Notes under the pieces: model-generated | Told to the model about the DNA's origin: nothing | The model's input: only the letters and a program-made list of their open reading frames with translations | Databases searched by the model: none | From: Curtobacterium flaccumfaciens pv. betae | GTDB lineage: Bacteria > Actinomycetota > Actinomycetes > Actinomycetales > Microbacteriaceae | DNA length: 64,000 nt | Reading direction: 5' to 3' | Assembly: GCF_026241855.1 (NCBI RefSeq) | Contig: NZ_JAPJDC010000001.1 | Span: forward strand, 3,633,706 to 3,697,705 | In this document: positions 1 to 64,000 of the stretch, piece after piece | Layout of the letters: each line of letters starts with the position of its first letter | Position numbering within the stretch: the first letter of the stretch is position 1 | Translations under genes and position numbers: made by a program

Positions 1-2
1 TC

Positions 3-419
3 CTCGACCCGGCCGCCCGCGACTTCTTCCCGGACTGGGCGCAGACCGCGAAGGACGCCGTGGCCGTGCTCCGGACCGCCGCGGTGTCGAACCCCTGCGA
101 GCCGGGGCTCATCACGCTCGTCGGTGAGCTCTCCACCCGGAGCGAGGAGTTCCGCGGCTGGTGGGCCGCCCACGACGTCCGGATGCAGCGCACCGGCAAG
201 AAGCGCATCGACCACCCGATCGTGGGGGAGCTGCGGCTGTCCTACGAGGCGCTCGACCTGGTCGCCGACCCCGGTCTGACGCTGTTCTCGTACTCGGCCG
301 AACCGGGCAGCGAGTCCGAGCGGTCGCTCGCGCTGCTCGGCAGCTGGGCCGCGACGGAGCGGGCCGAGCAGTACGCGGCCCTGCGCGAGTCGGAGTCCGA
401 GTCCGAGTCGGTCGACTGA
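3..419 (+). CDS. MmyB-like XRE regulator, C-terminal fragment (cut by window edge)
   Basis: The window edge removes the 5' part; 138 codons remain, read in frame from base 3. They match the C-terminal ligand-binding half of MmyB-type helix-turn-helix regulators. The best landmark is EEFRGWWAAHDVR (fragment residues 48-60), which is paralogous to DDFRGLWAAHDVR in the complete regulator at 14090-14968. The DNA-binding domain must lie to the left of the window. The protein ends in a Glu-Ser repeat tail encoded by GAGTCS hexamers. A methyltransferase gene follows 31 bp downstream on the same strand, but no regulatory link is visible. The effector ligand is unknown. Confidence 0.85.
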   Translation, partial: LDPAARDFFPDWAQTAKDAVAVLRTAAVSNPCEPGLITLVGELSTRSEEFRGWWAAHDVRMQRTGKKRIDHPIVGELRLSYEALDLVADPGLTLFSYSAEPGSESERSLALLGSWAATERAEQYAALRESESESESVD

Positions 420-450
420 CCCGGCGCCCGCGGGTTCGTAGGGTGGGGAC

Positions 451-1203
451 GTGACGAGGACCACGGACGGCTCAGCAGGGGATGCGGACCGCCGGCAGCA
501 CCGCCGGCCCGAACCCGCGTTCGCCCGCGCGGTTGCGAAGGCACTCGGAGACGCCCGGACCGTGCTCGACATCGGTACCGGTACCGGTGCCGCTGCCCGT
601 TCGTACGCGCCGACCGATCGCGACGTGACCGCCGTGGAGCCCGCCGGAGACCTGCCCTTCGCCGACGACACCTTCGACGCCGCGATGACGACCTTCTCGA
701 TGCACGAGTGGCATGACCTCGAACGCGTGCTCGCCGAGGTGCGTCGCGTGACCCGGGGCCCCGTCGTGGTCCTGACGTTCGACCCCGACCGCATCGAGCG
801 CTCCTGGCTCGCCGAGTACGCGCCCGAGGTGCTGTCGGCCGACGCCCGTCGCCATCCGGCACTGCCGCGGATCGCCGACGCGCTGGGCGACGACACCGTG
901 ACGAGCACCCCGTTGCCGATCCCGTTCACGTGCGTCGACGGGTTCGCCGAGGCGTACTACGCCCGCCCCGAGCGACTGCTCGACCCCGGCGTGCGCCAGG
1001 CGGACCCGGCGTGGGGACTGGTCGACGAGTTCACCGTCCGGCGGTCGGTGGCAGCGCTCCGGACCGCGCTGGAGTCGGGGGAGTGGGATCGGCGGCACGG
1101 GTCGCTCCGGATCCGCCCGACGTACGAGGGCTCGGTCGTCCTGGTCACGGCGACGCCGAACCGACCGCAGGCGGACCGGGCCGGGCTTGACACCCGGTCG
1201 TAG
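451..1203 (+). CDS. class I SAM-dependent methyltransferase
   Basis: A 250-residue Rossmann-fold methyltransferase of the Methyltransf_11 (UbiE/SmtA-like) type. Motif I is VLDIGTGTG (residues 38-46), and the LPFADDTFD segment is the usual post-motif II landmark. The C-terminal half has no further recognised domain. Proteins of this family transfer a methyl group from S-adenosylmethionine to small molecules or lipids; the substrate cannot be inferred here. The start is GTG at 451, behind a G-rich stretch that is only a weak ribosome binding site. Confidence 0.85.
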   Translation: MTRTTDGSAGDADRRQHRRPEPAFARAVAKALGDARTVLDIGTGTGAAARSYAPTDRDVTAVEPAGDLPFADDTFDAAMTTFSMHEWHDLERVLAEVRRVTRGPVVVLTFDPDRIERSWLAEYAPEVLSADARRHPALPRIADALGDDTVTSTPLPIPFTCVDGFAEAYYARPERLLDPGVRQADPAWGLVDEFTVRRSVAALRTALESGEWDRRHGSLRIRPTYEGSVVLVTATPNRPQADRAGLDTRS

Positions 1204-1371
1204 GCTGGTCGGGTGAGCTTCCAGGAGGTGGTCGGCGCCCGTATCGCCGGCATCAGGGCGTGAGGCCCTCGGTCGTGCCCTCGGGTGCGGCCGCCCTCGT
1301 CGAACCCTGACCTCCTCCGCCCGGTGCGGTGTGCGTCCGCACGCCCCGGGCCCGCACGAAAGCGATCACCC

Positions 1372-1854
1372 ATGCTCCCCATCGTGGAGAAGACCCTCCG
1401 CACGTCCTTCGTCAACGCCTCGCGCAAGGAGGTGTCCGACCTCACGCTGCCCGCCGACTTCGAGACACTCGACTGGGACGCGCTCGACTACCTCGGCTGG
1501 CGCGACCCGAAGATCGGGCGGCGTGCGTACGCCGTCGTGCCGACCCTGGACGGCGACCTGATCGGCATCCTGTTCCGGCAGGCCGAGGCCTCGCCCCGCT
1601 CCCGTGCCCAGTGCTCGTGGTGCCAGGACGTCAAGCTGCCGAACGACGTCGCGTTCTACAGCGCGAAACGGTCCGGGCCGGCCGGACGGAACGGCAACAC
1701 CGTCGGCACCCTGGTGTGCCAGGACTTCCAGTGCTCGCGGAATGTCCGGAAGCTGCCGCCGCCCGCCTACGAGGGCTACGACGTCGAGGCAGCGCGCCTC
1801 CGGCGCATCGAGGACCTGCAGGTCCGGGCCGCGTCCTTCGCCGCCGAGGTCTGA
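1372..1854 (+). CDS. FBP/FusB-type zinc-finger protein (elongation factor G-binding family)
   Basis: A 160-residue protein with an N-terminal helical part and a C-terminal treble-clef zinc finger. The likely ligands are CSWC (in RAQCSWCQDV) and the later pair in CQDFQCSRN. This is the architecture of the FBP C-terminal domain of FusB/FusC-type proteins, which bind elongation factor G and help release it from the ribosome; actinobacterial homologues are mostly uncharacterised. The ATG at 1372 is chosen because the residues upstream of it look non-coding. The stop codon sits inside an inverted-repeat array (1853-1937). Confidence 0.85.
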   Translation: MLPIVEKTLRTSFVNASRKEVSDLTLPADFETLDWDALDYLGWRDPKIGRRAYAVVPTLDGDLIGILFRQAEASPRSRAQCSWCQDVKLPNDVAFYSAKRSGPAGRNGNTVGTLVCQDFQCSRNVRKLPPPAYEGYDVEAARLRRIEDLQVRAASFAAEV

Positions 1855-1937
1855 GACGCCGGCGTCCTCGGAAGACGCCGCCGAGTCAGCGAAACGCCGC
1901 CGGATTCGGAGGCGTCTCGCGCTGACGCCGGCGTCTC
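1853..1937. repeat. GACGCC inverted-repeat array after the FBP gene
   Basis: GAGACGCCGGCGTC at 1853-1866 and its reverse complement GACGCCGGCGTCTC at 1924-1937 bracket further GACGCC/GGCGTC copies. Each arm is itself a near-palindrome. The array overlaps the stop codon of the FBP gene and lies between convergent genes. It may fold into a multi-stem structure, but no poly-U tract follows. Confidence 0.6.
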
Positions 1938-1966
1938 GCGTCCGCAAACGCGACTGACGACGGACG

Positions 1967-1998
1967 GGAGGCCCGTGACGGATCCGCCACGGGCCTCC
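1967..1998. terminator. family A hairpin, copy 1
   Basis: GGAGGCCCGTG pairs with CACGGGCCTCC (11 bp) around a 10-nt loop that contains a further CGG/CCG pair. It lies between the convergent FBP and aldo/keto reductase genes and could stop transcription from both sides. There is no U-run, as is usual for high-GC actinobacterial terminators. It is one of nine related copies in this window. Confidence 0.75.
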
Positions 1999-2018
1999 AG
2001 GCCGTCATCCGGTCGCGT

Positions 2019-3005
<987 letters not shown>

Positions 3006-3116
3006 GCTGCAGGTCTACTCCCGGTCCCCCTGACGGCGGGAGGCACTGGCTGTACCCGCCTCCGCACCACTACGCTGCGAGGGACGGGGCAGACGCCCCG
3101 GGCTCGGGGGAGTGTC

Positions 3117-3353
3117 GTGGTCGTCATCTGGATCGTCATCGCCGTGGTCGTCGTGCTCGGCGCCCTGCTCGTCGTGCTCGAGGTGCAGAACCGCCGTCGG
3201 CGGCGAGCGCTCGAGGACCTCGAGGACTTCTCCGACCCCACCGCCGGGTCACGTGCCATGGTCGAGGCCGACGCCGCTCGATCGACGGCCGAAGGGGTGT
3301 CGAGGACCGCGCACCCGGGTGGCAGCGCCTCCAGCGGGATGTTCTCCGGCTGA
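3117..3353 (+). CDS. small single-pass membrane protein, unknown function
   Basis: A 78-residue protein. Residues 1-23 are almost entirely Val, Ile and Leu, forming one membrane segment, and are followed by a basic stop-transfer patch (NRRRRR) and an acidic, probably disordered cytoplasmic tail. The GTG at 3117 follows GGGGGA at a proper distance. The leaderlike TACGCT at 3071-3076 could be a -10 element. No family is recognised. Confidence 0.6.
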   Translation: MVVIWIVIAVVVVLGALLVVLEVQNRRRRRALEDLEDFSDPTAGSRAMVEADAARSTAEGVSRTAHPGGSASSGMFSG

Positions 3354-3475
3354 CCCACCCGGCCGCTCCGGCGGTTGTGCGAAGCAGCGGATCGCGGTGA
3401 CCCGGACTGCCCGCGCTTCGTGAGGTTCCTCCAAGGTGCTCGCACGATTGGTCCGCGCACTGGTGTGATCGTCCC

Positions 3476-4021
3476 GTGAACCTGTACTTCCGACTGCTCC
3501 TGCTGCAGCTGCGCACACGTCTGCGCGCTCGGGTGGGTGGGCGCCGCCGGGCGTCGCTCTGGGACGAGGTGCGGACGCCGTTCCGGGTGGTCCCGACCGA
3601 CCTCGACCCGCTGCGGCACGTCAACAACGGCAAGTACCTGTCGATGCTCGACCTCGGTCGGCTCGACCTGATGCTCCGCTCCGGGTACTGGGCCGCGCTG
3701 TCCGAGCACGGCTGGTACCCCGTCGTCTCGGCGCAGACGATCACGTACAAGCGGTCGCTGACGCTCGGGCAGCGGTTCGAGCTCCGCACCCACGTGCTCG
3801 GGGTCGACGACCGTGCCGTGTACCTGGAGCAGACGTTCGTGCGAGGGGGTGCCGTGATGGCCCGCGCCGTGGTGCAGGCCCGGTTCCTGCGGCGTTCCGG
3901 CGGGACGGTGCCGACCGCGGACCTGCTCCAGGCCGCGGGTGGCGCGGACCGCGACCTGACCGTGCCCGACTGGGTGCACGACTGGGCGAGTGCGACCCGG
4001 ATCAGCAGTGGCGCGGCGTAG
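3476..4021 (+). CDS. hotdog-fold acyl-CoA thioesterase family protein
   Basis: A 181-residue protein of the 4HBT_2/THEM6-like thioesterase group. The landmark is DLDPLRHVNNGKY (residues 42-54), the hotdog motif in which the Asp and His region approaches the thioester. A basic amphipathic N-terminus (residues 1-30) may associate with the membrane. The expected reaction is hydrolysis of acyl-CoA or acyl-carrier thioesters; the acyl chain is unknown. The FAD oxidase gene begins 9 bp downstream, so the two are probably co-transcribed. Confidence 0.85.
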   Translation: MNLYFRLLLLQLRTRLRARVGGRRRASLWDEVRTPFRVVPTDLDPLRHVNNGKYLSMLDLGRLDLMLRSGYWAALSEHGWYPVVSAQTITYKRSLTLGQRFELRTHVLGVDDRAVYLEQTFVRGGAVMARAVVQARFLRRSGGTVPTADLLQAAGGADRDLTVPDWVHDWASATRISSGAA

Positions 4022-4030
4022 ACAGGTCCG

Positions 4031-5602
4031 GTGACCGAACCAGCAGGCTCCCACCGGACGACCGCCACCTCACGCCGCGCGCTCATCGCCGGCGGGGTCG
4101 GTCTCGGTGTCGCCGGCATCCTCGCCGCCTGCAGCAGGCCGGGGCCCGAACCCAGCCGGTCACCGAGCGCCGCCCCGACGCGCTCGCAGACCCCGGACCC
4201 TGCACCGAGCGACTCCCCGGACCGCGGCCCGGATTCATGGGACGCTCTGGCCGCCGCGGTGACCGGAACCGTGCTCCGGTCCGGCGCGGCGGGGTGGGAC
4301 GACGCCCGTGTGCTCGAGAACCCGCGCTTCGACGACGCCGACCCGCGGGGGATCCTCCGGGCGGCGGACACTGCGGACGTGCAGGCCGGCCTCGCCTTCG
4401 CCCGGACCACCTCGACGCCGGTGGCGCTCCGGGCCGGCGGGCACTCGTACACGGGGTGGTCGGCCGGAGGGGCACCCGGCACCGGCGTGCCGCGATCGCT
4501 GGTCATCAGCACGCAGGACCTGGACGGCATCGACCTGCACGACGACGGGACCGTCACGATCGGCCCGGGTGCCCGGCTCGGCGACGTGTACGCCGAGCTC
4601 GCGAAGGCCGGACGGGCGATCGGCGCCGGTTCGTGCCCGACGGTCGGCATCGGCGGACTGACCCTGGGTGGTGGAGTCGGCGTCCTCGTCCGGTCCTTCG
4701 GGCTGACCTGCGACCAGCTCACCGGGGCCACCCTCGTCACCCCGGACGGAGTCGTGCACCGGGTGTCGACGTCCCGCGAACCCGACCTGTTCTGGGCCTG
4801 CCGCGGTGGGGGCGGTGGAACCGTCGGCGTCGTGACGGCACTGACGTTCCGGACGCACGCCGCGCCTCCCGTCCTGCTCTTCACGATCACGTTCGCGTGG
4901 TCGGCCGCCGCTGCCGTGGTGCGTGCCTGGCAGGACTGGGCGCCGACCGCCGACCGGGAGCTGTGGTCCACGCTGAAGCTGCTGAACGGCAGTCGGCACA
5001 CCGCACCGACCGTCACGGTGACCGGCGTGTGGACCGGATCGAAGACCGGCGCCGACACCTCCGTCGACGGTTTCATCGCTGCCACCGGCGCGAAGCCGCT
5101 CGCCCACACCGGGCGGGTGCTCACCTACGGCGCGGCGATGTCCGCGTTGGCGGGGAAGCCGCAGCGGGTGTCCGAGGCGGCGACGTCGTCGATCGGATCG
5201 GCGAAGCTCACCGACCGGCAGATCGACGTGCTCGTCGCCCAGGCGGCCGCGGCGGGTGACGTGACGGGCAACCTCGAGGGTGGGGTGGCGCTCGATGCGC
5301 TCGGCGGCGCCGTGGCGGACGTCGGCGCGGGGGACTCGGCCTTCCCCTGGCGGTCGGCGCTGATGACCGTGCAGTACACGGCGGTGTTCGCGGACGGGGC
5401 GGATCCCGCGCCGTTCGATGCGTACGTGCGGGGGTTCCGGAAGGCGATGCGACCGGCGTGGGGCGACGCCGCGTACGCGAACTACTGCGATGCATCGATC
5501 ACCGACCCGTCCGCGTACTTCGGGGACAACACCGCACGTCTGCACCGCATCGCCGAGCAGGCCGACCCCGCGGGCGTGCTCGCGCAGCCGCACTGGGTCT
5601 GA
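4031..5602 (+). CDS. Tat-exported FAD-linked oxidase, berberine-bridge-enzyme type
   Basis: A 523-residue secreted flavoprotein. The N-terminus has a twin-arginine signal (SRRALIAGG) running into a lipobox (LAAC, Cys34), so it is likely a Tat-dependent lipoprotein. A low-complexity Ser/Pro linker follows to about residue 65. The FAD_binding_4 domain contains RAGGHSYTG, with H138 a candidate covalent flavin site. SCPTVGIGG gives C202 as the second candidate, which would make the flavin bicovalent. The C-terminal BBE segment is recognisable (ANYCDASI through the last Trp). The substrate is unknown; relatives oxidise sugars or alkaloid-like compounds. Confidence 0.9.
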   Translation: MTEPAGSHRTTATSRRALIAGGVGLGVAGILAACSRPGPEPSRSPSAAPTRSQTPDPAPSDSPDRGPDSWDALAAAVTGTVLRSGAAGWDDARVLENPRFDDADPRGILRAADTADVQAGLAFARTTSTPVALRAGGHSYTGWSAGGAPGTGVPRSLVISTQDLDGIDLHDDGTVTIGPGARLGDVYAELAKAGRAIGAGSCPTVGIGGLTLGGGVGVLVRSFGLTCDQLTGATLVTPDGVVHRVSTSREPDLFWACRGGGGGTVGVVTALTFRTHAAPPVLLFTITFAWSAAAAVVRAWQDWAPTADRELWSTLKLLNGSRHTAPTVTVTGVWTGSKTGADTSVDGFIAATGAKPLAHTGRVLTYGAAMSALAGKPQRVSEAATSSIGSAKLTDRQIDVLVAQAAAAGDVTGNLEGGVALDALGGAVADVGAGDSAFPWRSALMTVQYTAVFADGADPAPFDAYVRGFRKAMRPAWGDAAYANYCDASITDPSAYFGDNTARLHRIAEQADPAGVLAQPHWV

Positions 5603-5740
5603 CGTCGGCCCGGGCACGGTGCGCGCGGTCCGGGTTTCGGCCCCAGCGACACTGCACGCGTCCCGCACCCCGTGAACTGTCGCTCAGCGCGAAACTCGAC
5701 CGACCCACGGCCCACGGCCGGCCGGTCCTACGATGACCGC

Positions 5741-6328
5741 ATGGACATCGTCGACCTGGTGCTGCCGGACGTCGCCGCGTGGCGTGCCTGGCTCGACGAC
5801 CACGAGCACGAACCCGACGGGGTGTGGCTCGTCCTCGCCAAGAAGGGCGTCACGGAACCGACGACGCTGACCTACGACACGGCCCTCGACGAGGCACTCT
5901 GCTCCGGGTGGATCGACGGGCAGCGGCGCGGGCGCGACGACACCACCTACCGTCAGCGGTTCACCCCGCGCCGGAAGGCCTCGCTGTGGTCGCAGCGGAA
6001 CCTCGGCCTGGTCGCGGCACTCATCGCCGAGGGGCGGATGCGGGAGCGCGGGCACGCCGAGATCGAGCGCGCCAAGGGTGACGGGCGGTGGGACCGCGCC
6101 TACGCCGGATCCGCCACGGCCACGGTGCCCGAGGACCTGCAGGCCGCGCTCGACGCCGCCCCCGCAGCCGCCGCACTGTTCGCCGAGCTCGACGCCACGA
6201 ACCGGTACGCCGTCCTGCACCGGATCACGACGGCCCCGAACGCCACGGTGCGGACGAACCGGCTCACCAAGCTCGTCGGCGGACTCGAACGCGGCGAGAC
6301 CCCGTACCCGCGGCCCACCCGTTCGTAG
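5741..6328 (+). CDS. YdeI/OmpD-associated family protein
   Basis: A 195-residue protein. The segments LVLAKKG, CSGWIDGQ and FTPRRKASLWSQRN are typical of the YdeI/OmpD-associated (bacteriocin-protection-like) family. The C-terminal half is the alpha-helical Omdl-type region. Proteins of this group have been linked to stress or bacteriocin tolerance, but no biochemical role is settled. The ATG at 5741 was preferred over an upstream in-frame start because the first residues of the family begin here. Confidence 0.8.
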   Translation: MDIVDLVLPDVAAWRAWLDDHEHEPDGVWLVLAKKGVTEPTTLTYDTALDEALCSGWIDGQRRGRDDTTYRQRFTPRRKASLWSQRNLGLVAALIAEGRMRERGHAEIERAKGDGRWDRAYAGSATATVPEDLQAALDAAPAAAALFAELDATNRYAVLHRITTAPNATVRTNRLTKLVGGLERGETPYPRPTRS

Positions 6329-6402
6329 ACCCTGCGAACCCGGGGAGCGGTCGGGGGACACCGACTCAGGGACCGGCAACGCACCGGGCGTAGACCGGGG
6401 AC

Positions 6403-7284
6403 ATGACCACAGGCACTGACACCACGAACCGTCCGGCCGCGTCCTCCGGCACCTTCCGCATCGGCGGCGACCTCGAGGTCAACCGGCTCGGCTACGGCAC
6501 CATGCAGCTCACCGGCCCTGGCGTCTGGGGACCGCCGAAGGACCACGACGAGGCGATCCGCGTCCTCAAGCGTGCCGTCGAGCTCGGCGTGAACTTCTTC
6601 GACACCGCCGACTCGTACGGCCCCTACGTCGCCGAGGAGCTCCTCAAGGAGGCCCTGCACCCCTACGGCGACGACGTCGTCATCGCCACGAAGGCCGGCC
6701 TCACCCGCACCGGCCCGAACGTCTGGCCGCCCGTCGGCCGCCCGGAGTACCTCCGGCAAGAGGCGGAGATGAGCCTCCGCCGCCTGGGCCTCGAGCGCAT
6801 CGACCTCTTCCAGCTGCACCGCATCGACCCGAAGGTCCCGCTCGAGGACCAGGTCGGCGAGCTGAAGAAGCTGCAGGACGAGGGCAAGATCCGCCACATC
6901 GGCCTGTCCGAGGTCTCCGTCGACGAGGTCAAGGCCGCGCAGGAGATCGCCGCGATCGTCTCCGTGCAGAACCTCTACAACCTGCAGAAGCGTGACGCCG
7001 AGGAGCTGCTCGACTGGTCCGAGGAGCAGGGCATCGGCTTCATCCCGTGGTTCCCCCTGGCCACGGGTGGCCTGACCGGCGAGGACTCGCCGCTCACCGA
7101 GATCGCCGAGCGCAAGGGCGCCACCCCGGCGCAGCTCGCGCTCGCCTGGCTGCTCAAGCGCTCCCCGGTGATGCTGCCGATCCCCGGCACGTCGAGCGTC
7201 GCGCACCTGGAGGACAACCTCGCGGGTGCCACCGTCGAGCTGACCGACGACGAGTTCGAGGAGCTGGCGAAGCTGGGTCACTGA
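6403..7284 (+). CDS. aldo/keto reductase
   Basis: A 293-residue NADPH-dependent reductase. The catalytic tetrad is D67 and Y72 (FFDTADSYG), K97 (ATKAG) and H139 (FQLHRID). The C-terminal [15 protein letters not shown] segment binds NADPH. It is shorter than the reductase at 2019-3005 because a loop before the last strands is missing, which places it in a different subgroup. The gene stands alone and is followed by a 20-bp-stem hairpin (7325-7368). Confidence 0.93.
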
Positions 7285-7324
7285 CCCCGGGAAGCGACGG
7301 CGGGTCGCGAACGCGACGACCGGT

Positions 7325-7368
7325 CGGACGGGAGGCGCGGTGCCAGCTGGCACCGTGCCTCCCGTCCG
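7325..7368. terminator. family A hairpin, copy 2 (type II arms)
   Basis: CGGACGGGAGGC, one mismatch, then CGGTGCCA pairs with TGGCACCG, one mismatch, and GCCTCCCGTCCG, giving about 20 bp around a 2-nt loop. It lies 40 bp after the aldo/keto reductase and probably terminates it. Its arms read GGAGGCGCGGTGCC, a variant shared only with the copy at 14995 and one half of the copy at 25104. Confidence 0.8.
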
Positions 7369-7393
7369 TTTCCTGCCCCGTCCAGATCCGTGC

Positions 7394-7430
7394 TTGCGCA
7401 GGCATACCGGGTATGTGCATACTCAGTATG
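7394..7430 (+). promoter_or_regulatory. padR-ABC operon promoter with two tandem palindromic operators
   Basis: Two perfect 13-bp palindromes, CATACCGGGTATG (7403-7415) and CATACTCAGTATG (7418-7430), have centres 15 bp apart. A candidate -35 TTGCGC (7394-7399) and -10 CATACT (7418-7423) are separated by 18 bp, so the palindromes cover the spacer and the -10. This is the expected arrangement for autorepression by the PadR protein encoded 31 bp downstream. Confidence 0.7.
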
Positions 7431-7460
7431 GCCACGGTGGCCCGAGACGGGGGAAGTGTC

Positions 7461-8033
7461 ATGAGCGTTCGGATGGGCGTACTCGCGCTGCTGGTAGGGG
7501 GACCCGGTTACGGGTACCAGCTCCGGGGTGAGTTCGAGCACCGCACCGGCGGGAGCTGGCCGCTGAACATCGGCCAGGTCTACACGACCCTGGACCGCCT
7601 GGAACGCGACGGCCTCGTGGCCCGCGGTGACGCCGACGACGACGGGCACGTCGTCTACACGGCGACGGACGCGGGTCGCGCCGAGGTGGCGCGCTGGTTC
7701 AGCGAGCCCGTGCCGGCCAAGCGCGGCCGCGACGAGCTGGCGATCAAGTTCGCCCTCGCCGTGACCGTGCCCGGGGTCGACGTCGCCCGGCTGGTGCAGG
7801 TGCAGCGTGGTGCCGCGATCCGGAACCTGCAGGACCTGACGCGGCTGAAGCGGACGACCGACCCGTCGACTGACCTGGCGTGGTCGCTCGTGCTCGAGTC
7901 GATGGTGTTCCAGGCCGAGGCCGAGGTGCGCTGGCTCGACCACGTGGAGTCGAGTGTCGCGCGGTACCGGCCGGACGAGCACCCAGCGGCGCCTGCCAGT
8001 GCCGACGCTGCCGCTTCGCGGAGCGCACGGTGA
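7461..8033 (+). CDS. PadR family transcriptional regulator
   Basis: A 190-residue PadR repressor. The N-terminal winged helix-turn-helix (about residues 5-75) shows GPGYGYQLRGEF and GQVYTTLDRLERDGLV. The C-terminal helical region (about 95-175) forms the dimer and ligand pocket of this family. The ATG at 7461 is preceded by GGGGGAAG. The stop overlaps the start of the ABC ATPase gene by 4 bp (GTGA), so the regulator and a macrolide-export-like ABC system form one operon. Such PadR proteins usually repress the transporter until a toxic ligand binds. Confidence 0.92.
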   Translation: MSVRMGVLALLVGGPGYGYQLRGEFEHRTGGSWPLNIGQVYTTLDRLERDGLVARGDADDDGHVVYTATDAGRAEVARWFSEPVPAKRGRDELAIKFALAVTVPGVDVARLVQVQRGAAIRNLQDLTRLKRTTDPSTDLAWSLVLESMVFQAEAEVRWLDHVESSVARYRPDEHPAAPASADAAASRSAR

Positions 8034-8758
8034 CCGCCGCACCGCTCCTGCAGCTCGACGCCGTGAGCGTGCACTACGGCTCCGGCGCGAAGGCCGTCAC
8101 GGCCCTGGCGGGCATCGACCTGCGGGTCGAGCGCGGCGAGATGGTGGCCGTGATGGGCACCTCGGGGTCGGGCAAGTCGACGCTGCTCGCCTGCGCCGGC
8201 ACCCTGCTGCCGCCGACGAGCGGTGAGGTGCTGATCGACGGCTCCTTCGTGTCCGACCGTCCCGCCAAGGAGCTCGCAGCGCTGCGCCGCCGACTCATCG
8301 GGTTCGTGTTCCAGGACTTCAACCTGATCCCCTCGCTGACCGCGGTCGAGAACGTGGCACTGCCGCTCGAGCTCGACGGGTGGAAGGCCTCGCAGGCCCG
8401 CCGCGCCGCGGAACTCGCGCTGGACAACGTCGAGCTGTCGCACCGCGCCGACGCCTACCCGGACGACCTGTCCGGCGGCCAGCAGCAGCGCGTCGCGATC
8501 GCCCGCGGCGTGGTCGGGGAGCGTCGACTCGTGCTCGCCGACGAGCCGACCGGAGCCCTCGACTCGCAGACCGGCGAGGTCGTGCTCCGCATGCTCCGTC
8601 GGCACGTCGACGCCGGAGCCGGCGCCCTCCTGGTGACCCACGACGCCCGGCACGCGGCCTGGGCGGACCGGATCGTGTTCCTGCGCGACGGTCGGGTGGT
8701 CGACGAGACCGTGTACTCGGGCGTCGAGGCGGCACTGACGGACCGGACCGCCTCGTGA
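8030..8758 (+). CDS. ABC transporter ATP-binding protein (MacB/LolD type)
   Basis: A 242-residue nucleotide-binding subunit. It has Walker A GTSGSGKST, a Q-loop in FVFQDFN, the signature LSGGQQQR, Walker B LVLADEP and the H-loop in VTHD. It belongs to the MacB/LolD/FtsE-like group that works with FtsX-type permeases. The start is GTG at 8030, overlapping the padR stop, and the stop overlaps the permease start by 4 bp, so the three genes are translationally coupled. The likely role is export of, or resistance to, an amphipathic compound. Confidence 0.95.
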   Translation: MTAAPLLQLDAVSVHYGSGAKAVTALAGIDLRVERGEMVAVMGTSGSGKSTLLACAGTLLPPTSGEVLIDGSFVSDRPAKELAALRRRLIGFVFQDFNLIPSLTAVENVALPLELDGWKASQARRAAELALDNVELSHRADAYPDDLSGGQQQRVAIARGVVGERRLVLADEPTGALDSQTGEVVLRMLRRHVDAGAGALLVTHDARHAAWADRIVFLRDGRVVDETVYSGVEAALTDRTAS

Positions 8759-11577
8759 GCCGGGGTCGGCGTGCCGGGACCGGCCGGACGCCGTTCGCCC
8801 TCCGACCGGCGCTCCGTCTGGGGCGTCGGCTGGCGTTCGCGAAAGCGGGCCGTGCGGCACTGATCATCGCGCTCATCGGGATCCCCACCGCCGGGTTCGC
8901 CGCCGTCGCCGTCGTGGTGCAGTCGACGCAGCCCACGGTGACCGAGCAGCTCGACCACGACCTCGGCCAGGCATCGGCGCAGATGCGGGTGTCCGGCCCG
9001 GACCTGCCCGGCATGGTGCAGGACCCGGTGCAGTGGCAGTTCACCGACTCGAAGCGGAACAGCCCCGTCACCAAGTCGGACGAGGACTCACCGTTCGCGA
9101 ACGTCCTGGCGCACGTGCCCGACGGCGCGCTGGCGATCCCGGTCGGCGGCACGCCCGTCGTGGTGCAGGGTGCGCACGGCCCCGTCGGACTGACCGCGGT
9201 GGAGGGCAGCGTCTGGGACCCGTCGCTCGAGGGCCACTGGCACGTGCTCGACGGCTCCAGGCCGACCACGCGCAGCGAGCTCATGGTCACGCCGGCGACG
9301 CTCGACCGCCTCGGGGCGCGGATCGGTGACACGGTGGACCTGACCGACCCGGTCACCAAGCGCTTCACGATCACCGGGACCATGACCGACCTGGGGACGG
9401 ACCCGGGGACGCAGGGGGTGTTCCTGCCCTGGGGCACGACGCTCTCGACGACCGACACCACCGACGACGTCGGGCTCGACGACGTCACCGTGTACCTGCC
9501 GTCGGACGCCCCGACGTGGTCGGAGATCCGGCAGCTCAACGCGCACGGCATCATCGTGCAGTCGCGTCCGGTCGTGCTCGACCCGCCCGACGCCCGGCTC
9601 TCCGGTGGGCAGCTGAGCTCGACACTCGGCTGGTACCTCGGGGCGATGGGGTTGCTCGGCGTCTTCGCGATGTTCGAGGTCGCCCTGCTCGCCGGGGCAG
9701 CTTTCCTGGTCGGCACCCGGGCGGACACCCGCTCGTACGCCATCGTCACGAGCGTCGGCGGTGACAAGCGGTTCGTCCGCACGATCGTCGCCGGGTCGGG
9801 CCTGGTGCTGGGGCTCGTCGGCGCGGTCCTCGGGGTCGCCGCCGGCACCGGGATCGGCGTGCTCGCGTTCCGGCTGGTCGACAACGGCAACGTGGTGTCG
9901 TTCCCCGGGTTGCACGTGCCGCCGCTCCTGCTGCTGTCGATCGCCGCCGCCGGGGTGCTCGCCGGACTCGTCTCCGCGCTCGTCGCCGCACGGTCCGCCA
10001 CCCGGATCAACGTGCTCGCGGCGCTGCGGGGCTCGCTCCGTCCGGTGCCCGTCAGCCGTCCGGCCCGCCGTCGTCGGCGCATCTGGGGACCGCTGCTCGT
10101 GGTCCTCGGCGCCGTGATGACGCTGGCGTGCGGTGTCGGGGTGCTCATGCTCAACGACCGCCCGGTGCAGCACGACCGGTGGGCCTACGTCGTCGGTGCC
10201 GGCGTCGCGATCGGGCCGTGCCTGATGCAGCTCGGCATCGCCATCTGCTCGCCGTGGCTGCTCGCCCTGGTCACCCGGCTCACTTCCCGCGCGGGGCTGT
10301 CCGCACGGCTCGCCGCCCGCGACGCCCGCCGCAACCCGGTCCGCACGGTGCCGGTGCTGGCGAGCGTGATGAGCGTCGTGTTCGTGGCGTCGGTCGTGAT
10401 CACGTGGAGTGCGTCGAGCCAGGCCCAGTACGTCCGCGGGTACGAGTACACGACTGCGGTCGGGGTCGCGACGGCCGAGGTGCAGACCGAGACGAAGGAC
10501 GGCGGCAGTACCGGTCGCCACGACGCGGAGCTGACGGCCCACGCCGCGAAGGTGGTGGCCGGGGTCTTCGACCAGGACCGCATCCGGGTGCTCGGTGTCA
10601 CGCAGGAGCAGCCGGGCGACACCCCCGCGACCGTCACGATCCCGCACCGCTGGAGCGCGTACGACTGCCCGGCGAACGACACGACGAGCTGCTCGTACTA
10701 CCTGGACACGGCGAGCGCGTCGAGTCCGCACATCTGGACGGGGACCGTCGACGACTACGCCGTGCTCACCGGGCACCGGCCGTCCGCCGCCGTCCGGAGC
10801 GCGCTCGAGGGCGGTCGGGCCGTGTCGCTCTGGCCGGAGTACGCCCACGACGGCGCGGTCCGCGTCGACACCTTCCACGACCGGACGTGGGAGAGCGAGC
10901 CCATCACCGAGCGGAGCCGACCGGCGGCCAGCGTCTCGATCCCCGCCGTGCTCGACGTGCAGACCCCGCGGATCCAGGTCGGCGTCTTCATGTCGAAGGC
11001 GACCGCCGAGCGGTACGGCGTCCCGGTGGTCGACGGCATGCTCGTCACGACGCTGCCCCACGACCTCGACCCGGCACAGGCGGACGAGCTGAGCTCGGCG
11101 TGGCAGAGCTTCGGCGGCGACGACCGTGCACGGTGGAGCGGCCCGTCGTTCGCCTACGAAGCCGGTCCGGTCGACAACGAGGCGATCATCCGGGCGATCG
11201 TGCTCGCACTGGCGGCGGCCGTCACCATCGGTGCGACGGCGGTCGCGATCGGACTCGCACGGTCCGACGGCCGGCGGGACGACGAGGTGCTTGACGCCAT
11301 CGGTGCCGCACCACGCCTGCGCCGAGGGGTGTCGACGTGGCAGGCGGCGATCCTGGCCACGGTCGGCTCGGTGATCGGGACGCTCCTCGGACTCCTGCCG
11401 ATCCGCGCCCTGACCCTGCGGTTCACCGAGAGTCCGGTCGGGGTGAACCACATGCCGTTCGTGCCGGACTGGCCGGTACTGGCCCTGCTGGCGGTCGGCC
11501 TGCCCCTCGTGGTGACGGCCGGGGCCTGGCTGACCTCGCGGGGTCGGCGGCGGGTGGCGGTGCGACGGGCGCACTGA
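8755..11577 (+). CDS. FtsX-like ABC transporter permease, large duplicated form
   Basis: A 940-residue permease. A membrane segment near the N-terminus (about residues 40-62) is followed by an extracytoplasmic domain. An FtsX core of several membrane segments lies around residues 300-420, then a second set around 440-560, another extracytoplasmic region and a final FtsX core near the C-terminus. This is the duplicated layout of actinobacterial ABC permeases with one large polypeptide. The GTG start overlaps the ATPase stop. Two different hairpins (11582-11619 and 11630-11680) follow immediately and close the operon. Confidence 0.92.
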   Translation: MSRGRRAGTGRTPFALRPALRLGRRLAFAKAGRAALIIALIGIPTAGFAAVAVVVQSTQPTVTEQLDHDLGQASAQMRVSGPDLPGMVQDPVQWQFTDSKRNSPVTKSDEDSPFANVLAHVPDGALAIPVGGTPVVVQGAHGPVGLTAVEGSVWDPSLEGHWHVLDGSRPTTRSELMVTPATLDRLGARIGDTVDLTDPVTKRFTITGTMTDLGTDPGTQGVFLPWGTTLSTTDTTDDVGLDDVTVYLPSDAPTWSEIRQLNAHGIIVQSRPVVLDPPDARLSGGQLSSTLGWYLGAMGLLGVFAMFEVALLAGAAFLVGTRADTRSYAIVTSVGGDKRFVRTIVAGSGLVLGLVGAVLGVAAGTGIGVLAFRLVDNGNVVSFPGLHVPPLLLLSIAAAGVLAGLVSALVAARSATRINVLAALRGSLRPVPVSRPARRRRRIWGPLLVVLGAVMTLACGVGVLMLNDRPVQHDRWAYVVGAGVAIGPCLMQLGIAICSPWLLALVTRLTSRAGLSARLAARDARRNPVRTVPVLASVMSVVFVASVVITWSASSQAQYVRGYEYTTAVGVATAEVQTETKDGGSTGRHDAELTAHAAKVVAGVFDQDRIRVLGVTQEQPGDTPATVTIPHRWSAYDCPANDTTSCSYYLDTASASSPHIWTGTVDDYAVLTGHRPSAAVRSALEGGRAVSLWPEYAHDGAVRVDTFHDRTWESEPITERSRPAASVSIPAVLDVQTPRIQVGVFMSKATAERYGVPVVDGMLVTTLPHDLDPAQADELSSAWQSFGGDDRARWSGPSFAYEAGPVDNEAIIRAIVLALAAAVTIGATAVAIGLARSDGRRDDEVLDAIGAAPRLRRGVSTWQAAILATVGSVIGTLLGLLPIRALTLRFTESPVGVNHMPFVPDWPVLALLAVGLPLVVTAGAWLTSRGRRRVAVRRAH

Positions 11578-11581
11578 CGCC

Positions 11582-11619
11582 ACGGGAGGCCCGTGGCGGC
11601 GTCGCCACGGGCCTCCCGT
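11582..11619. terminator. family A hairpin, copy 3
   Basis: A perfect 17-bp stem begins ACGGGAGGCCCGTGGCG and closes on a 4-nt loop. It starts 5 bp after the permease stop codon and lies between convergent genes, next to a family B element. Confidence 0.85.
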
Positions 11620-11629
11620 CCGTCACATG

Positions 11630-11680
11630 GTGAGCAGGAACGGTCGGGTCGCTGTGCCGGACCCGACCATTCCTGCTCAC
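11630..11680. repeat. family B 51-bp inverted repeat, copy 1
   Basis: A 20-bp arm starting GTGAGCAGGAACGGTCGG is followed by an 11-nt loop and the complementary arm with one mismatch, then GAAGCG. The same 51-bp structure, including loop length and the trailing GAAGCG, occurs at 17547-17597. Here it ends 20 bp from the stop of the minus-strand SDR gene, so it could act as that gene's terminator. Confidence 0.8.
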
Positions 11681-11699
11681 GAAGCGGCGAGCGCCGCGC

Positions 11700-12371
11700 T
11701 CACGCGAGCTCGGGGAGCGCCTCCGCGTAGGTGCGGAAGTCGCCGCGCTCCGTGTGGATCGCCCACAGGCGGTCGGCGATGGACTTCCCGGAGTGCTCGG
11801 GCTGCCCGTCGTCGATGCCGAACGGGATGATGAGCTGGCCGACGTGGACGTCCTCGTCGCGGACGGCGTCGTGCAGCAGCTGCGCGTAGGCGCTCTCGGC
11901 CGCGAAGGCGACGGATGTTCCGGTGACGCGGGCGCCCGGTCGGACCGCGCTGCCGCCGTTCACGAACAGGATCGTGCCGTGGCCGATCGCGCGCATGCCG
12001 GGCAGCACCTGGCGGACGGCGTTGACCGAGCCGTAGACCGAGAACTCGATCGGGCCGACCAGGTCGTCCGCCGTGGTCTCGAGCACCGGGCGCATGTACT
12101 CCTTGGCGGGGAGCGGGCTGTACTGCAGCACCTCGATGGGGCCGAGCTGCTCGGTCGCGCGCTCGAGTGCGGTGCGCAGGGAGTCCCCGTCACGGACGTT
12201 CGCGGCGAACCCGGCGGCGGTGTGGCCGCGCTCACGCAGTTCCGCGGCGAGGCCGTCCAGCCGGTCCTGGTTGCGGGAGATCAGGGCGACGGCGAAGCCC
12301 TCACGGGCGAAGCGCTCGGCGACGGCGAGGCCGAGGCCCTTGCCGGCCCCGACGATGGCGATGGTGGTCAT
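11700..12371 (-). CDS. SDR family NAD(P)-binding oxidoreductase
   Basis: A 223-residue short-chain dehydrogenase-like protein. The N-terminal cofactor motif is GAGKGLGLAVAE (residues 8-19). The usual catalytic YxxxK is not obvious: the SAYAQLLHDA segment offers a Tyr, but the Lys is absent at +4. It may therefore be a divergent or non-catalytic SDR. Its start overlaps the stop of the upstream cupin gene by 4 bp, so the two form an operon. The function is unknown. Confidence 0.82.
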   Translation of the reverse strand: MTTIAIVGAGKGLGLAVAERFAREGFAVALISRNQDRLDGLAAELRERGHTAAGFAANVRDGDSLRTALERATEQLGPIEVLQYSPLPAKEYMRPVLETTADDLVGPIEFSVYGSVNAVRQVLPGMRAIGHGTILFVNGGSAVRPGARVTGTSVAFAAESAYAQLLHDAVRDEDVHVGQLIIPFGIDDGQPEHSGKSIADRLWAIHTERGDFRTYAEALPELA

Positions 12372-12766
12372 GCGGTGTACTCCTCGTCGCTCACGTGCTC
12401 GAGCCAGGTGGTGGTCGTCGCCGGGTCGTCGGCGGCCTCGAGCATCGCGAGGTGTTCCATGGAGTCGGTGGGGGTCGCGCCGTGCCAGTGTTCCTCGCCG
12501 GCGGGCGTGTAGACGGTCTGTCCAGCCTGCACCTCGATGACGCGGCCGTCCCGGGTGCCCATCCGCGCGACGCCCTCGGTGACGTGCAGGGTCTGGCCCT
12601 TGGCGTGCGAGTGCCACGCGGTGCGGGCGCCGGGCAGGAACCGGACCTTGGCGACGGTCATCGTCTGACCGGGCTCCTTCGGCGAGGCGATGGCGTCGAG
12701 GTACACGTCGCCGGTGAACTGCTCGGGCGGGTTCTTGACGGTCGGCTGCTTCGGTTCGATCTGCAT
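12368..12766 (-). CDS. cupin domain protein ((R)-mandelonitrile lyase/AraC-effector-like small cupin)
   Basis: A 132-residue single-domain cupin. Motif 1 is WHSHAKGQTLHVTEG (around residues 51-65), with two His and a Gln/His set for the metal. Motif 2 is the EEHWHG segment near residue 92. Small cupins of this type include Mn-dependent hydroxynitrile lyases and carboxymuconolactone-like enzymes, so a metal-dependent small-molecule enzyme is likely. It is coupled to the downstream SDR gene. Confidence 0.85.
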   Translation of the reverse strand: MQIEPKQPTVKNPPEQFTGDVYLDAIASPKEPGQTMTVAKVRFLPGARTAWHSHAKGQTLHVTEGVARMGTRDGRVIEVQAGQTVYTPAGEEHWHGATPTDSMEHLAMLEAADDPATTTTWLEHVSDEEYTA

Positions 12767-12876
12767 GCCGACGACGGTAGGCCGCCGTGCGCACCGTCGG
12801 GAGGTGCCGACAGACCCCCTCAGGGGTTTCCCGAACGCAGCGTGTGTGATCGACCCACGACCCCGGGAGGATCATC

Positions 12877-14034
12877 GTGGACACACCCGCCGGAACGCCC
12901 CGCAGCCGCCGCCTCTGGTCGCTGGCCGGCCTCGCCGCCGTCGCCGCACTGGCCCTCACCGCCTGCACGAGCGGAGACGGAACCGAGCAGGACGGGTCCG
13001 ACCGGGGCGGTTCGCCGTCGGCGCGCGCGACCGCGCCCGCCGACCTGTCGGCCGGTCAGGTGGCGCTCGACGGTGACACCACCGACGTGGTCACCGGCCT
13101 GGAGGCCCCCTGGTCGGTGGTCCTGACGGGTGACGACGGCGACGCGCTGGTCAGCGAGCGTGACTCGGCCCGGGTGCTCGAGCTGCGGTCCGACGGCACC
13201 ACCCGTCAGGTCGGCACCGTCGACGGTGTTAGCCACGGCGGCGAGGGCGGACTGCTCGGGCTCGCGCTGCACGACGACGACCTGTTCGTGTACTCCACGG
13301 CCGACGACGGCAACCGGATCCAGCGGTACGAGCTGACCGGTGACACCGGGTCGTGGGGGCTCGGGGACGCGACGACGATCATCGACGGGCTGCCGAAGAA
13401 CACGTTCCACGACGGGGGCCGGATCGCGTTCGGGCCCGACGACATGCTCTACGCCAGCGTCGGGGACGCCGGGGCGAGCACGGACGCGCAGGACGAGGAC
13501 TCGCTCGCGGGCAAGATCCTGCGGCTCACCCCGGACGGCGACGTCCCCGCCGACAACCCGATCGACGGGTCGCCGGTGTGGAGCCTCGGGCACCGCAACG
13601 TGCAGGGCATGGGGTGGTCGTCGGACGGCACGATGTTCGCGTCGGAGTTCGGTGAGAACACCCACGACGAGCTCAACGTGATCGAGCCCGGGTCGAACTA
13701 CGGCTGGCCCGAGGTCGAGGGCACCGGTGGCGAGGACCAGGGCTTCGTCGACCCCGTGCAGCAGTGGTCCACCGACGAGGCGTCCCCCAGCGGCCTCGCC
13801 GTCGTCGACGACACGGTGTTCATCGCGAACCTGCGGGGCGAGGTGCTCCGGGCGGTCCCGGCCGACGACCCCGGCACCGCGACCGAGTACTTCGCGGGTG
13901 ACTTCGGGCGCATCCGCACGGTGCTCGAGGGCCCGTCGGACACCCTCTGGTTCGTCACGAACAACACCGACGGCCGCGGGACGCCGTCGAGCGGGGACGA
14001 CCGGATCGTCTCCGTCCCGTTCACGCGCACGTGA
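12877..14034 (+). CDS. PQQ-dependent sugar dehydrogenase family lipoprotein
   Basis: A 385-residue exported lipoprotein. A signal peptide with lipobox LTAC (Cys30) is followed by a low-complexity Asp/Gly/Ser linker. From about residue 70 onward comes a six-bladed beta-propeller of the glucose/sorbosone dehydrogenase (aldose sugar dehydrogenase) family. Landmarks are APWSV, GGEGGLLGLAL, HDGGRIAFGPD and LGHRNVQG. The family oxidises aldoses at the outer membrane face using PQQ. No PQQ biosynthesis genes are present in the window, so the cofactor would need other genes or uptake. Confidence 0.9.
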   Translation: MDTPAGTPRSRRLWSLAGLAAVAALALTACTSGDGTEQDGSDRGGSPSARATAPADLSAGQVALDGDTTDVVTGLEAPWSVVLTGDDGDALVSERDSARVLELRSDGTTRQVGTVDGVSHGGEGGLLGLALHDDDLFVYSTADDGNRIQRYELTGDTGSWGLGDATTIIDGLPKNTFHDGGRIAFGPDDMLYASVGDAGASTDAQDEDSLAGKILRLTPDGDVPADNPIDGSPVWSLGHRNVQGMGWSSDGTMFASEFGENTHDELNVIEPGSNYGWPEVEGTGGEDQGFVDPVQQWSTDEASPSGLAVVDDTVFIANLRGEVLRAVPADDPGTATEYFAGDFGRIRTVLEGPSDTLWFVTNNTDGRGTPSSGDDRIVSVPFTRT

Positions 14035-14089
14035 AAGGGGTTCCCGCAGCCCCTCGCTCGCGCCGGACGGGGCGAAGTACCGTGACGGC

Positions 14090-14968
14090 ATGAACCACCG
14101 CGACGAAGCGCGCGACTTCCTCTCCAGCCGTCGCGCCCGCATCACCCCCGAGCAGGCCGGCGTCGAGACCTTCGGCACGCGGCGTCGCGTCACCGGGCTG
14201 CGTCGCGAAGAGGTCGCGCGCCTGGCCGGCGTCAGCATCGACTACTACACGCGGCTCGAGCGCGGCAACCTGCAGGGGGTCTCGGACAGCGTGCTCGACG
14301 CCATCGGCCGGGCCCTGCAGCTCGACCCCGCCGAGCAGGAGCACCTGCGCGACCTGTCGCAGCACCAGAACGAGACCCCGCGTCGCGCCGGTCGTGTCGT
14401 GCCCGTCGCTGCCGTCCGACCGGAGCTGCAGTACCTGCTCGACGTGGTCACGGACGCCCCGGCGATGATCATCAACAACCGGCAGGACATCGTCGCCGCG
14501 AACGCGCTCGGCTTCGCGATGCACTCGGACCTGGTCGCGGCACCGGCGCGGCCGATGAACTTCTCGCGCTTCATCTTCCTCGACCCGCAGGCGCGGAACT
14601 TCTACCAGGACTGGCAGCGGGCCGCGCACACGAACGTCGCGATCCTGCGCCGCGAAGCGGGCCGGACGCCGAACGACAAGGACCTCGCTGCGCTGATCGG
14701 CGAGCTGTCGATGCGGAGCGACGACTTCCGCGGCCTCTGGGCAGCGCACGACGTCCGACGCCACTACGCCGGCGTGAAGTCGTTCCGGCACAGCGTCGTG
14801 GGGCCGCTCGAACTCCACTTCCAGACGCTCGAACTCGCCGAGGACCCGGGGCTCGCGCTCACCATCTACCCGGCGACCCCGGGCAGCCCCACGGCGGACG
14901 CCCTGCGGGTGCTGGCCTCGTGGGCAGCGACCGAGGGCATCGCGGAGCGGGCGCGCCAGCTCGCCTGA
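14090..14968 (+). CDS. MmyB-like helix-turn-helix transcriptional regulator
   Basis: A 292-residue regulator. An N-terminal XRE helix-turn-helix (about residues 30-85; RREEVARLAGVSIDYYTRLE) is followed by the PAS-like MmyB ligand-binding domain (about 105-285). The DDFRGLWAAHDVR motif is shared with the partial gene at the left window edge. In Streptomyces, MmyB-type proteins bind fatty-acid-like ligands; the ligand is unknown here. The ATG at 14090 follows a GC-rich leader without a strong ribosome site. It is followed by hairpin 14995-15030. Confidence 0.93.
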   Translation: MNHRDEARDFLSSRRARITPEQAGVETFGTRRRVTGLRREEVARLAGVSIDYYTRLERGNLQGVSDSVLDAIGRALQLDPAEQEHLRDLSQHQNETPRRAGRVVPVAAVRPELQYLLDVVTDAPAMIINNRQDIVAANALGFAMHSDLVAAPARPMNFSRFIFLDPQARNFYQDWQRAAHTNVAILRREAGRTPNDKDLAALIGELSMRSDDFRGLWAAHDVRRHYAGVKSFRHSVVGPLELHFQTLELAEDPGLALTIYPATPGSPTADALRVLASWAATEGIAERARQLA

Positions 14969-14994
14969 GGCGGTGGTGGCGACCACCCCACTGA

Positions 14995-15030
14995 CTGGAG
15001 GCGCGGGGCGGGCCCGCACCGCGCCTCCAG
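14995..15030. terminator. family A hairpin, copy 4 (type II arms)
   Basis: CTGGAGGCGCGG pairs with CCGCGCCTCCAG (12 bp); the loop contains the self-complementary GCGGGCCCGC. It lies 26 bp after the MmyB-type regulator. Confidence 0.75.
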
Positions 15031-15101
15031 TCCGGTGCCGGTCGCGTCGTACCTCCGTGCCGGCTGTCCACCATCACGACCAGGAAGGGCGCGCTGAGCG
15101 C

Positions 15102-15344
15102 ATGAACGACACCGAGTCCCTGCAGACCGCGCCACCCGCGGCGCCGCTCGGTCTCCTGCAGCGCCTGCGGTTCCGGCTGCGGGCCGAGCAGGAGATCCAC
15201 GAACTGACCCGTGACCGCGAGCTCGAGGCACGTGTGCGTGCCGAAGCGGCCGTACGGCTCACGCCGGGGCCGTGGCACCTGGGTGCGCTGTTCCAGCGAC
15301 AGCAGAAGCTGGACCTCCCGGACGAAGGAGCACCCCACGCATGA
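15102..15344 (+). CDS. small hypothetical protein co-transcribed with MFS transporter
   Basis: An 80-residue, charged, mostly helical protein with Arg/Glu-rich repeats (RLRFRLRAEQEIHEL). No signal, membrane segment or known domain is seen. The start at 15102 has AGGAAGGG upstream. Its stop overlaps the MFS transporter start (ATGA), so it is translated together with the exporter and may be a small accessory protein. The function is unknown. Confidence 0.6.
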   Translation: MNDTESLQTAPPAAPLGLLQRLRFRLRAEQEIHELTRDRELEARVRAEAAVRLTPGPWHLGALFQRQQKLDLPDEGAPHA

Positions 15345-16534
15345 GCACGGACCACTCGATGTCGACGGGCCGGACCCTGCTCTTCGCCGTCGCCGGGGGA
15401 GCAGCGGTCGGCAACCTGTACTGGTCGCAGCCGCTGCTCGACGACATCGCATCGTCGCTCGGCACCTCGGCGTCGCTCGCCGGGCTGCTCGTCACGCTGA
15501 CCCAGGTCGGCTACGCCCTCGGCATCCTGCTCGTCGTGCCGCTCGGGGACGTCCTCGACCGCCGACGCCTCATCCCCTGGGTGCTCGTCGCCTCCGCCGT
15601 CGCGCTGCTGCTCGCCGCGATCGCACCGACCTTCGCGACGCTCCTGGTCGCCCTGGCGCTGGTCGGGCTCACCACGGTCGCGGGGCAGCTCCTCATCCCC
15701 CTGGCCGGGGACCTCGCCGACCCCGCGCAGCGCGGACGCGTCGTCGGCACGATCGCGTCCGGGGTGCTCACCGGCATCCTCGTGTCGCGGACGATCAGCG
15801 GCCTGGTCGCGGACGCGTTCGGGTGGCGCGCGATCTACGTCCTCGCCGCCGTCGTCGCGGTCGTCCTCGCCGTGCTGCTGCGGCGGGCCATCCCGGAACT
15901 CGGAACCCGCGGCAGGGTGGCGTACCCGCAGCTCATCCTGTCGGTGTTCCGTGCCGTCCGGACCCACCGGACCGTCCAGGTCACGCTGGTGATCAGCTCC
16001 TCGGTGTTCGCCGTGTTCACGATGTTCTGGACCGCCCTGACGTTCCTGCTGAGCAGCGACCCCTACGACTTCTCCACCAGCAGCATCGGGTTGGTCGGCC
16101 TGGTGGGGCTCGCGGGTGCCGTGGCGGCGCAGCGGGTCGGGCGACTGCACGACCGCGGGTTGTCGGTACCCGTCACCGGCGGAGCGATCGTGCTCCTGCT
16201 CGTCTCCCTGGTCGTCGCCGGGATCGGTGCGCACTCGATCGTCGTGGTGCTGCTCGCCGTGCTGCTGCTCGACGTCGCCGTGCAGGCCGCGAACGTGCTC
16301 AACCAGACTCGGCTCTTCTCGGTCGACCCGGCCGCGCGGAGCCGGCTCAACACGGCGTTCGTCACCTCGAACTTCATCGGCGGCGCGATCGGTTCGGCCC
16401 TGGCGTCGGTGCTGTGGAACGCCGGGGGCTGGACGGCGGTCACGATCGGCGCCGCGGTGCTCGCGGGGTTCGCCGCGACGGTCTGGGTCGTGCACCGGAA
16501 CCGTGGGCTCGTGGTCGAGCCGGAGCGGGCCTGA
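15341..16534 (+). CDS. MFS transporter (drug/sugar exporter type)
   Basis: A 397-residue major facilitator protein with about 12 membrane segments. The early YWSQPLLDDIA motif and the loop 2-3 motif GDVLDRRR are typical of the DHA-type exporter subgroup (YdeR/YgaY-like). It probably exports small molecules by proton antiport. It is coupled to the upstream small gene and convergent with the epimerase-like gene, 9 bp away. Confidence 0.93.
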   Translation: MSTDHSMSTGRTLLFAVAGGAAVGNLYWSQPLLDDIASSLGTSASLAGLLVTLTQVGYALGILLVVPLGDVLDRRRLIPWVLVASAVALLLAAIAPTFATLLVALALVGLTTVAGQLLIPLAGDLADPAQRGRVVGTIASGVLTGILVSRTISGLVADAFGWRAIYVLAAVVAVVLAVLLRRAIPELGTRGRVAYPQLILSVFRAVRTHRTVQVTLVISSSVFAVFTMFWTALTFLLSSDPYDFSTSSIGLVGLVGLAGAVAAQRVGRLHDRGLSVPVTGGAIVLLLVSLVVAGIGAHSIVVVLLAVLLLDVAVQAANVLNQTRLFSVDPAARSRLNTAFVTSNFIGGAIGSALASVLWNAGGWTAVTIGAAVLAGFAATVWVVHRNRGLVVEPERA

Positions 16535-16543
16535 CCGTGGATC

Positions 16544-17515
16544 TCAGCGGACCAGGGGGTTCGTGACCGCGAGCTCACCGTGGTCGACGAGCCAGCGCAC
16601 GGCGTCCAGCACGGTCTCCTCGGCGGTGAACGCCGGCGCGTAGCCGAGCAGACGACTCGCCTTCTCGGTGCTGAAGACCTGGCTGCGGGACAGGTGCTCC
16701 CAGCTGGCGTCAGCGTGTTCCGGAGCCGTGGTCTCGCGGAACCGGTCCCAGGTGACGGAGTCGAGCCGGGCCTCCTGGCCGAACCACGACGCTGCCAGGT
16801 GGGCGTACCCGCGCGCGGTGAGCGCCGTCGGAGCCGTCACGAAGAAGTCCTCGCCCGCCGCCGCATCGCGGTGCTCGACCGCGAGCTGGAACGCCTGCGC
16901 GACGTCGTCGGCGTGCACGTGGGCCATCGTCTCGGCGCCGAGACCGGGGACCTCGAGCGGTTCGCCGGCGGACAGCTTCGTCAGCACCGAGGTGTCGAGG
17001 TTGCCGAGCGGACCGATCGGCGTCCAGCCCGGACCGCTGATGTGTCCGGGGTGCAGCGACGTCGTGACCAAACCGCCTGATGCGGTTTCTTCCTTGAGCA
17101 TCCGGGCGATGGCGTCCTTCTGGACGCCGTAGTCGCCGAACGGCGGGGTGGCGTCCTGCTCGGTGATCGGCAGCACGTGCGAGACACCGGCGCGCCAGAT
17201 CGAACCGCAGTGCAGCAGGTGCGTGCCGGTGCCGCGGAGCGCGTCGACCAGCGCTGCGGCCGAGGACTCGGTGAAGCAGACGAGGTCGACGACGGCGTCG
17301 GCACCGAGCGCGGCGATGCGGCTGCCGAAGGTGCCGTCACGGTCCTCCTGCTCGCGGTCGGCGGTGATCCGCTCGACCTGCTGCCACTCCGGGGCGTCGG
17401 CGTACGGGGTGCTCGTGCCGCGCGTGACGGCGACGACGCGGTGCCCCGAGCGGACGAGACGGGGGACGAGGAACGAGCCGATGTGGCCGGTGGCTCCGAT
17501 GACGACGATGTGCAT
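16544..17515 (-). CDS. NAD(P)-dependent epimerase/dehydratase-like protein
   Basis: A 323-residue extended-SDR protein. The dinucleotide motif is GATGHIGSF (residues 7-15). The mid-region DYGVQKDAI carries a YxxxK-type Tyr/Lys pair, and HPGHISGPG follows. It resembles NAD-dependent epimerases acting on sugar nucleotides, but could also be an atypical reductase. The start at 17515 (MHIVVIG) is chosen over the upstream in-frame GTG at 17524, which would add three residues. It is convergent with the MFS gene. Confidence 0.88.
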   Translation of the reverse strand: MHIVVIGATGHIGSFLVPRLVRSGHRVVAVTRGTSTPYADAPEWQQVERITADREQEDRDGTFGSRIAALGADAVVDLVCFTESSAAALVDALRGTGTHLLHCGSIWRAGVSHVLPITEQDATPPFGDYGVQKDAIARMLKEETASGGLVTTSLHPGHISGPGWTPIGPLGNLDTSVLTKLSAGEPLEVPGLGAETMAHVHADDVAQAFQLAVEHRDAAAGEDFFVTAPTALTARGYAHLAASWFGQEARLDSVTWDRFRETTAPEHADASWEHLSRSQVFSTEKASRLLGYAPAFTAEETVLDAVRWLVDHGELAVTNPLVR

Positions 17516-17546
17516 GAGGGCCACCGTAGGCCGAGGCGTGCGGATC

Positions 17547-17597
17547 GTGAGCAGGAACGGTCGGGTGCGGCGGTGCGACCCGACCGTTCCTGCTCAC
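17547..17597. repeat. family B 51-bp inverted repeat, copy 2
   Basis: Two perfect 20-bp arms (17547-17566 and 17578-17597) flank an 11-nt loop and are followed by GAAGCG. It is nearly identical to 11630-11680. It lies 60 bp beyond the stop of the minus-strand DUF4126-like gene. The bases between them are a GC-only run with GCGGCGAGC and GCAGCGCGC direct repeats. Confidence 0.85.
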
Positions 17598-17656
17598 GAA
17601 GCGCGCCGCGGCGAGCGCAGCGCGCGCGGCGAGCAAGCGCAGCGCGCCCGCGGCGC

Positions 17657-18142
17657 TCAGTCGGCGGTGATGACCTTCACGGAGCCGGCGATGGTGGCGG
17701 CGTCCTCGGCGAGCGCGACGACGGGGTCGGGCAGGCCCGCGCCCCCGAGGGCCTTGCGCACACCCCAGCCGACGAAGCTGCCGACGAGGGCACCGACGCC
17801 ACCGAGGATCGCGCCCTCGATGCGCAGGTCGCGCTTGCCCGTGGTGCCGAGTGCGGCTCCGGCGAGGGCACCGGACGCGACACGTCCGAGCAGCGCCGAG
17901 GGGGCGATGCGGTTCGGGGTCTTCGGCAGCTTGTCGCCGATGAGCTCACCGACGGCGGAGGCGACGAGCAGCCCACGGCCGACCGGGGTGCTGAAGACCT
18001 TCCACTGCTGCCACGAACCCTTCAGCGAGGACCGGTCGTGGTTCAGTGCGAGGACGGCGAGCGGGGTGGCGCTCCGGCCGCCGCTCATGATGCCGAGGAC
18101 CAGGGTGCGGACCAGGGTGTGCTGCTCGTGCTGCTTGCTCAT
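17657..18142 (-). CDS. DUF4126-like membrane protein
   Basis: A 161-residue protein with several Ala/Gly-rich hydrophobic segments. Landmarks include GGRSATPLAVLAL near the N-terminus and GAILGGVGALVGSFVGW near residue 120. It resembles DUF4126-type small membrane proteins, whose role is unknown. The start ATG at 18142 is preceded by CAGGAG in the mRNA; longer in-frame forms lack a ribosome site. It is divergent from the gene at 18271. Confidence 0.75.
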   Translation of the reverse strand: MSKQHEQHTLVRTLVLGIMSGGRSATPLAVLALNHDRSSLKGSWQQWKVFSTPVGRGLLVASAVGELIGDKLPKTPNRIAPSALLGRVASGALAGAALGTTGKRDLRIEGAILGGVGALVGSFVGWGVRKALGGAGLPDPVVALAEDAATIAGSVKVITAD

Positions 18143-18270
18143 CGTGACTCCTGTCGTGTTGCCCCCGACGGTACGCACGGTGACCTCGGGTGTTCCGAGC
18201 ATCGCGAGCGATCGCCGGGCGGACGTCCGGCGTTCCCGGGTACGGAGCCTCCCCGAGTAACGTCCGGCGC

Positions 18271-18921
18271 ATGAGCAACGTCATCGTCCTCGGCGGCCAC
18301 GGCAAGGTCGCCCTCCTCGCCACCCGCATCCTGTCCGAGCGCGGACACACGGTCACCTCCGTCATCCGGAACGCCGACCAGTCCGACGAGATCCGGGCGC
18401 ACGGCGGCGAACCGCACGTCGCGGACATCCAGCAGCAGTCCCTGAACGACTTCGCCGAACTGATCCGCGGGCACGACGCCGTGGTGTGGTCGGCCGGTGC
18501 CGGTGGCGGTTCCGTCGACCGGACCTGGGCCATCGACCGCGACGCTGCGGTGCTGTCGATCCAGGGGGCGAAGCAGGCCGGCGTCGACCGCTACGTGATG
18601 GTGTCGTGGTCCGGCTCGCAGCTCGACCACGGGATCCCGCAGGACCAGGACTTCTTCGCGTACGCGCAGTCGAAGATGATCGCCGACGCCGTGCTCCGCG
18701 ACTCGGGGCTGCAGTGGACGATCGTCGCCCCGAGCACCCTGACCGACGACGAGCCGACCGGCTCCGTCGACTGGGACGGCTCGTCCACCCAGGTGCCGCG
18801 CGGTGACGTGGCGCACGTGGTCGCCGACGTGGTCGAGAACCCCGGCACGGCCGGCAACACCTTCCGGTTCAACACGGGGTCGACCCCGGTGGCGGAGTTC
18901 CTGCGCGCGGACGCGGTCTGA
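18271..18921 (+). CDS. NAD(P)H-binding SDR (NmrA/YwnB-like)
   Basis: A 216-residue atypical SDR. The nucleotide-binding motif is LGGHGKVALLATR (residues 7-19), and the FAYAQSKMIAD segment carries the Tyr-Lys pair. Proteins of this group (YwnB, NmrA-like) bind NAD(P)H and act as reductases or redox sensors. It has normal length and stands as a single gene. The substrate is unknown. Confidence 0.9.
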   Translation: MSNVIVLGGHGKVALLATRILSERGHTVTSVIRNADQSDEIRAHGGEPHVADIQQQSLNDFAELIRGHDAVVWSAGAGGGSVDRTWAIDRDAAVLSIQGAKQAGVDRYVMVSWSGSQLDHGIPQDQDFFAYAQSKMIADAVLRDSGLQWTIVAPSTLTDDEPTGSVDWDGSSTQVPRGDVAHVVADVVENPGTAGNTFRFNTGSTPVAEFLRADAV

Positions 18922-19005
18922 CCAGGACCGGCAGACCACTGACGGACGGGGTCGCGACGGTCCTCCCGCCGCGACCCCGAGCTGTCCGTCGCGTCGCCGC
19001 GGCGC

Positions 19006-19707
19006 TCAGGCCATCTGCGCGTAGAAGCGCTCCGGTGCATCGGCGAGCGACGCCTTCACCATCCGGCTCCAGTCGTCGACCAGCACCTCGGCCGCGCCGC
19101 GCTCCACACCGTCGAGTGCCGCACGGGCCACGTCCGTCGGGTCCGTCTTCGGGCCGTCGTAGTCGCCCATCATGTCGGTGTCGGCCGCACCGAGGTGGAG
19201 TCCCTGCACGCTGATGCCCCGGTCGGCGAGCTCCAGGCGGACGGCGTTCGTCATGTTCCACTCGGCCGCCTTCGCCGCGGCGTAGCCACCGGCGCCGGGC
19301 GCCGCGAACCAGGACAGTGCCGACAGCACGTTGACGATCGCGCCGCCGCCGTTCCGCTCGATCACCGGCGCGAAGGCACGGATCATCGACAGGCTGCCCC
19401 AGAAGTGCGTGTCCATGGCCTTCCGGACGATGGTCAGGTCGTCGGTCACCAGGGAGCCCTGCGTCGAGATGCCGGCGTTGTTCACGAGCAGCGTCACGTC
19501 GCCCGCGGCTGCGGCCACCGCGTCGACCGAGGCCTGGTCGGTGATGTCGAGGGGCAGCGCGACGACGCCCTCGACGTCGACGAGTTCGGGGCGGCGTGCG
19601 GTCGCGTAGACCTTCGACGCCCCGCGCTCCAGCAGCTCCAGGGCGAAGCGGCGTCCGATGCCGCGGTTCGAGCCGGTGACGAGTGCGACCGATCCAGCGA
19701 TGTCCAT
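19006..19707 (-). CDS. classical SDR oxidoreductase under MerR control
   Basis: A 233-residue classical short-chain dehydrogenase. The cofactor motif is TGSNRGIGRRFA (residues 11-22), with NNAG in the middle. The active site has Ser in NVLSALSW, and GGYAAAKAA supplies the catalytic Tyr and Lys. AGGAGGAG stands just ahead of the ATG at 19707. It is divergent from a MerR gene whose likely operator lies in this gene's promoter, so the MerR protein probably activates it. The substrate is unknown. Confidence 0.93.
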   Translation of the reverse strand: MDIAGSVALVTGSNRGIGRRFALELLERGASKVYATARRPELVDVEGVVALPLDITDQASVDAVAAAAGDVTLLVNNAGISTQGSLVTDDLTIVRKAMDTHFWGSLSMIRAFAPVIERNGGGAIVNVLSALSWFAAPGAGGYAAAKAAEWNMTNAVRLELADRGISVQGLHLGAADTDMMGDYDGPKTDPTDVARAALDGVERGAAEVLVDDWSRMVKASLADAPERFYAQMA

Positions 19708-19753
19708 GGTGTCTCCTCCTGCCGCGCGGGTGTCTCCCGCAGCGGCTCGGCTA

Positions 19754-19784
19754 CGCTAAGACCTCACATCCATGTCAGGGGCAA
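19754..19784 (-). promoter_or_regulatory. MerR-type promoter with 19-bp spacer and dyad
   Basis: Read on the minus strand, TTGCCC (19779-19784) and TTAGCG (19754-19759) are separated by 19 bp. The spacer holds a near-perfect 18-bp dyad, CCTCACATCCATGTCAGG (19762-19779 on the plus strand). An over-long spacer filled by a dyad is the classic target that MerR proteins untwist to activate. It drives the SDR gene at 19006-19707, divergent from merR. Confidence 0.7.
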
Positions 19785-19802
19785 GCCCGGATCGGAGCAC
19801 AC

Positions 19803-20198
19803 ATGCGCATCGGCGACCTCGCGGCCGAGACCGGCGTCAGCGTCCGCTCGCTGCGGTACTACGAGGAGCAGGGACTGCTCACCGCGTCGCGCACCGCGAG
19901 CGGGCAGCGGATCTACACGGACGCAGCGGTCGAGCGGGTCCAGCTCGTGCAGCAGCTGTTCGCCGCCGGGCTCGCGAGCCGCACGATCGTGCAGCTGCTG
20001 CCCTGCGTCGACCGTGGGGAGTCGACGCCGGAGTCGTTCGCGCTGCTCATCGCGGAGCGGGACCGGATCACCGCGCAGCTGGCCGAGCTCGAGGCGGTCC
20101 GGGGGCGGCTCGACCAGGTCATCGCGATCACCGAGCACCCCACCGCCGAGCACTGCCCGGCGCTGCGTGACCGGCCTGCGGAGCCGGTCGCGGCCTGA
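19803..20198 (+). CDS. MerR family transcriptional regulator
   Basis: A 131-residue MerR protein. The N-terminal winged HTH reads MRIGDLAAETGVSVRSLRYY. A coiled-coil dimer helix follows (about residues 78-115), and C-terminal Cys (EHCPAL) and His residues may bind a ligand. The central LLPCVDRG also has a Cys. It is most like the SoxR/YraB-type regulators of SDR genes. The start ATG at 19803 is the canonical MerR beginning. Confidence 0.92.
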   Translation: MRIGDLAAETGVSVRSLRYYEEQGLLTASRTASGQRIYTDAAVERVQLVQQLFAAGLASRTIVQLLPCVDRGESTPESFALLIAERDRITAQLAELEAVRGRLDQVIAITEHPTAEHCPALRDRPAEPVAA

Positions 20199-20214
20199 GA
20201 CGCGACACCGGGAC

Positions 20215-20256
20215 GGACGGGAGGCCCGTGGCGGGTCCGCCACGGGCCTCCCGTCC
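20215..20256. terminator. family A hairpin, copy 5
   Basis: A perfect 20-bp stem starts GGACGGGAGGCCCGTGGCGG, with a 2-nt centre. It lies between the convergent merR and lacI-type genes and abuts the lacI stop codon. It is likely a bidirectional terminator. Confidence 0.88.
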
Positions 20257-21282
20257 CTAGCGGGTCGCTGACGACGCCCGCACCACCAGCGTGTGGCGCG
20301 AGCGCAGCACCCCCGGTGTCGCCGGGGCGCCCTCCTCGAGCTGGGCGACGAGCACCCCGACCGCCGTCGCAGCGACGCGGTCCAGGTCGGCCGACACGGT
20401 GGTCAGCGCCGGGGTCGAGTACGCCGACTCCTCGATGTCGTCGAACCCGACGACCGCGACGTCGTCCGGCACGGTCCGGCCCGCGAGCTGCAGGGCACTC
20501 ATCGCCCCGAGCGCCAGCGCGTCGTTGCAGCAGACGATCCCATCGACCGGCACACCGGCGTCGAGGAGTTGCCGTGCAGCCGCCGCCCCCTCGGCCCGGT
20601 GCCACAGCGCGGTCCGCACCACCCGCTCGGGTGCGAACGGCACGCCGTGGTCGTCGAGCGCCTCGCGGTAGCCCCGCAGTCGCTCCTGGGCCGTGCGCAC
20701 GGGGCCCGACGGGTCGAAGCCGATGAACGCGATCGACCGGCGACCGGCGTCGAGCAGGTGGGCGGTCGCGTCCCGCAGCGCGTCCGCGTTCGACATGGCG
20801 ATGAACGGCACGGGGGCGTCCGGGATCGGCTCACCGAGCACGACCAGGGGGAACTTCACCTCGAGCGCGGCGGCGTCGCTCGGCCGGACGGTCAGGGGGC
20901 TGTAGATGATGCCGTCGATCGAGTGCTCGCGCATCCGGGTGATCGCGTCCGCCTCGCGCACGCCGCTCGCGGTCTGCTCGATGAGCACCGTGTAGCCCAC
21001 GGCTCCGGCAGCGCGGATGACGGCGTCGGCGAGTTCGGCGAAGTACGCCTGCCGCAGTTCCGGCACCGCGAGGCCGAGCACCTTGGAGCGTCCGGCGCGG
21101 AAGTTCCGCGCCGAGACGTTGAGCTCGTAGCCGAGCTCGTCGACGGCGGCCATCACACGGTCGCGCGTGCGGACGGAGACGTGTTCGTAACCGGACAGCA
21201 CGTTCGAGACGGTCTTCTTCGAGACACCCGCCACGGCGGCGACGTCGCTCATCGTGGGCGGAGAGCGGTGCCCCTGCGCCAT
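20257..21282 (-). CDS. LacI family transcriptional regulator
   Basis: A 341-residue repressor. The N-terminal HTH is TMSDVAAVAGVSKKTVSNVL, followed by the hinge helix and a periplasmic-binding-protein-like sugar domain (about residues 70-341) with FDPSGPVRTAQERLRGY and VGFDDIEES. The start ATG at 21282 follows GAGAGGGGG. No sugar operon lies beside it, so its targets are elsewhere or it acts globally. It ends exactly at a family A hairpin. Confidence 0.94.
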   Translation of the reverse strand: MAQGHRSPPTMSDVAAVAGVSKKTVSNVLSGYEHVSVRTRDRVMAAVDELGYELNVSARNFRAGRSKVLGLAVPELRQAYFAELADAVIRAAGAVGYTVLIEQTASGVREADAITRMREHSIDGIIYSPLTVRPSDAAALEVKFPLVVLGEPIPDAPVPFIAMSNADALRDATAHLLDAGRRSIAFIGFDPSGPVRTAQERLRGYREALDDHGVPFAPERVVRTALWHRAEGAAAARQLLDAGVPVDGIVCCNDALALGAMSALQLAGRTVPDDVAVVGFDDIEESAYSTPALTTVSADLDRVAATAVGVLVAQLEEGAPATPGVLRSRHTLVVRASSATR

Positions 21283-21344
21283 CGGGCGCCCCCTCTCACC
21301 TGCGGACTGCGTTCGGCAGGAACCTACCGCACCAGCGTGGTGCG

Positions 21345-21394
21345 GACCGGACGGGAGGCCCGTGGCGGGCCCGCCACGGGCCTCCCGTCCGGTC
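21345..21394. terminator. family A hairpin, copy 6 (50-bp perfect palindrome)
   Basis: The longest copy: 25-bp arms with no loop bases, beginning GACCGGACGGGAGGCCC. It lies 22 bp after the stop of the response regulator gene and upstream of the lacI-type gene, so it ends the two-component operon. Confidence 0.88.
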
Positions 21395-21416
21395 GGTCGC
21401 CCGTCCAGGGCCCCGC

Positions 21417-22061
21417 TCAGTCCGCCAGGAACCGCAGGACCGCGAGCACCCGCCGGTTCTCGTTCGGCGTCGCCTCGAGCCCGAGCTTGGTGAAGACCGC
21501 GGTGACGTGCTTCTCGACGGTCCCGCCGGACAGGAACAGCGTGTCCGCGATCGCGGCGTTGGACCGGCCCTCGGCCATCAGGCGCAGCACGTCGGTCTCG
21601 CGGGCGGTCAGCGAGTCGAGCGGACCGTTCGTGGCACGCGGCGCCTGGACCAGTGCGGCAGCCACCTCGGGGTCGAGCACGACGTTGCCCGCGGCGACCT
21701 GGTGCAGTGAGTCGATGAAGGTGCCGACCTCGGCGACCTGGTCCTTCAGCAGGTACCCGACGCCGACGGTGGCGACGTCGAGCAGCGCCCGCGCCCACTG
21801 CGCCTCGGCGTACTGCGAGAACAGGAGCACCCCGACGTCGGGCCGGACGTCCTTCACCCGCATGGCCGCGCGGACCCCCTCGTCGGTGTGGGTCGGCGGC
21901 ATCCGGATGTCCATCACCACGACGTCGACCGCGCCGTGCGCGACGGCGGCCACCGCGGCGTCGCCGTCCGACACCGGCACGACCTCGTGCCCGCGACCGC
22001 GCAGCAGGGACGTCAGCCCCTCGCGCACGATCGTGTTGTCGTCGGCGACGACGATCCTCAC
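21417..22061 (-). CDS. NarL/LuxR-type response regulator
   Basis: A 214-residue two-component regulator. The receiver domain (residues 1-120) has acidic pocket ADD, phospho-acceptor D51 (VVMDIRMPP) and the conserved Lys in YLLKD. The C-terminal LuxR HTH (about 148-210) begins LTARETDVLRLMAEG. The GTG start at 22061 overlaps the kinase stop by 4 bp, so kinase and regulator are made together. It probably controls envelope-stress genes, as homologous pairs do, but the target is not visible. Confidence 0.95.
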   Translation of the reverse strand: MRIVVADDNTIVREGLTSLLRGRGHEVVPVSDGDAAVAAVAHGAVDVVVMDIRMPPTHTDEGVRAAMRVKDVRPDVGVLLFSQYAEAQWARALLDVATVGVGYLLKDQVAEVGTFIDSLHQVAAGNVVLDPEVAAALVQAPRATNGPLDSLTARETDVLRLMAEGRSNAAIADTLFLSGGTVEKHVTAVFTKLGLEATPNENRRVLAVLRFLAD

Positions 22062-23401
22062 CGTTCGGCTCCGCTCGGCATGCGCATCCGGATGCGGGTC
22101 GGGCCGCCGGCGGGGCTGTCCACCTGCAGGTCCCCGTCCACGGCGCGCAGCCGTTCGAGCACCCCGGCCAGGCCGGTGCCGTGACCGTCGGGGGTGCCGA
22201 GCGCGACGTGTGCCCCGCCGTGGCCGTCGTCCTCGACCTCGACGAGCAGGTCGGTGCCGAGCATGCCGACCCGGACGGCGGTGGCCGAGGCTCCGGCGTG
22301 CTTCGACACGTTCGTCAGCAGCTCGAGCACCCCGAAGTACGCGATCCCCTCGACGACGCGGGACGGCCGGACGGGCAGGTCCACCGACAGCGCGACGGGG
22401 AACGGGGTCCGGGAGCACGCCGAGGTCAGCGCGGCCTCGAGCCCCTCGTCGAGGACGGGCGGGTGGATGCCGCGGGCCAGGGCGCGGAGCTCGACCAGCG
22501 CCTCTTTCGTCGACGCGTGCGCCCGGTCGACCAGCGCGGTGACCGCGTCCGGGTCGGCGCCGGTCTGCAGGCGGTCGCGGGCGTCGCCCAGGGTCATCGC
22601 CAGGCCGACGAGCCGGGCCTGGGTGCCGTCGTGCAGCTCCCGCTCGATGCGGCGCAGGGTGGTGTCGGCGTCGAGCACGGCGGCGTCGCGCGAGGCCGTG
22701 ACCTGGCGGAGCCGCAGGTCGCGGGCGGTGGCACCGAGCAGGGCGCGGATGACCACACGCTGCAGTGCCGCGAGCCCGTGGTTCACCGCGGGCCAGAGGA
22801 ACAGCACGATGAGCAGGCCGAGCACCGCGAACCCGACCTGCAGCGGCGGGGTGTCGACGTACACGCCGAGGAACTGCGCACCGCTGTGGAGCTCGCCGTC
22901 CGCGCCCCGCTGCGCCGGCAGGAAGTGCCCCCACGCCGCGTGCGTCATCGCGCCCAGACCGCTCACGAGCACAGCGGTCGAGACGGCGAACGTGGTGGTG
23001 GTCAGCACGAACCCCGCGAGCAGGTACGCGAACGCCCGCCAGGTGGGGCCGTCCGACAGCCGGGCGAACGCGGTGCCGAGCGGCGTCGAACCTGCACGGG
23101 GCGGTGCCGGGGCGACGACGACCTGCCCGAGCAGCGCGGCGGACATCCGGCGGGTGACCGCGGCGAACCAGTGCGACCCACCGAGCAGGAACGCGGCGAC
23201 GACCAGGCCGACCCAGGTCAGCGACACCGGGATGCCGACGGCCAGCACCACGACGAACCAGGCCAGCGCGGCGATCGCGATCGGCAGGTGCGCGGCGTGG
23301 AACGCGAAGGCCCGCCAGGTGCTGCCGTCGGCGACGGCTCGGAACGGTCGGAACCGGGGGACGGTGGTGGGTGCGCCCGAGGTGGCGACGGCGGTGTACA
23401 T
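22058..23401 (-). CDS. sensor histidine kinase (HisKA_3 type)
   Basis: A 447-residue membrane kinase. Two related N-terminal sensor modules, each starting DG.TWRAFA (about residues 25-90 and 118-215), carry membrane pairs. The HisKA_3 dimer helix has H257 in RIERELHDGTQ. The GHKL ATPase domain has the N-box LTNVSKHAGA and G-boxes DDGHGG and GTGLAG. The modules match the PF13796-like sensor of actinobacterial kinases. It partners the downstream regulator. Confidence 0.95.
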   Translation of the reverse strand: MYTAVATSGAPTTVPRFRPFRAVADGSTWRAFAFHAAHLPIAIAALAWFVVVLAVGIPVSLTWVGLVVAAFLLGGSHWFAAVTRRMSAALLGQVVVAPAPPRAGSTPLGTAFARLSDGPTWRAFAYLLAGFVLTTTTFAVSTAVLVSGLGAMTHAAWGHFLPAQRGADGELHSGAQFLGVYVDTPPLQVGFAVLGLLIVLFLWPAVNHGLAALQRVVIRALLGATARDLRLRQVTASRDAAVLDADTTLRRIERELHDGTQARLVGLAMTLGDARDRLQTGADPDAVTALVDRAHASTKEALVELRALARGIHPPVLDEGLEAALTSACSRTPFPVALSVDLPVRPSRVVEGIAYFGVLELLTNVSKHAGASATAVRVGMLGTDLLVEVEDDGHGGAHVALGTPDGHGTGLAGVLERLRAVDGDLQVDSPAGGPTRIRMRMPSGAER

Positions 23402-23530
23402 GCGGACCTCTTCGTGTCGGTGACGAGCTTATTGCCCGACACCAGCCTCGCCGCGGGGGTCCGCCCGCACACCGGTGCTGCCCCCCGTCGACGGTGGGGA
23501 AACCCCGCGATCGTCGTCAGCCGGGTCCGC

Positions 23531-24223
23531 TCAGGCCCCGGTCTGCTCGGTCGGTGCGGCCACGGGCTTCGACTGGCTCGACCCTCGTTGCCGCAGGGAC
23601 ACGGTGGCGATCACCATCACCGAGATGACCAGGAACTCCGACTGCCAGTTCTGCATCGACTCGAACCAGAACTGGCTCGTGCCCAGGTAGCCCCACGCCG
23701 TGACGACATCGCCGCCGTGTTCGAGCTGCTCCTCGTTGTAGGCCGCCGCACCACCGATCAGGTGCCCCACGACACTGCCGAGGAACAGCACCGCGAACAG
23801 GATCAGCAGGGAGTTCTCGTACAGCACGAGCACGATCCCGCCCCGGCGCACCGGCCACGGGGCCTTCGGATCGTCGGCGTGCTCCCGGGGGTCCTCGTCC
23901 TGCGGGCTCTGTTCGTCCAGGGGCTCGGACTCGCTCGACCCCTTCTGGAACAGGAACACCGTGAACACGATGTACGCGCCCATCTGCAGGAACTCGCTCT
24001 CCCAGTTCTCGAAGGTGGCCTCGGCGAAGTCGCCGCTCGTCAGGAAGCCCCAGAGCGACACGGCCGCCTCGCCGTGCTGGAGTGCGTCCGCCGCGGACAC
24101 CCGCCACCCGGCCAACACCATGCCGACGAAGCACACGACGAAGACGGCGACGTTCGCGAGGAGCAGGCCGTGCCGTCGCACACGCTGCCACCCACTCGAT
24201 CCGTTGTGCAGGCCGAGGGTCAC
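23531..24223 (-). CDS. DUF6766-like membrane protein with internal duplication
   Basis: A 230-residue protein (240 if the ATG at 24253 is used). It has about four membrane segments in two parallel halves. Each half ends in a matching motif, FENWESEFLQMG and MQNWQSEFLVIS, followed by FQKGSSESEP and RQRGSSQSKP. This is the DUF6766 pattern, function unknown. The GTG at 24223 is chosen because GGAGGA precedes it; the ATG has only AGG directly adjacent. Confidence 0.8.
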   Translation of the reverse strand: MTLGLHNGSSGWQRVRRHGLLLANVAVFVVCFVGMVLAGWRVSAADALQHGEAAVSLWGFLTSGDFAEATFENWESEFLQMGAYIVFTVFLFQKGSSESEPLDEQSPQDEDPREHADDPKAPWPVRRGGIVLVLYENSLLILFAVLFLGSVVGHLIGGAAAYNEEQLEHGGDVVTAWGYLGTSQFWFESMQNWQSEFLVISVMVIATVSLRQRGSSQSKPVAAPTEQTGA

Positions 24224-24319
24224 CGGGTCCTCCGTTCGTCGCGCCGAGCCCATCCTGGTCCGGTCGCCACGAACGCCTTCGCAGGAGCACCCGACCGGTC
24301 GTGCCGGTCCGTCAGCGAC

Positions 24320-25042
24320 TCAGAGCGTGACGCCGGTGGCCGTCGCGAGCGTGTCGAGCAGTTCGGTGCGGAACCGCTGGTCGGCGACCGCCGGGTGCGG
24401 CTCCTGCCGCTCTCCGTGGAACCAGTAACCACCCGTCACGGTTTGGTCCGGGTCGGTCGCGAGCGTCTCCTGCGTGCGGTGTCCGAGCTCGAAGTCGTCC
24501 GGAGCGCCGGCCCCGCCCATCTTGGTCGCCACCCAGCCCGGGTCGACGGCGTTGCTCAGCACGCCCGGGCGTCGGAGCGGCACCTCGGCGGCGAGCGCCG
24601 TCACGAACAGCTTCGTGTCGGAGTACGAGTTCGTCTCCGAAGCGCCGGTCCAGTCGACGGTGTCCAGGCGCGGACGGCCGCCCCGGTGCATCCCGCTGCT
24701 CAGGTACACGTGCCGCCCCGGCGACCGCAGCAACGCGGTGAACAGGTAGGGCGCCACGACGTTGACGGGCACCAGGGAACGGCCGGAGATCACGCCGGCG
24801 TTGTGCACGACGGCGTCGAGCGGGGTGCCGGCGTCGAGTTCCCGGGCGGTGGCGATCACGGCGTCGCGGTCCGCCAGGTCGGCGACGACGAGTTCGGCGC
24901 CGCGCTCCACCAGGTCGGCGACCGCCTCGGCGCGGGCCGGGTTGCGCGCGTGGACGACGACGACGTGTCCGCTGCGGAGCAGCGAGTCGGCGGTTCCCCG
25001 CCCGAGGCCGTCGGTGGATCCGGTGACGAGGATGCGTGCCAT
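24320..25042 (-). CDS. SDR family oxidoreductase
   Basis: A 240-residue short-chain dehydrogenase. The cofactor motif is TGSTDGLGRGTA (residues 7-18), followed by HNAG, LSSGM and the catalytic pair in NSYSDTKLF. It resembles retinol-dehydrogenase-like and chlorophyllide-reductase-like SDRs. The substrate is unknown. It lies downstream of a TetR gene on the same strand but is separated from it by a hairpin. Confidence 0.92.
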   Translation of the reverse strand: MARILVTGSTDGLGRGTADSLLRSGHVVVVHARNPARAEAVADLVERGAELVVADLADRDAVIATARELDAGTPLDAVVHNAGVISGRSLVPVNVVAPYLFTALLRSPGRHVYLSSGMHRGGRPRLDTVDWTGASETNSYSDTKLFVTALAAEVPLRRPGVLSNAVDPGWVATKMGGAGAPDDFELGHRTQETLATDPDQTVTGGYWFHGERQEPHPAVADQRFRTELLDTLATATGVTL

Positions 25043-25103
25043 CCGCCCATCATGCGCCCGACGGCTGCGGCGGGTCCGGCAGGTGGACCGGCAACGGGCG
25101 GAC

Positions 25104-25137
25104 GGGAGGCGCGGTGCGGGCCCGCCACGGGCCTCCC
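25104..25137. terminator. family A hairpin, copy 7 (chimeric arms)
   Basis: The left arm is type II (GGGAGGCGCGGTGCGGG) and the right arm is type I (CCCGCCACGGGCCTCCC), so three mismatches interrupt the stem. It lies 7 bp after the TetR stop. A weak terminator is possible. The mixture of halves suggests recombination between copies. Confidence 0.6.
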
Positions 25138-25143
25138 GGCTGT

Positions 25144-25758
25144 TCACGGGCCGGCCACAGGGCCGAGGATCGCAGCGAGCTGCGACCGGATGTCCTGCAG
25201 CAGCTCCTCGGTCGTCAGCGCCTGGTGGACGGTGGCGGTCAGCCCGATGTGCAGCACGGCGGTGACCACCCGGGCGAGCACCGGGGCGTCGACGGTCGTG
25301 ACCCGGGCGTGCCGCTCGAGCACCGCGGCCACGCCGTCCTCGAGACGCTGGGCCAGGGCGAGTCCGCGGTGCCGGTTCGGTTCTGACGGGTCGCCGAACA
25401 CCAGCTCGTGCAGGTAGGTCCGGCCGTTCTCGGGATGCTCCCGGACGCAGTGCACCACCGGTCCGAGCAGCGCGAGCACGACCGGTACGGCATCGGCATC
25501 GTCGGGGGCGGCCGCGACCGCCGCCAGACCGTCGTCGATCGCCGTTGCGAACCGCTCGTTCTGCACCATGATCAACAGCTCGGCCTTGGTCGCCGCGTAC
25601 CGGAACAGGGTGCCGACGGCGACGTCCGCCCGGTCGGCGATCTGCTGTGTGGTGACCCCGCCGACGCCCCGCTCCAGGAACAGGGTGCGTGCGGCGTCGA
25701 GGATGCGCCGGGTCTTGTCCTGCCGTCCGCGTTCCCGCCGACCGAGGGTGGCTTCCAT
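25144..25758 (-). CDS. TetR family regulator (first of a paralogous pair)
   Basis: A 204-residue TetR repressor. The HTH region reads VTTQQIADRADVAVGTLF (about residues 36-53). The ligand domain shares ENGRTYLHELVFGDPSEPN with the TetR at 28663-29262, so the two are paralogues. The ATG at 25758 follows AAGGAG; the longer in-frame TTG start has no such site. It is divergent from the hydrolase operon, with a 26-bp palindrome between them, and probably represses that operon and itself. Confidence 0.93.
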   Translation of the reverse strand: MEATLGRRERGRQDKTRRILDAARTLFLERGVGGVTTQQIADRADVAVGTLFRYAATKAELLIMVQNERFATAIDDGLAAVAAAPDDADAVPVVLALLGPVVHCVREHPENGRTYLHELVFGDPSEPNRHRGLALAQRLEDGVAAVLERHARVTTVDAPVLARVVTAVLHIGLTATVHQALTTEELLQDIRSQLAAILGPVAGP

Positions 25759-25766
25759 CGCGCTCC

Positions 25767-25806
25767 TTGACAACTTTAGTGAGTGTGCTCATTATTGAGC
25801 ATACTC
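25767..25806 (+). promoter_or_regulatory. hydrolase-operon promoter with TetR operator
   Basis: TTGACA (25767-25772), a 17-bp spacer and CATTAT (25790-25795) make a good promoter for the genes from 25845. A 26-bp palindrome (25781-25806), GAGTGTGCTCA-TTAT-TGAGCATACTC with one arm mismatch, covers the -10. This is a fitting operator for the divergent TetR protein. Confidence 0.75.
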
Positions 25807-25844
25807 GGATAGCCCGAGGCGCACCACACCAGACCAGGACGGCG

Positions 25845-26702
25845 ATGGACGACGAACCGCACACCGAGCGCGACACGTCGACGACGACCCGTGCGATCGC
25901 CGTCCCGGGCGGGACCGTCCTGGCCCGCACACTCGGCAGCACCAGCGCGGGCATCCCGCTCGTGGTCCTGACGCACCTCGCCGCCAACCTCGACAGCTTC
26001 GACCCCGAGCTCGTCCAGCCGCTCGCCGAGCACGGCGGCGTGGTCTTGCTCGGCTACCGCGGAGTCGGTGGCGCCGGAGGACGCGCCCGCGACTCGATCG
26101 AGGAAATGGCCACCGATGCCCTCGCGGCGATCCGAGCACTCGGTCTCGACCGGATCGACCTGTTCGGGCTGTCGATGGGCGGGATGGTCGCGCAGGAGAT
26201 CGTCGAGCGCGCCCCCGGGCTGGTGCACCACCTGGTGCTGGCCGGGTCGGGACCGGCCGGTGGGCCCGGCCTCGCGAGCATGACCGGTGTCGTCGTCCGC
26301 ACGATCCTGCGCGGGCTCGTCACCGCCACCGATCCCACGACCCTGCTGTTCTTCACCAGGACACCGGCCGGACGCCGTGCCGCTGCCGACTACCGGGCAC
26401 GCCTCGCCCGCCCGCGTACCGACCGAGACCGTGCGATCAGCCCGGCGGTGTTCCGCGCACAACTCCGCGCGGTCCGCCGGTGGAGCGATCGGCCACTCGT
26501 GTCGACGCCGTCCGCGTTCACCGGGCCCGCGTTGCTCGTGCACGGCGACTCCGACCGGATGGTCCCGGTCACCAACGTCGACGTCCTGCGCGATCGGTTC
26601 CCGCACGCCTCGGTGCGGATCGTCCCCGATGCCGGGCACGGCGTCGTGTCCCAGGACCGGACCGCCGTCGTCGACGCGGTCCGCGACCTGCTCGGCCAGT
26701 AG
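25845..26702 (+). CDS. alpha/beta hydrolase (first paralogue)
   Basis: A 285-residue alpha/beta hydrolase. The nucleophile elbow is GLSMGGM with S110. The acid lies in HGDSDRMVP and the catalytic His in DAGHG. The oxyanion strand is VVLTHLAANLD. It shares its layout, and S110 at the same position, with the hydrolase at 27788-28642. An esterase, lactonase or C-C hydrolase role is possible. It is the first gene of a three-gene operon under the palindrome-bearing promoter. Confidence 0.92.
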   Translation: MDDEPHTERDTSTTTRAIAVPGGTVLARTLGSTSAGIPLVVLTHLAANLDSFDPELVQPLAEHGGVVLLGYRGVGGAGGRARDSIEEMATDALAAIRALGLDRIDLFGLSMGGMVAQEIVERAPGLVHHLVLAGSGPAGGPGLASMTGVVVRTILRGLVTATDPTTLLFFTRTPAGRRAAADYRARLARPRTDRDRAISPAVFRAQLRAVRRWSDRPLVSTPSAFTGPALLVHGDSDRMVPVTNVDVLRDRFPHASVRIVPDAGHGVVSQDRTAVVDAVRDLLGQ

Positions 26703-26748
26703 ACCCCCACACACCCAGACCCCTCACGACCACAGGAGCACCAGACCC

Positions 26749-27744
26749 ATGCGCGCGTTCATCTTCGACGACTACGAGCAGCCCCTCCACGGAGCCGACG
26801 TCCCCGAGCCCGTGGTCGGCGACCACGACGTGCTCGTCGCGGTCGCCGCCGCAGGGCTCAACCAGCTCGACGAGAAGCTCCGGCTCGGCGAGTTCAAGCT
26901 GATCCTGCCGTACAGGACCCCCCTGATCCTCGGGCACGACGTCGCCGGCACGGTCATCGCCGTCGGTGCCGCGGTCCGCCGGTTCGCCGTCGGCGACGAG
27001 GTCTTCTCGCGACCTCGTGACCACCGCATCGGCACGTTCGCCGAACGCATCGCCATCGACGAGGCCGACGTCGCACACGCCCCCGCGAACACGAGTCCGG
27101 TCGAGGCTGCGTCGCTCCCGCTCGTCGCCCTGACCGCGTGGCAGGCCCTGGTCGAGCGCGGAGACGTGCAGGCCGGGCAGAAGGTCCTGATCCACGCCGG
27201 CTCGGGCGGTGTCGGCACGATCGCGATCCAGCTCGCCAAGCACCTCGGCGCACACGTCGCGACGACCGCATCGGCCACCAACGGCGACTTCGTCCGGGAG
27301 CTCGGCGCAGACGTCGTCATCGACCACCGCACGCAGGACTTCGCCCAGGAGCTCTCCGGGTACGACCTCGTCCTCGACAGCCTCGGCGGTGAGAACCTCG
27401 AGCGGTCCCTCACCGTGCTGCGACCGGGCGGCAAGGCGATCAGCATCAGCGGTGCCCCCGACCCGGCCTTCGCGCGGGCTGCGGGGCTGAACCCCGTCCT
27501 CCGCCTGGTCATCGCCGCCATCAGCCGGAAGATCCGCCGCCGGGCGAAGCGACTCGGGGTGACCTACGAGTTCCTGTTCATGCGTGCCGACGGGCAGCAG
27601 CTCCGCCGGATCGCCGACCTGGTCCGCGACGGCGTCATCCGGCCGGTCGTCGGTGCCACGTTCCCCTTCGACCAGACCCCGCAGGCACTCGAGTCGATCA
27701 CCACGAGCCGGGTGCGCGGCAAGACCGTCGTCACCGGCGCCTGA
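26749..27744 (+). CDS. NADP-dependent zinc-free alcohol dehydrogenase / quinone oxidoreductase
   Basis: A 331-residue medium-chain reductase. The N-terminal GroES-like domain (GHDVAGTVIAVG) is followed by a Rossmann domain with HAGSGGVGTIAIQLAK. No zinc-ligand cysteines are visible, so it belongs to the quinone-oxidoreductase/zeta-crystallin branch, which reduces quinones or enones with NADPH. ATG at 26749, with CAGGAG 8 bp upstream. It sits between the two hydrolases, which suggests a shared pathway or detoxification of one substrate class. Confidence 0.93.
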   Translation: MRAFIFDDYEQPLHGADVPEPVVGDHDVLVAVAAAGLNQLDEKLRLGEFKLILPYRTPLILGHDVAGTVIAVGAAVRRFAVGDEVFSRPRDHRIGTFAERIAIDEADVAHAPANTSPVEAASLPLVALTAWQALVERGDVQAGQKVLIHAGSGGVGTIAIQLAKHLGAHVATTASATNGDFVRELGADVVIDHRTQDFAQELSGYDLVLDSLGGENLERSLTVLRPGGKAISISGAPDPAFARAAGLNPVLRLVIAAISRKIRRRAKRLGVTYEFLFMRADGQQLRRIADLVRDGVIRPVVGATFPFDQTPQALESITTSRVRGKTVVTGA

Positions 27745-27787
27745 GCACCTTCCCCTCCACGCACGACCTGACGAACGGACCACGACC

Positions 27788-28642
27788 ATGCACGACGCAG
27801 CAGCACCCGTCACCTCCTCCGCACTGGCACCGGCGAAGACCGTGCAGGCCGGCGGGATCACCTTCGCCTACCGCGAGCTCGGCCCGGTCGAGGACGTCCC
27901 CGTCGTGTTCTTCGTGCACCTCGCCGCGACCCTGGACAACTGGGACCCGCGCATCGTGGACGCGATCGCCGCGCACCGGCACGTGATCACCTTCGACCAA
28001 CAGGGTGTCGGTGCCTCGTCGGGCACGGTGCCGCGGACGATCGAAGCAGCAGCCGACGACGCCCACACGTTCATCACCGCGCTCGGGTACGACCAGGTCG
28101 ACGTGTTCGCGTTCTCCATGGGCGGGATGATCGCGCAGGACCTCGTCGTCGCGCACCCCGGTCTCGTCCGGAAGCTCGTGCTCACCGGCACCGGACCCCG
28201 CGGCGGGAAGGACATGGACAAGGTCGTCACCACCACCTACTTCGACGTCCTCCGTGCGACGCTCACCCGGTCGGACCCGAAGGAGTTCCTGTTCTTCAAC
28301 CGGGACGCCGTCGGCAAGCGTGCCGCCAAGGCGTTCCTCGCTCGGCTGCAGGAACGCACGGTCGACCGTGACGCACCCATCGGCCTGCGGGCGTTCGGGA
28401 CCCAGCTGCAGGCCATCAAGCGCTTCGGCCGCTCGGCGCCGTCGGACCTGTCCGTGATCACGCAGCCCACACTCATCGCCAACGGCGACCACGACCGGAT
28501 GGTGCCGTCGGTCCTGTCCGAGGACCTGCACCGCCGCATCGCCGGCTCGGAGCTGGTCATCTACCCGAACTCCGGCCACGGCGGGGTGTTCCAGTACTGG
28601 GAGCAGTTCGCTCCGGTCGCGGCGGAGTTCCTGCGGCGCTGA
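27788..28642 (+). CDS. alpha/beta hydrolase (second paralogue)
   Basis: A 284-residue alpha/beta hydrolase. S110 lies in AFSMGGMIAQD, the acid in NGDHDRMVPS and the His in NSGHGG. FFVHLAATLDNWDP parallels VVLTHLAANLDSFDP of the first hydrolase, so the pair arose by duplication. The RDAVGKRAAKAF region matches TPAGRRAAADY. It is the last gene of the operon and convergent with the second TetR gene. Confidence 0.92.
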   Translation: MHDAAAPVTSSALAPAKTVQAGGITFAYRELGPVEDVPVVFFVHLAATLDNWDPRIVDAIAAHRHVITFDQQGVGASSGTVPRTIEAAADDAHTFITALGYDQVDVFAFSMGGMIAQDLVVAHPGLVRKLVLTGTGPRGGKDMDKVVTTTYFDVLRATLTRSDPKEFLFFNRDAVGKRAAKAFLARLQERTVDRDAPIGLRAFGTQLQAIKRFGRSAPSDLSVITQPTLIANGDHDRMVPSVLSEDLHRRIAGSELVIYPNSGHGGVFQYWEQFAPVAAEFLRR

Positions 28643-28662
28643 CCCGACGCGCGCTGCAGCGA

Positions 28663-29262
28663 TCAGCTCGGCAGGACCGCCCCGACCTGTGCGCGGATCG
28701 TCGCCACCACCTCGGCGACGCTCGTGTCGGGGTCCGCGCTGGACACCATCGTCACGAACAACACCGCGGACACGACGTGCGCCAGGGTCGCCGCCCGGTC
28801 CTCGTCGACGCCGCCGTGCTCCGTGATGAGTCCTGCGACCGTGCGCTCGGTCTCGCCCGAGATCGTCAGGGCCTCGGCGTGGTTCGGTTCGCCCGGGTCA
28901 CCGAACGCCATCTCCCGCAGGTAGGTGCGTCCGTTCTCCACCTGCACCCGGTTGCACGCGACCACCGGTTCGACGAGGGCGACCACGGCGTCGACGAGCG
29001 TTCGTGCGTCGGCTGCGGCCCGTCGCCCCAGCTCGAGTGCCTCGCGGTAGTGCTCGTTCTGCACGAGCAGCAGCAGTTCGCCCTTGTTCTTGACGTACAG
29101 GAAGAGCGTGCCGGCACCGATGTCGGCGCGTTCGGCGATCTGCTGCGTGGTGACCTCGTCGACACCCTGCTCGGCGAACAGCTCCCTCGCCGCAGCGACG
29201 ATGCGCTCGAGCTTGACCTGCTTGTTCCGCTCGCGTCGTCCGGACGGCTGGGTCACCTGCAC
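28663..29262 (-). CDS. TetR family regulator (second of a paralogous pair)
   Basis: A 199-residue TetR protein. The HTH reads VTTQQIAERADIGAGTLF, and ENGRTYLREMAFGDPGEPN matches the first TetR. The GTG at 29262 follows GGAGGAG; a longer in-frame start lacks this. It is transcribed towards the hydrolase operon. No copy of the 26-bp palindrome is seen in its own promoter, so it may bind the shared operator or a different site. Confidence 0.92.
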   Translation of the reverse strand: MQVTQPSGRRERNKQVKLERIVAAARELFAEQGVDEVTTQQIAERADIGAGTLFLYVKNKGELLLLVQNEHYREALELGRRAAADARTLVDAVVALVEPVVACNRVQVENGRTYLREMAFGDPGEPNHAEALTISGETERTVAGLITEHGGVDEDRAATLAHVVSAVLFVTMVSSADPDTSVAEVVATIRAQVGAVLPS

Positions 29263-29339
29263 GACTGCTCCTCCGGGTCCGGGAACGCCCCTCGGGGGAC
29301 GGGGCACCGACCATCATCGCAGGCCGCAGGACCCGCTGA

Positions 29340-29696
29340 TCAGACCTCGGCGACGGCCCGCAGTTCGAGCGCCACGGCGTTCAGGTCCTCGATCAGCCCG
29401 TCCGCCCGGTCGGCGTACTCCGGAGCAGGTGCCCCCGCATCACGCCCCTTGCCGTTCGGCCACGGTGCCCGCACCGGCGCGGCGACCGTCAGCAGGTCGT
29501 CACGGTCCCAGCCGTGCTCGAGCAGCCCACGCGCATGGTCCACACGCTCCTGCACCCGCGCGACGTGGGGATCGTCGTGCTCGGTGAGGAACGCAACGAG
29601 CCGGTCACCGCGGACCACGTACCGCCGGAGCTGGTCACGTCGGTCCCGCTCGTCGTACCGGCCGCCGTGCAGCAGGTTTCGGCGCAGCCATCCCAT
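29340..29696 (-). CDS. hypothetical protein
   Basis: A 118-residue, charged, mainly helical protein. Its Arg-rich N-terminus (GWLRRNLLHGGRYDERDRRD) precedes a His/Asp-rich middle. No signal or membrane segment is seen and no family is recognised. Good third-position GC bias supports coding. It is divergent from the DUF4190 gene. Confidence 0.6.
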   Translation of the reverse strand: MGWLRRNLLHGGRYDERDRRDQLRRYVVRGDRLVAFLTEHDDPHVARVQERVDHARGLLEHGWDRDDLLTVAAPVRAPWPNGKGRDAGAPAPEYADRADGLIEDLNAVALELRAVAEV

Positions 29697-29783
29697 GCCC
29701 CGATGATCCCACCGCACATCGCGGCCCGCTGGTCCTGTACGTTTCCTGTGTAGACATCCCCTGACCAGAGAGGACGCGGCGCC

Positions 29784-30116
29784 ATGAGTGACGGCACGCC
29801 CCAGTACAACCAGCAGAACCCGAACCCCTACGCCGCCGGCGGACAGCCCTACGGCGCTCCGATGCAGCCGTCGTCCGACCGCTTCAACGTCATGGCGATC
29901 GTCGGGTTCGTCCTGGCCTTCGTGGTGAACATCGCCGGCCTCGTGGTGTCCATCATCGCGCTCTCGCAGATCAAGAAGACCGGGGAGCGCGGCCGCGGCC
30001 TGGCCCTCGCCGGCGTCATCATCAGCGCCCTGTCGATCGTGTTCGGCATCTTCTGGATCATCTTCGTGGTCACGGTCCTCGCGAACACCCCCACCAGCAC
30101 CACGGGCGGGTACTGA
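29784..30116 (+). CDS. DUF4190 membrane protein
   Basis: A 110-residue protein. The Asn/Pro/Tyr/Gln-rich cytoplasmic head (residues 1-33) is followed by two membrane segments joined by SQIKKTGERGRGLALAG, the DUF4190 signature. These proteins occur widely in actinobacteria and their role is unknown. The gene is single and followed by hairpin 30136-30166. Confidence 0.88.
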   Translation: MSDGTPQYNQQNPNPYAAGGQPYGAPMQPSSDRFNVMAIVGFVLAFVVNIAGLVVSIIALSQIKKTGERGRGLALAGVIISALSIVFGIFWIIFVVTVLANTPTSTTGGY

Positions 30117-30135
30117 CGCCCACCAGCACGAGACC

Positions 30136-30166
30136 GGAGGCCCGTGGCAGCTCGCCACGGGCCTCC
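30136..30166. terminator. family A hairpin, copy 8
   Basis: GGAGGCCCGTGGC pairs with GCCACGGGCCTCC (13 bp) around a 5-nt loop. It lies between the convergent DUF4190 and mntP genes. Confidence 0.8.
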
Positions 30167-30198
30167 CGTTCGTCCGGGGTCGGTTCCGGACCGCGGCC

Positions 30199-30768
30199 TC
30201 AGCCGATGACGCCGGTGTGCTCCAGCACGATGTTCAGACCGATCAGGATCAGGACGACACCACCCGCGATCTCCGCCGGCTTGCCGAAGCGGGCACCGAC
30301 ACGGCGACCGACCAGGACCCCGACGAACGACAGCACCGAGGTCGTGATCCCGATGAGCAGCACCGCGCCGCCGATCGAGACGGGCAGGAACGCCAGGGTG
30401 ACGCCGACCGCCAGGGCATCGATGCTGGTCGCCACCGCCAGCACGAGGAGCTCGCGGACCGGCAGCCGATCGGTGTCCTGCTCGGTGTCCTCGTGCTTCG
30501 AGAACGCCTCCCACAGCATCTTCCCGCCGATCAGCGCGAGCAGCCCGAACGCGACCCAATGGTCGAAGGCCGCGATGTACTGCGCGAACGCCGACCCGAG
30601 CAACCAGCCGAGCAACGGCATCACCGCCTGGAACACCCCGAACGTGAGCGCGATCACGATCGCGTGCCGCACGTCGAAGCGCTTCATGTGCAGGCCCTTG
30701 CCGAGGGCGACGGCGAAGGCGTCCGCGGAGACGCCGAGCGCGATGAGGAACAGGGCCCAGAAGGACAT
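30199..30768 (-). CDS. mntP: manganese exporter MntP
   Basis: A 189-residue membrane protein with six segments in two inverted halves. Each half has the acidic metal motif: LGVSADAFAVALGKG near the N-terminus and ATSIDALAVGVTLAF near residue 115. This is the MntP (YebN) family, which expels Mn(II). The ATG at 30768 is chosen because the family starts SFWALFLIALG. A GC-rich hairpin (30785-30814) sits in the leader just ahead of the start, which may carry metal control. Confidence 0.93.
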   Translation of the reverse strand: MSFWALFLIALGVSADAFAVALGKGLHMKRFDVRHAIVIALTFGVFQAVMPLLGWLLGSAFAQYIAAFDHWVAFGLLALIGGKMLWEAFSKHEDTEQDTDRLPVRELLVLAVATSIDALAVGVTLAFLPVSIGGAVLLIGITTSVLSFVGVLVGRRVGARFGKPAEIAGGVVLILIGLNIVLEHTGVIG

Positions 30769-30784
30769 GGGGGAGGCGCCTTTC

Positions 30785-30814
30785 GAGACGGTCGGATGGA
30801 GACTCCGACGTCTC
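30785..30814 (-). promoter_or_regulatory. mntP leader hairpin
   Basis: GAGACGGTCGGA and TCCGACGTCTC form an 11-bp stem with one bulge and a 7-nt loop, ending 16 bp before the mntP start on the minus strand. It is positioned to control translation or attenuation. The conserved core of the yybP-ykoY manganese riboswitch is not recognisable by eye, so this is a candidate only. Confidence 0.4.
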
Positions 30815-30946
30815 AGGACCTGACGATCCTGGCACGGTCCAGGGCACGAAAAGGCCTGATCAGCGGGATTCGTCGCCCCGAATCCGCGGGTTGGTGGGCC
30901 CGGTCCGCCAACCCGGCCCACGTCGTCGACGTGACCAGGGGACGGA

Positions 30947-30983
30947 CTGGAGGCCCGTGGCGGGCACGGCCACGCGCCTCCAG
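30947..30983. terminator. family A hairpin, copy 9 (mixed arms)
   Basis: CTGGAGGC, a C-C mismatch, then CGTGGC pairs with GCCACG and GCCTCCAG. It lies 17 bp beyond the stop of the LamG gene and should end the matrix operon. The two arms belong to different sub-types, as in copy 7. Confidence 0.7.
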
Positions 30984-30999
30984 GCCGGCAGTCAGTGCG

Positions 31000-31854
31000 T
31001 CAGGAACCGGCGGCCGCGTGCGCGGCGACCTGACTGGCCGTCAGTTCGGTGCCGTAGACGGCGGCGTACCGCATCGACCCGGTGAAGTACGGGTTGTTCG
31101 TGGAACCCGGCCACCCGCTGACGACGTCGTAGCCGACGCGGAAGTACCCGGTGAAGTTCTCGGGGCTCTTGAAGGCCGCGTTCGACGCCACGAGGGTGCC
31201 GTCGACGTACAGGCGCATGCCGTTGGTGGGCGACATCGTGGCGACGGTGTGGTGCCAGGCGCCGTCGGTGTAGGCCTTCGGCGAGGTGAGGACCTGCGTG
31301 GTGCCGCTGTACGTGCCGAACGCGAGCTGGCCGCTGGTGGTCAGGTAGAGCTTCCGGTCGTGCTGGCCCGACGCACCGGTCTGGTTGCTGCCGAAGCCGA
31401 TGAGCATGCCGCCGGCGACCGTGGTGCGGAACCAGACCTCCTCGCTGAAGGTCGTCGGGTTGGCGTACGAGCGCGGGGTGGAGACGTAGCTCGTGGAACC
31501 GTTGAGCGCGTAGGCGCTCCCGCTGTCACGCGGGCAGGCGTTCGGGCTCGGCGTGGTCGCGGTCATGGCGCCCTGGTAGGTGCCGTTCGCGCCGCGACCC
31601 GACCAGTCGGTGGCCGTCTTCGAGCCAGAAGCCTCGGTCAGGCGGTAGGCGAACAGCGCGTTCGCGGTGTCCGCACCGACGGCGCCCGTGCACGTGAAGT
31701 ACGGGGCGGTCGCGGCCGTGTTCGCGCTGTTGGTCACGCGGGCGGTGTACGCCGAGCGGGTCGGGGCGAACTGGTTCAGCAGGACGACGACGGCCAGGGC
31801 GACCACGAGGAGGACGGCGACGACGCGACCGTCGCGCAGGCGGCGGAGGATCAC
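31000..31854 (-). CDS. exported LamG/concanavalin-like lectin domain protein
   Basis: A 284-residue protein. After a basic N-terminus comes a hydrophobic signal or anchor segment (about residues 10-26), then TARVTNSANTA, then a LamG-like jelly-roll domain (about 60-280; FSEEVWFRT, GQLAFGTYSG, DGAWHHTVATM, MRLYVDGTLV). The TNSxNTA motif after the hydrophobic segment matches the TasA-like protein of this operon, so both may be substrates of the neighbouring signal peptidase. The GTG start overlaps the peptidase stop. Confidence 0.85.
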   Translation of the reverse strand: MILRRLRDGRVVAVLLVVALAVVVLLNQFAPTRSAYTARVTNSANTAATAPYFTCTGAVGADTANALFAYRLTEASGSKTATDWSGRGANGTYQGAMTATTPSPNACPRDSGSAYALNGSTSYVSTPRSYANPTTFSEEVWFRTTVAGGMLIGFGSNQTGASGQHDRKLYLTTSGQLAFGTYSGTTQVLTSPKAYTDGAWHHTVATMSPTNGMRLYVDGTLVASNAAFKSPENFTGYFRVGYDVVSGWPGSTNNPYFTGSMRYAAVYGTELTASQVAAHAAAGS

Positions 31855-32735
31855 GCGGGACGCACCGCCTCGACGCGGCCGACCGCCAGGCACGCCACGA
31901 GCGGCACGAGGCACACGGCGATCAGGGCGACCCAACCCAGGGGGTCGAGGTCGATGTTCGACATGAGCTGGTAGTGCCCGTTCTTCGTCAGCTCGTGGAT
32001 GACGACCCGGCCCATCTCGCCGTCGACCAGGTGGACGCTGTTGCCGCCGTGGGCGTCGACGCGGACCGGGAAGATCCCCGACGAGATCACGGTGGCCTCG
32101 ACGCCGGCCGGGCTCGAGGTGTTCGTGATCGTCGTCACGTTGACGAACGGCTTGAACACGAACGCCGCGTACGAGACGGTGAGGGCGCTGCCCGCGATCC
32201 GCAGGCAGGAACGGGTCACCCGGTCGGTGAACGCGCTGGTCAGGGTCAGGATGATCAGCGTGCCGATGAGCAGGATCGGGGCGGCGCGGAGCAGCCAGCC
32301 GATGCGCGGGACCAGGAGCGCGGGGGTGCCGATCACGTCGGCCTGGGTGAGCGTCCACGGGTCCGTCGCGCCGTTGACGTCACCGCGGGTGTGGATCCCG
32401 CCGTCCGCGTCGATCGAGACGATGCGGTGCGTGTAGACGACGTCCGGGTTGGCGGAGGTCTCGAACGAGACGATGTCGCCGACGCTGAGCGTGGCGACGT
32501 CCACCGGCAGGTCGAGCACGAGGGTGCCGACCGGGGCGGCTTCGCCCATCGATGGGGTCTCGACGACGAACCAGCGGCCGCCGGCGGAGAGGAACAGGAC
32601 GGCGGCGGTGAGCAGCAGGGCTGCGATCGCGGCGACCGACCAGGCGAGGACCGTCTCGGAGCGGGTGACCTGACGGCCGCGGAGGACCGGGCGGTCGAGC
32701 ATGCCTCTGAGCGGGATCGCTGCGGTCTGGCTCAT
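31851..32735 (-). CDS. ER-type (SipW-like) signal peptidase I
   Basis: A 294-residue S26 peptidase of the ER/archaeal type. The nucleophile is S62 in ETPSMG. His replaces Lys as the general base (H103 in YTHRIV), and D119 lies in RGDVNG. There is one membrane anchor before the active site (about 30-50) and others after it (about 150-170 and near the C-terminus). In Bacillus, SipW processes TasA and TapA of the biofilm matrix. Here the adjacent genes encode a TasA-like and a LamG protein, so the same relationship is likely. Confidence 0.9.
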   Translation of the reverse strand: MSQTAAIPLRGMLDRPVLRGRQVTRSETVLAWSVAAIAALLLTAAVLFLSAGGRWFVVETPSMGEAAPVGTLVLDLPVDVATLSVGDIVSFETSANPDVVYTHRIVSIDADGGIHTRGDVNGATDPWTLTQADVIGTPALLVPRIGWLLRAAPILLIGTLIILTLTSAFTDRVTRSCLRIAGSALTVSYAAFVFKPFVNVTTITNTSSPAGVEATVISSGIFPVRVDAHGGNSVHLVDGEMGRVVIHELTKNGHYQLMSNIDLDPLGWVALIAVCLVPLVACLAVGRVEAVRPA

Positions 32736-32771
32736 GGGCTCTGCTCCGGGAGGTCGGGGTGGGGCGGTGGT

Positions 32772-32807
32772 CTTGCTGGTCGTGCTGGTCTTGCTGGTCT
32801 TGCTGGG
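32772..32807. repeat. 9-bp tandem repeat, four copies
   Basis: Four head-to-tail copies of CTTGCTGGT with one or two changes lie between the TasA-like and signal peptidase genes. Copy-number change is plausible but unproven. Confidence 0.8.
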
Positions 32808-32809
32808 GT

Positions 32810-32848
32810 GGCGACGCTCGGCCGGAGGGGGGTCGGCCGAGCGTCGCC
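32810..32848. terminator. strong hairpin between tasA-like and signal peptidase genes
   Basis: GGCGACGCTCGGCC pairs perfectly with GGCCGAGCGTCGCC (14 bp) around an 11-nt loop. It stands inside the operon, so it probably terminates part of the transcripts and gives more of the TasA-like protein than of its peptidase. It could also stabilise the upstream mRNA. Confidence 0.75.
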
Positions 32849-32873
32849 GGTCTGGGGGAGGGGTGATGGGGGT

Positions 32874-32903
32874 GGATCAGGCCGGATCAGGCTGGATCAG
32901 GCC
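32874..32903. repeat. 10-bp tandem repeat across the tasA-like stop codon
   Basis: Three copies of GGATCAGGCC (the middle one ends in T) run across the stop codon at 32897-32899 of the minus-strand gene. Confidence 0.8.
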
Positions 32904-33550
32904 GTGAAGGTCCAGGTCATCGGGACCGAGGCGGCGAGGCCCTGGTAGGTGTTGCCGGCCGAGGAGTCCAGGGTCACCGCGAAGTTGAACGGGACGCTCG
33001 CGCCGGCGGCCGGAGCCTGCGGCATCGTGAAGGCCGACGCCGCCGCACCCTTGAAGCTGGCGAGGGTGCCGCTGAACACGGTGGTCGAACCGGAGGTGAC
33101 GACGAGGTTCATCTTGGCGCAGAGGTCGGTCGCGGTGCCGTTGGCCGAACCATTCGCCGACTGGGTGCACGTGGCGCCCGGGTTCAGCGTGAAGGTGCTG
33201 GCGTTCGCGGTGCCGGTGTTCTTGATCGAGATCGCGGTGTTGACCGTGTTGCCCGGGGTCATCGTCGTGCTGCCGCCGAACTTGTTGATCGTCGAGCAGG
33301 TCGCCGAGTTCGTCGAGACCGAGCCGCCGTCGGTGCTGAGGCAGGTGACGGTCGCGCCGGCGTTCTGCTCCTGCATGATCAGCGTGCCGCTGCCGGCGGT
33401 GTTGCTGCTGTTGGTGATGCTCGCGGCGAACCCGGAGAGGGTGCCGGTGAGCGAGAGGGAGAGCAGGACGGCGGCGAAGATACCCGCGAGGAGCGCCACG
33501 GGGGCGAAGCGGATCCGCTTCAGTGCGGAGGTGCGGAGCTTGGTGGACAC
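32897..33550 (-). CDS. TasA/CalY-like secreted protein with SipW-type signal
   Basis: A 217-residue exported protein. The signal peptide (about residues 10-43) contains LSLTGTLSGFAASITNS, the late-cleavage pattern of SipW-dependent substrates, followed by SSNTAGSG. The mature part is Ser/Thr/Gly-rich with a beta-sandwich-like texture and two or three Cys pairs (TCLSTDGG, ATCSTI, ATCTQS, DLCAKM). It looks like a TasA/camelysin-family matrix protein. GTG start with AGAGG upstream. It is the first gene of the operon and divergent from a MarR gene. Confidence 0.8.
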   Translation of the reverse strand: MSTKLRTSALKRIRFAPVALLAGIFAAVLLSLSLTGTLSGFAASITNSSNTAGSGTLIMQEQNAGATVTCLSTDGGSVSTNSATCSTINKFGGSTTMTPGNTVNTAISIKNTGTANASTFTLNPGATCTQSANGSANGTATDLCAKMNLVVTSGSTTVFSGTLASFKGAAASAFTMPQAPAAGASVPFNFAVTLDSSAGNTYQGLAASVPMTWTFTA

Positions 33551-33636
33551 GGGGTACCTCTTCGTTCGGTGGTGGTTTCAGGAAGTCGGGGGAGCAAGAC
33601 CTTCGGGCTGTTTTGCTTCAATGGTTAAGATAGTCA

Positions 33637-33666
33637 GTGATTCACCAAGTTGACCACTCGTATACT
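33637..33666. promoter_or_regulatory. candidate MarR operator and promoter in divergent region
   Basis: The 174-bp gap between the tasA-like and marR genes holds an AT-rich patch. It contains the perfect dyad GTGATTCAC (33637-33645) and a good -10, TATACT (33661-33666), reading towards marR. TATCTT on the other strand could serve the matrix operon. A MarR operator at the dyad would affect both directions. Confidence 0.45.
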
Positions 33667-33724
33667 TACCCCAGTGCGGGGGACGCACCTTGTCCCCCGG
33701 TCCCCGACACGGAAGAAGGCCCTC

Positions 33725-34171
33725 GTGGCAGCAGCACCGAACGACGACGACGCCGCCGATCTCATGGCCGCGTTCACCGCCGTCGTCCGTGCGAACGCCA
33801 GCCTGGTGAGCCAGCTCAGCGCCCGGGCGGGCGTGCACGAGAACGCCCTCCGCGCCCTGGTGCTCATCAGCGACACCGGGTACTCCACGCCGACGGAGGT
33901 CGCCGGGTACCTGGGGCTGACCTCGGGCGCGGTGACGAACATGATCGACCGGATGAGCACCGCCGGCCTGCTCGAGCGCGCACCGAACCCGGCCGATCGC
34001 CGGGGCTCACTGCTGCGGCTGCTTCCCCCGGGCCATGTCGTCGTGTCGGACTACCAGGAGCGGTACGCAGCGATGCTCCGGGCCGTCGACGGGGCGCACA
34101 AGGGCGAGCTGCACGAGGTGCTCAACGACCTGGCGACGAGTCTGTACGAGCAGGCTGCCGCTGCGTCCTGA
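33725..34171 (+). CDS. MarR family transcriptional regulator
   Basis: A 148-residue winged-helix protein. Residues around 60-105 (TPTEVAGYLGLTSGAVTNMIDRM, read with LERAPNPADRRGSLLRL) are the MarR DNA-binding core with its wing DRR motif. The GTG at 33725 is preceded by AAGAAGG; the longer in-frame ATG gives an unnatural Arg/Pro-rich head. It is divergent from the SipW-TasA-LamG operon and is its most likely regulator. Confidence 0.9.
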   Translation: MAAAPNDDDAADLMAAFTAVVRANASLVSQLSARAGVHENALRALVLISDTGYSTPTEVAGYLGLTSGAVTNMIDRMSTAGLLERAPNPADRRGSLLRLLPPGHVVVSDYQERYAAMLRAVDGAHKGELHEVLNDLATSLYEQAAAAS

Positions 34172-34194
34172 TCTCGCTCGTGCGGACCGCGCGT

Positions 34195-35169
34195 CTACCT
34201 GGTGTGGATCGCCCGTTCCTCTGTCGAGGTGAGGCCGGCACGGCGTTCCCGATCCGTCCCGCGGGCACGCTCGTCCTCGAGTACCCGCACGACGGTGTCC
34301 CGGATGGGTCGGGTCACCCCGCCGGCGTCCGTGAACGCCACCGAAGAGCGCTGCGCGAACCCGGCCTCCGACACCGGGATCCACAGGGGGAGTGATCGCG
34401 GTCCGGCCCAGTAGGCCACGTCATGCGCAAGCAGGAGGTCGTCGTCGACCGCGACCAGCTCGTCGTCGAAGCCGGTGACCTCGGCGACGCACCGGAAGAA
34501 GTCCTGCATCGGCGTCGGAGCGCCCACGGCGTTGACCGTGCCGACGAACCCGTCGCGCCCGGCACGGACGAGCCAGGCGGCGAGGTCCGCGACGTCGATC
34601 ACCTGGACGAACCGCTCCGCCGTCGTCGGCACCAGCACCGGCCCCGGCCCACCGCGGTCGAAGCGTGCCGGCCAGTACCCGAACCGGTCACTGGGGTCGC
34701 CGGGCCCGACGATCAACCCCGGTCGCGCGATGAGCAGCCGCGACCCGAGGCGGAGCCGGGTGGTGCGTTCGGCGAGGACCTTCGCGTCGGCGTAGGCGGA
34801 CGGGTCCCTCGGCTCCACCAGTCGAGCGGACTCGTCGGCGCCCGGTTGGTCGTTGTCCGCGTACACCGAGACCGTCGACACCAGGGTCCAGTGCGCGGCC
34901 CGGTCGGCGAGGGCGTCGAGCGCCGGTGCGACGAGTTCGGGGGCGTGGGCGAGCTCGATGACCTCGTCCCAGCCACCGGTGGCCTGTTCGTACGCGCCGG
35001 CCAGGGCTCGATCCGCCTGGACGAAGTGCGCTCCCTCAGGGACGCTGCCGGTGGTGCCCCGGGCAAGGCAGGTGACGTCGGCGCCCTCGGACAACAGCTC
35101 GTCGACGATCGTCCGTCCGAGCCAACCGGTGCCACCGAGTACCAGGACGCGTCGCACGCGCTGCGGCAT
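34195..35169 (-). CDS. NAD-dependent epimerase/dehydratase-like reductase
   Basis: A 324-residue extended SDR. The motif GGTGWLGRTIV (residues 12-22) binds the dinucleotide. YADAKVLAER supplies the Tyr-Lys pair, and ARPGLIVGPGD is typical of the subgroup related to mRNA-binding CSP41-like and isoflavone-reductase-like proteins. The substrate is unknown. Its start and the MOSC gene stop overlap by one base (TGATG), so they are co-translated. Confidence 0.9.
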   Translation of the reverse strand: MPQRVRRVLVLGGTGWLGRTIVDELLSEGADVTCLARGTTGSVPEGAHFVQADRALAGAYEQATGGWDEVIELAHAPELVAPALDALADRAAHWTLVSTVSVYADNDQPGADESARLVEPRDPSAYADAKVLAERTTRLRLGSRLLIARPGLIVGPGDPSDRFGYWPARFDRGGPGPVLVPTTAERFVQVIDVADLAAWLVRAGRDGFVGTVNAVGAPTPMQDFFRCVAEVTGFDDELVAVDDDLLLAHDVAYWAGPRSLPLWIPVSEAGFAQRSSVAFTDAGGVTRPIRDTVVRVLEDERARGTDRERRAGLTSTEERAIHTR

Positions 35170-35729
35170 CAGACGGGCTGGAGGGGTCGTCGTTCGCCGT
35201 CCGGGAGCTCGACCCGGATGCGATCGCCCGGCCGGACCGTCCCCCCGGTGAGCACGACGCTCATCACGCCGCCCTTGCGCTCGACCGTGCCGTCCTCGGC
35301 GCGCCCCAGCACGGCACGCAGGAGTCCCGGCTCGAAGCCGTTGATCTGCTGGCACGGGTTCCGCAGGCCGGTGACCCGGACGGAGGCGTCCTCACCGAGG
35401 TGCAGCACCGCCCCCTCGGGCAGCCCGAGCAGGTCCACGCCGCTCGTCGTCACGTTCTCGCCCATCTGGCCCGGTTCGACGCTGAACCCGGCCTCGGCGA
35501 CCTCGTCGAACAGCTCGGCGTGCAGCAGGTGGACCTGGCGCAGGTTCGGCTGCGAGGGGTCACGGGCGACCCGGGAGCGGTGCTGCACGGTCGTGCCGGC
35601 GTGGGCATCACCCTCGATGCCCCACCCCGCCACGAGCGTCACCGCGTCGACCAACGGCTTGCTGAACCGGTGCTCGCCGTCCTTGCTCACCGCGACCACG
35701 CGCGGCTGGTCCATGTCGTCCCCGCTCAT
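35169..35729 (-). CDS. MOSC domain protein
   Basis: A 186-residue MOSC protein. The mid-region LGLPEGAVLHLGEDASVRVTGLRNPCQQI is the core, and the conserved Cys in NPCQQ would carry the sulfur or molybdenum-cofactor ligand. MOSC proteins move sulfur to, or use, the molybdenum cofactor. YiiM-like members reduce N-hydroxylated bases, which fits a stand-alone MOSC domain. It is upstream of and coupled to the epimerase-like gene. Confidence 0.92.
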   Translation of the reverse strand: MSGDDMDQPRVVAVSKDGEHRFSKPLVDAVTLVAGWGIEGDAHAGTTVQHRSRVARDPSQPNLRQVHLLHAELFDEVAEAGFSVEPGQMGENVTTSGVDLLGLPEGAVLHLGEDASVRVTGLRNPCQQINGFEPGLLRAVLGRAEDGTVERKGGVMSVVLTGGTVRPGDRIRVELPDGERRPLQPV

Positions 35730-35800
35730 GGGGCCGATTCTGCCCCATGGTCGCGGCCGCGCGAGTGCAGCGCCGATCAGCGGCGCTCGCGCAGGCCGGT

Positions 35801-36220
35801 TCAGCGGCGCTTGCGCAGCGCGTTCGTGGCCCACAGGGAGACGGCGATGAGCACGGGCTGGAACAGCAGGCGGACGAAGCGCTTGGTGTCGGTGTCCAGG
35901 CCGAACCCGTCGCGGTGGTGCATCCACTGCGCGATGTTGCCGGGGAAGACCGCCAGGAAGAACACCGCGACAACCCATCCGACGGTCACCTGACGCCGAG
36001 CCAGGAGCATCAGCGCAGCTCCGAGGGAGATCTCCACCACGCCGGAGGCGATCACCGTGATGTCCGTCGGCAGCGGCACGAACTTCGGCACCTGCGCCTG
36101 GAACTCCTCGCGCGCCACCGTCAGGTGGCTGATGCCGGCCCACGTGAGCATCGCGCCGAACAGGATGCGGACGATGGTCCGGGGGCGGGTGGAGCGGACT
36201 GCGGGGGTGCGGGTTGCCAT
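35801..36220 (-). CDS. DoxX family membrane protein
   Basis: A 139-residue protein with four membrane segments. The landmarks TWAGISHLTVAREEF near residue 28 and FPGNIAQWMHHRDGFGLDT near 95 are those of DoxX-like small membrane proteins, whose role in redox or thiol balance is only known in a few species. The ATG at 36220 follows AAAGG. Downstream of the stop, an 18-bp near-copy of the gene's last bases (CAGCGGCGCTCGCGCAG) occurs. Confidence 0.85.
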   Translation of the reverse strand: MATRTPAVRSTRPRTIVRILFGAMLTWAGISHLTVAREEFQAQVPKFVPLPTDITVIASGVVEISLGAALMLLARRQVTVGWVVAVFFLAVFPGNIAQWMHHRDGFGLDTDTKRFVRLLFQPVLIAVSLWATNALRKRR

Positions 36221-36275
36221 CGGGGTGGTGCCTTTCACGGTCGTGGTGGGGTTCGGTGGAGTGGGGGAGCCGAGG

Positions 36276-36740
36276 TCAGCGGCTGCGGAGGACTCGGCGT
36301 CGGCGTGCGGCCTCGAACGTGATCGCGGCAGCGGCGGCACCGAGCGTGAGGATCCGAGCGACCGGACGGCCGCGGGTCGAGGCGGCCAGACGCAGTGCGC
36401 CGACGAGCGCGAGTGCCCCGGCAGCACCGGTCGTGGTCGTCGCCTGCCGGTCTTCGAGGTCGATCACGAGCCGGGTCCCGCCGAGGGCGGTCGCCGCGAT
36501 GGTGGAGCCGGTGCCGACCAGGTGACTCCCGGGGGCACGGCGGAACGCTGCAGCGGCGAGTCCGAGCCCGGACAGGACGTCCAGGGCCGGGATGCCGAGT
36601 GCGTGCGGGACGCCCGGCTCGAAGCCCCGGCGCTGCATCTGCCGGGCCCTGGCGCGCAGCGGGGTGCGGCGAACCATGACGATGCCGTGCCCGGTGAGCA
36701 AGCCACCGGTGACGAGGTCGATCCAGCTGGTCAATTTCAC
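36276..36740 (-). CDS. membrane protein of unknown function under palindromic operator
   Basis: A 154-residue, Ala/Leu/Gly-rich protein with three or four probable membrane segments and an Arg-rich tail (ARRRRVLRSR). The GTG at 36740 follows GGAG by six bases; ATG and GTG codons further upstream fall inside a perfect inverted repeat that is more likely operator DNA. It could form a unit with the DoxX gene 55 bp downstream. No family is recognised. Confidence 0.65.
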   Translation of the reverse strand: MKLTSWIDLVTGGLLTGHGIVMVRRTPLRARARQMQRRGFEPGVPHALGIPALDVLSGLGLAAAAFRRAPGSHLVGTGSTIAATALGGTRLVIDLEDRQATTTTGAAGALALVGALRLAASTRGRPVARILTLGAAAAAITFEAARRRRVLRSR

Positions 36741-36751
36741 GTTGTGCTCCA

Positions 36752-36771
36752 TTAGGTTGCGCACAACCTAA
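36752..36771 (-). promoter_or_regulatory. perfect palindromic operator at the -10 region
   Basis: TTAGGTTG-CGCA-CAACCTAA is a perfect 8-bp-arm inverted repeat, 12 bp upstream of the GTG at 36740. Read on the minus strand, TAGGTT within it would be a -10, with ACGACA 17 bp upstream as a -35. No TetR or MarR gene adjoins, so the repressor that binds here is unknown. Confidence 0.65.
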
Positions 36772-37036
36772 CACGTCGGGGACGATGTGTCGTCGTGACG
36801 GCCATGAGTGCGAGTGCACGAACACGTTGCGGGTGTTGTTGTGTGTACGCCAACGCGAGCGAGGTTCCCCAGGAGATCCCGGTGATGACCCAGGCGTCGA
36901 TCCCGCTTCTTCATGGCGTCCCCGCACCCGACGCTGTAAATCGACGGGCTTCCCACGACGCCGCACCGCTGACTCGCCGCCGGGAAAACCGCAGCGGACC
37001 ATCGTCGCCCTGCTGAACGGGCGCCGCTGGTAGCCG

Positions 37037-37631
37037 ACCATTACCCTCAAACTCATCGGCACTCAGGGTTCGCCGGCCGGGGCGCTCGAACTGCTCCGTG
37101 TCCTCGAGCCGGAGCGGCCGGAAGAACTCTGGTACCGCGACAACGACACCGGCCCGCCGGATACGAGGTCCTCCGCTCGTACCGGGACGCCGAGGAGGTG
37201 GTCCGTTCCCGGAGCGACCACAGCCCGTGGGCATCGATCTACCGCGACGTCGGCGACGACAACGACCCGACTGGTGGCGGTTCTGCTTCGAAGTCCTCAG
37301 CAGTGGCGATCGCATTTTCATCTGCGGTTGCGTCGAAGTGCCTGGCTCAACCTGGTTCTGGTCGAATTGGCCACGACCGGTCGACTTCGGCACCTTGACG
37401 TCGGCGACGGTCGGTCCCGCGTGGTACCGCGGCGAGGTATGGGAGCAGCAGCTGCAGCTGCAGCTGCAGACGATCAACGACCCGGTCGCGCAGCTCCGTC
37501 CAGCACTGAACGCAACCCGCTTCGAGGCCGACCAGTTGTGGGGGTACCGGTGGCTGAACCGGTGGAACGACCGGTCGCTGCTGGAGCAATTGCGCACGCC
37601 GCTCTCTGATCCGACTCCGCTTTCGGGTTAG
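37037..37631 (+). pseudogene. frameshifted pseudogene, protein family not recognised
   Basis: Three coding stretches follow one another in three frames: TITLKLIGTQGSPAGALELL onward to about 37159, then GYEVLRSYRDAEEVVRSRSD onward to about 37269, then DWWRFCFEVLSSGDRIFI to the stop at 37629. Each junction is a -1 shift, as from single-base deletions at CCGCCGGA and ACCCGAC. The first stretch begins after TAG with no usual start codon. Joined, they give about 198 residues with a consistent composition (Trp, Arg and Leu rich). Read errors in GC runs are an alternative. Confidence 0.65.
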
Positions 37632-38089
37632 CCGACGGCGGTCAGTGCCGGCAACATCGTCGAGGTACCGCTCTCACCCCATGCGCGGAGGCGTTCTTCT
37701 CGCGCTGGGTCGACGTACCGGAAGCTCTGTGGTGGTTCGAGCCCGATTTCGCTCCGGAGCAGTGCCAGCGGCATGGCCTTCGGCCACCGGATTGGCGAGC
37801 GCACACGCAGGATGGCAGCGTCGTTGACGTTGTCGAGGTACTCCTCGAGCGGTTGCCGATGAATCTGGATCTCATGCCGGTACAAGTCCCATACGGACGA
37901 CGCGGCAGGGCGGTCGATGCCTTCGAGCTCGATGGTGCCGAGGACTGCGCGGTCCGGGGTGCTTGAGTACACGTAGATCGTGGCGGGCGTTGCGACGGCG
38001 GGAAACCGTCGTCGAACCTCGGCGGTCTTCGTGCCCTCCAGCAGTGCGTGTGCGAAGGCGGGCCGGACTGAGAGCAGGATCGATGTCAA
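37628..38089 (-). CDS. ASCH domain protein coupled to GNAT-PIN protein
   Basis: A 153-residue protein with an ASCH (PUA-like) fold. The N-terminus LLSVRPAFAHALLEGTKTAE followed by VRRRFP is the ASCH signature, with the conserved Gly-Thr-Lys and an Arg-rich loop. IYVYSSTPDRAVLGTIEL forms the next strands. ASCH proteins bind RNA or act as nucleoside hydrolases. The TTG start at 38089 is preceded by AGGAG and overlaps the stop of the GNAT-PIN gene by 4 bp, so the two proteins are made together. Confidence 0.85.
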   Translation of the reverse strand: MTSILLSVRPAFAHALLEGTKTAEVRRRFPAVATPATIYVYSSTPDRAVLGTIELEGIDRPAASSVWDLYRHEIQIHRQPLEEYLDNVNDAAILRVRSPIRWPKAMPLALLRSEIGLEPPQSFRYVDPAREERLRAWGESGTSTMLPALTAVG

Positions 38090-40113
38090 CGTGCGCTCCT
38101 GCCTTGGCTCTGGATGAGGTCGTCAAACAGCGTGGACGGTACCTGCCGGAACGAGGGTATCGGGTGCTTCACGTCGTGCTGCTCCAACAGTTCGGCAAGT
38201 TCGGGACCCCCGATCCGGCGGCCTAACAACTCAGTGTCCTCGAACCGTATGACAGTGACTCGTCCGCGCTTGTCGGCAGCTGAGCGCACGTCCCGACGCT
38301 TAAACACCCCGACCTGCTTGTGTCTGCGAAATGCCTCGTCGGGTGATGTGCGCTCGTAACCGAGGCTCCTGGAGTAGGCAACGATGCTCCGAATGGTTTC
38401 CGTGTCGTCCGCAGAGGCGTACCAGAGGATGCGAGCGCCAGGTGGGGGAAGCGCTCGACTGCTCCCGCTGTAATACACGTGTTCTCGCGAGAGGCCCAGC
38501 GCCAACGGTCGGTCGTCTCCCCAGAGCGCTTGCCTCGGGATGCCGAACAGCGGGTAGACGAAGCGCGGCTGGATGGGCGCGATGTATGTCGGTGCCCCTG
38601 CCCGCAAGAGCACCACGGGCCAGAACCGGTGCTCAATGTCTCGCAGCTGCGCTGCGGTCTGGAGTACCTCTGTGGGGTGGTCGGCGAGGAATCGCGATGC
38701 AGGTTCTGCCCGATCGATCACTTCGGCACACAGCTCGTCGTCGAAGCCCTCTGTCCGGAGACCGTCGCGGACGACATCGGCGACTACTGGGTCGGTGATC
38801 TCGACGACGGGCAGCTGGTTCTGACGGGCGACGTGGCGCGTGTGACGAGCGAGCTGGAGCGCGACCGTCGTCGTTTCGCGACGGCGTGCGACTCGCATGA
38901 GCGGAATCACCAGCATCTCGTCGCCAGGATGTTCAGCGAGCATCGCCCAGGGTCGTTCCCGTTCGTCGATGAGAACTCGGGTGGACCTCGGGTGGGATGC
39001 GATTGACGCGCGGATGAGCCGTCGTAGATCGCTGCCTCGTTCGTTCCGCTCGTGGGTGAGGAACGTGTCGACCAGCTGGTCGATCGTGAAAAAAGTTGCC
39101 GGAACCCAGCGCAGGTCGATGTCCTCGATGAGTCTGGACTGGAACACGGGTTGCCCGAGCCGTTGATCGACCTGCTGTATTAGCTCATGCGGACGGAGAA
39201 CGCGAAGCTGGGTGTCGACGGGGAGGTAGGAGTCGGCAAGTCGCAGCAAGCGGGTGTCGTTCGTGACGAAGAACGCCGCGTGTGCGGCAAGCGCGTCAGC
39301 GATGTGATTCAGGTCGTCGCGCAGCGACGGGTCTGCCGCGAGCTCTTCCGGGCCGATTCGTTGCAACAGGACGTCGAGCACTGAAGTATCTTCACGGCGA
39401 ATGGACCGCAACCGAACGAGGTGGTCCGCTCCGGAACGTTGTCGGGAGCGTTCGTCTTCGTCATCAATGCGGTCGATTTCGACGTCAACCTGCGGAGAGA
39501 CGACCGCAGTGATCTCCGCCGCTATCCAGTCTGCGGTGAGGCCAAGGGACGCATCGCGATCAGCGCGATCGAGTTCGGAGGAGCCGTAGAGGTCGGCGAC
39601 GATGTTGGTGTCGTACACAACCAGCGGCAGCCCTGCCCCGAGCGCCGCATCTTCGAACAGGTCAAGCTCTCCGAGCGGCATCCACCAGCGCGTCAGGGTG
39701 GATCCGGCGGCCGCCCTGCCGGCTCGTTCGCCGCGGGGCGACAGTCCCACAGCCGCCCAAAACCGATCCAGCCCGTAATCGCGACGACAGTAGGCGACAA
39801 CGCCAATGGCTTCGGGGTGAGCCTGCACCGCGGCATCAACGAGCATCTTCCCGATGCCCGTCCCGCGGAGACCGACGCAGACGTGCACCAGCTTGATGTA
39901 GCCGGCGCGTGGGACGTCGTAGATGCAATACCCGACGATGTCTCCGCCGACGCGGGCGATGACGACGGTGCCGCGGCCGAGACGGTCCTCGAACGCGGAG
40001 TCCGTTAGGAACCCGAGCGTGGCCCGGTTCGCTTTCGCAAGCAGCAGTAGTTGGTCCCAATCGTCCGGCTTCGCGCTGACATGCTCGAGAACGACGTCGT
40101 GTTGCCCATCCAT
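38086..40113 (-). CDS. multidomain GNAT-PIN protein with PUA-like C-terminus
   Basis: A 675-residue protein from the ATG at 40113. Residues 1-150 are a GNAT acetyltransferase: VVIARVGGDIVGYCIYDV, then the acetyl-CoA loop RGTGIGKM at 83-90. Residues 163-300 are a PIN nuclease with candidate acids D168 (VYDTN), E212, D273 (NHIADAL) and D286 (TNDTR). The remaining 370 residues have no clear assignment; IPRQALWGDDRPLALGLSRE and PPGARILWYASADD resemble PUA/ASCH-type RNA-binding modules. The ASCH gene is coupled at its 3' end. The whole looks like an RNA-acting effector with a modifying domain. Confidence 0.85.
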   Translation of the reverse strand: MDGQHDVVLEHVSAKPDDWDQLLLLAKANRATLGFLTDSAFEDRLGRGTVVIARVGGDIVGYCIYDVPRAGYIKLVHVCVGLRGTGIGKMLVDAAVQAHPEAIGVVAYCRRDYGLDRFWAAVGLSPRGERAGRAAAGSTLTRWWMPLGELDLFEDAALGAGLPLVVYDTNIVADLYGSSELDRADRDASLGLTADWIAAEITAVVSPQVDVEIDRIDDEDERSRQRSGADHLVRLRSIRREDTSVLDVLLQRIGPEELAADPSLRDDLNHIADALAAHAAFFVTNDTRLLRLADSYLPVDTQLRVLRPHELIQQVDQRLGQPVFQSRLIEDIDLRWVPATFFTIDQLVDTFLTHERNERGSDLRRLIRASIASHPRSTRVLIDERERPWAMLAEHPGDEMLVIPLMRVARRRETTTVALQLARHTRHVARQNQLPVVEITDPVVADVVRDGLRTEGFDDELCAEVIDRAEPASRFLADHPTEVLQTAAQLRDIEHRFWPVVLLRAGAPTYIAPIQPRFVYPLFGIPRQALWGDDRPLALGLSREHVYYSGSSRALPPPGARILWYASADDTETIRSIVAYSRSLGYERTSPDEAFRRHKQVGVFKRRDVRSAADKRGRVTVIRFEDTELLGRRIGGPELAELLEQHDVKHPIPSFRQVPSTLFDDLIQSQGRSAR

Positions 40114-40389
40114 GGTGGTCTCATCGTGCCGATCACTAGACGTGAGTAGGACTCGACGCGCCGCTCGGCGCGTGAGGTTGTCAAGGTCAAGGGATTCCCA
40201 ATCGCCGCTCGGGTCCCCGTCAAGCCGCCCTGTCGAATCGAGGACGCGGACTTGAGGGCGTCCGGAATGGCCCGTGTTGAAGACCAGGCGGGTCAGCCGT
40301 GCGTCACATAACGGAGTTCCGGTTCTGACCCACGCCCAGGCTTCGCAACGCTTAGGTCCGGTGTGAGTGGGCATCACTGACGCGCGGCG

Positions 40390-40968
40390 CTAGATGTTGA
40401 TGATCTGCGCCAGGCTCTGCTCGGGCGCGTCGGGCGTGAGCCGCCAGAAGATGGCGATGTTGATCGGGCCGCTGAGAGTGCCGCGTTCTACGACTACGAA
40501 CTCGAATGAACCGCCTTTCGGGACTTCTGTCCAGTCGTCCTGCCCGGAGCGCATCCGCTTCCGCGTTCTGTCGTCGTTGCCTTCGACGTGAGCCCACGCC
40601 CTGTGCCCCGTCCGGTTGAGTGCCATCCACCGCTCCGCGCCTGCGTAGTGGAACTCCCACTCGTCGAACGCGGCGGTCCGCGCCGCCATCTCGACTTGTC
40701 GCTCCTGGGCCGTGGCGCTCCGTTCCGCAGCGTTAGCGGACCGCTCGGAAGCGTGCAGGGCGGCCTGTTCGTGCCGGGCAGCCAGATCACGGGCGCTCTC
40801 TGCCTCGCTGCGGGCCTTTCGAGCCTGGATGGCCTGGTAGCCGGCGAAGACCGTCGCAACTCCCGTAACGATCAAAAGCCCGAGGTTGATGATGATTGAG
40901 GCATCCACTGCGTCACCGTATCGGGGCCTCGGCCGCCGCGACCCGGGCACGTCGGTTGTGCTCGACAT
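40390..40968 (-). CDS. membrane-anchored coiled-coil protein, unknown
   Basis: A 192-residue protein. One membrane segment (about residues 24-46) is followed by a long Ala/Glu/Arg coiled coil (about 48-105) and a C-terminal globular part with WMALNRTGHRAWAHVEG and FEFVVVERG. It is not recognised. Its start lies 9 bp from the start of the plus-strand gene at 40978, so one of the two may in truth begin further in, for example at the in-frame GTG at 40905, just before the membrane segment. Confidence 0.65.
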   Translation of the reverse strand: MSSTTDVPGSRRPRPRYGDAVDASIIINLGLLIVTGVATVFAGYQAIQARKARSEAESARDLAARHEQAALHASERSANAAERSATAQERQVEMAARTAAFDEWEFHYAGAERWMALNRTGHRAWAHVEGNDDRTRKRMRSGQDDWTEVPKGGSFEFVVVERGTLSGPINIAIFWRLTPDAPEQSLAQIINI

Positions 40969-40977
40969 ACTGTTCGC

Positions 40978-41895
40978 GTGACTGACTCAGCGGACGACGT
41001 ATCGATCGGCTCGGAGGATCGCGTCATCTCCGCGATGGTGCTCCCGAGTTTCAACGCGCCCGGCTCGATTCTGCCGCCAACCGAAGTGGAACGCGGCGCG
41101 GTGAAGACCAGCGGCGACTGGCAAGTACTCGGCGCACAGGCGACGACCTGGGAGATCCGCGGAACGCTCGCTGGTGTTGAGCACGGCAGGCTCGCTGAGC
41201 TGTTCGGGTTGGCGGGGGCGGCGGGGGAGCAGCTCGGGCTTGCCGCGACAGCGAGCCGGGACATCGCTCGGTGGCTCGCTGTCATTGAGGACGTGAACGA
41301 TGGATGGGGGTTCGCTACCCGTGCGGCGACGGAACGACTCGTGTCGTATCTGCACTCCGCATCGCATCACTTCGGCAGTGTCGCCACGCGGACGATGCTC
41401 CTCAGGCCGCCGGCGTCCAGCCCGCTGGTCCGGAAGCAGGCGCGGTACGCCAGGGACTACCCGGACCGGCCGGCGCTGTGGACGCCGTTCTCGTCCGACC
41501 CGGCCGCGTTCTTTCCGTTGAATCGGGAAACAGCGCGTGTGCTCCGCCGCGAGGCACGATGCCACGACGCGGAGTGCTTCACGCACGTCTCAGACGCGGT
41601 CTCCTCAGTGACCGTGGACGACCGTTGGGAGGAGATGGTTGGGCGCCGCCACAACGAGTATCACCGGTGGCGCGTGCAGTCCTCGCCGGGGGCGGACCCG
41701 GCGGAGTTCCCGTGGAAGCGTGAAGCGGATACCTTGACGCTGTCAGTGCGGGTGCAGCGTGCAGTGCCGTTCGATCCGATGAGGACGATGAAGCTCGCGG
41801 AGGACGCTCGCGCGGGGTTGCACCTGCTCGCTACGGCGATGCGCACTTGGCTGAGCGTCTGGGAGGAGAGCTGGGAAGAGTTCCTCGCAGGCTGA
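40978..41895 (+). CDS. hypothetical protein, 305 residues
   Basis: No domain is recognised. The N-terminal part (residues 1-75) reads like a beta-rich domain ending GDWQVLGAQATTWEIRG. The remainder is helical, with conserved-looking LYLHS-type His/Ser (SYLHSASHHFG) and DDRWEEMVGRRHNEYHRW motifs. It lacks signal and membrane segments. Codon bias is weaker than in the core genes, consistent with acquired DNA. It is divergent from the coiled-coil gene, with almost no space for two promoters between them. Confidence 0.7.
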   Translation: MTDSADDVSIGSEDRVISAMVLPSFNAPGSILPPTEVERGAVKTSGDWQVLGAQATTWEIRGTLAGVEHGRLAELFGLAGAAGEQLGLAATASRDIARWLAVIEDVNDGWGFATRAATERLVSYLHSASHHFGSVATRTMLLRPPASSPLVRKQARYARDYPDRPALWTPFSSDPAAFFPLNRETARVLRREARCHDAECFTHVSDAVSSVTVDDRWEEMVGRRHNEYHRWRVQSSPGADPAEFPWKREADTLTLSVRVQRAVPFDPMRTMKLAEDARAGLHLLATAMRTWLSVWEESWEEFLAG

Positions 41896-41899
41896 TCGA

Positions 41900-42198
41900 T
41901 CGCCCGCGCGGCGGGCTTGCTCAGGCCGCCGGTGACTGGTGGCTGCATACCTCGCCGGGTTGCGAAGATCACGGCCCTGCATGACGTCAAAGTCGGTGGC
42001 GTCGGCGGTGTGGATGAGGTGGGCCATGAATGTGTCAGCGTCGAACCGGGCATCGGTCCCGTCGACTCGGGCTTCCATCCCAACGAGCGCATCCGCGACA
42101 TCCGAAGGGTGATCTCCGGCGTACAGCCGGTCAACGTCCTTTCGGCTGAGCTTCACTACGGTGCACGACTTCACCAACGCTTCGAACGCGTCTAACAA
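41900..42198 (-). pseudogene. truncated gene fragment lacking its own stop
   Basis: A coding-like frame starts at a TTG (42198) and runs about 90 residues (SRKDVDRLYAGDHPSDVADA, ARFDADTFMAHLIHTADA) with good codon bias. It then passes without a stop into sequence antisense to the 305-residue gene. It has lost its 3' end and has no ribosome site. It is probably the remnant of a larger gene. Confidence 0.45.
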
Positions 42199-42222
42199 TG
42201 TGGGTGAGTCAGGCCCTCGTCG

Positions 42223-42434
42223 TCAGGTTTTTCCGTCCACCATGACAGACACGCCGTTGTGGCTGGCACGTTCGGCGAGTCCGAGCAGACGGTGCGCCGA
42301 GAGAGCGGTAAGTGCGTCGAGCGAGGCGAAGTGGACTGCGTCGGTCGCCGACACATTGAGTGGGCAAATGGCCGTCTGTATCCGTGTGCTTCGGGTCCGG
42401 CGGCCGTAGGGGTCGACCGCCCGAACTGACGTCG
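42223..42434 (-). pseudogene. C-terminal gene remnant, PIN/VapC-like
   Basis: A minus-strand frame with strong coding bias ends at TGA 42225-42223 but has no start. VSATDAVHFASLDALTALSA, then HRLLGLAERASHNGVSVMVD, resembles the last helices and strand of VapC-type PIN toxins. The upstream part is degraded. A broken toxin gene would fit this island. Confidence 0.4.
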
Positions 42435-42536
42435 CTAGATGTAACCGCCCGCGCAGTAGCGCGAGCCGAGCTTCTCCTGGTCAGCGGAGGGGTCGAAAAT
42501 CTCCACGGTCAGGTCTTTGCTTACCAGGGTCAGCAT
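42435..42536 (-). pseudogene. 33-codon gene remnant
   Basis: MLTLVSKDLTVEIFDPSADQ, then EKLGSRYCAGGYI, then a stop. The codon bias is normal and the text reads like the N-terminus of a longer enzyme cut off after RYCAGGYI. It may also be a very small protein; a truncated gene is more likely. Confidence 0.35.
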
Positions 42537-42666
42537 GGACGTCCGTTCGATGCGCTTGCGAGGCGGGGCGAGTGTGCGCATCGGCTTCGTTAAACACATT
42601 TCGGGTCGTGACTCTCGTGCGCCGTATCCCGCCTTCGTGGGGATGCGCTCTCTCTCCTCGGTGCGA

Positions 42667-43764
42667 TTAGTCGTTGAAGGTGCCTGCCAGGTCGACGCAA
42701 AGCCGATTGCCCCACCCGTAGTCGAGCATTCGACGGCGGTGCATCTGGTGAACTGCGACTCCGGGAGCGATGCCGATGGCGGTGGCCTTCCGTCGGATGT
42801 CTGCGTCACTCGTGAGTCCTCGGAATGGCGCGACGCCGGCGTCGCCGAAGAGGGTCCGCATCGCGAACGCGTTCGCGCTCTTCTCTGCCTCGGAGTTTCG
42901 CTGCTTCTCAGAGTTGTACTCGAGGTGCATCTCGCCACGCGGATCGTTGAGGACGTGTCCGAGTTCGTGGAACAGCGTCCAGATGACGAAGCCGTCCTTG
43001 CCCCAGCGGCCGGTTTGCTGGATCACGGGGACACGCTCATCGATCCAGCGGGTCATGCCCAGCAGGGGGAACTTCGATGGAGGGTCCACGACCATGAACA
43101 CGACACCAACTTCGGCGAGCATGCGCGCGATGTCACGAAGCATCGACGAGTTGGGGGTCGCTGCTCGTTCGCGCAGTCGCGGCAATGCGGCGATCAGCTC
43201 GTCCGAGTTGTAGATGTGGGTCCGTCCTGTCTCGAACGTCGGCGTCTGCTCTGCCGCTCGAAGCCAGGTTGAAAGGACTGTTGGTTCGAGCGTCGCCTTC
43301 GAGTCCTTCAGCGCTGCGAGCGCGTAGTCGCCTCGCGTAGCCGTCTCGTGCAGGTGCAGGTAGGCATCCCACGTTCCGCAGCCGTGGTAGGCAAGGAAGT
43401 CCGAGACCAGCCTTCCGGGATCACGCTTCGTGGCGGTCGTGGCGCCGACTGCGCGCAGATAGGTCGCAGCGTTCGGACTGATCTCGTCGACGTGGTCGGC
43501 GAGGCGTTCCTCGTCCTCAATTCGTGCCCGGTCCGCACGGTAGGCCGCCTCGTAGCGGAGCCAGGTCTGCGCCGGGATACCGACGACTCGCTGGAGTCGG
43601 AGCGCGGTGTCCGCGGTGATGGGTGCGCGCCCATTGACGATCTCGTTGACCTGCTTCCGGCTACAGCCAAGAAGGTTCGCGGCGTCAGCTTGAGAGAGAC
43701 CGCGGTCTTCAATCCACTCCTCGAGATACTCTCCCGGGGCAACGGCGTAGTTCGTCTGCGTCAT
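42667..43764 (-). CDS. HigA-like antitoxin: XRE domain fused to ImmA/IrrE metallopeptidase
   Basis: A 365-residue protein. The N-terminal HTH (about residues 8-70) reads GEYLEEWIEDRGLSQADAAN and then LLGCSRKQVNEIVNG, typical of HigA/VapI antitoxins. The C-terminal domain (about 200-365) has the zinc motif HELGH (FHELGHVLN). GGAGGGAGAG stands six bases ahead of the ATG at 43764. It lies directly behind the HigB-type toxin gene. The peptidase domain could cleave itself or another protein on a stress signal. Confidence 0.92.
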   Translation of the reverse strand: MTQTNYAVAPGEYLEEWIEDRGLSQADAANLLGCSRKQVNEIVNGRAPITADTALRLQRVVGIPAQTWLRYEAAYRADRARIEDEERLADHVDEISPNAATYLRAVGATTATKRDPGRLVSDFLAYHGCGTWDAYLHLHETATRGDYALAALKDSKATLEPTVLSTWLRAAEQTPTFETGRTHIYNSDELIAALPRLRERAATPNSSMLRDIARMLAEVGVVFMVVDPPSKFPLLGMTRWIDERVPVIQQTGRWGKDGFVIWTLFHELGHVLNDPRGEMHLEYNSEKQRNSEAEKSANAFAMRTLFGDAGVAPFRGLTSDADIRRKATAIGIAPGVAVHQMHRRRMLDYGWGNRLCVDLAGTFND

Positions 43765-43777
43765 GGTCTCTCCCTCC

Positions 43778-44083
43778 TCAGTGGTAGTCCTCGATTTCGA
43801 CGACCGTCGCTTCGATGGCGGCGAGCGACTTCGCCGGTATCGGATCAACTAGGAGCCGCCAGTTGCCGCTGAGCTCTCCGGCCCAGATCCCGCTTCGATC
43901 GCCCTTCAGGTCGTGCCACGCACCACCAGGGTCATCCCGCGGGAGGTCGCCGATGGTTTCGGCGTTGTTCAGTGCGTTGATGCGGAGCCGGAGCTTCTTG
44001 GCGACGTCGGGGCGCTTGCGCTGCATCTCGCGCTCGTTCGTGCACACCTTCTCGAGACGGTTGTCCTTGTACCGCACTTTCAA
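43778..44083 (-). CDS. higB: HigB/RelE-type toxin
   Basis: A 101-residue RelE-fold toxin. RLEKVCTNEREMQRKRPDVA is the N-terminal helix pair, and LKGDRSGIWAGELSGNWRLL is the HigB core with the conserved Arg and Trp. HigB proteins cut mRNA on the ribosome. The start is a TTG at 44083, with only a weak ribosome site. The antitoxin gene begins 13 bp downstream, giving the toxin-first order typical of higBA. Confidence 0.9.
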   Translation of the reverse strand: MKVRYKDNRLEKVCTNEREMQRKRPDVAKKLRLRINALNNAETIGDLPRDDPGGAWHDLKGDRSGIWAGELSGNWRLLVDPIPAKSLAAIEATVVEIEDYH

Positions 44084-44100
44084 ACGATGTCACCGATCTC

Positions 44101-44113
44101 GTTACACTCTAAC
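44101..44113 (-). promoter_or_regulatory. candidate higBA operator
   Basis: GTTACACTCTAAC (4-bp arms GTTA/TAAC) overlaps TAGAGT, a possible -10 reading into higB. HigA proteins repress their own operon from such short dyads. The arms are brief, so confidence is low. Confidence 0.3.
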
Positions 44114-44342
44114 GCTGTTGCGGGCCCCAGTATGCCTGTTCCGCGACGGATGGACGCCGACCGTGTGGCGCTTCGGTCCGTTCGAAGCGAGATTCGCTCA
44201 CTGGGCTCGTCAGAAGGTTAGACCACCGCAGTGCATCAGCCCGCCACTGGGAGGAGTCCAGTTACCTCGGTGCCCGGAGCGTTTGCAGCATTCGCGCGTT
44301 CATGACCGACGGCCAGGCCCTTCCGCACCGACAACAAGCCGC
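44114..44342. other. non-coding stretch between higB and dnaB
   Basis: About 230 bp in which no convincing gene, tRNA, attachment repeat or hairpin is seen. It marks the change from the island to the core dnaB block. Confidence 0.5.
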
Positions 44343-45707
44343 CTACTGCGGCATGTCGACGAACCGCGAGAACATCCCGTGGAACGCCACGGTGATGGTG
44401 TCCGTCGGTCCGTTACGGTGCTTCGCCACGATCAGGTCCGCCTCACCCTGACGCGGGTTGTCCTTCTCGTACGCCGACTCACGGTGCAGCAGGATGACCA
44501 TGTCGGCGTCCTGCTCGATGGAGCCGGACTCACGGAGGTCGGAGATCGCCGGCTTCTTGTCGGCACGCTGCTCCGGACCACGGTTCAGCTGCGACAGGGC
44601 GATGACCGGCACCTGGAGCTCCTTGGCCATCAGCTTCAGGGCACGCGAGAACTCGGAGACCTCTTGCTGGCGGCTCTCGACCTTCTTGCCCGAGGTCATC
44701 AGCTGCAGGTAGTCGATGACCACGAGCTTCAGGTTGTGCTGCTGCTTGAGTCGGCGGCACTTGGCGCGGATCTCGACGAGCGTCATGTTGGGGGAGTCGT
44801 CGATGAAGAACGGGGCGTCGTTGATGCGGCCGCGGGTCTGCGCGATGGTGGTCCAGTCGCGGGAGTCCACGGTGCCCTTGCGCATGTTCTGCAGCGGCAC
44901 GCTGGTCTCGGCGGAGAGCAGACGCATCGCGATCTCGGCGCGACCCATCTCGAGCGAGAAGAAGGCGGCGGTCTGGTCGTGCTTGATCGCGGCGGCGCGG
45001 CACAGGTCGAGCGCCAGCGTCGACTTGCCCAGGGCGGGGCGGGCGGCGACGATGATGAGCTGTCCGGGGTGGAAGCCGTTCGTCAGGCCGTCGAGCTGCG
45101 CGAACCCGGTCGGCACGCCCGTCATCTGGCCGTCGCGGCCCTTGGCGGCCTCGATCTCGTCGAGCGCGGCGGAGATGGCGTCGGTCAGCGGGACGTAGTC
45201 CTCGGTCTGCACACCACCGGCGACGTTGTAGACCTCGGCCTGCGCGCTGTTGACGAGGTCGGTGACCTCACCCTCAGACGCGTAGCCCATCTGCACGATG
45301 CGGGTACCGGCGTCGACCAGACGACGGAGCACGGCCTTCTCGGCGACGATGCCGGCGTAGTAGCCGGCGTTCGCGGCGGTCGGCACCATGCTCGTGACGC
45401 TGTGCAGGTACTCGGCGCCGCCGGCACGGGACAGCAGGCCGGTCTTGGTCAGCTCGTCGGTGACGGCGATGACGTCGGTGGGTTCACCGTGGGAGTAGAG
45501 CGACAGGATCGCGTCGAAGATGACCTCGTGCTTGGGGACGTAGAAGTCCACACCGCGGGCGGTCTCGATGACGTCGGCGACGGCGTCCTTCGACAGGAGC
45601 ATGCCGCCGATGGTCGACTGCTCCGCGAGCATGTCGTGCGGCGGGGTGCGTTCCATGCCGCGGTCCGCGTAGTCCTGCGGTGCGGGCTCAAGATGTGCGA
45701 TCGACAC
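44343..45707 (-). CDS. dnaB: replicative DNA helicase DnaB
   Basis: A 454-residue hexameric helicase. The N-terminal domain (about residues 20-130; PHDMLAEQSTIGGMLLSKDA) is followed by the linker and the RecA-like domain. Walker A is ARPALGKST, Walker B VVIDYLQLM, and SQLNRGPEQR and DLRESGSIEQD come after it. No intein interrupts it, although actinobacterial dnaB genes often carry one. The GTG at 45707 follows GGAGAG. A cluster of DnaA-box-like 9-mers lies upstream. Confidence 0.97.
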   Translation of the reverse strand: MSIAHLEPAPQDYADRGMERTPPHDMLAEQSTIGGMLLSKDAVADVIETARGVDFYVPKHEVIFDAILSLYSHGEPTDVIAVTDELTKTGLLSRAGGAEYLHSVTSMVPTAANAGYYAGIVAEKAVLRRLVDAGTRIVQMGYASEGEVTDLVNSAQAEVYNVAGGVQTEDYVPLTDAISAALDEIEAAKGRDGQMTGVPTGFAQLDGLTNGFHPGQLIIVAARPALGKSTLALDLCRAAAIKHDQTAAFFSLEMGRAEIAMRLLSAETSVPLQNMRKGTVDSRDWTTIAQTRGRINDAPFFIDDSPNMTLVEIRAKCRRLKQQHNLKLVVIDYLQLMTSGKKVESRQQEVSEFSRALKLMAKELQVPVIALSQLNRGPEQRADKKPAISDLRESGSIEQDADMVILLHRESAYEKDNPRQGEADLIVAKHRNGPTDTITVAFHGMFSRFVDMPQ

Positions 45708-45836
45708 ACGCTCTCCTCTGTTGACGACACGGACCTGAACCGGCGGGACAGCACCCACCGGCCGGAACCCGCACCCCTGTTTCTACCCCCGGCGACCGAC
45801 ATCCCCGAGTCGCTCGCCCAAGCTACGGCCCCAGAG

Positions 45837-46055
45837 TTATCCCCAACAAACGGCCCTGTGGATAACTCTGTGGAGAGGCTGCGGAACACGCCGGAACGCT
45901 GTGTGGAGAACTGTGGACGAGCCTGTGGAAAAAGCGGCGTGCGAACACACTTTCGATCACTTGACCTGGGTTTTTCTGTTGCACACCGTGTGTGGAAAAG
46001 TGGGGTTCAAGTACCCCTTGAAGGTTCCGATTTGACACGTTTCCACTGTGTAAAA
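45837..46055. promoter_or_regulatory. cluster of DnaA-box-like 9-mers upstream of dnaB
   Basis: The 570-bp gap between dnaB and rplI has no gene but an AT-richer core. It contains TGTGGATAA (45857-45865), a perfect DnaA box. Near-matches are TTATCCCCA (45837), TGTGGAGAG (45869), TGTGGAGAA (45902), TGTGGACGA (45912), TGTGGAAAA (45924 and 45991) and TGTGTAAAA (46047). Most face the same way. DnaA could regulate dnaB here, or the site may titrate DnaA. Two TTGACA-like elements lie at 46032 and 46060. Confidence 0.6.
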
Positions 46056-46221
46056 CGACTTGACAAGCACCCCTCCTGTGGGAAGAGTTCTCGGCCCGTT
46101 CCCAGCCAGCGTGACCCCGTCTGAACCGTAACCAGCCAGCCCGAGTCGAGCCGCGCCTCCAGGCCCGTGACCATGTCGGCGACAGCCGTAGGACAAGCCA
46201 CGCGACCGCCCCCGGAACGCA

Positions 46222-46259
46222 ACGACGGGCGGGCCTCCCGGAGGAGACCCGCCCGTCGT
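46222..46259 (-). terminator. terminator of the rpsF-ssb-rpsR-rplI operon
   Basis: ACGACGGGCGGG and CCCGCCCGTCGT pair perfectly (12 bp) around a 14-nt loop that itself holds CTCCCGGAG. It lies 18 bp beyond the rplI stop on the minus strand. Confidence 0.85.
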
Positions 46260-46276
46260 GGAGCGGAACGTCAGTG

Positions 46277-46729
46277 CTACTTGGCAGCGACGACCTTGAG
46301 CGAGATCACGGCAGTGATGTCCTCGCGCAGGCGCACGGTGGCCTCGTGGTCACCGACGGTCTTGATGGTCGCGGGGACCTCGACCTTGCGCTTGTCGAGC
46401 GAGCCGACGCCCTGCGCCTGGACGGCGTCAGCGACGTCGCCCGGACGGACGGAGCCGAACAGACGACCGTCCTTGCCGGCCTTGACCGACAGGGTGATGG
46501 TCGCGTTCTCGAGCTTCATCTTGAGGTCCTGTGCCTCTTCGATGGTGGCGAGCTCGCGCGCGGTACGCGCGGCACGGATCGACTCGACCTGCTTCTCGCC
46601 GCCCTTGGACCACGCGACAGCGAAGCCCTGGGGGATGAGGTAGTTGCGGGCGTAGCCGTTCTTGACGTCGACGACGTCACCAGCGGAACCGAGGCCGGAG
46701 ACCTCGTGGGTGAGGATGAGCTTCGACAT
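46277..46729 (-). CDS. rplI: 50S ribosomal protein L9
   Basis: A 150-residue protein. The N-terminal rRNA-binding domain reads [20 protein letters not shown] and then [13 protein letters not shown], the L9 signature. The connecting helix and C-terminal domain follow ([10 protein letters not shown]). It has normal length and is the last gene of the rpsF-ssb-rpsR-rplI operon. Confidence 0.98.
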
Positions 46730-46743
46730 GTGTCGACCTCCGA

Positions 46744-47001
46744 TCAGCGGCCGGAGCCGGCGTAGGGGAGGAGCGCCATCTCACGGGCGTTCTTCACGGC
46801 ACGGGCGATGAGGCGCTGCTCCTGGACGGAGACGCCGGTGATGCGACGGGCGCGGATCTTTCCACGCTCCGAGATGAACTTGCGAAGGGTCGCAACGTCC
46901 TTGTAGTCGATGACGCCGACCTTGATCGACTTCGCGGGAGCAGCGTTCTTGCCGCCCTTGCCGCGAGGCTTCCGGCGGTCGCCGGTGCTCTTTCCAGCCA
47001 T
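46744..47001 (-). CDS. rpsR: 30S ribosomal protein S18
   Basis: An 85-residue protein with a basic N-terminus, then [19 protein letters not shown] and [13 protein letters not shown], the S18 signature. It has no zinc-binding CxxC set, so it is the zinc-free form, as opposed to the zinc-bearing S18 paralogue known in some actinobacteria. Confidence 0.98.
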
Positions 47002-47051
47002 AGTGATTTGTCCTTAGAAGAAAAGTTGTGTGTCCGTCGGAACGCTGAGGA

Positions 47052-47621
47052 TCAGAACGGGGTCTCGTCGTCGAAGTTGCCGCCGGGGGTGCTCCACACG
47101 TCGTTCGACTGTGCGTTGCCGCCACCCTGCTGGCCGCCCTGGGGAGACCAGGGCGCGTCCGACTGACCGCCACCGTTGTTGTTCCAGTTGCCGCCGCCGT
47201 TGCCCGCGGGGGCGCTGGCGCCGCCGCCGACCTGGCCACGACCGCCGCCACTGCCACCCGCTGCACGGGTGATCTGTGCGGTCGCGTAGCGGAGCGACGG
47301 GCCGATCTCGTCGACCTCGAGCTCGATGCTCGTGCGCTGCTGGCCCTCACGGTCCTGGTAGGAACGCTGACGCAGACGACCCTGCGCAATGACGCGCGAG
47401 CCCTTCGTCAGCGACCCCGCCACGTGCTCGGCGAACTCGCGCCACACACTCGCGCGGAGGAACAGCGCATCGCCGTCTTTCCACTCGTTCGCCTGACGGT
47501 CGAACGTGCGAGGGGTCGACGCGATGGTGAAGTTCGCCACGGCGAGCCCGTTCTGCGTGTACCGCAGCTCGGGGTCCGCGGTGAGGTTGCCCACCACCGT
47601 GATGACGGTTTCGCCGGCCAC
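47052..47621 (-). CDS. ssb: single-stranded DNA-binding protein
   Basis: A 189-residue SSB. The OB fold (residues 1-110; [20 protein letters not shown]) is followed by a Gly/Asn/Gln-rich disordered linker and the acidic tip DDETPF that recruits replication and repair proteins. It has the usual position between rpsF and rpsR. Confidence 0.98.
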
Positions 47622-47624
47622 GGG

Positions 47625-48008
47625 TTACTCGGCGCTCGCGGTCGCGGTTGCGGAGGCGTTGGCGGCCTTGCGGGCCGCGCGAGCCTCGTCACGCTGCTTC
47701 TGGGCGGCGACCTGCGCGATGCCCTCTTCAGCGCGGAGGACCTTCGTGCGGAGCACGGCCTCGGAGAGACCGAGCTGACGGTCGAGCTCCTTGGCGGCCT
47801 CGGGCGACGACGTGAAGTCGACGACGGCGTAGATGCCCTCGGACTTCTTCGCGATCTCGTAAGCGAGCCGGCGACGGCCCCAGACGTCCACGTTGTCGAC
47901 GGTGCCACCCGCGTTGCGGATCACGGCCAGGAACTTGTCCAGGCTGGGAGCGACGGTGCGCTCATCGATCTCGGGGTCGAGGATCGCCATCAGTTCGTAC
48001 TGGTGCAT
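47625..48008 (-). CDS. rpsF: 30S ribosomal protein S6
   Basis: A 127-residue protein. [18 protein letters not shown] at the N-terminus and [20 protein letters not shown] in the middle are S6 signatures. A C-terminal Ala/Thr-rich tail is unstructured. GAGGAGG precedes the ATG. It is the first gene of its operon, with a leader hairpin at 48037-48057. Confidence 0.98.
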
Positions 48009-48036
48009 GCGGAACCCACCTCCTCTGGTCTCAGCG

Positions 48037-48057
48037 GCCCCGGGCGGTTCCCGGGGC
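48037..48057 (-). promoter_or_regulatory. rpsF leader hairpin with CCG loop
   Basis: GCCCCGGG and CCCGGGGC form an 8-bp stem; on the mRNA strand the loop is AACCG. The S6:S18 leader motif that controls this operon in many bacteria also shows a CCG in a hairpin loop upstream of rpsF, so this could be that motif. The match is by eye only. Confidence 0.4.
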
Positions 48058-48199
48058 AGGAGGGTCGATGCATGTGCCCCAGACCACGCAGGTGCGCGAG
48101 GGGCAACCTGGGTAGCCTACCGGACTGCCTGGAGGCGCGCCACCGGCCTGTGGAGAACGGTCCCGCCCGTCAGGCGGTCGCGTCTCAGGCGCCGGTGTC

Positions 48200-49639
48200 T
48201 CAGGCACTGGCGTCGCCTCGGGCGCTCCACCACTCGCGCAGGCGCTCCTCGGCCGTCTCCGGCCCGAGGGGTCCTTCGTCCATCCGGGCCTCGAGCAGGA
48301 ACCGGTACGCCTCGCCCACGGCACGCCCCGGCGGGATGTCGAGGATCCGCATGATGTCGTCGCCGGTCAGGTCCGGACGGATCGACTCCAGTTCCTCCTG
48401 CTCGGAGAGGGTCTTGATGCGGTCCTCGAGGTCGTCGTAGGCGAACGCCAGCCGGTCGGCCTTGCGGCGGTTGCGGGTGGTGACGTCCGAACGGGTGAGC
48501 TCGTGCAGCCGTTCGAGCTGGGGTCCGGCGTCACGGACGTAGCGGCGGACGGCGGAGTCGGTCCAGGCGCCCTCGGTGTACCCGAAGAAGCGCAGGTGCA
48601 GCTCGATCAGGCGGGAGACCGCGGCGATGGTGTCGTTGTCGAAGCGGAGCGCACGGAGTCGCTTCTTCGCCATCTTCGAACCGACCAGGTCGTGGTGGTG
48701 GAAGCTCACGGCACCGCCGGGCTCGAGCTTGCGCGTCGCGGGCTTGCCGATGTCGTGCAGCAGCGCCGCGAGCCGCAGCACGGTGTCCGGGGGATCCCCG
48801 GCGTGCCGCTCGGCCTCGTACCCGATGGCCTGCTCGAGCACGGTGAGCGAGTGCTCGTAGACGTCCTTGTGGTGGTGGTGCTCGTCGACCTCGAGCCGCA
48901 TCTCGGGCAGCTCGGGCAGGAACCGCTCGGCGAGTCCGGTGTCGACGAGCAGCCGGAGACCGGGGACCGGATCGTCCGTGTTGAGCAGCTTGACGAGCTC
49001 GTCGCGGACTCGCTCGGCAGACACGATGTCGATCGACGCGACGAGCTCCTGCATCGCGGCCCGCACGTCGTCGTCGACGGTGAAGCCGAGCTGGGAGGTG
49101 AACCGTGCGGCGCGCATCATCCGCAGGGGGTCGTCGCGGAACGAGACGACCGCGGTCTGGGGCGTCCGGAGCCGTGCGGCGAGCAGGTCCTCGACGCCGC
49201 CGTGCACGTCGACGAGCTCGCGGGCCGGCAGCCGCAGGGCCATCGCGTTGACGGTGAAGTCGCGACGGAGCAGGTCGTCCTCGATGGTGTCGCCGAACGC
49301 GACCTCGGGCTTGCGGGTCTCGCCGTCGTAGACGTCGCTGCGGTACGTGGTGATCTCGACCTGCTCGCCGGCGACCCGTGCGGCGATGGTGCCGAACTGG
49401 CGACCGACGTCCCACGTGGCGCTCGCGATGGGCTCGACGATCCGCAGGATGTCGTCCGGCCGGGCGTCGGTGGTGAAGTCCAGATCGGTCACCGGACGGC
49501 CGAGGAACGCGTCACGGACGGGGCCGCCGACGAGGGCGAGTTCGTGTCCGGCGTCGGCGAAGGCCCGAGCGAGGAGGTCGACGGGCTCGGTGGTGGCGAG
49601 TGCGTCGAGTCGTTCGACGGCCTGGGCAACGGACTGCAT
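48200..49639 (-). CDS. CCA tRNA nucleotidyltransferase
   Basis: A 479-residue class II nucleotidyltransferase. The head has LVGGPVRDAFLG and the metal-binding DLDFTTDAR. RRDFTVNAMAL and DDPLRMMRAARF follow. The C-terminal HD-type part has HKDVYEHSLTV and LLHDIGKPATR, so it is the HD-containing actinobacterial form that adds or repairs the tRNA 3' CCA end. The ATG at 49639 has GGGAGG 12 bp upstream; an ATG four codons earlier (49651) touches that site directly and is less likely. Confidence 0.94.
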   Translation of the reverse strand: MQSVAQAVERLDALATTEPVDLLARAFADAGHELALVGGPVRDAFLGRPVTDLDFTTDARPDDILRIVEPIASATWDVGRQFGTIAARVAGEQVEITTYRSDVYDGETRKPEVAFGDTIEDDLLRRDFTVNAMALRLPARELVDVHGGVEDLLAARLRTPQTAVVSFRDDPLRMMRAARFTSQLGFTVDDDVRAAMQELVASIDIVSAERVRDELVKLLNTDDPVPGLRLLVDTGLAERFLPELPEMRLEVDEHHHHKDVYEHSLTVLEQAIGYEAERHAGDPPDTVLRLAALLHDIGKPATRKLEPGGAVSFHHHDLVGSKMAKKRLRALRFDNDTIAAVSRLIELHLRFFGYTEGAWTDSAVRRYVRDAGPQLERLHELTRSDVTTRNRRKADRLAFAYDDLEDRIKTLSEQEELESIRPDLTGDDIMRILDIPPGRAVGEAYRFLLEARMDEGPLGPETAEERLREWWSARGDASA

Positions 49640-49766
49640 GACGGTGCTCATCCTCCCAGATCGAGGCCCCGAGTTCTCCACAAGCCGCGCGCGCACGGGA
49701 CCTGTTCATGGTCGCGCCTCATACACTCGTGCTCGGCCCGAACCGACCCCGTGGCCCGCTCCCCGT

Positions 49767-52700
49767 ATGCAGATGCTCCGCACCACGCTCGCCGCAGCCG
49801 CGTCGACCCTCGTCGCGCTCGGCCTGGTCGTCGCGCCCGTCGCCACCGATCACGCCTCGGCGTCCACGACATCAGCCGCCAAGAGCCACGTGGCCGATCC
49901 CGCCGCCGCCGACGCGGGCAAGGCGACCATCTCGATCGCCCCGGCGAACCGCGGCGTCGTCCAGCGCGACCAGGACCTCACCCTCTCGGTCACCGTCACG
50001 AACGACACCGACGCGGCCCTGCCCGCCGGGACCGCAGACTTCCGGATCTTCCGGTCGGTGAGCACGCGCGACGTCCTCGCCGGCTGGCTTGCCGACACCA
50101 CCACAACGGGTTACCTCGGCGCAGAGATGGACTCCGTGGACATCCCGGCGATCCCGGCACACCGTTCGGTCTCGATCGACTCGGTGGACATCGTCTCCGG
50201 CAACGTCGCCCTCGGCGGGTACCCCTCGTTCGGTGCCCGCCGCATCGCTGCCGAGTACACGGCGGGTGACGCCTTCGCCGTCGACCGCTCCGCGATCACC
50301 TGGTACCCGGACTTCGAACAGGCCCCGGTCAGCGTCTCCGTCGCGATGCCGGTCACGGTGCCCAAGTCGACCGACGGCGTCCTCACCGCCCCGGTGCTGG
50401 CTGCCGCGACCTCGGTGGACGGCACCCTCACGCAACAGCTCGACGCGGCCGAGGACCACAACGTCGCCGTGGCCGTCGACCCGCGGATCATCGCCTCGAT
50501 CCGGCTCCTCGGCGACAACGCCCCGTCGAGCGCGACCACCTGGCTGCAGCGTCTCGAAGCACTGCGCAACGAGACCTTCGCACTGTCCTACGCCGACGCT
50601 GACGTCACCGGCCTCCGCCAAGCCGGGTCAGATGGAATTCTCTCGCCGATCTCCCTCGACCAGTCCGTCGAGTCCGAGAACTTCCCCGGCGCCGAGACCC
50701 CAGCCCCGACACCGACGGCCACGCCGGGGCAGACCTCGTCCCCGGCACCCACCGAGACCTCGACCGACGGCGCCACGACCGGCGACGCCGCCGACCAGGC
50801 GCAGGAGACCCTGCCGACCACGGAGTCCCTGCTCGACTTCCCGTACTCGATGGACTCGATCGCCTGGCCGACCGAAGGCACCGTGTCCTCCGCCGACCTG
50901 CCCGCGCTCGAGCGTGCCGGCACGAAGACCACCATCGTCTCGAGCGGCAACACCTCGGCCGGCGCGGACACCACCATCACGGCGTCCGAGAAGATCGGCG
51001 ACGACCACGTGCTCGTCTCCGACCAGTCGATGTCGTCGATGCTCCGCCGAGCCGCGGCCGCCACCGACCGGCAGACCTTCTCGTCGGCGATGTCCGAGCT
51101 CACCGCGACGCTGGCCACCTCGGCCCGTGCAGCGACCGCCACGGGCCCGATCCTGCTCACCCTCGGACGCGAGTGGCCGTCTGACTCCACGCGGCTCAGC
51201 CAGGCGCTGGACGCCCTCGAGAGCACCGCCTGGGTCGCCCCGGCCGACCTCTCCACCGCTTCGAAGGCCGTCGCCGGGTCGCTCACGCTCGCCAGCGCGT
51301 CCACCGGCGAGGCCCGCATCGACCAGCTCCGGCGACTCGTGCGCGGAGAACAGGGGCTCTCCGCGTTCGCGACGATCCTCGACGACCCGAACCAGCTGAC
51401 CGCGCCGGCCCGGCTCCGTCTGCTCGCGCTCGCCTCGAACGCGTGGCGCGACGACGACCAGGGGCTCGCCGCCGCGGTCGAGGCCCGCACGGCCGCCTGG
51501 GCGAAGACCACCACCGAGGTCGGCATCGTCGACTCGAGCAGCCTCACCCTGCTCGGCGACCGGTCGTCCCTGCCGGTGTCCATCCGCAACAGCTCCGACT
51601 ACCCGGTCACGGTGCACCTGTCCGTGCAACCGTCCAACTCGGCGCTGCGGGTGGTCCGCAACGACATCGTCGTCGAGATCCAGCCCGACTCCTCCACCCG
51701 CGCCACCGTCCCCGTACAGTCGGTCGCGAACGGCAAGGTCGAGCTGACGATGTCGCTCTCGAGCCCGACCGGCGTCGCCGTGGCCCAGCCCGCGACCGTC
51801 GAGCTGAACGTGCAGGCCCAGTGGGAGACGGTCATCACCGCGGTCGCTGCGATCGCCCTGATCGGCATCTTCGGCTTCGGCATCTTCCGCAGCATCCGCA
51901 AGCGCATCCGTCGCCGCAACGGCGAGCTCGACGACGAGGACGACGACGACCCGAACCGCCCCCTGGCGGTCCAGCCGACGGTCGGGGGCACTCAGGCGGC
52001 AACCACCCGGCCTGGAGGCACGGATCACCCCTCCGGAGCGGCCCCCGCTCCCAGCGTGGCCGCGTCCACCGCCGGGGTGGCGACCGCAGCGCCGGCCGCT
52101 GCGGTGGACCAGGGCCCCCTGCACGACGCCATCGCGCGTGCCGGAGCCGAGCCGGGCCTCCCGTCCGACGCCGCACGCAGCACCGTCGCGGACGACCGCG
52201 ACCCCGAGGAGCCGACCATCAGCGCCAGCCAGCCCCAGCCCGACGTCGACGCCGAGCCGGTCGCCGAGCGCAGCCTCGGCCGGGCGAGCGCGATGCTCGC
52301 CGCCGGCACGATGCTGTCGCGCATCCTCGGCTTCGCGAAGACCTTCGTGCTGGCGTACGCGATCGGTCAGACGCAGTCACCGGCGGCGGATGCGTTCGCG
52401 GTCTCCAACCAGCTCCCGAACAACATCTACGCGCTGATCGCGGGTGGCCTGTTGTCCGCCGTGCTCATCCCGCAGATCGTCCGTGCGATGAAGCAGCACA
52501 CCGACGGTGGCACGGCCTACGTCAACAAGATCGTGACGCTCGGCGGTTCCCTGTTCATCGTCATCGCCCTCGTGGCGACCCTGATCGCCCCGCTGCTCGT
52601 GCAGGTGTACGCGCAGACCGCTTCAGGCGAGGGCAAGGGGTTCACGCCCGGTCAGATCGACCTCGCGGTGGCGTTCGCGTTCTGGTGCCTTCCGCAGATC

Positions 52701-53894
52701 CTCTTCTACGCGATGTACTCCCTGCTCGGCGAGGTCCTGAACGCCAAGCAGGTGTTCGGCCCGTTCACGTGGGCGCCCCTCATCAACAACGTCATCTCGA
52801 TCGCCGGGCTGGTGGTCTTCATCGCCATGTTCGGTGGCAGGGCCGCGAACTCCGGCGTCGACGACTGGACTCCGCTCAAGATCGCCGTCCTCGCCGGCAG
52901 TGCGACCCTGGGCGTGCTCGCTCAGGCCGCCTTCCTGCCGTTCTTCTGGCGCCGGGCTGGCCTGAGCTTCCGACCCGACTTCCGCTGGCGCGGCGTCGGC
53001 CTGAAGTCGACGGGCACGGCGGCCGGGTGGCTCTTCGCGATGATCCTCGTCACCCAGCTGGCGGGCATCGTGCAGTCGCGCGTCGCATCGCTGGGATCCG
53101 GCGCCGCGGGCAATGCGGTGCTGCAGAACGCGTGGCTGCTCTTCATGCTGCCGCACTCGATCATCACGGTCTCCATCGCGACCGCGTACTTCACACGGAT
53201 GAGCCACGATGCCGAACGCGGCGACCTCGGCGCCGTCCGGAAGAACCTGTCGCTCTCGCTGCGGATCGTCGGACTGTTCACGGTCTTCGCCTCCATCGCA
53301 CTGATGGTCGTCGCCGTTCCGTTCGGACGCATGTTCTCCAACACCTTCGACGGGGCACTGTCGATCGGCGCGGTCCTGCTGGCCTACATGCCGGGGCTCG
53401 TGCTCTTCAGCATGTTGTTCATCATCCAGCGCGTCTTCTGGGCGATGCACGACCACCGGACGCCGTTCCTCATGCAGTGCGTCCAGTCGGTGCTGTTCGT
53501 GATCGGCGCCCTCGCGGTCACCACGCTCCCGAACGAGGCGATCGGTGTCGCGATCGCAGCCTGCACCACACTCGCGGGCACCGCGCAGACGATCGTCGCC
53601 CTGGTGCTCGTCCGCAAGCGGCTCGGTGGCATCGAAGGACCGGTGGTCACCCGTTCGCACGTGCAGTTCGTCATCGCCGCGCTCATCGCGGGCGTCGCGG
53701 GACTCCTCGTCGTGAACTTCTTCGGGTCGTTCTCGGCGAGCGGCTTCGCGATGGCCGACTTCACCGGAGCGCTCATCACCCTCGTCCTCGCCGGCGCGGT
53801 GATGGCGGCCGTGTACTTCGGAGCCCTCGTCGTCGCGAAGAACGGCGAGATCGGCAATGCCGTCCGGTTGCTCCGCAGCAAGCTCGGCCGCTGA
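49767..53894 (+). CDS. murJ: DUF6049-MurJ fusion: secreted domain plus lipid II flippase
   Basis: One uninterrupted frame of 1375 residues. A signal peptide (1-33) is followed by a long DUF6049-like extracytoplasmic part (about 34-680) and a membrane segment near 686-705 (TAVAAIALIGIFGFGIF). A basic and acidic stretch and a disordered Ala/Pro/Thr linker lead to a complete MurJ flippase (about 836-1375; SLGRASAMLAAGTMLSRIL, with about 14 membrane segments). MurJ moves lipid II across the membrane for peptidoglycan synthesis. In relatives these are expected as two adjacent genes. An internal GTG in the linker could give separate MurJ. No strong ribosome site precedes 49767. Confidence 0.88.
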   Translation: MQMLRTTLAAAASTLVALGLVVAPVATDHASASTTSAAKSHVADPAAADAGKATISIAPANRGVVQRDQDLTLSVTVTNDTDAALPAGTADFRIFRSVSTRDVLAGWLADTTTTGYLGAEMDSVDIPAIPAHRSVSIDSVDIVSGNVALGGYPSFGARRIAAEYTAGDAFAVDRSAITWYPDFEQAPVSVSVAMPVTVPKSTDGVLTAPVLAAATSVDGTLTQQLDAAEDHNVAVAVDPRIIASIRLLGDNAPSSATTWLQRLEALRNETFALSYADADVTGLRQAGSDGILSPISLDQSVESENFPGAETPAPTPTATPGQTSSPAPTETSTDGATTGDAADQAQETLPTTESLLDFPYSMDSIAWPTEGTVSSADLPALERAGTKTTIVSSGNTSAGADTTITASEKIGDDHVLVSDQSMSSMLRRAAAATDRQTFSSAMSELTATLATSARAATATGPILLTLGREWPSDSTRLSQALDALESTAWVAPADLSTASKAVAGSLTLASASTGEARIDQLRRLVRGEQGLSAFATILDDPNQLTAPARLRLLALASNAWRDDDQGLAAAVEARTAAWAKTTTEVGIVDSSSLTLLGDRSSLPVSIRNSSDYPVTVHLSVQPSNSALRVVRNDIVVEIQPDSSTRATVPVQSVANGKVELTMSLSSPTGVAVAQPATVELNVQAQWETVITAVAAIALIGIFGFGIFRSIRKRIRRRNGELDDEDDDDPNRPLAVQPTVGGTQAATTRPGGTDHPSGAAPAPSVAASTAGVATAAPAAAVDQGPLHDAIARAGAEPGLPSDAARSTVADDRDPEEPTISASQPQPDVDAEPVAERSLGRASAMLAAGTMLSRILGFAKTFVLAYAIGQTQSPAADAFAVSNQLPNNIYALIAGGLLSAVLIPQIVRAMKQHTDGGTAYVNKIVTLGGSLFIVIALVATLIAPLLVQVYAQTASGEGKGFTPGQIDLAVAFAFWCLPQILFYAMYSLLGEVLNAKQVFGPFTWAPLINNVISIAGLVVFIAMFGGRAANSGVDDWTPLKIAVLAGSATLGVLAQAAFLPFFWRRAGLSFRPDFRWRGVGLKSTGTAAGWLFAMILVTQLAGIVQSRVASLGSGAAGNAVLQNAWLLFMLPHSIITVSIATAYFTRMSHDAERGDLGAVRKNLSLSLRIVGLFTVFASIALMVVAVPFGRMFSNTFDGALSIGAVLLAYMPGLVLFSMLFIIQRVFWAMHDHRTPFLMQCVQSVLFVIGALAVTTLPNEAIGVAIAACTTLAGTAQTIVALVLVRKRLGGIEGPVVTRSHVQFVIAALIAGVAGLLVVNFFGSFSASGFAMADFTGALITLVLAGAVMAAVYFGALVVAKNGEIGNAVRLLRSKLGR

Positions 53895-53928
53895 TCCCAG
53901 CCGAGCACCACACGCTCACGGGCCGCGT

Positions 53929-53954
53929 GGAATGCCTCACCGGTACGATGGGTT
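53929..53954 (+). promoter_or_regulatory. SigR/SigH-type promoter of trxBA
   Basis: GGAAT (53929-53933), an 18-bp spacer and GTT (53952-53954) match the established SigR/SigH consensus GGAAT-N18-GTT for thiol-oxidative stress promoters. The trxB start is 35 bp downstream. trxBA is a classic SigR target in Streptomyces. Confidence 0.75.
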
Positions 53955-53988
53955 GACCCGGTCAGACGCAACGGAAGGGCAATCAGGC

Positions 53989-54987
53989 ATGCGCCAGCTC
54001 ATCATCATCGGTTCCGGCCCGGCCGGGTTCACCGCCGGCATCTACGCAGCGCGCGCAGAGCTCAAGCCGCTCATCGTCGCCTCCAGTGTCGAGACGGGCG
54101 GTGAACTCACCAAGACGACCGAGGTCGAGAACTTCCCCGGCTTCCCCGAGGGGATCCAGGGCCCCGACCTCATGATCAAGATGCAGGAACAGGCCGAGAA
54201 GTTCGGTGCCGAGGTCCTGTACGACGACGCCGTCTCCGTCGACCTCACCGGCAAGGTCAAGAAGGTCACGGTCGGCTCCGGCGAGACGTACGAGGCCCTC
54301 GCGGTCATCTACGCCACCGGCTCGGCCTACCGTCACCTCGGCCTTCCCGACGAAGAGCGCCTGTCCGGCCACGGTGTCTCGTGGTGCGCGACCTGCGACG
54401 GCTTCTTCTTCCGACAGAAGAACATCGCCGTCGTCGGTGGCGGCGACTCCGCGATGGAAGAGGCGACGTTCCTCACCCGCTTCGCCGACAAGGTGACGGT
54501 CATCCACCGCAAGGACTCCCTGCGTGCGTCGAAGATCATGCAGGACCGCGCGATGAAGGACCCGAAGATCGAGTTCGCCTGGAACAAGGAAGTCACCGGC
54601 ATCAAGGGTGACTCCGCGGTCGAGGGCGTCACGCTCAAGGACACCGTGACGGGCGAGGAGTCCGAGCTCGCGCTGGACGGCCTGTTCATCGCGATCGGCA
54701 ACGACCCGCGCACGCACCTGATCCACGGCCAGATCGACATCGCGCCCGAGGGCACCATCGCCGTCCAGGGCCGTTCGTCGAAGACCAACCTGCCTGGTGT
54801 CTTCGCCGCCGGTGACGTCATCGACCCGACCTACCGTCAGGCCATCACGGCTGCCGGTTCCGGCACGGTCGCCGCGCTCGACGCCGAGAAGTACCTCGCC
54901 GAGCTCGACGACGCACTGACGGACGAGGCCGAGGGCGTCGCCCCGACCGAGCCCGCGATGGTCGACGTCATCGCCGCACGGGCCTGA
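53989..54987 (+). CDS. trxB: thioredoxin reductase
   Basis: A 332-residue flavoenzyme. The FAD motif is IGSGPAGFTAGIYAARA. The redox pair C133/C136 lies in SWCATCDGFF, and the NADPH motif is VGGGDSAMEEA. GVFAAGDVIDP is the second FAD motif. It uses NADPH to reduce thioredoxin, encoded 66 bp downstream. The extended acidic C-terminus is common in actinobacteria. Confidence 0.98.
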   Translation: MRQLIIIGSGPAGFTAGIYAARAELKPLIVASSVETGGELTKTTEVENFPGFPEGIQGPDLMIKMQEQAEKFGAEVLYDDAVSVDLTGKVKKVTVGSGETYEALAVIYATGSAYRHLGLPDEERLSGHGVSWCATCDGFFFRQKNIAVVGGGDSAMEEATFLTRFADKVTVIHRKDSLRASKIMQDRAMKDPKIEFAWNKEVTGIKGDSAVEGVTLKDTVTGEESELALDGLFIAIGNDPRTHLIHGQIDIAPEGTIAVQGRSSKTNLPGVFAAGDVIDPTYRQAITAAGSGTVAALDAEKYLAELDDALTDEAEGVAPTEPAMVDVIAARA

Positions 54988-55053
54988 CCCGCCTCGGAAT
55001 ACCACGACGGCATCGCCGTTGTACCCCCTGAACGACTTCTCGAAGGAGCACAC

Positions 55054-55380
55054 ATGTCCAACGCCAAGGCTGTCACCGACGCCACCTTCTCGGACGAGGT
55101 CCTCAAGTCCGACAAGACGATCCTCGTCGACTTCTGGGCCGAGTGGTGTGGCCCGTGTCGCGCGGTCTCGCCGATCCTCGACCAGATCGCCGAAGAGCAC
55201 GCCGGCAAGATCGAGATCGTGAAGCTCAACGTGGACGACAACCCCCAGTCGGCCATGAACTACCAGATCACGTCGATCCCGGCGATGAAGGTCTTCAAGG
55301 GCGGCGAGGTCGTCAAGACCGTCATCGGCGCCAAGCCGAAGCCCGCGCTCGAGGCCGACCTCGCCGAGTTCCTCGCGTAG
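55054..55380 (+). CDS. trxA: thioredoxin
   Basis: A 108-residue thioredoxin. The active site WCGPC has C32 and C35, and the cis-Pro loop is TSIPAMK. The length and motifs are standard. AAGGAG lies ahead of the ATG. It is co-transcribed with trxB and followed by a strong terminator. Confidence 0.98.
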   Translation: MSNAKAVTDATFSDEVLKSDKTILVDFWAEWCGPCRAVSPILDQIAEEHAGKIEIVKLNVDDNPQSAMNYQITSIPAMKVFKGGEVVKTVIGAKPKPALEADLAEFLA

Positions 55381-55393
55381 GTCGCCCCAGCCG

Positions 55394-55427
55394 AACGGCC
55401 CCGCTCTCCCCGGAGAGCGGGGCCGTT
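55394..55427 (+). terminator. trxBA terminator
   Basis: AACGGCCCCGCTCTCC and GGAGAGCGGGGCCGTT form a perfect 16-bp stem with a 2-nt loop, followed by CTCGT. It starts 14 bp after the trxA stop. Confidence 0.92.
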
Positions 55428-55530
55428 CTCGTCCGGAGCCACCGGATGACGATCGGCCCCGTCGCGGAACCCTGGTTCCCCGGGCCGATGTCGTAGTGTG
55501 GCGGGAATGTCCCACTGAACGGAGCACTCG

Positions 55531-56835
55531 ATGACGAACGGCAACAGCCTCGACCCCTGGTACGACTCCTACGCCCAGCGCACCGCCGGGCTGAGCGCCT
55601 CCGAGGTCCGAGCCCTGTTCGCCGTCGCCTCGCGGCCCGAAGTGGTCTCGCTGGCCGGCGGCATGCCGTTCGTCTCCGCGCTCCCCAGAGAGCTCGTCAC
55701 GGGCTCCCTGGACCGTGTCATGACCGAGCACTCCGCCATGGCCCTCCAGTACGGCGGTGGACAGGGCCTGCGGTCCCTCCGCGAGCACATCGTGGACGTC
55801 ATGAGCCTCGAGGGCATCCGGGCCAGCGCCGAGGACGTCGTGGTCACGACGGGCTCGCAGCACGCCCTCGACCTCGTCACCCGGCTCTTCATCGATCCGG
55901 GCGACGTCGTGCTCGCCGAGTCGCCGTCCTACGTCGGCGCGATCGGGGTCTTCCGGTCGTACCAGGCCGAGACGGTGCACGTGACGACGGACGAGCTCGG
56001 TCTCGTCCCCGAGGCGCTGCGCGAGGCGATCGCGAACCTCCGCACCCAGGGCAAGCGGATCAAGTTCCTCTACACGATCCCGAACTTCCACAACCCGGCC
56101 GGCGTCACGATGAGCCGCGAGCGTCGCATCGAGGTGCTCGACATCTGCCGGTCGAACAACATCCTCGTGCTCGAGGACAACCCGTACGGGCTCCTCTGGT
56201 TCGACGAGCCGGCGCCGCAGGCGATCCGATCGATCGACGAAGAGGGCGTGGTGTACCTCGGCTCCTTCTCGAAGACCCTCGCACCGGGCTTCCGCGTCGG
56301 CTGGGCCCTCGCGCCGCACGCCATCCGCGAGAAGCTCGTGCTCGCCAACGAGTCGGCCGTGCTCGCGCCGAACTCCTTCGGCCAGTACGTCGTGAACGCG
56401 TACCTCGACGCGGCGGACTGGAAGGGCCAGGTCGACACCTTCCGGGGCATCTACGCCGAGCGCCGTGACGCCATGCTGTCCGCGCTGGGGGAGTTCCTTC
56501 CCGACCTGTCCTGGACCAAGCCGAACGGTGGCTTCTTCGTGTGGCTCACCCTGCCCGAGTCCCTCGACTCCAAGGGCATGCTGCCGCGCGCGGTCAAGGA
56601 GCTCGTGGCGTACACGCCTGGGACGGCCTTCTACGCCGACGGACGCGGAGGCGGACACATCCGTCTGTCGTTCTGCTACCCCACGCCGGACCAGATCCGC
56701 GTGGGGGTCAAGCGCCTGGCCAACGTCGTCAACGACGAACTCGAACTGATCGAGACGTTCGGCCCGACGACCCAACCGAACACCGTGGTCCGCCAGACGT
56801 CGTCGGTCAGCGCACCGCCGCCGAACATCTCCTGA
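55531..56835 (+). CDS. PLP-dependent aminotransferase (2-aminoadipate/LysN-like class I)
   Basis: A 434-residue fold-type I aminotransferase. The PLP Lys is K248 in GSFSKTLAPGFRVGW. IPNFHNPAGVTMS, EDNPYGLLWF and the late NGGFFVWL segment are those of the MocR-catalytic-domain-like/LysN subgroup. It lacks the N-terminal GntR HTH, so it is an enzyme and not a MocR regulator. The amino donor and acceptor are unknown. ATG at 55531 with a GGAGC upstream. Confidence 0.93.
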   Translation: MTNGNSLDPWYDSYAQRTAGLSASEVRALFAVASRPEVVSLAGGMPFVSALPRELVTGSLDRVMTEHSAMALQYGGGQGLRSLREHIVDVMSLEGIRASAEDVVVTTGSQHALDLVTRLFIDPGDVVLAESPSYVGAIGVFRSYQAETVHVTTDELGLVPEALREAIANLRTQGKRIKFLYTIPNFHNPAGVTMSRERRIEVLDICRSNNILVLEDNPYGLLWFDEPAPQAIRSIDEEGVVYLGSFSKTLAPGFRVGWALAPHAIREKLVLANESAVLAPNSFGQYVVNAYLDAADWKGQVDTFRGIYAERRDAMLSALGEFLPDLSWTKPNGGFFVWLTLPESLDSKGMLPRAVKELVAYTPGTAFYADGRGGGHIRLSFCYPTPDQIRVGVKRLANVVNDELELIETFGPTTQPNTVVRQTSSVSAPPPNIS

Positions 56836-56895
56836 TCAGCGCTTTTCCTCAGTGCTGCTCGCACAGCACCGCAGTTCCACACCGGAGGACCCCGC

Positions 56896-57858
56896 ATGGC
56901 CGAGCTCACCCGTCGTCACGTCGTCGTCGTAGCCGGAGGCATCTCGCACGAGCGCGACGTCTCCCTCCGCTCCGGCCGTCGGGTCGCCGACTCACTGACC
57001 GGCTACGGCTGGCAGGTCGACCTGCGCGACGCTGACGCGATGCTCCTGCCGGCTCTCGCCCAATCACGCCCGGACGTTGTGTGGCCGGCACTGCACGGCG
57101 CCTCCGGTGAGGACGGGGCCCTGCGGGGCATCCTGGAGGCCGTGGACATCCCGTTCGTCGGCTCACGTTCGACGTCGGCCCGGTTGGCATGGGACAAGCC
57201 CACAGCGTCAGCGTTGGTCGCCCGCGCCGGCGTCCGCACCCCTCGTTCTGTGACGCTCTCCCACGACGTCTTCCGTGAGCTCGGTGCCGTCGGTGTCCTC
57301 GAGGCCATCGCGACGGAGCACCCGGTGCCGCTCGCGGTAAAGCCGGCGCGAGGCGGGAGCGCACAGGGCGTCACCCTGGTCAACGACGTCAAGGACCTGC
57401 CCCGGGCCATGGTGACGGCGTACACGTACTGCGACGACGTCGTGGTCGAGCAGCTCATCCGCGGCACCGAGGTCGCCGTGGGGATCATCGACACCGGAGA
57501 CGGCCCCGTGGCGCTCTCCGCCGTGGAGATCGTGCCGCGGAACGGCATCTACGGGTTCGAGGCTCGCTACAACGCGGGGGAGACGACCTTCTACACGCCC
57601 GCGCGACTCTCGGCCGAGTTCGCCGGAGCAGCCGCGGAGGCTGCGGTCGCCGCGCACGCAGCTCTGGGACTCCGCCACCTGTCCCGTGTCGACCTGATCA
57701 TCGACGGGGCGGGGACGCCCTGGTTCCTCGAGGCCAACGTCCTCCCCGGGCTCACTGAGACGTCACTGCTTCCGCAGGCGCTGTCGGCTTCCGGTTTCGA
57801 TCTCGGCTGGACCTACGCCGAGCTCGCCGAGCAGGCGATCCGCGACCACCGCGCCTGA
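56896..57858 (+). CDS. D-alanine--D-alanine ligase family protein
   Basis: A 320-residue ATP-grasp enzyme. GGISHERDVSLRSGRRVADS is the N-terminal Ddl motif, ALHGASGEDGALRGILE matches HGxxGEDG, PARGGSAQGV is the ATP loop, and EANVLPGLTETSLLPQAL is the C-terminal Ddl motif. It probably joins two D-amino acids. Its position near parAB is the usual one for an extra Ddl-like protein in actinobacteria, so it need not be the main cell-wall ligase. Confidence 0.93.
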   Translation: MAELTRRHVVVVAGGISHERDVSLRSGRRVADSLTGYGWQVDLRDADAMLLPALAQSRPDVVWPALHGASGEDGALRGILEAVDIPFVGSRSTSARLAWDKPTASALVARAGVRTPRSVTLSHDVFRELGAVGVLEAIATEHPVPLAVKPARGGSAQGVTLVNDVKDLPRAMVTAYTYCDDVVVEQLIRGTEVAVGIIDTGDGPVALSAVEIVPRNGIYGFEARYNAGETTFYTPARLSAEFAGAAAEAAVAAHAALGLRHLSRVDLIIDGAGTPWFLEANVLPGLTETSLLPQALSASGFDLGWTYAELAEQAIRDHRA

Positions 57859-57870
57859 CCCTGCAGCCGA

Positions 57871-57886
57871 TGTTCCACGTGGAACA
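57871..57886. promoter_or_regulatory. parS site 1
   Basis: TGTTCCACGTGGAACA, a perfect 16-bp palindrome, matches the bacterial ParB-binding parS consensus TGTTTCACGTGAAACA with two symmetric changes. Confidence 0.85.
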
Positions 57887-57927
57887 CCGGCACATCGTGT
57901 CCCGCCTGCTCTGTCGGCGCGCTTCGA

Positions 57928-57943
57928 TGTTCCACGTGGAACG
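57928..57943. promoter_or_regulatory. parS site 2
   Basis: TGTTCCACGTGGAACG, 57 bp from site 1 and differing only in the last base. A degenerate third copy, GTTCCACCGGAACA, occurs at 58003-58016. Confidence 0.82.
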
Positions 57944-57989
57944 TCGCTCCACTCGCCGAGGCGTTGGGTGCCGAGCAGACGGGCGCTCG

Positions 57990-58317
57990 GCGCGCCCGCC
58001 ACGTTCCACCGGAACAGCACCAGGTGCCAGAAGCCCGGGCTCTTCCGGGATGGGTCGATCAAGCCGTTCGTACCAACTTCGATAAGGCGGTCACGCTCTG
58101 TCAAGGAGCCAAGGCGTCCTCGAGGTCGATGCCGACTGCCTTCACGGCGCTCACATCGCGCAGGTCGACGATGCCGGACGCTTCGACGTCGATCGCGACG
58201 ATCTCCACGGCCTCGGGCTGGACGTCATTGTGGGCGATCATCGCGGAAGCTCGGGTCAACGGCCCGGTAGAACGTCCCTCGGACCGATGGCGTGAAGGGC
58301 GAGCCGCAGTTGGTCAC
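57990..58317 (-). pseudogene. frameshifted RES-domain toxin relic
   Basis: Three minus-strand frames together read like a short RES-domain NAD-degrading toxin. From GTG 58317 (AGGTGAG upstream): SPFTPSVRGTFYRAVDPSF. From about 58250: AVEIVAIDVEASGIVDLRDV, then KAVGIDLEDALAP and a stop. After a second shift: GTNGLIDPSRKSPGFWHLVL with FRW. These are the start, the DL-x-D strand region and the PS-R-LVLF end of RES proteins, but the central catalytic part is missing. No Xre antitoxin is left beside it. Confidence 0.55.
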
Positions 58318-58481
58318 GACACCACCATCTCACCTGAGGCGAACCGCGGTCAGCCCTGTTGCAACCGCGCCCGAGCGACCTACGGAGCCGCTGGAGCCGA
58401 CGAAACGACCTACCCTCATCCGGACCCAGCCTGGCCATTACGGGGGCTCAAAACGCCGCACACGGCCGCACAGCGATGGGT

Positions 58482-59450
58482 TCAGCCCTCGAGGTCCTGC
58501 ACTCCGAGTTCGCCGAGGATCCGGTTGAGGTCATCGCCGTTCGCGAAGTCGATCGTGACCGAACTCTTGCGAGCACCGACCGCGATCTTCACCCGCGTGT
58601 TCAGGCGATCACCGAGCCGTTCAGCGAGATCGTTGAAGTGTGCCTGGCGCTTGGACGGCTCGACCTTCGGCTTCGCCGGCGGCGTCTTCGCGGAGAGTTG
58701 CTGCGCGATCGCCTCAGCAGCACGGACGGACAGGTCCTCGTTGACGATCTTCTCGGCCAGGTACTCCATCGCCTCGGCGTCCGGGGCGGCGAGGATGGCA
58801 CGAGCATGTCCGGCGGAGAGCACGCCTGCAGCCACTCGACGCTGCACGGGGGAGGGGAGCCGCAGGAGTCGGATCGTGTTCGTGATCTGCGGGCGCGATC
58901 GGCCGATGCGCTGTCCGAGCTGTTCCTGGGTGATCCCGAAGTCCGCGAGGAGCTGCTGGTACGCCGATGCCTCCTCGAGGGGGTTGAGCTGCGCACGGTG
59001 GAGGTTCTCCAGCAGTGCATCGCGCAGCATCGCGTCGTCGGGGGTGTCCTTCACGATCGCCGGGATCGTGCTCAGGCCGAGTTCCTTCGTAGCACGCAGA
59101 CGACGCTCACCCATGATGAGCTCGTACTGCGGCTCGGTACCCGTCGCGCCGGGGATCGGCCGGACGACGATGGGCTGCAGGACACCGATCTCACGGATCG
59201 AGTGGACGAGCTCCTGGAGCTCCTCTTCGCGGAACTCCTTCCGGGGCTGCTGCGCGTTGGGGATCACGTCGAGCGGATTGAGGTTTGCAAGTCGTGCTCC
59301 CGGCACGGCCACCAGCTCGTCTGCCGTCGGAGCGGATGCCGGCGAGCCTCCGGTCGGGAAGAACACGTCGACGGGACGGTCCTGCTGGTCGGTTGCTGTG
59401 GGGATCAGGGCGCCGATGCCTCGGCCGAGCCCGGTTCGCTTCGGTGCCAT
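58482..59450 (-). CDS. parB: chromosome partitioning protein ParB
   Basis: A 322-residue ParB. The N-terminal head KRTGLGRGIGALIP contacts ParA. The CTPase domain carries GERRLRATKELG (and NAQQPRKEF ahead of it). ENLHRAQLNPLEEASAY leads into the HTH (ITQEQLGQRIGRSRPQITNT) and the C-terminal dimer domain. It loads at the three parS-like sites in the window and organises the origin. Its start overlaps the parA stop. Confidence 0.98.
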   Translation of the reverse strand: MAPKRTGLGRGIGALIPTATDQQDRPVDVFFPTGGSPASAPTADELVAVPGARLANLNPLDVIPNAQQPRKEFREEELQELVHSIREIGVLQPIVVRPIPGATGTEPQYELIMGERRLRATKELGLSTIPAIVKDTPDDAMLRDALLENLHRAQLNPLEEASAYQQLLADFGITQEQLGQRIGRSRPQITNTIRLLRLPSPVQRRVAAGVLSAGHARAILAAPDAEAMEYLAEKIVNEDLSVRAAEAIAQQLSAKTPPAKPKVEPSKRQAHFNDLAERLGDRLNTRVKIAVGARKSSVTIDFANGDDLNRILGELGVQDLEG

Positions 59451-60343
59451 CAGTGCTTCGCTCCTCGTGCTGCGATCTCGGCGGCCGCTTCCAGGTAGGA
59501 CAGCGACCCGGTGGAGTTCACGTCGTAGGCGACGACACTCTGGCCGTAGCTCGGTGCTTCGCTCACTCGGACGGAGCGGGGGATCATGGCCTTGAGCACC
59601 TGGTCGCCGAAGTGCTCACGGACGTCATTCGCCACCTGGTTCGACAGGTTCGTGCGGCTGTCGTACATGGTCAGCAGGATCGTCGAGACCTGGAGATTCG
59701 GGTTGAGGTGCCGTTCGATCAGTTCGATGTTCCGAAGCAGCTGGCTCAGTCCTTCGAGCGCGTAGTACTCGCACTGGATCGGGATGAGTACCTCTTGTGC
59801 GGCAACGAAGGCGTTGATCGTCAGGAGGCCCAGCGACGGCGGGCAGTCGATGAAGACGTAGTGGTAGGGCTCATCCAGCGACTGCAGGTACATGTCGAGT
59901 GCAGTCCGGAGGCGCTGCTCACGGGCCACCAGTGACACGAGTTCGATCTCGGCGCCCGCAAGGTGGATCGTGGCCGGCACACACCAGAGCGTGTCCGACT
60001 CGGGGGAGGCTTGCACGGTGTCGGCCATCGGTGCCTCATCGACGATCACGTCGTAGATGCTCGCGACCTCCGCCTGGTGGTCCACGCCGAGCGCCGTCGA
60101 GGCGTTGCCCTGCGGGTCGAGGTCGATCACCAGCACCCGAGCGCCGCCATGCGCGAGACCAGCGGCCAGGTTCACCGTCGTCGTCGTCTTGCCGACGCCA
60201 CCCTTCTGGTTCGAGACGGTGATGATCCGTGTCTCGGAAGGCAGCGGGAACTGCTGCGTGGCGATCGCGCGCCGGCGACGGTTCAGGTCGGCGATCTCGC
60301 GAGCGAGCGGTGTCGACGCGTCGTAGTCGGTCGATGAACTCAA
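59450..60343 (-). CDS. parA: chromosome partitioning ATPase ParA (Soj)
   Basis: A 297-residue ParA. Walker A with the signature Lys is NQKGGVGKTTT, Walker A' is LVIDLDPQGNAS, and Walker B is VFIDCPPSLG. It moves ParB-bound origins along the nucleoid. The N-terminal 35 residues are a non-conserved extension. A parS palindrome lies just upstream, between it and rsmG. Confidence 0.98.
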   Translation of the reverse strand: MSSSTDYDASTPLAREIADLNRRRRAIATQQFPLPSETRIITVSNQKGGVGKTTTTVNLAAGLAHGGARVLVIDLDPQGNASTALGVDHQAEVASIYDVIVDEAPMADTVQASPESDTLWCVPATIHLAGAEIELVSLVAREQRLRTALDMYLQSLDEPYHYVFIDCPPSLGLLTINAFVAAQEVLIPIQCEYYALEGLSQLLRNIELIERHLNPNLQVSTILLTMYDSRTNLSNQVANDVREHFGDQVLKAMIPRSVRVSEAPSYGQSVVAYDVNSTGSLSYLEAAAEIAARGAKH

Positions 60344-60366
60344 CGAGTGCCTCTTCCCCGGTTCGA

Positions 60367-60382
60367 TGTTTCACGTGGAACG
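60367..60382. promoter_or_regulatory. parS site 3, between parA and rsmG
   Basis: TGTTTCACGTGGAACG. The left half is canonical and the right half carries the same G as sites 1 and 2. It is 24 bp upstream of the parA start, so ParB bound here could repress parAB. Confidence 0.85.
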
Positions 60383-60424
60383 CGGAGCCACTGGCGGCCG
60401 GATGTCCCGGCCCGAGCCGCAGCG

Positions 60425-61084
60425 TCAGTCAACTGTAGCCCGGAAGACGCGGGTGGTCTCGTCGACCACACCTTCTCCGAGCTCGAGCACCTCGACATCG
60501 GAGAGGCGCTTCCGGAGGATGACCTTTCGGGCCTTCTCGATCTCTTCGTCGACCCGCGCACCCTTCATCAGGATGAGCTGCCCGCCCGAGCGCACCAGGG
60601 GCACGGTGAGCGGGATGAGCTTTGACAGGGCACTCACGGCCCGTGCGGTGACCTGGTCGACGACGACATCGTCAGCGACGTCCTCAGCACGCCCGCGGAG
60701 CACCGTGACGTTCTGCAGGCCGAGCCGATCGGACTCGGCACGAAGCCAATCCGTCCGACGCTCCATCGGCTCGATGAGGACGAACTCGACGTCCGGACGG
60801 GCGATCGCGAGCACGAGACCCGGCAGCCCTGCCCCGGAGCCGACGTCGGCAACGCGACCACGGGCCTCCAGGAGCGGTGCAAGCAACGCCGAATTGAGGA
60901 TGTGTCGTGTCCACAACCGGGGGAGCTCGAGCGGGCCGATCAGGCCCAACTCCTCACCCCGTCGCGCAAGTTCGTTCGTGAACGAGCGAGCACCCTCGAT
61001 CTGGTCACCGAAGAGTGCTGCGGCCGCTGCAGGCTCAGCCTCGAGCACCGGTGCGGCCTCGGTCGGGACGGGTGCGTCCGTCAT
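60425..61084 (-). CDS. rsmG: 16S rRNA (guanine527-N7)-methyltransferase RsmG
   Basis: A 219-residue Rossmann methyltransferase. LLEARGRVADVGSGAGLPGL is the SAM motif, with FVLIEPMERRTDWL after it. It modifies G527 of 16S rRNA. The start overlaps the khpB stop by 4 bp. It has the usual position between khpB/jag and parA. Confidence 0.97.
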   Translation of the reverse strand: MTDAPVPTEAAPVLEAEPAAAAALFGDQIEGARSFTNELARRGEELGLIGPLELPRLWTRHILNSALLAPLLEARGRVADVGSGAGLPGLVLAIARPDVEFVLIEPMERRTDWLRAESDRLGLQNVTVLRGRAEDVADDVVVDQVTARAVSALSKLIPLTVPLVRSGGQLILMKGARVDEEIEKARKVILRKRLSDVEVLELGEGVVDETTRVFRATVD

Positions 61085-61596
61085 CGGGTGACGACCGTGT
61101 GGCGGTCCCGACCCTCACCCTCGGACTCCGAGTGGAAGCCCTTCTCAGCGACCAGGTCGTGCACGAGCTTGCGCTCGTAGGACGACATCGGGGGGAGTGC
61201 AGCCGACGACGAACCGGCTTCGATGCGCTCGACGGCGGTGTCCACGAGCCGCTGCAGCTCGTCAGCACGGGCGTCCCGCGAGCCGCCGACGTCGAGGATG
61301 AGCCGGCTGAACTCGCCGGTCTCTGCCTGCACGGCGATCCGGGTCAGCTCCTGCAGTGCCGTCACGGTGTCGGGCTTCGACAGCACTCGGAGTGCCTCGC
61401 CGTCATCGGTGACCGACAGGTACACACGACCGGCGCGTTCCTCGATCTCGATGTCGCCGTCGAGGTCGCAGATGTCGAGGAGCTCCTCGATGTAGTCAGC
61501 CGCGATGTCCGCTTCGTCGCGGGCGTCCTCGATCTCGGTGTCCGTCGTCTCGGTGTCCGTCGCCTGGACGGCGGCTGCGGTGTCCTGCTCGGTCAC
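61081..61596 (-). CDS. Jag/KhpB-like RNA-binding protein (KH-R3H)
   Basis: A 171-residue protein. An acidic N-terminus (residues 1-30) replaces the Jag_N domain. It is followed by a KH domain (about 35-110) and an R3H domain (about 112-171; MSSYERKLVHDLVAEKG). It binds RNA together with KhpA in other bacteria. It is nearly contiguous with yidC (no gap) and overlaps rsmG. Confidence 0.95.
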   Translation of the reverse strand: MTEQDTAAAVQATDTETTDTEIEDARDEADIAADYIEELLDICDLDGDIEIEERAGRVYLSVTDDGEALRVLSKPDTVTALQELTRIAVQAETGEFSRLILDVGGSRDARADELQRLVDTAVERIEAGSSSAALPPMSSYERKLVHDLVAEKGFHSESEGEGRDRHTVVTR

Positions 61597-62565
61597 TTAC
61601 TTCTTCCCGTTCTTCTTCTGGCGCTGCTTGCCGACCGGCTGCTGACGCTGGGTGGTGACGCGCACGGGCTCGATCTCCGTCGCACCGGCGCCGGCGCCGG
61701 CCTCGGCGAGCACCGGGGTGGCGGTCCCGCGACGCTGTGCCTTCTTGGCCAGGCGGGCTTCACGGGCCAGTGCTGCTTCGGAGCCCGGCGTCGGCATGCT
61801 CCGGATGACGAAGTACTGCTGCGCCATCGTCCAGAGGTTCGAGGCCAGCCAGTAGAACATGACGCCGAGGGGGAAGCTCAGACCCGAGATCACGAAGACC
61901 AGCGGGAGGATGTACAGCATCATCTTCTGCTGGCGGTACATCGGAGACTCCTTGGTCTCCGGCGACATGTTCTTGGCGACGAGCTGCAGCTGCGTGATGA
62001 ACTGCGACGCCGTCATCACGACGATCATGAAGCCCGCGATCGCACGGACCTCCCACCCGGAGGCGTTCGTGAACGTCTCGTGCAGCGGAGCGCCGAACAG
62101 GGCCGCGTTGCCGAACGAGCCCGCGAGGTCGTTCGTCAGCAGGCCGATGCCCGTCTTGTTGATCTGGGCCTCGTGCAGCACCGAGTACAGCGAGAAGAAG
62201 ATCGGCATCTGCAGCAGCAGCGGCAGGCAGGAGCTGAGCGGGTTGGTCCCGGTCTCCTTGTAGAGCGCCATCGTCTCGCGGCTCATGGCCTCACGCGAGA
62301 ACTGGTCCTTCTTGCCCTTGTACTTGTCCTGGATCTTCTTCAGCTGCGGCGCGACCTCGAGCATGCGGCGCTGCGACTTGATCTGCCGGACGAAGATCGG
62401 GATCAACGCCGCGCGGACGACGAACGTCAGGAAGATGATCGAGAGCACCCACGTGATGCCCTCGTTCGGGTCCATGCCGAGGTTCTCGAAGATCCAGTGG
62501 AAGCCGACGAGGATGGCCGAGACCACCCACTTGAGCGGCCAGAGGATCGTTCCGATGATGTCCAT
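61597..62565 (-). CDS. yidC: membrane protein insertase YidC
   Basis: A 322-residue insertase of the Gram-positive type. The first membrane segment (about residues 5-25) is followed by a hydrophobic core with the conserved Arg in VVRAALIPIFVRQIKSQRR. LSSCLPLLLQMPIFFSLY, then later segments and a basic Gln/Lys-rich tail, follow. It inserts membrane proteins with or without SecYEG. The ATG at 62565 was chosen because the family starts here. yidD lies 8 bp upstream. Confidence 0.97.
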   Translation of the reverse strand: MDIIGTILWPLKWVVSAILVGFHWIFENLGMDPNEGITWVLSIIFLTFVVRAALIPIFVRQIKSQRRMLEVAPQLKKIQDKYKGKKDQFSREAMSRETMALYKETGTNPLSSCLPLLLQMPIFFSLYSVLHEAQINKTGIGLLTNDLAGSFGNAALFGAPLHETFTNASGWEVRAIAGFMIVVMTASQFITQLQLVAKNMSPETKESPMYRQQKMMLYILPLVFVISGLSFPLGVMFYWLASNLWTMAQQYFVIRSMPTPGSEAALAREARLAKKAQRRGTATPVLAEAGAGAGATEIEPVRVTTQRQQPVGKQRQKKNGKK

Positions 62566-62573
62566 GGGGACGG

Positions 62574-62954
62574 CTACGCCTTTCGAGTGCGCTGGGGGAG
62601 CAGGACCGGCCGAACCGTTCCGACCGCGGGGTGCGGCTGCTGCGGGATCGGCGCGAGGACGAACCCGAACCGGTTGACGACGAACGGGTGACGGCGTTCC
62701 TTGACGTCGTCGATGCCGCCAGCAGCCCAGGGGTTGCAACGGGCGATGCGCCAGGCGCCCATGGCGGATCCGCGCACGACGCCGTACTGCTGGATCGCCT
62801 CGAGGGCGTACCGGGAGCACGACGGGTGGTAGCGGCAGACGTTGCCGTACAGCGGGGAGATCACAGCACGGTAGGCCCGGAGCACGACGACGCACGCGTT
62901 GCGTGGGAGCAACGCGATGACCCAGGCAAGCCGGGTCCACAGAGTGCGGTTCAT
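62574..62954 (-). CDS. yidD: membrane protein insertion efficiency factor YidD
   Basis: A 126-residue protein. RAYRAVISPLYGNVCRYHPS, then CSRYALEAIQQYG, and WRIARCNPWAAGG are the YidD motifs with their Cys set. It assists YidC insertion. The start overlaps the rnpA stop by 4 bp. The C-terminal tail is longer than in the shortest homologues. Confidence 0.96.
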   Translation of the reverse strand: MNRTLWTRLAWVIALLPRNACVVVLRAYRAVISPLYGNVCRYHPSCSRYALEAIQQYGVVRGSAMGAWRIARCNPWAAGGIDDVKERRHPFVVNRFGFVLAPIPQQPHPAVGTVRPVLLPQRTRKA

Positions 62955-63301
62955 GCTGCCTTCTCCACCCCGCGCGCGAAGGAGCGCGTGACGTCTTCGA
63001 GCAGGGTAGGCCATCCGGCCTGCGATGCGGCTGGCAGTACACGGACCACCACGTCGAAGCCCTGAGGGCACTCGACGAGCAGGTCGTGCGCGATCGCCTT
63101 GAGCCGCCGCCTGATCAGGTTCCGCGTCACGGCGTTGCCCACCGCCTTCGCGACGATGAAGCCGAACCGCGTCGGTCCGTTGCGATCCGCCGGCTGACGG
63201 ACCACGGACACGACGACGTGCGCCGTGGCGCTCTTGCGACCACGACGCACGACGTTCCGGTAGTCATCCCCGCGCACGATGCGGTTGGCGCTGGCCAACA
63301 C
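62951..63301 (-). CDS. rnpA: ribonuclease P protein component
   Basis: A 116-residue basic protein. ASANRIVRGDDYRNVVRRGR begins it and AVGNAVTRNLIRRRLKA is the RNR motif that contacts the RNA subunit. It is needed for tRNA 5' processing. The GTG at 63301 is used. rpmH lies 48 bp upstream. Confidence 0.97.
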   Translation of the reverse strand: MLASANRIVRGDDYRNVVRRGRKSATAHVVVSVVRQPADRNGPTRFGFIVAKAVGNAVTRNLIRRRLKAIAHDLLVECPQGFDVVVRVLPAASQAGWPTLLEDVTRSFARGVEKAA

Positions 63302-63329
63302 TGCGACGCCGGGGTCAGACCGAGGACCG

Positions 63330-63350
63330 GATCAGGCGATGAGCCTGATC
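63330..63350 (-). terminator. hairpin between rpmH and rnpA
   Basis: GATCAGGC and GCCTGATC (8 bp, 5-nt loop) overlap the rpmH stop. It may reduce transcription into rnpA, keeping L34 levels far above RnpA. Confidence 0.55.
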
Positions 63351-63486
63351 AGGCCGAGAGCTCGGTACGGCCCTTGGCGCGACGCGCCGACAGGATGGCG
63401 CGGCCGGCACGCGTCCGCATGCGGAGGCGGAAGCCGTGCTTCTTGGCGCGGCGGCGGTTGTTCGGCTGGAAGGTGCGCTTGCTCAT
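63349..63486 (-). CDS. rpmH: 50S ribosomal protein L34
   Basis: A 45-residue basic protein, [20 protein letters not shown] at the N-terminus and [18 protein letters not shown] at the end, identical in pattern to L34. The start ATG at 63486 follows GGAGAA. It is the first gene of the minus-strand rpmH-rnpA-yidD-yidC-khpB-rsmG-parA-parB run. Confidence 0.98.
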
Positions 63487-64000
63487 GATGTTCTCCACAC
63501 GGCTGCTCGCGGCGAGCCGTCACGTATGTGTAGCCGTCCGGGTGTCGAACGACGCAGATGGGCGCGACCAAAGGGCCGCAGTCAACTGGTTAACGGTACG
63601 TGACAGCGGCGAGCAGGTCAAACCCCGCTCGGAGCGGTCGCGCCGTCGCCGCCGGGTCCGGCGCCCCTCGAGCCCATTCTCCACATTGGGGACAACTTCC
63701 GTTCGGTGGGACTCGGTCCGGTCCTTTACAGTGGTGTGATCGATCCCCCCGATGGCCGGTACGACAGGGAAGTACTCCTGTCGGACGGCTCGAGGTGGTC
63801 GTGGACAACACTGTGGACAACCCTGTGGGAACCTCCGCGGCAACGAGGCGTCGACGAAGCCCCCGGAGCCACCGACGATCCGCCGGCGACGACCTGGTCC
63901 CGAGTGCGGTCGCCGAGGACGCCACGGCATGTCCGACCCCGCAGGACGCACCCTCGTCCGGCAGCGAACGCACGACACGACCCCTGGAGACGAGCGCGAC
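63487..64000. other. origin-proximal intergenic region with DnaA boxes, likely upstream of dnaA
   Basis: No complete gene. TGTGGACAA (63812-63820), the reverse of the actinobacterial DnaA box TTGTCCACA, and CGTGGACAA (63800-63808) lie together. TACAGT (63727-63732) may be a -10 reading right. An ATG at 63929 (MSDPAGRTLVRQ...) stays open to the window edge, with GAGGA upstream. It could be the first codons of dnaA, but the visible residues do not show the DnaA motif. Hairpin ACGGCT...AGCCGT is at 63499-63520. Confidence 0.6.

Follow-up and report, generated by a model that had tools for sequence, protein, structure and literature searches.

A Curtobacterium gene pair adds a fourth domain to the (PIN)-GNAT-EVE/ASCH family of predicted conflict systems

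Introduction

What could be the function of a large multidomain protein whose gene overlaps that of a small ASCH protein, when both lie in a segment that is replaced by other DNA in another genome of the same species? The pair studied here is found in a window of 64,000 nucleotides of Curtobacterium flaccumfaciens pv. betae (contig NZ_JAPJDC010000001.1, positions 3,633,706 to 3,697,705), to which all coordinates below refer. A first-pass annotation had read it as a candidate for an undescribed RNA-directed system. Operons of a (PIN)-GNAT-EVE gene with an ASCH gene have been predicted as toxin-antitoxin or defence systems by Bell et al. 2020 (PMC7641849), who name Iyer et al. 2013 as the source both of the operons and of the idea of base acetylation. 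An AAA_17 ATPase is often, not invariably, a member of these operons.

Results

Both genes lie on the minus strand. The large gene (38086..40113) encodes 675 amino acids, and its ATG at 40113 is supported as the start, since two relatives (P0003 and P0004) begin at the same residue. The ASCH gene (37628..38089) encodes 153 amino acids. The start and stop of the two genes overlap in TTGA (38086..38089), and the ribosome-binding site of the ASCH gene, AGGAG (38096..38100), is within the large gene, 6 nt before the TTG, all as the first-pass annotation had placed them; it is likely that the overlap couples the two genes translationally. The observation is more than chance, since relatives of full length are found elsewhere, at 93-94% and 82% identity.

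Sequence and fold model together give the domain order GNAT1-PIN-GNAT2-ASCH-like in the large protein. GNAT1 (residues 1-150; 39664..40113, minus strand) has a RimI/Ard1-like GNAT fold with the motif R83-x-x-G86-x-G88, and Pfam PF00583 scores 26.0 bits (cut-off 20.7), confirming the GNAT domain proposed earlier. Its best fold matches in the predicted structure are protein N-terminal acetyltransferases, and a GNAT fold by itself does not give the substrate. The strict GNAT1 motif is not kept in 7 of 35 proteins, which counts against our main reading.

The PIN domain (residues 160-312; 39178..39636, minus strand) is a predicted nuclease in which the conserved set of acids is present. It is matched below threshold in the window protein (PIN_3, E 0.15), and in alignment A1 at E<=0.01 PIN was matched in 12 and PIN_3 in 11 of 33 proteins, the window protein being one of the 33 and unmatched. 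The acids had been called apparently intact, and this was borne out by the alignment, as D168, N170, D174, E212, D267 and D286 are invariant (33/33). When all distinct four-domain proteins were considered, D168, D/E212, D267 and D286 were kept together in 35 of 37. The two exceptions are cyanobacterial plasmid copies that have lost the acids and retained the GNAT1 motif, and PIN cutting is therefore not essential everywhere.

The fold matches listed for the full model were all to GNAT1, with the PIN domain not among them, and so residues 318-670 were modelled alone. The predicted structure contains a second GNAT-fold domain, GNAT2 (residues 328-466; 38716..39132, minus strand), without the acetyl-CoA pyrophosphate-loop motif; the earlier domain list (GNAT, PIN and PUA-like) was right in what it named but missed this one. 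The C-terminal domain (residues 490-670; 38104..38646, minus strand) belongs to the PUA superfamily, with an ASCH/EVE fold at residues 506-670 that is closest to ASCH. Residues 165-675 are collinear in alignment with two proteins of the known three-domain form, which has no GNAT1, making GNAT1 the addition. A decay of GNAT2 only after the gain of GNAT1 was considered and is weakened, because the inner GNAT of three-domain proteins is also without the strict motif (7/7).

The stand-alone partner scores slightly under the Pfam ASCH cut-off (18.6 vs 21.2), and its family profile finds the solved ASCH protein of Z. mobilis (5gus) at E 2.8e-25. GxKxxExR (G19, K21, E24 and R26) is invariant in 32 of 32 ASCH proteins, so that the partner has both the GxKxxxxR motif and the relation to a solved ASCH expected of the superfamily. 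The system contains two homologous ASCH-type domains, one fused to the large protein and one stand-alone; the PUA-like part and ASCH protein of the first-pass annotation accordingly stand as PUA/ASCH folds, some members of which bind RNA or bases. Z. mobilis ASCH (ZmASCH) is a weak single-stranded-RNA nuclease whose metal site is unknown, and it was studied as a lone protein (PMC5615036), in contrast to the two-gene pair of the window. In the alignment, its cleft residues R32, Y47, Y90, Q127 and S128 (PDB 5guq/5gus) correspond to R26, Y41, Y84, Q121 and S122 of the window protein, and K53 to R47. Because ZmASCH cuts single-stranded RNA (PMC5615036), the partner may act as an effector and not restrain the large protein. 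Besides the roles of sensor, specificity factor or antidote proposed by the first-pass annotation, this solved relative thus suggests a further one, that of an RNase itself.

The two genes belong together. An ASCH gene was present in the same locus for 57 of 57 large-gene loci, duplicates included (53 + 4). In the reverse direction, 8 of 249 genomes of the family had an ASCH match; six of these were full-length, each with the large gene adjoining (6/6), and the other two were fragments without it. Forward and reverse tests rule out chance neighbours. The two proteins also co-diverge (Mantel r 0.863 over the match columns of 35 four-domain pairs, with 0 of 2000 permutations as high). Three genomes carry two copies of each gene (L015/L019, L017/L020, and L084 with L093; L084 is identical to L030 in the last 400 residues), and in trees and by nearest neighbours each ASCH is closest to the ASCH from the clade to which its own partner belongs, and not to the second copy of the same genome.

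The distribution is very patchy. The four-domain form was found in actinobacteria, a Chloroflexi MAG, two cyanobacterial plasmids and Prevotella, and four of these loci (L036, L094, L095 and L096) rule out a restriction to actinobacteria. The pair is present in 5 of 66 genomes of the genus and, with the three-domain form counted too, in 10 of 394 genomes of the class. It was not found in the same-species genome compared, where blastn comparison with the syntenic regions (L127 and L128) places other DNA at the site matching window positions 36779..44339, a variable segment between a conserved left flank and dnaB; the island claimed earlier is thus real. The same site holds different cargo in relatives, and the left junction differs in other relatives. 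A 20-kb region of a second Curtobacterium genome shares with window positions 20001-50000 a single match longer than 120 bp, which covers the pair plus about 70 bp on its upstream side (37626-40186). An origin on phages is unsupported: none of 50,697 phage records contained a relative, and a motif scan of viral contigs gave 29 stretches matching the pattern, none (0) of which encoded a relative, so a phage link is not demonstrated. A protein search with the mixed alignment A4, limited to scoring the 8000 candidates with the most words in common, gave 32 proteins, none of them new.

The claim of an undescribed system does not survive comparison with known ones. It is ruled out by the operons of Bell et al. 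2020 (PMC7641849), which the pair fits and which are described as a prediction and uncharacterised, and by matches to PADLOC PDC-M11A and PDC-M11B. As in those operons, the large protein has PIN, GNAT-like and C-terminal PUA-superfamily domains in the same order, with the EVE/PUA-type domain fused to the GNAT-like one and an acid-intact PIN N-terminal to that GNAT; an ASCH gene adjoins, and defence genes adjoin several copies. The window pair differs in its N-terminal GNAT1 with a canonical motif, in a C-terminal domain closest to the ASCH fold, and in that no AAA_17 ATPase was found among the six window proteins scanned. Because GNAT1 precedes PIN, which is then not the first domain, the pair is a variant and not a plain member.

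At the level of profile matches, PDC-M11A (large protein, E 2.1e-15, two stretches) and PDC-M11B (ASCH protein, E 7e-23) lie side by side in the window. Six PDC-M11A profiles of 357-501 positions matched, with no best stretch listed in GNAT1, and three-domain actinobacterial proteins match PDC-M11A over nearly their full length. We take PDC to mean 'phage defence candidate', so that PDC-M11 is a candidate by name.

The toxin-antitoxin locus noted nearby was recovered, with HigB (PF05015, 28.4 vs cut-off 27) and HigA (TIGR02607, 61.6 vs 47.7) both above cut-offs. HigB and the HTH-peptidase gene resemble the first two parts of PD-lambda-2 (Vassallo et al. 2022, PMC9519451), which is a different system, next door to the pair; its third part was not found in five window ORFs by HigBA, in two ORFs to the left of the gene pair or in an arbitrarily chosen stretch of L081. 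Elsewhere, an uncontrolled scan of 10 hand-picked neighbour proteins from 6 loci, which gives no measure of enrichment, found a type IIG restriction-modification gene (L077), a DrmD-like helicase gene (L078) that stops 25 bp short of the earliest large-gene start, a match to PADLOC Aga_REase (L012) and a Tn7-like TnsB/TniQ set (L013), while two L015 neighbours had no match. On the Calothrix plasmid the pair is flanked by an Eco29kI-type enzyme and, at its opposite end, by AAA_5 and McrC-like genes; both cyanobacterial plasmids have AAA_5 genes following the pair.

Discussion

Membership of the pair in the (PIN)-GNAT-EVE/ASCH family is nearly certain, and a role in conflict or defence is probable. 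We infer that it functions in RNA or translation shutdown upon invasion. The two ASCH domains would be the reading part, binding some specific base or RNA by which infection is recognised, such as a base that is modified in phage nucleic acid, or a tRNA that has been modified or damaged, and they would hold or release the large protein. After release, PIN would cut RNA, most likely tRNA or mRNA, GNAT1 would acetylate the same target or aminoacyl-tRNA, and translation would halt before the invader multiplies. GNAT2 may serve as a structural spacer common to the three-domain form. As translational coupling would yield the ASCH protein and the large protein from one mRNA, their amounts would be matched, which fits a restraining or co-reading subunit. 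Most type II operons are antitoxin-first, and the order of effector and then ASCH is the reverse, which counts against this reading. We put the whole statement, a four-domain variant of PDC-M11 acting in this way, at a probability of about 0.5; the particular division of labour among PIN, GNAT1, GNAT2 and ASCH is tentative.

The strongest rival, though an unlikely one, is an addiction module in which a constitutive RNA-targeting toxin (the large protein) is countered by ASCH as a protein antitoxin, phage defence being incidental. A coupled two-gene operon of patchy distribution with HigBA nearby would suit it, but 675 amino acids and four domains are large for a type II toxin, and to our knowledge ASCH is not an antitoxin fold. 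The operons are indeed classed as putative toxin-antitoxin systems by Bell et al. 2020 (PMC7641849); against this, the partner's family has a member reported to bind and cut RNA, and restriction systems adjoin two copies (L077 and L094).

The base-reading folds on both proteins also raise the possibility, which we consider improbable, of nucleic-acid modification, with GNAT1 acetylating a DNA or RNA base and ASCH/EVE reading the product, so that self is marked against companion restriction enzymes. The Calothrix copy, which has a type II restriction-modification set on one flank and the AAA_5/McrC-like genes on the other, with its PIN acids lost and its GNAT1 motif intact, would fit such a case. 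However, the acids are retained in 35/37 proteins, no restriction gene was found among the window island ORFs scanned, and GNAT1 resembles protein N-terminal acetyltransferases in fold, though fold does not dictate the substrate. A housekeeping or stress role, with PIN and an RNase-like ASCH degrading damaged or aberrant RNA, is very unlikely, as the activity of ZmASCH (PMC5615036) and the PIN acids intact in 35/37 are set against so patchy a distribution and carriage on plasmids and in a variable island.

It is conceivable, if rather doubtful, that the ASCH base-reader pair serves two exchangeable effectors carried by one protein, the PIN nuclease and the added acetyltransferase, and that the cyanobacterial plasmid copies are reader-guided acetyltransferases. 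We know of no reader-guided acetyltransferase as a mode of immunity. Among the copies found, most keep both PIN and GNAT1, and those on the cyanobacterial plasmids keep GNAT1 without the PIN acids.

The parent family has long been predicted, and in the open-access literature we found no experimental test of the complete system, including toxicity, binding or phage data. The extra acetyltransferase domain on the known core seems to be previously undescribed, and this addition makes the mechanism worth testing. The four-domain form offers handles for doing so: an acetyltransferase domain whose motif is canonical, a naturally PIN-dead branch in which the two activities are separated, and a relative of the partner with a crystal structure and RNA-cutting data. 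If the acetyltransferase is an effector, the system would be a form of immunity in which base reading is tied to acetylation.

Results

The large gene, encoding a 675-aa protein of four domains (GNAT1-PIN-GNAT2-ASCH-like), lies at 38086-40113 on the minus strand, and its partner, encoding a stand-alone ASCH protein of 153 aa, at 37628-38089 on the same strand. The coupling described in the first-pass annotation was confirmed at 37628-40113 (-), with a TTGA overlap and AGGAG 6 nt before the partner's TTG. The large-gene start at 40113 agrees with those of its closest relatives, and the nearest named relatives of the protein come from Curtobacterium.

The pair is real, well conserved and strictly paired. 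An ASCH ORF was present in all 57 loci holding the large gene (duplicates included; the 28 loci found on scanning 84,980 species genomes pooled with those of other searches), and the neighbourhood survey thus found the genes linked. Outside this count stand the weak GNAT-only matches L005-L009, other low-scoring GNAT-only rows and the fragments L037 and L040, each fragment also with an ASCH gene. An NTGA overlap, the ASCH start lying 3 nt before the last base of the large gene, was seen in 22 of the 33 loci examined; gaps of about 20 nt separate the genes in the Calothrix and Nostoc plasmids, and in locus L036 the ASCH ORF starts about 350 nt further on, after another called ORF. The reverse test gave an ASCH match in 8/249 family genomes: six full-length genes (window counted), all adjoining a large gene, and two fragments with no large gene within the 14 kb examined. 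Short ASCH-like ORFs without a large gene, looking like decayed copies, were observed in L079 (about 7463-7657) and L080 (about 6977-7318).

The two proteins diverge together (Mantel r 0.863 for 35 four-domain pairs, and 0.846 for 42 pairs with three-domain pairs added; 0/2000 permutations as high in each case), a correlation that by itself is compatible with a shared species history. Three genomes carry two copies (L015/L019, L017/L020 and L084/L093), and in them each ASCH protein has its closest counterpart among the ASCH proteins from the clade of its own partner, rather than in the genome's other copy; L084, whose large protein is identical to L030 in its last 400 residues, was placed through the position of L030 in both trees. 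The genome holding L084 and L093 (G704) has one four-domain and one three-domain copy, the latter of the type without GNAT1, each with its own ASCH gene.

Matches were found in 10 of 394 genomes at the class level (six four-domain and five three-domain places, one genome having both) and the pair in 5/66 at the genus level, where it was absent from the same-species genome examined. The four-domain form also occurs in a Chloroflexi MAG (L036), two cyanobacterial plasmids and a Prevotella replicon, with an ASCH gene each time. In the window genome (3.78 Mb) the pair lies in a variable segment (36779-44339) adjoining dnaB (44343-45758); the segment is missing at the matching same-species site, which holds other DNA. 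Five of six fetched genomes span the dnaB site (the sixth stops at a contig border) and each has different DNA there; the pair was found in none of the five at this site and in none of the six anywhere in the genome. Since the only match above 120 bp between window 20001-50000 and a second Curtobacterium genome (L081) is 37626-40186, with 90% identity, the two genes, together with some 70 bp upstream, seem to form a unit. Ruicaihuangia (L018) likewise has its own copy about 400 bp after dnaB. A HigB and HigA-HTH/IrrE-peptidase pair (42667-44083, minus strand; PDLC03982, E 1.8e-12; HigA TIGR02607 above cut-off) resembles the first two parts of PD-lambda-2, and a tblastn of HigB against the available dnaB flanks of other genomes of the genus gave no match. 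At this variable site two genomes encode small proteins similar by eye (window 40390-40968 and L129 8373-8957), each with one likely membrane segment; the window protein matched no family above cut-off.

Catalytic residues were compared in 37 distinct four-domain proteins, from 46 rows after merging identical C-terminal stretches (the later-found L133-L136 are outside the set). The expectation of intact PIN acids was borne out: D168, D or E at 212, and D267 are each present in 35/37 and D286 in 37/37, with all four together in 35/37. The remaining two proteins, encoded on the Calothrix and Nostoc plasmids (L094 8965-11103, L095 450-2579), have lost PIN acids and keep the GNAT1 motif. Of the 35 proteins having the GNAT1 segment, 28 carry the acetyl-CoA loop R/QxxGx[G/A/S] in it; GNAT2 has the loop in 0/37. 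GNAT2 is therefore unlikely to be a normal acetyltransferase, and a canonical one is supplied by GNAT1. The strict loop was also absent from the inner GNAT of all seven three-domain proteins, being replaced by a GxxxGELL- or RGELL-like stretch. In L022 (7938-9955) the GNAT1 part sits in another frame than the remainder, so GNAT1 may have been lost with PIN-GNAT2-ASCH still open, unless this is a sequencing error.

Discussion

The pair had been proposed as an undescribed system, but it matches PADLOC candidate profiles (PDC-M11A to the large protein in two stretches, E 2.1e-15; PDC-M11B to the partner, E 7e-23) and corresponds to the PIN-GNAT-EVE/ASCH systems of Bell et al. 2020 (PMC7641849), who credit Iyer et al. 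2013. The actinobacterial proteins L038 and L039, which PDC-M11A matches span nearly in full, have the PIN-GNAT-EVE make-up and can be aligned to the window protein over its residues 165-675. In that account, an ASCH protein is encoded in almost all such operons, PIN-GNAT-EVE genes are located in the vicinity of type I restriction and further defence systems, and none of the modules was characterised at the time. Neither 'GNAT-PIN' nor 'two GNAT' occurs in its running text as far as accessible, and the open-access literature searched yielded nothing beyond it on the four-domain form or on tests of the system. The window pair is thus a four-domain variant of an uncharacterised predicted system.

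The partner is an ASCH protein with GxKxxExR invariant in 32/32 aligned sequences (the window partner and 31 of 120 listed relatives). Its profile matches the Z. mobilis ASCH protein (ZmASCH) over 135 residues (E 2.8e-25). According to PMC5615036, ZmASCH binds nucleic acids and weakly cuts single-stranded RNA; binding is lowered by Y47F, K53E and, to a lesser degree, S128A, and cutting by Y47F. ZmASCH R32, Y47, Y90, Q127 and S128 align with partner R26, Y41, Y84, Q121 and S122, all invariant in the partner alignment, and K53 with R47. The C-terminal domain fused in the large protein is homologous to the partner (hhalign probability 96.2, E 2.6e-9), and the Calothrix partner additionally matches PDC-M11A profiles.

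Ten hand-picked neighbour proteins from six loci were scanned, and eight had PADLOC matches: a type IIG restriction enzyme together with the specificity subunit (L077), an AAA ATPase that matched NsnB most strongly and, at lower rank, Old (L011), a 1211-aa ORF with a 105-residue match to Aga_REase-PNTD1-PNTD2, which we take to be argonaute-associated (L012), TnsB and TniQ (L013), and, in L078, both a DrmD-like helicase and a weak match to type III restriction. The two L015 neighbours scanned had no PADLOC match. Because the L078 helicase ORF (1878-4742) ends 25 bp before the earliest large-gene start on the same strand, it is suggested that the pair shares an operon with a DISARM-like set. The Calothrix plasmid order is cytosine methylase, Eco29kI-like enzyme, the pair, AAA_5 ATPase and McrC-like protein. 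Enrichment near defence genes rests on Bell et al. 2020 (PMC7641849), our own neighbours being a hand-picked set.

The best reading of the pair is a guarded effector. The two ASCH domains would recognise a base or an RNA that signals invasion, upon which PIN would cut RNA and GNAT1 would acetylate RNA, charged tRNA or a translation protein; the route from recognition to activation is inferred, as are the substrates. The ASCH partner may be a restraint, a co-reader or a second RNase. The PIN-dead cyanobacterial branch speaks for GNAT1 being of use even where nothing is cut.
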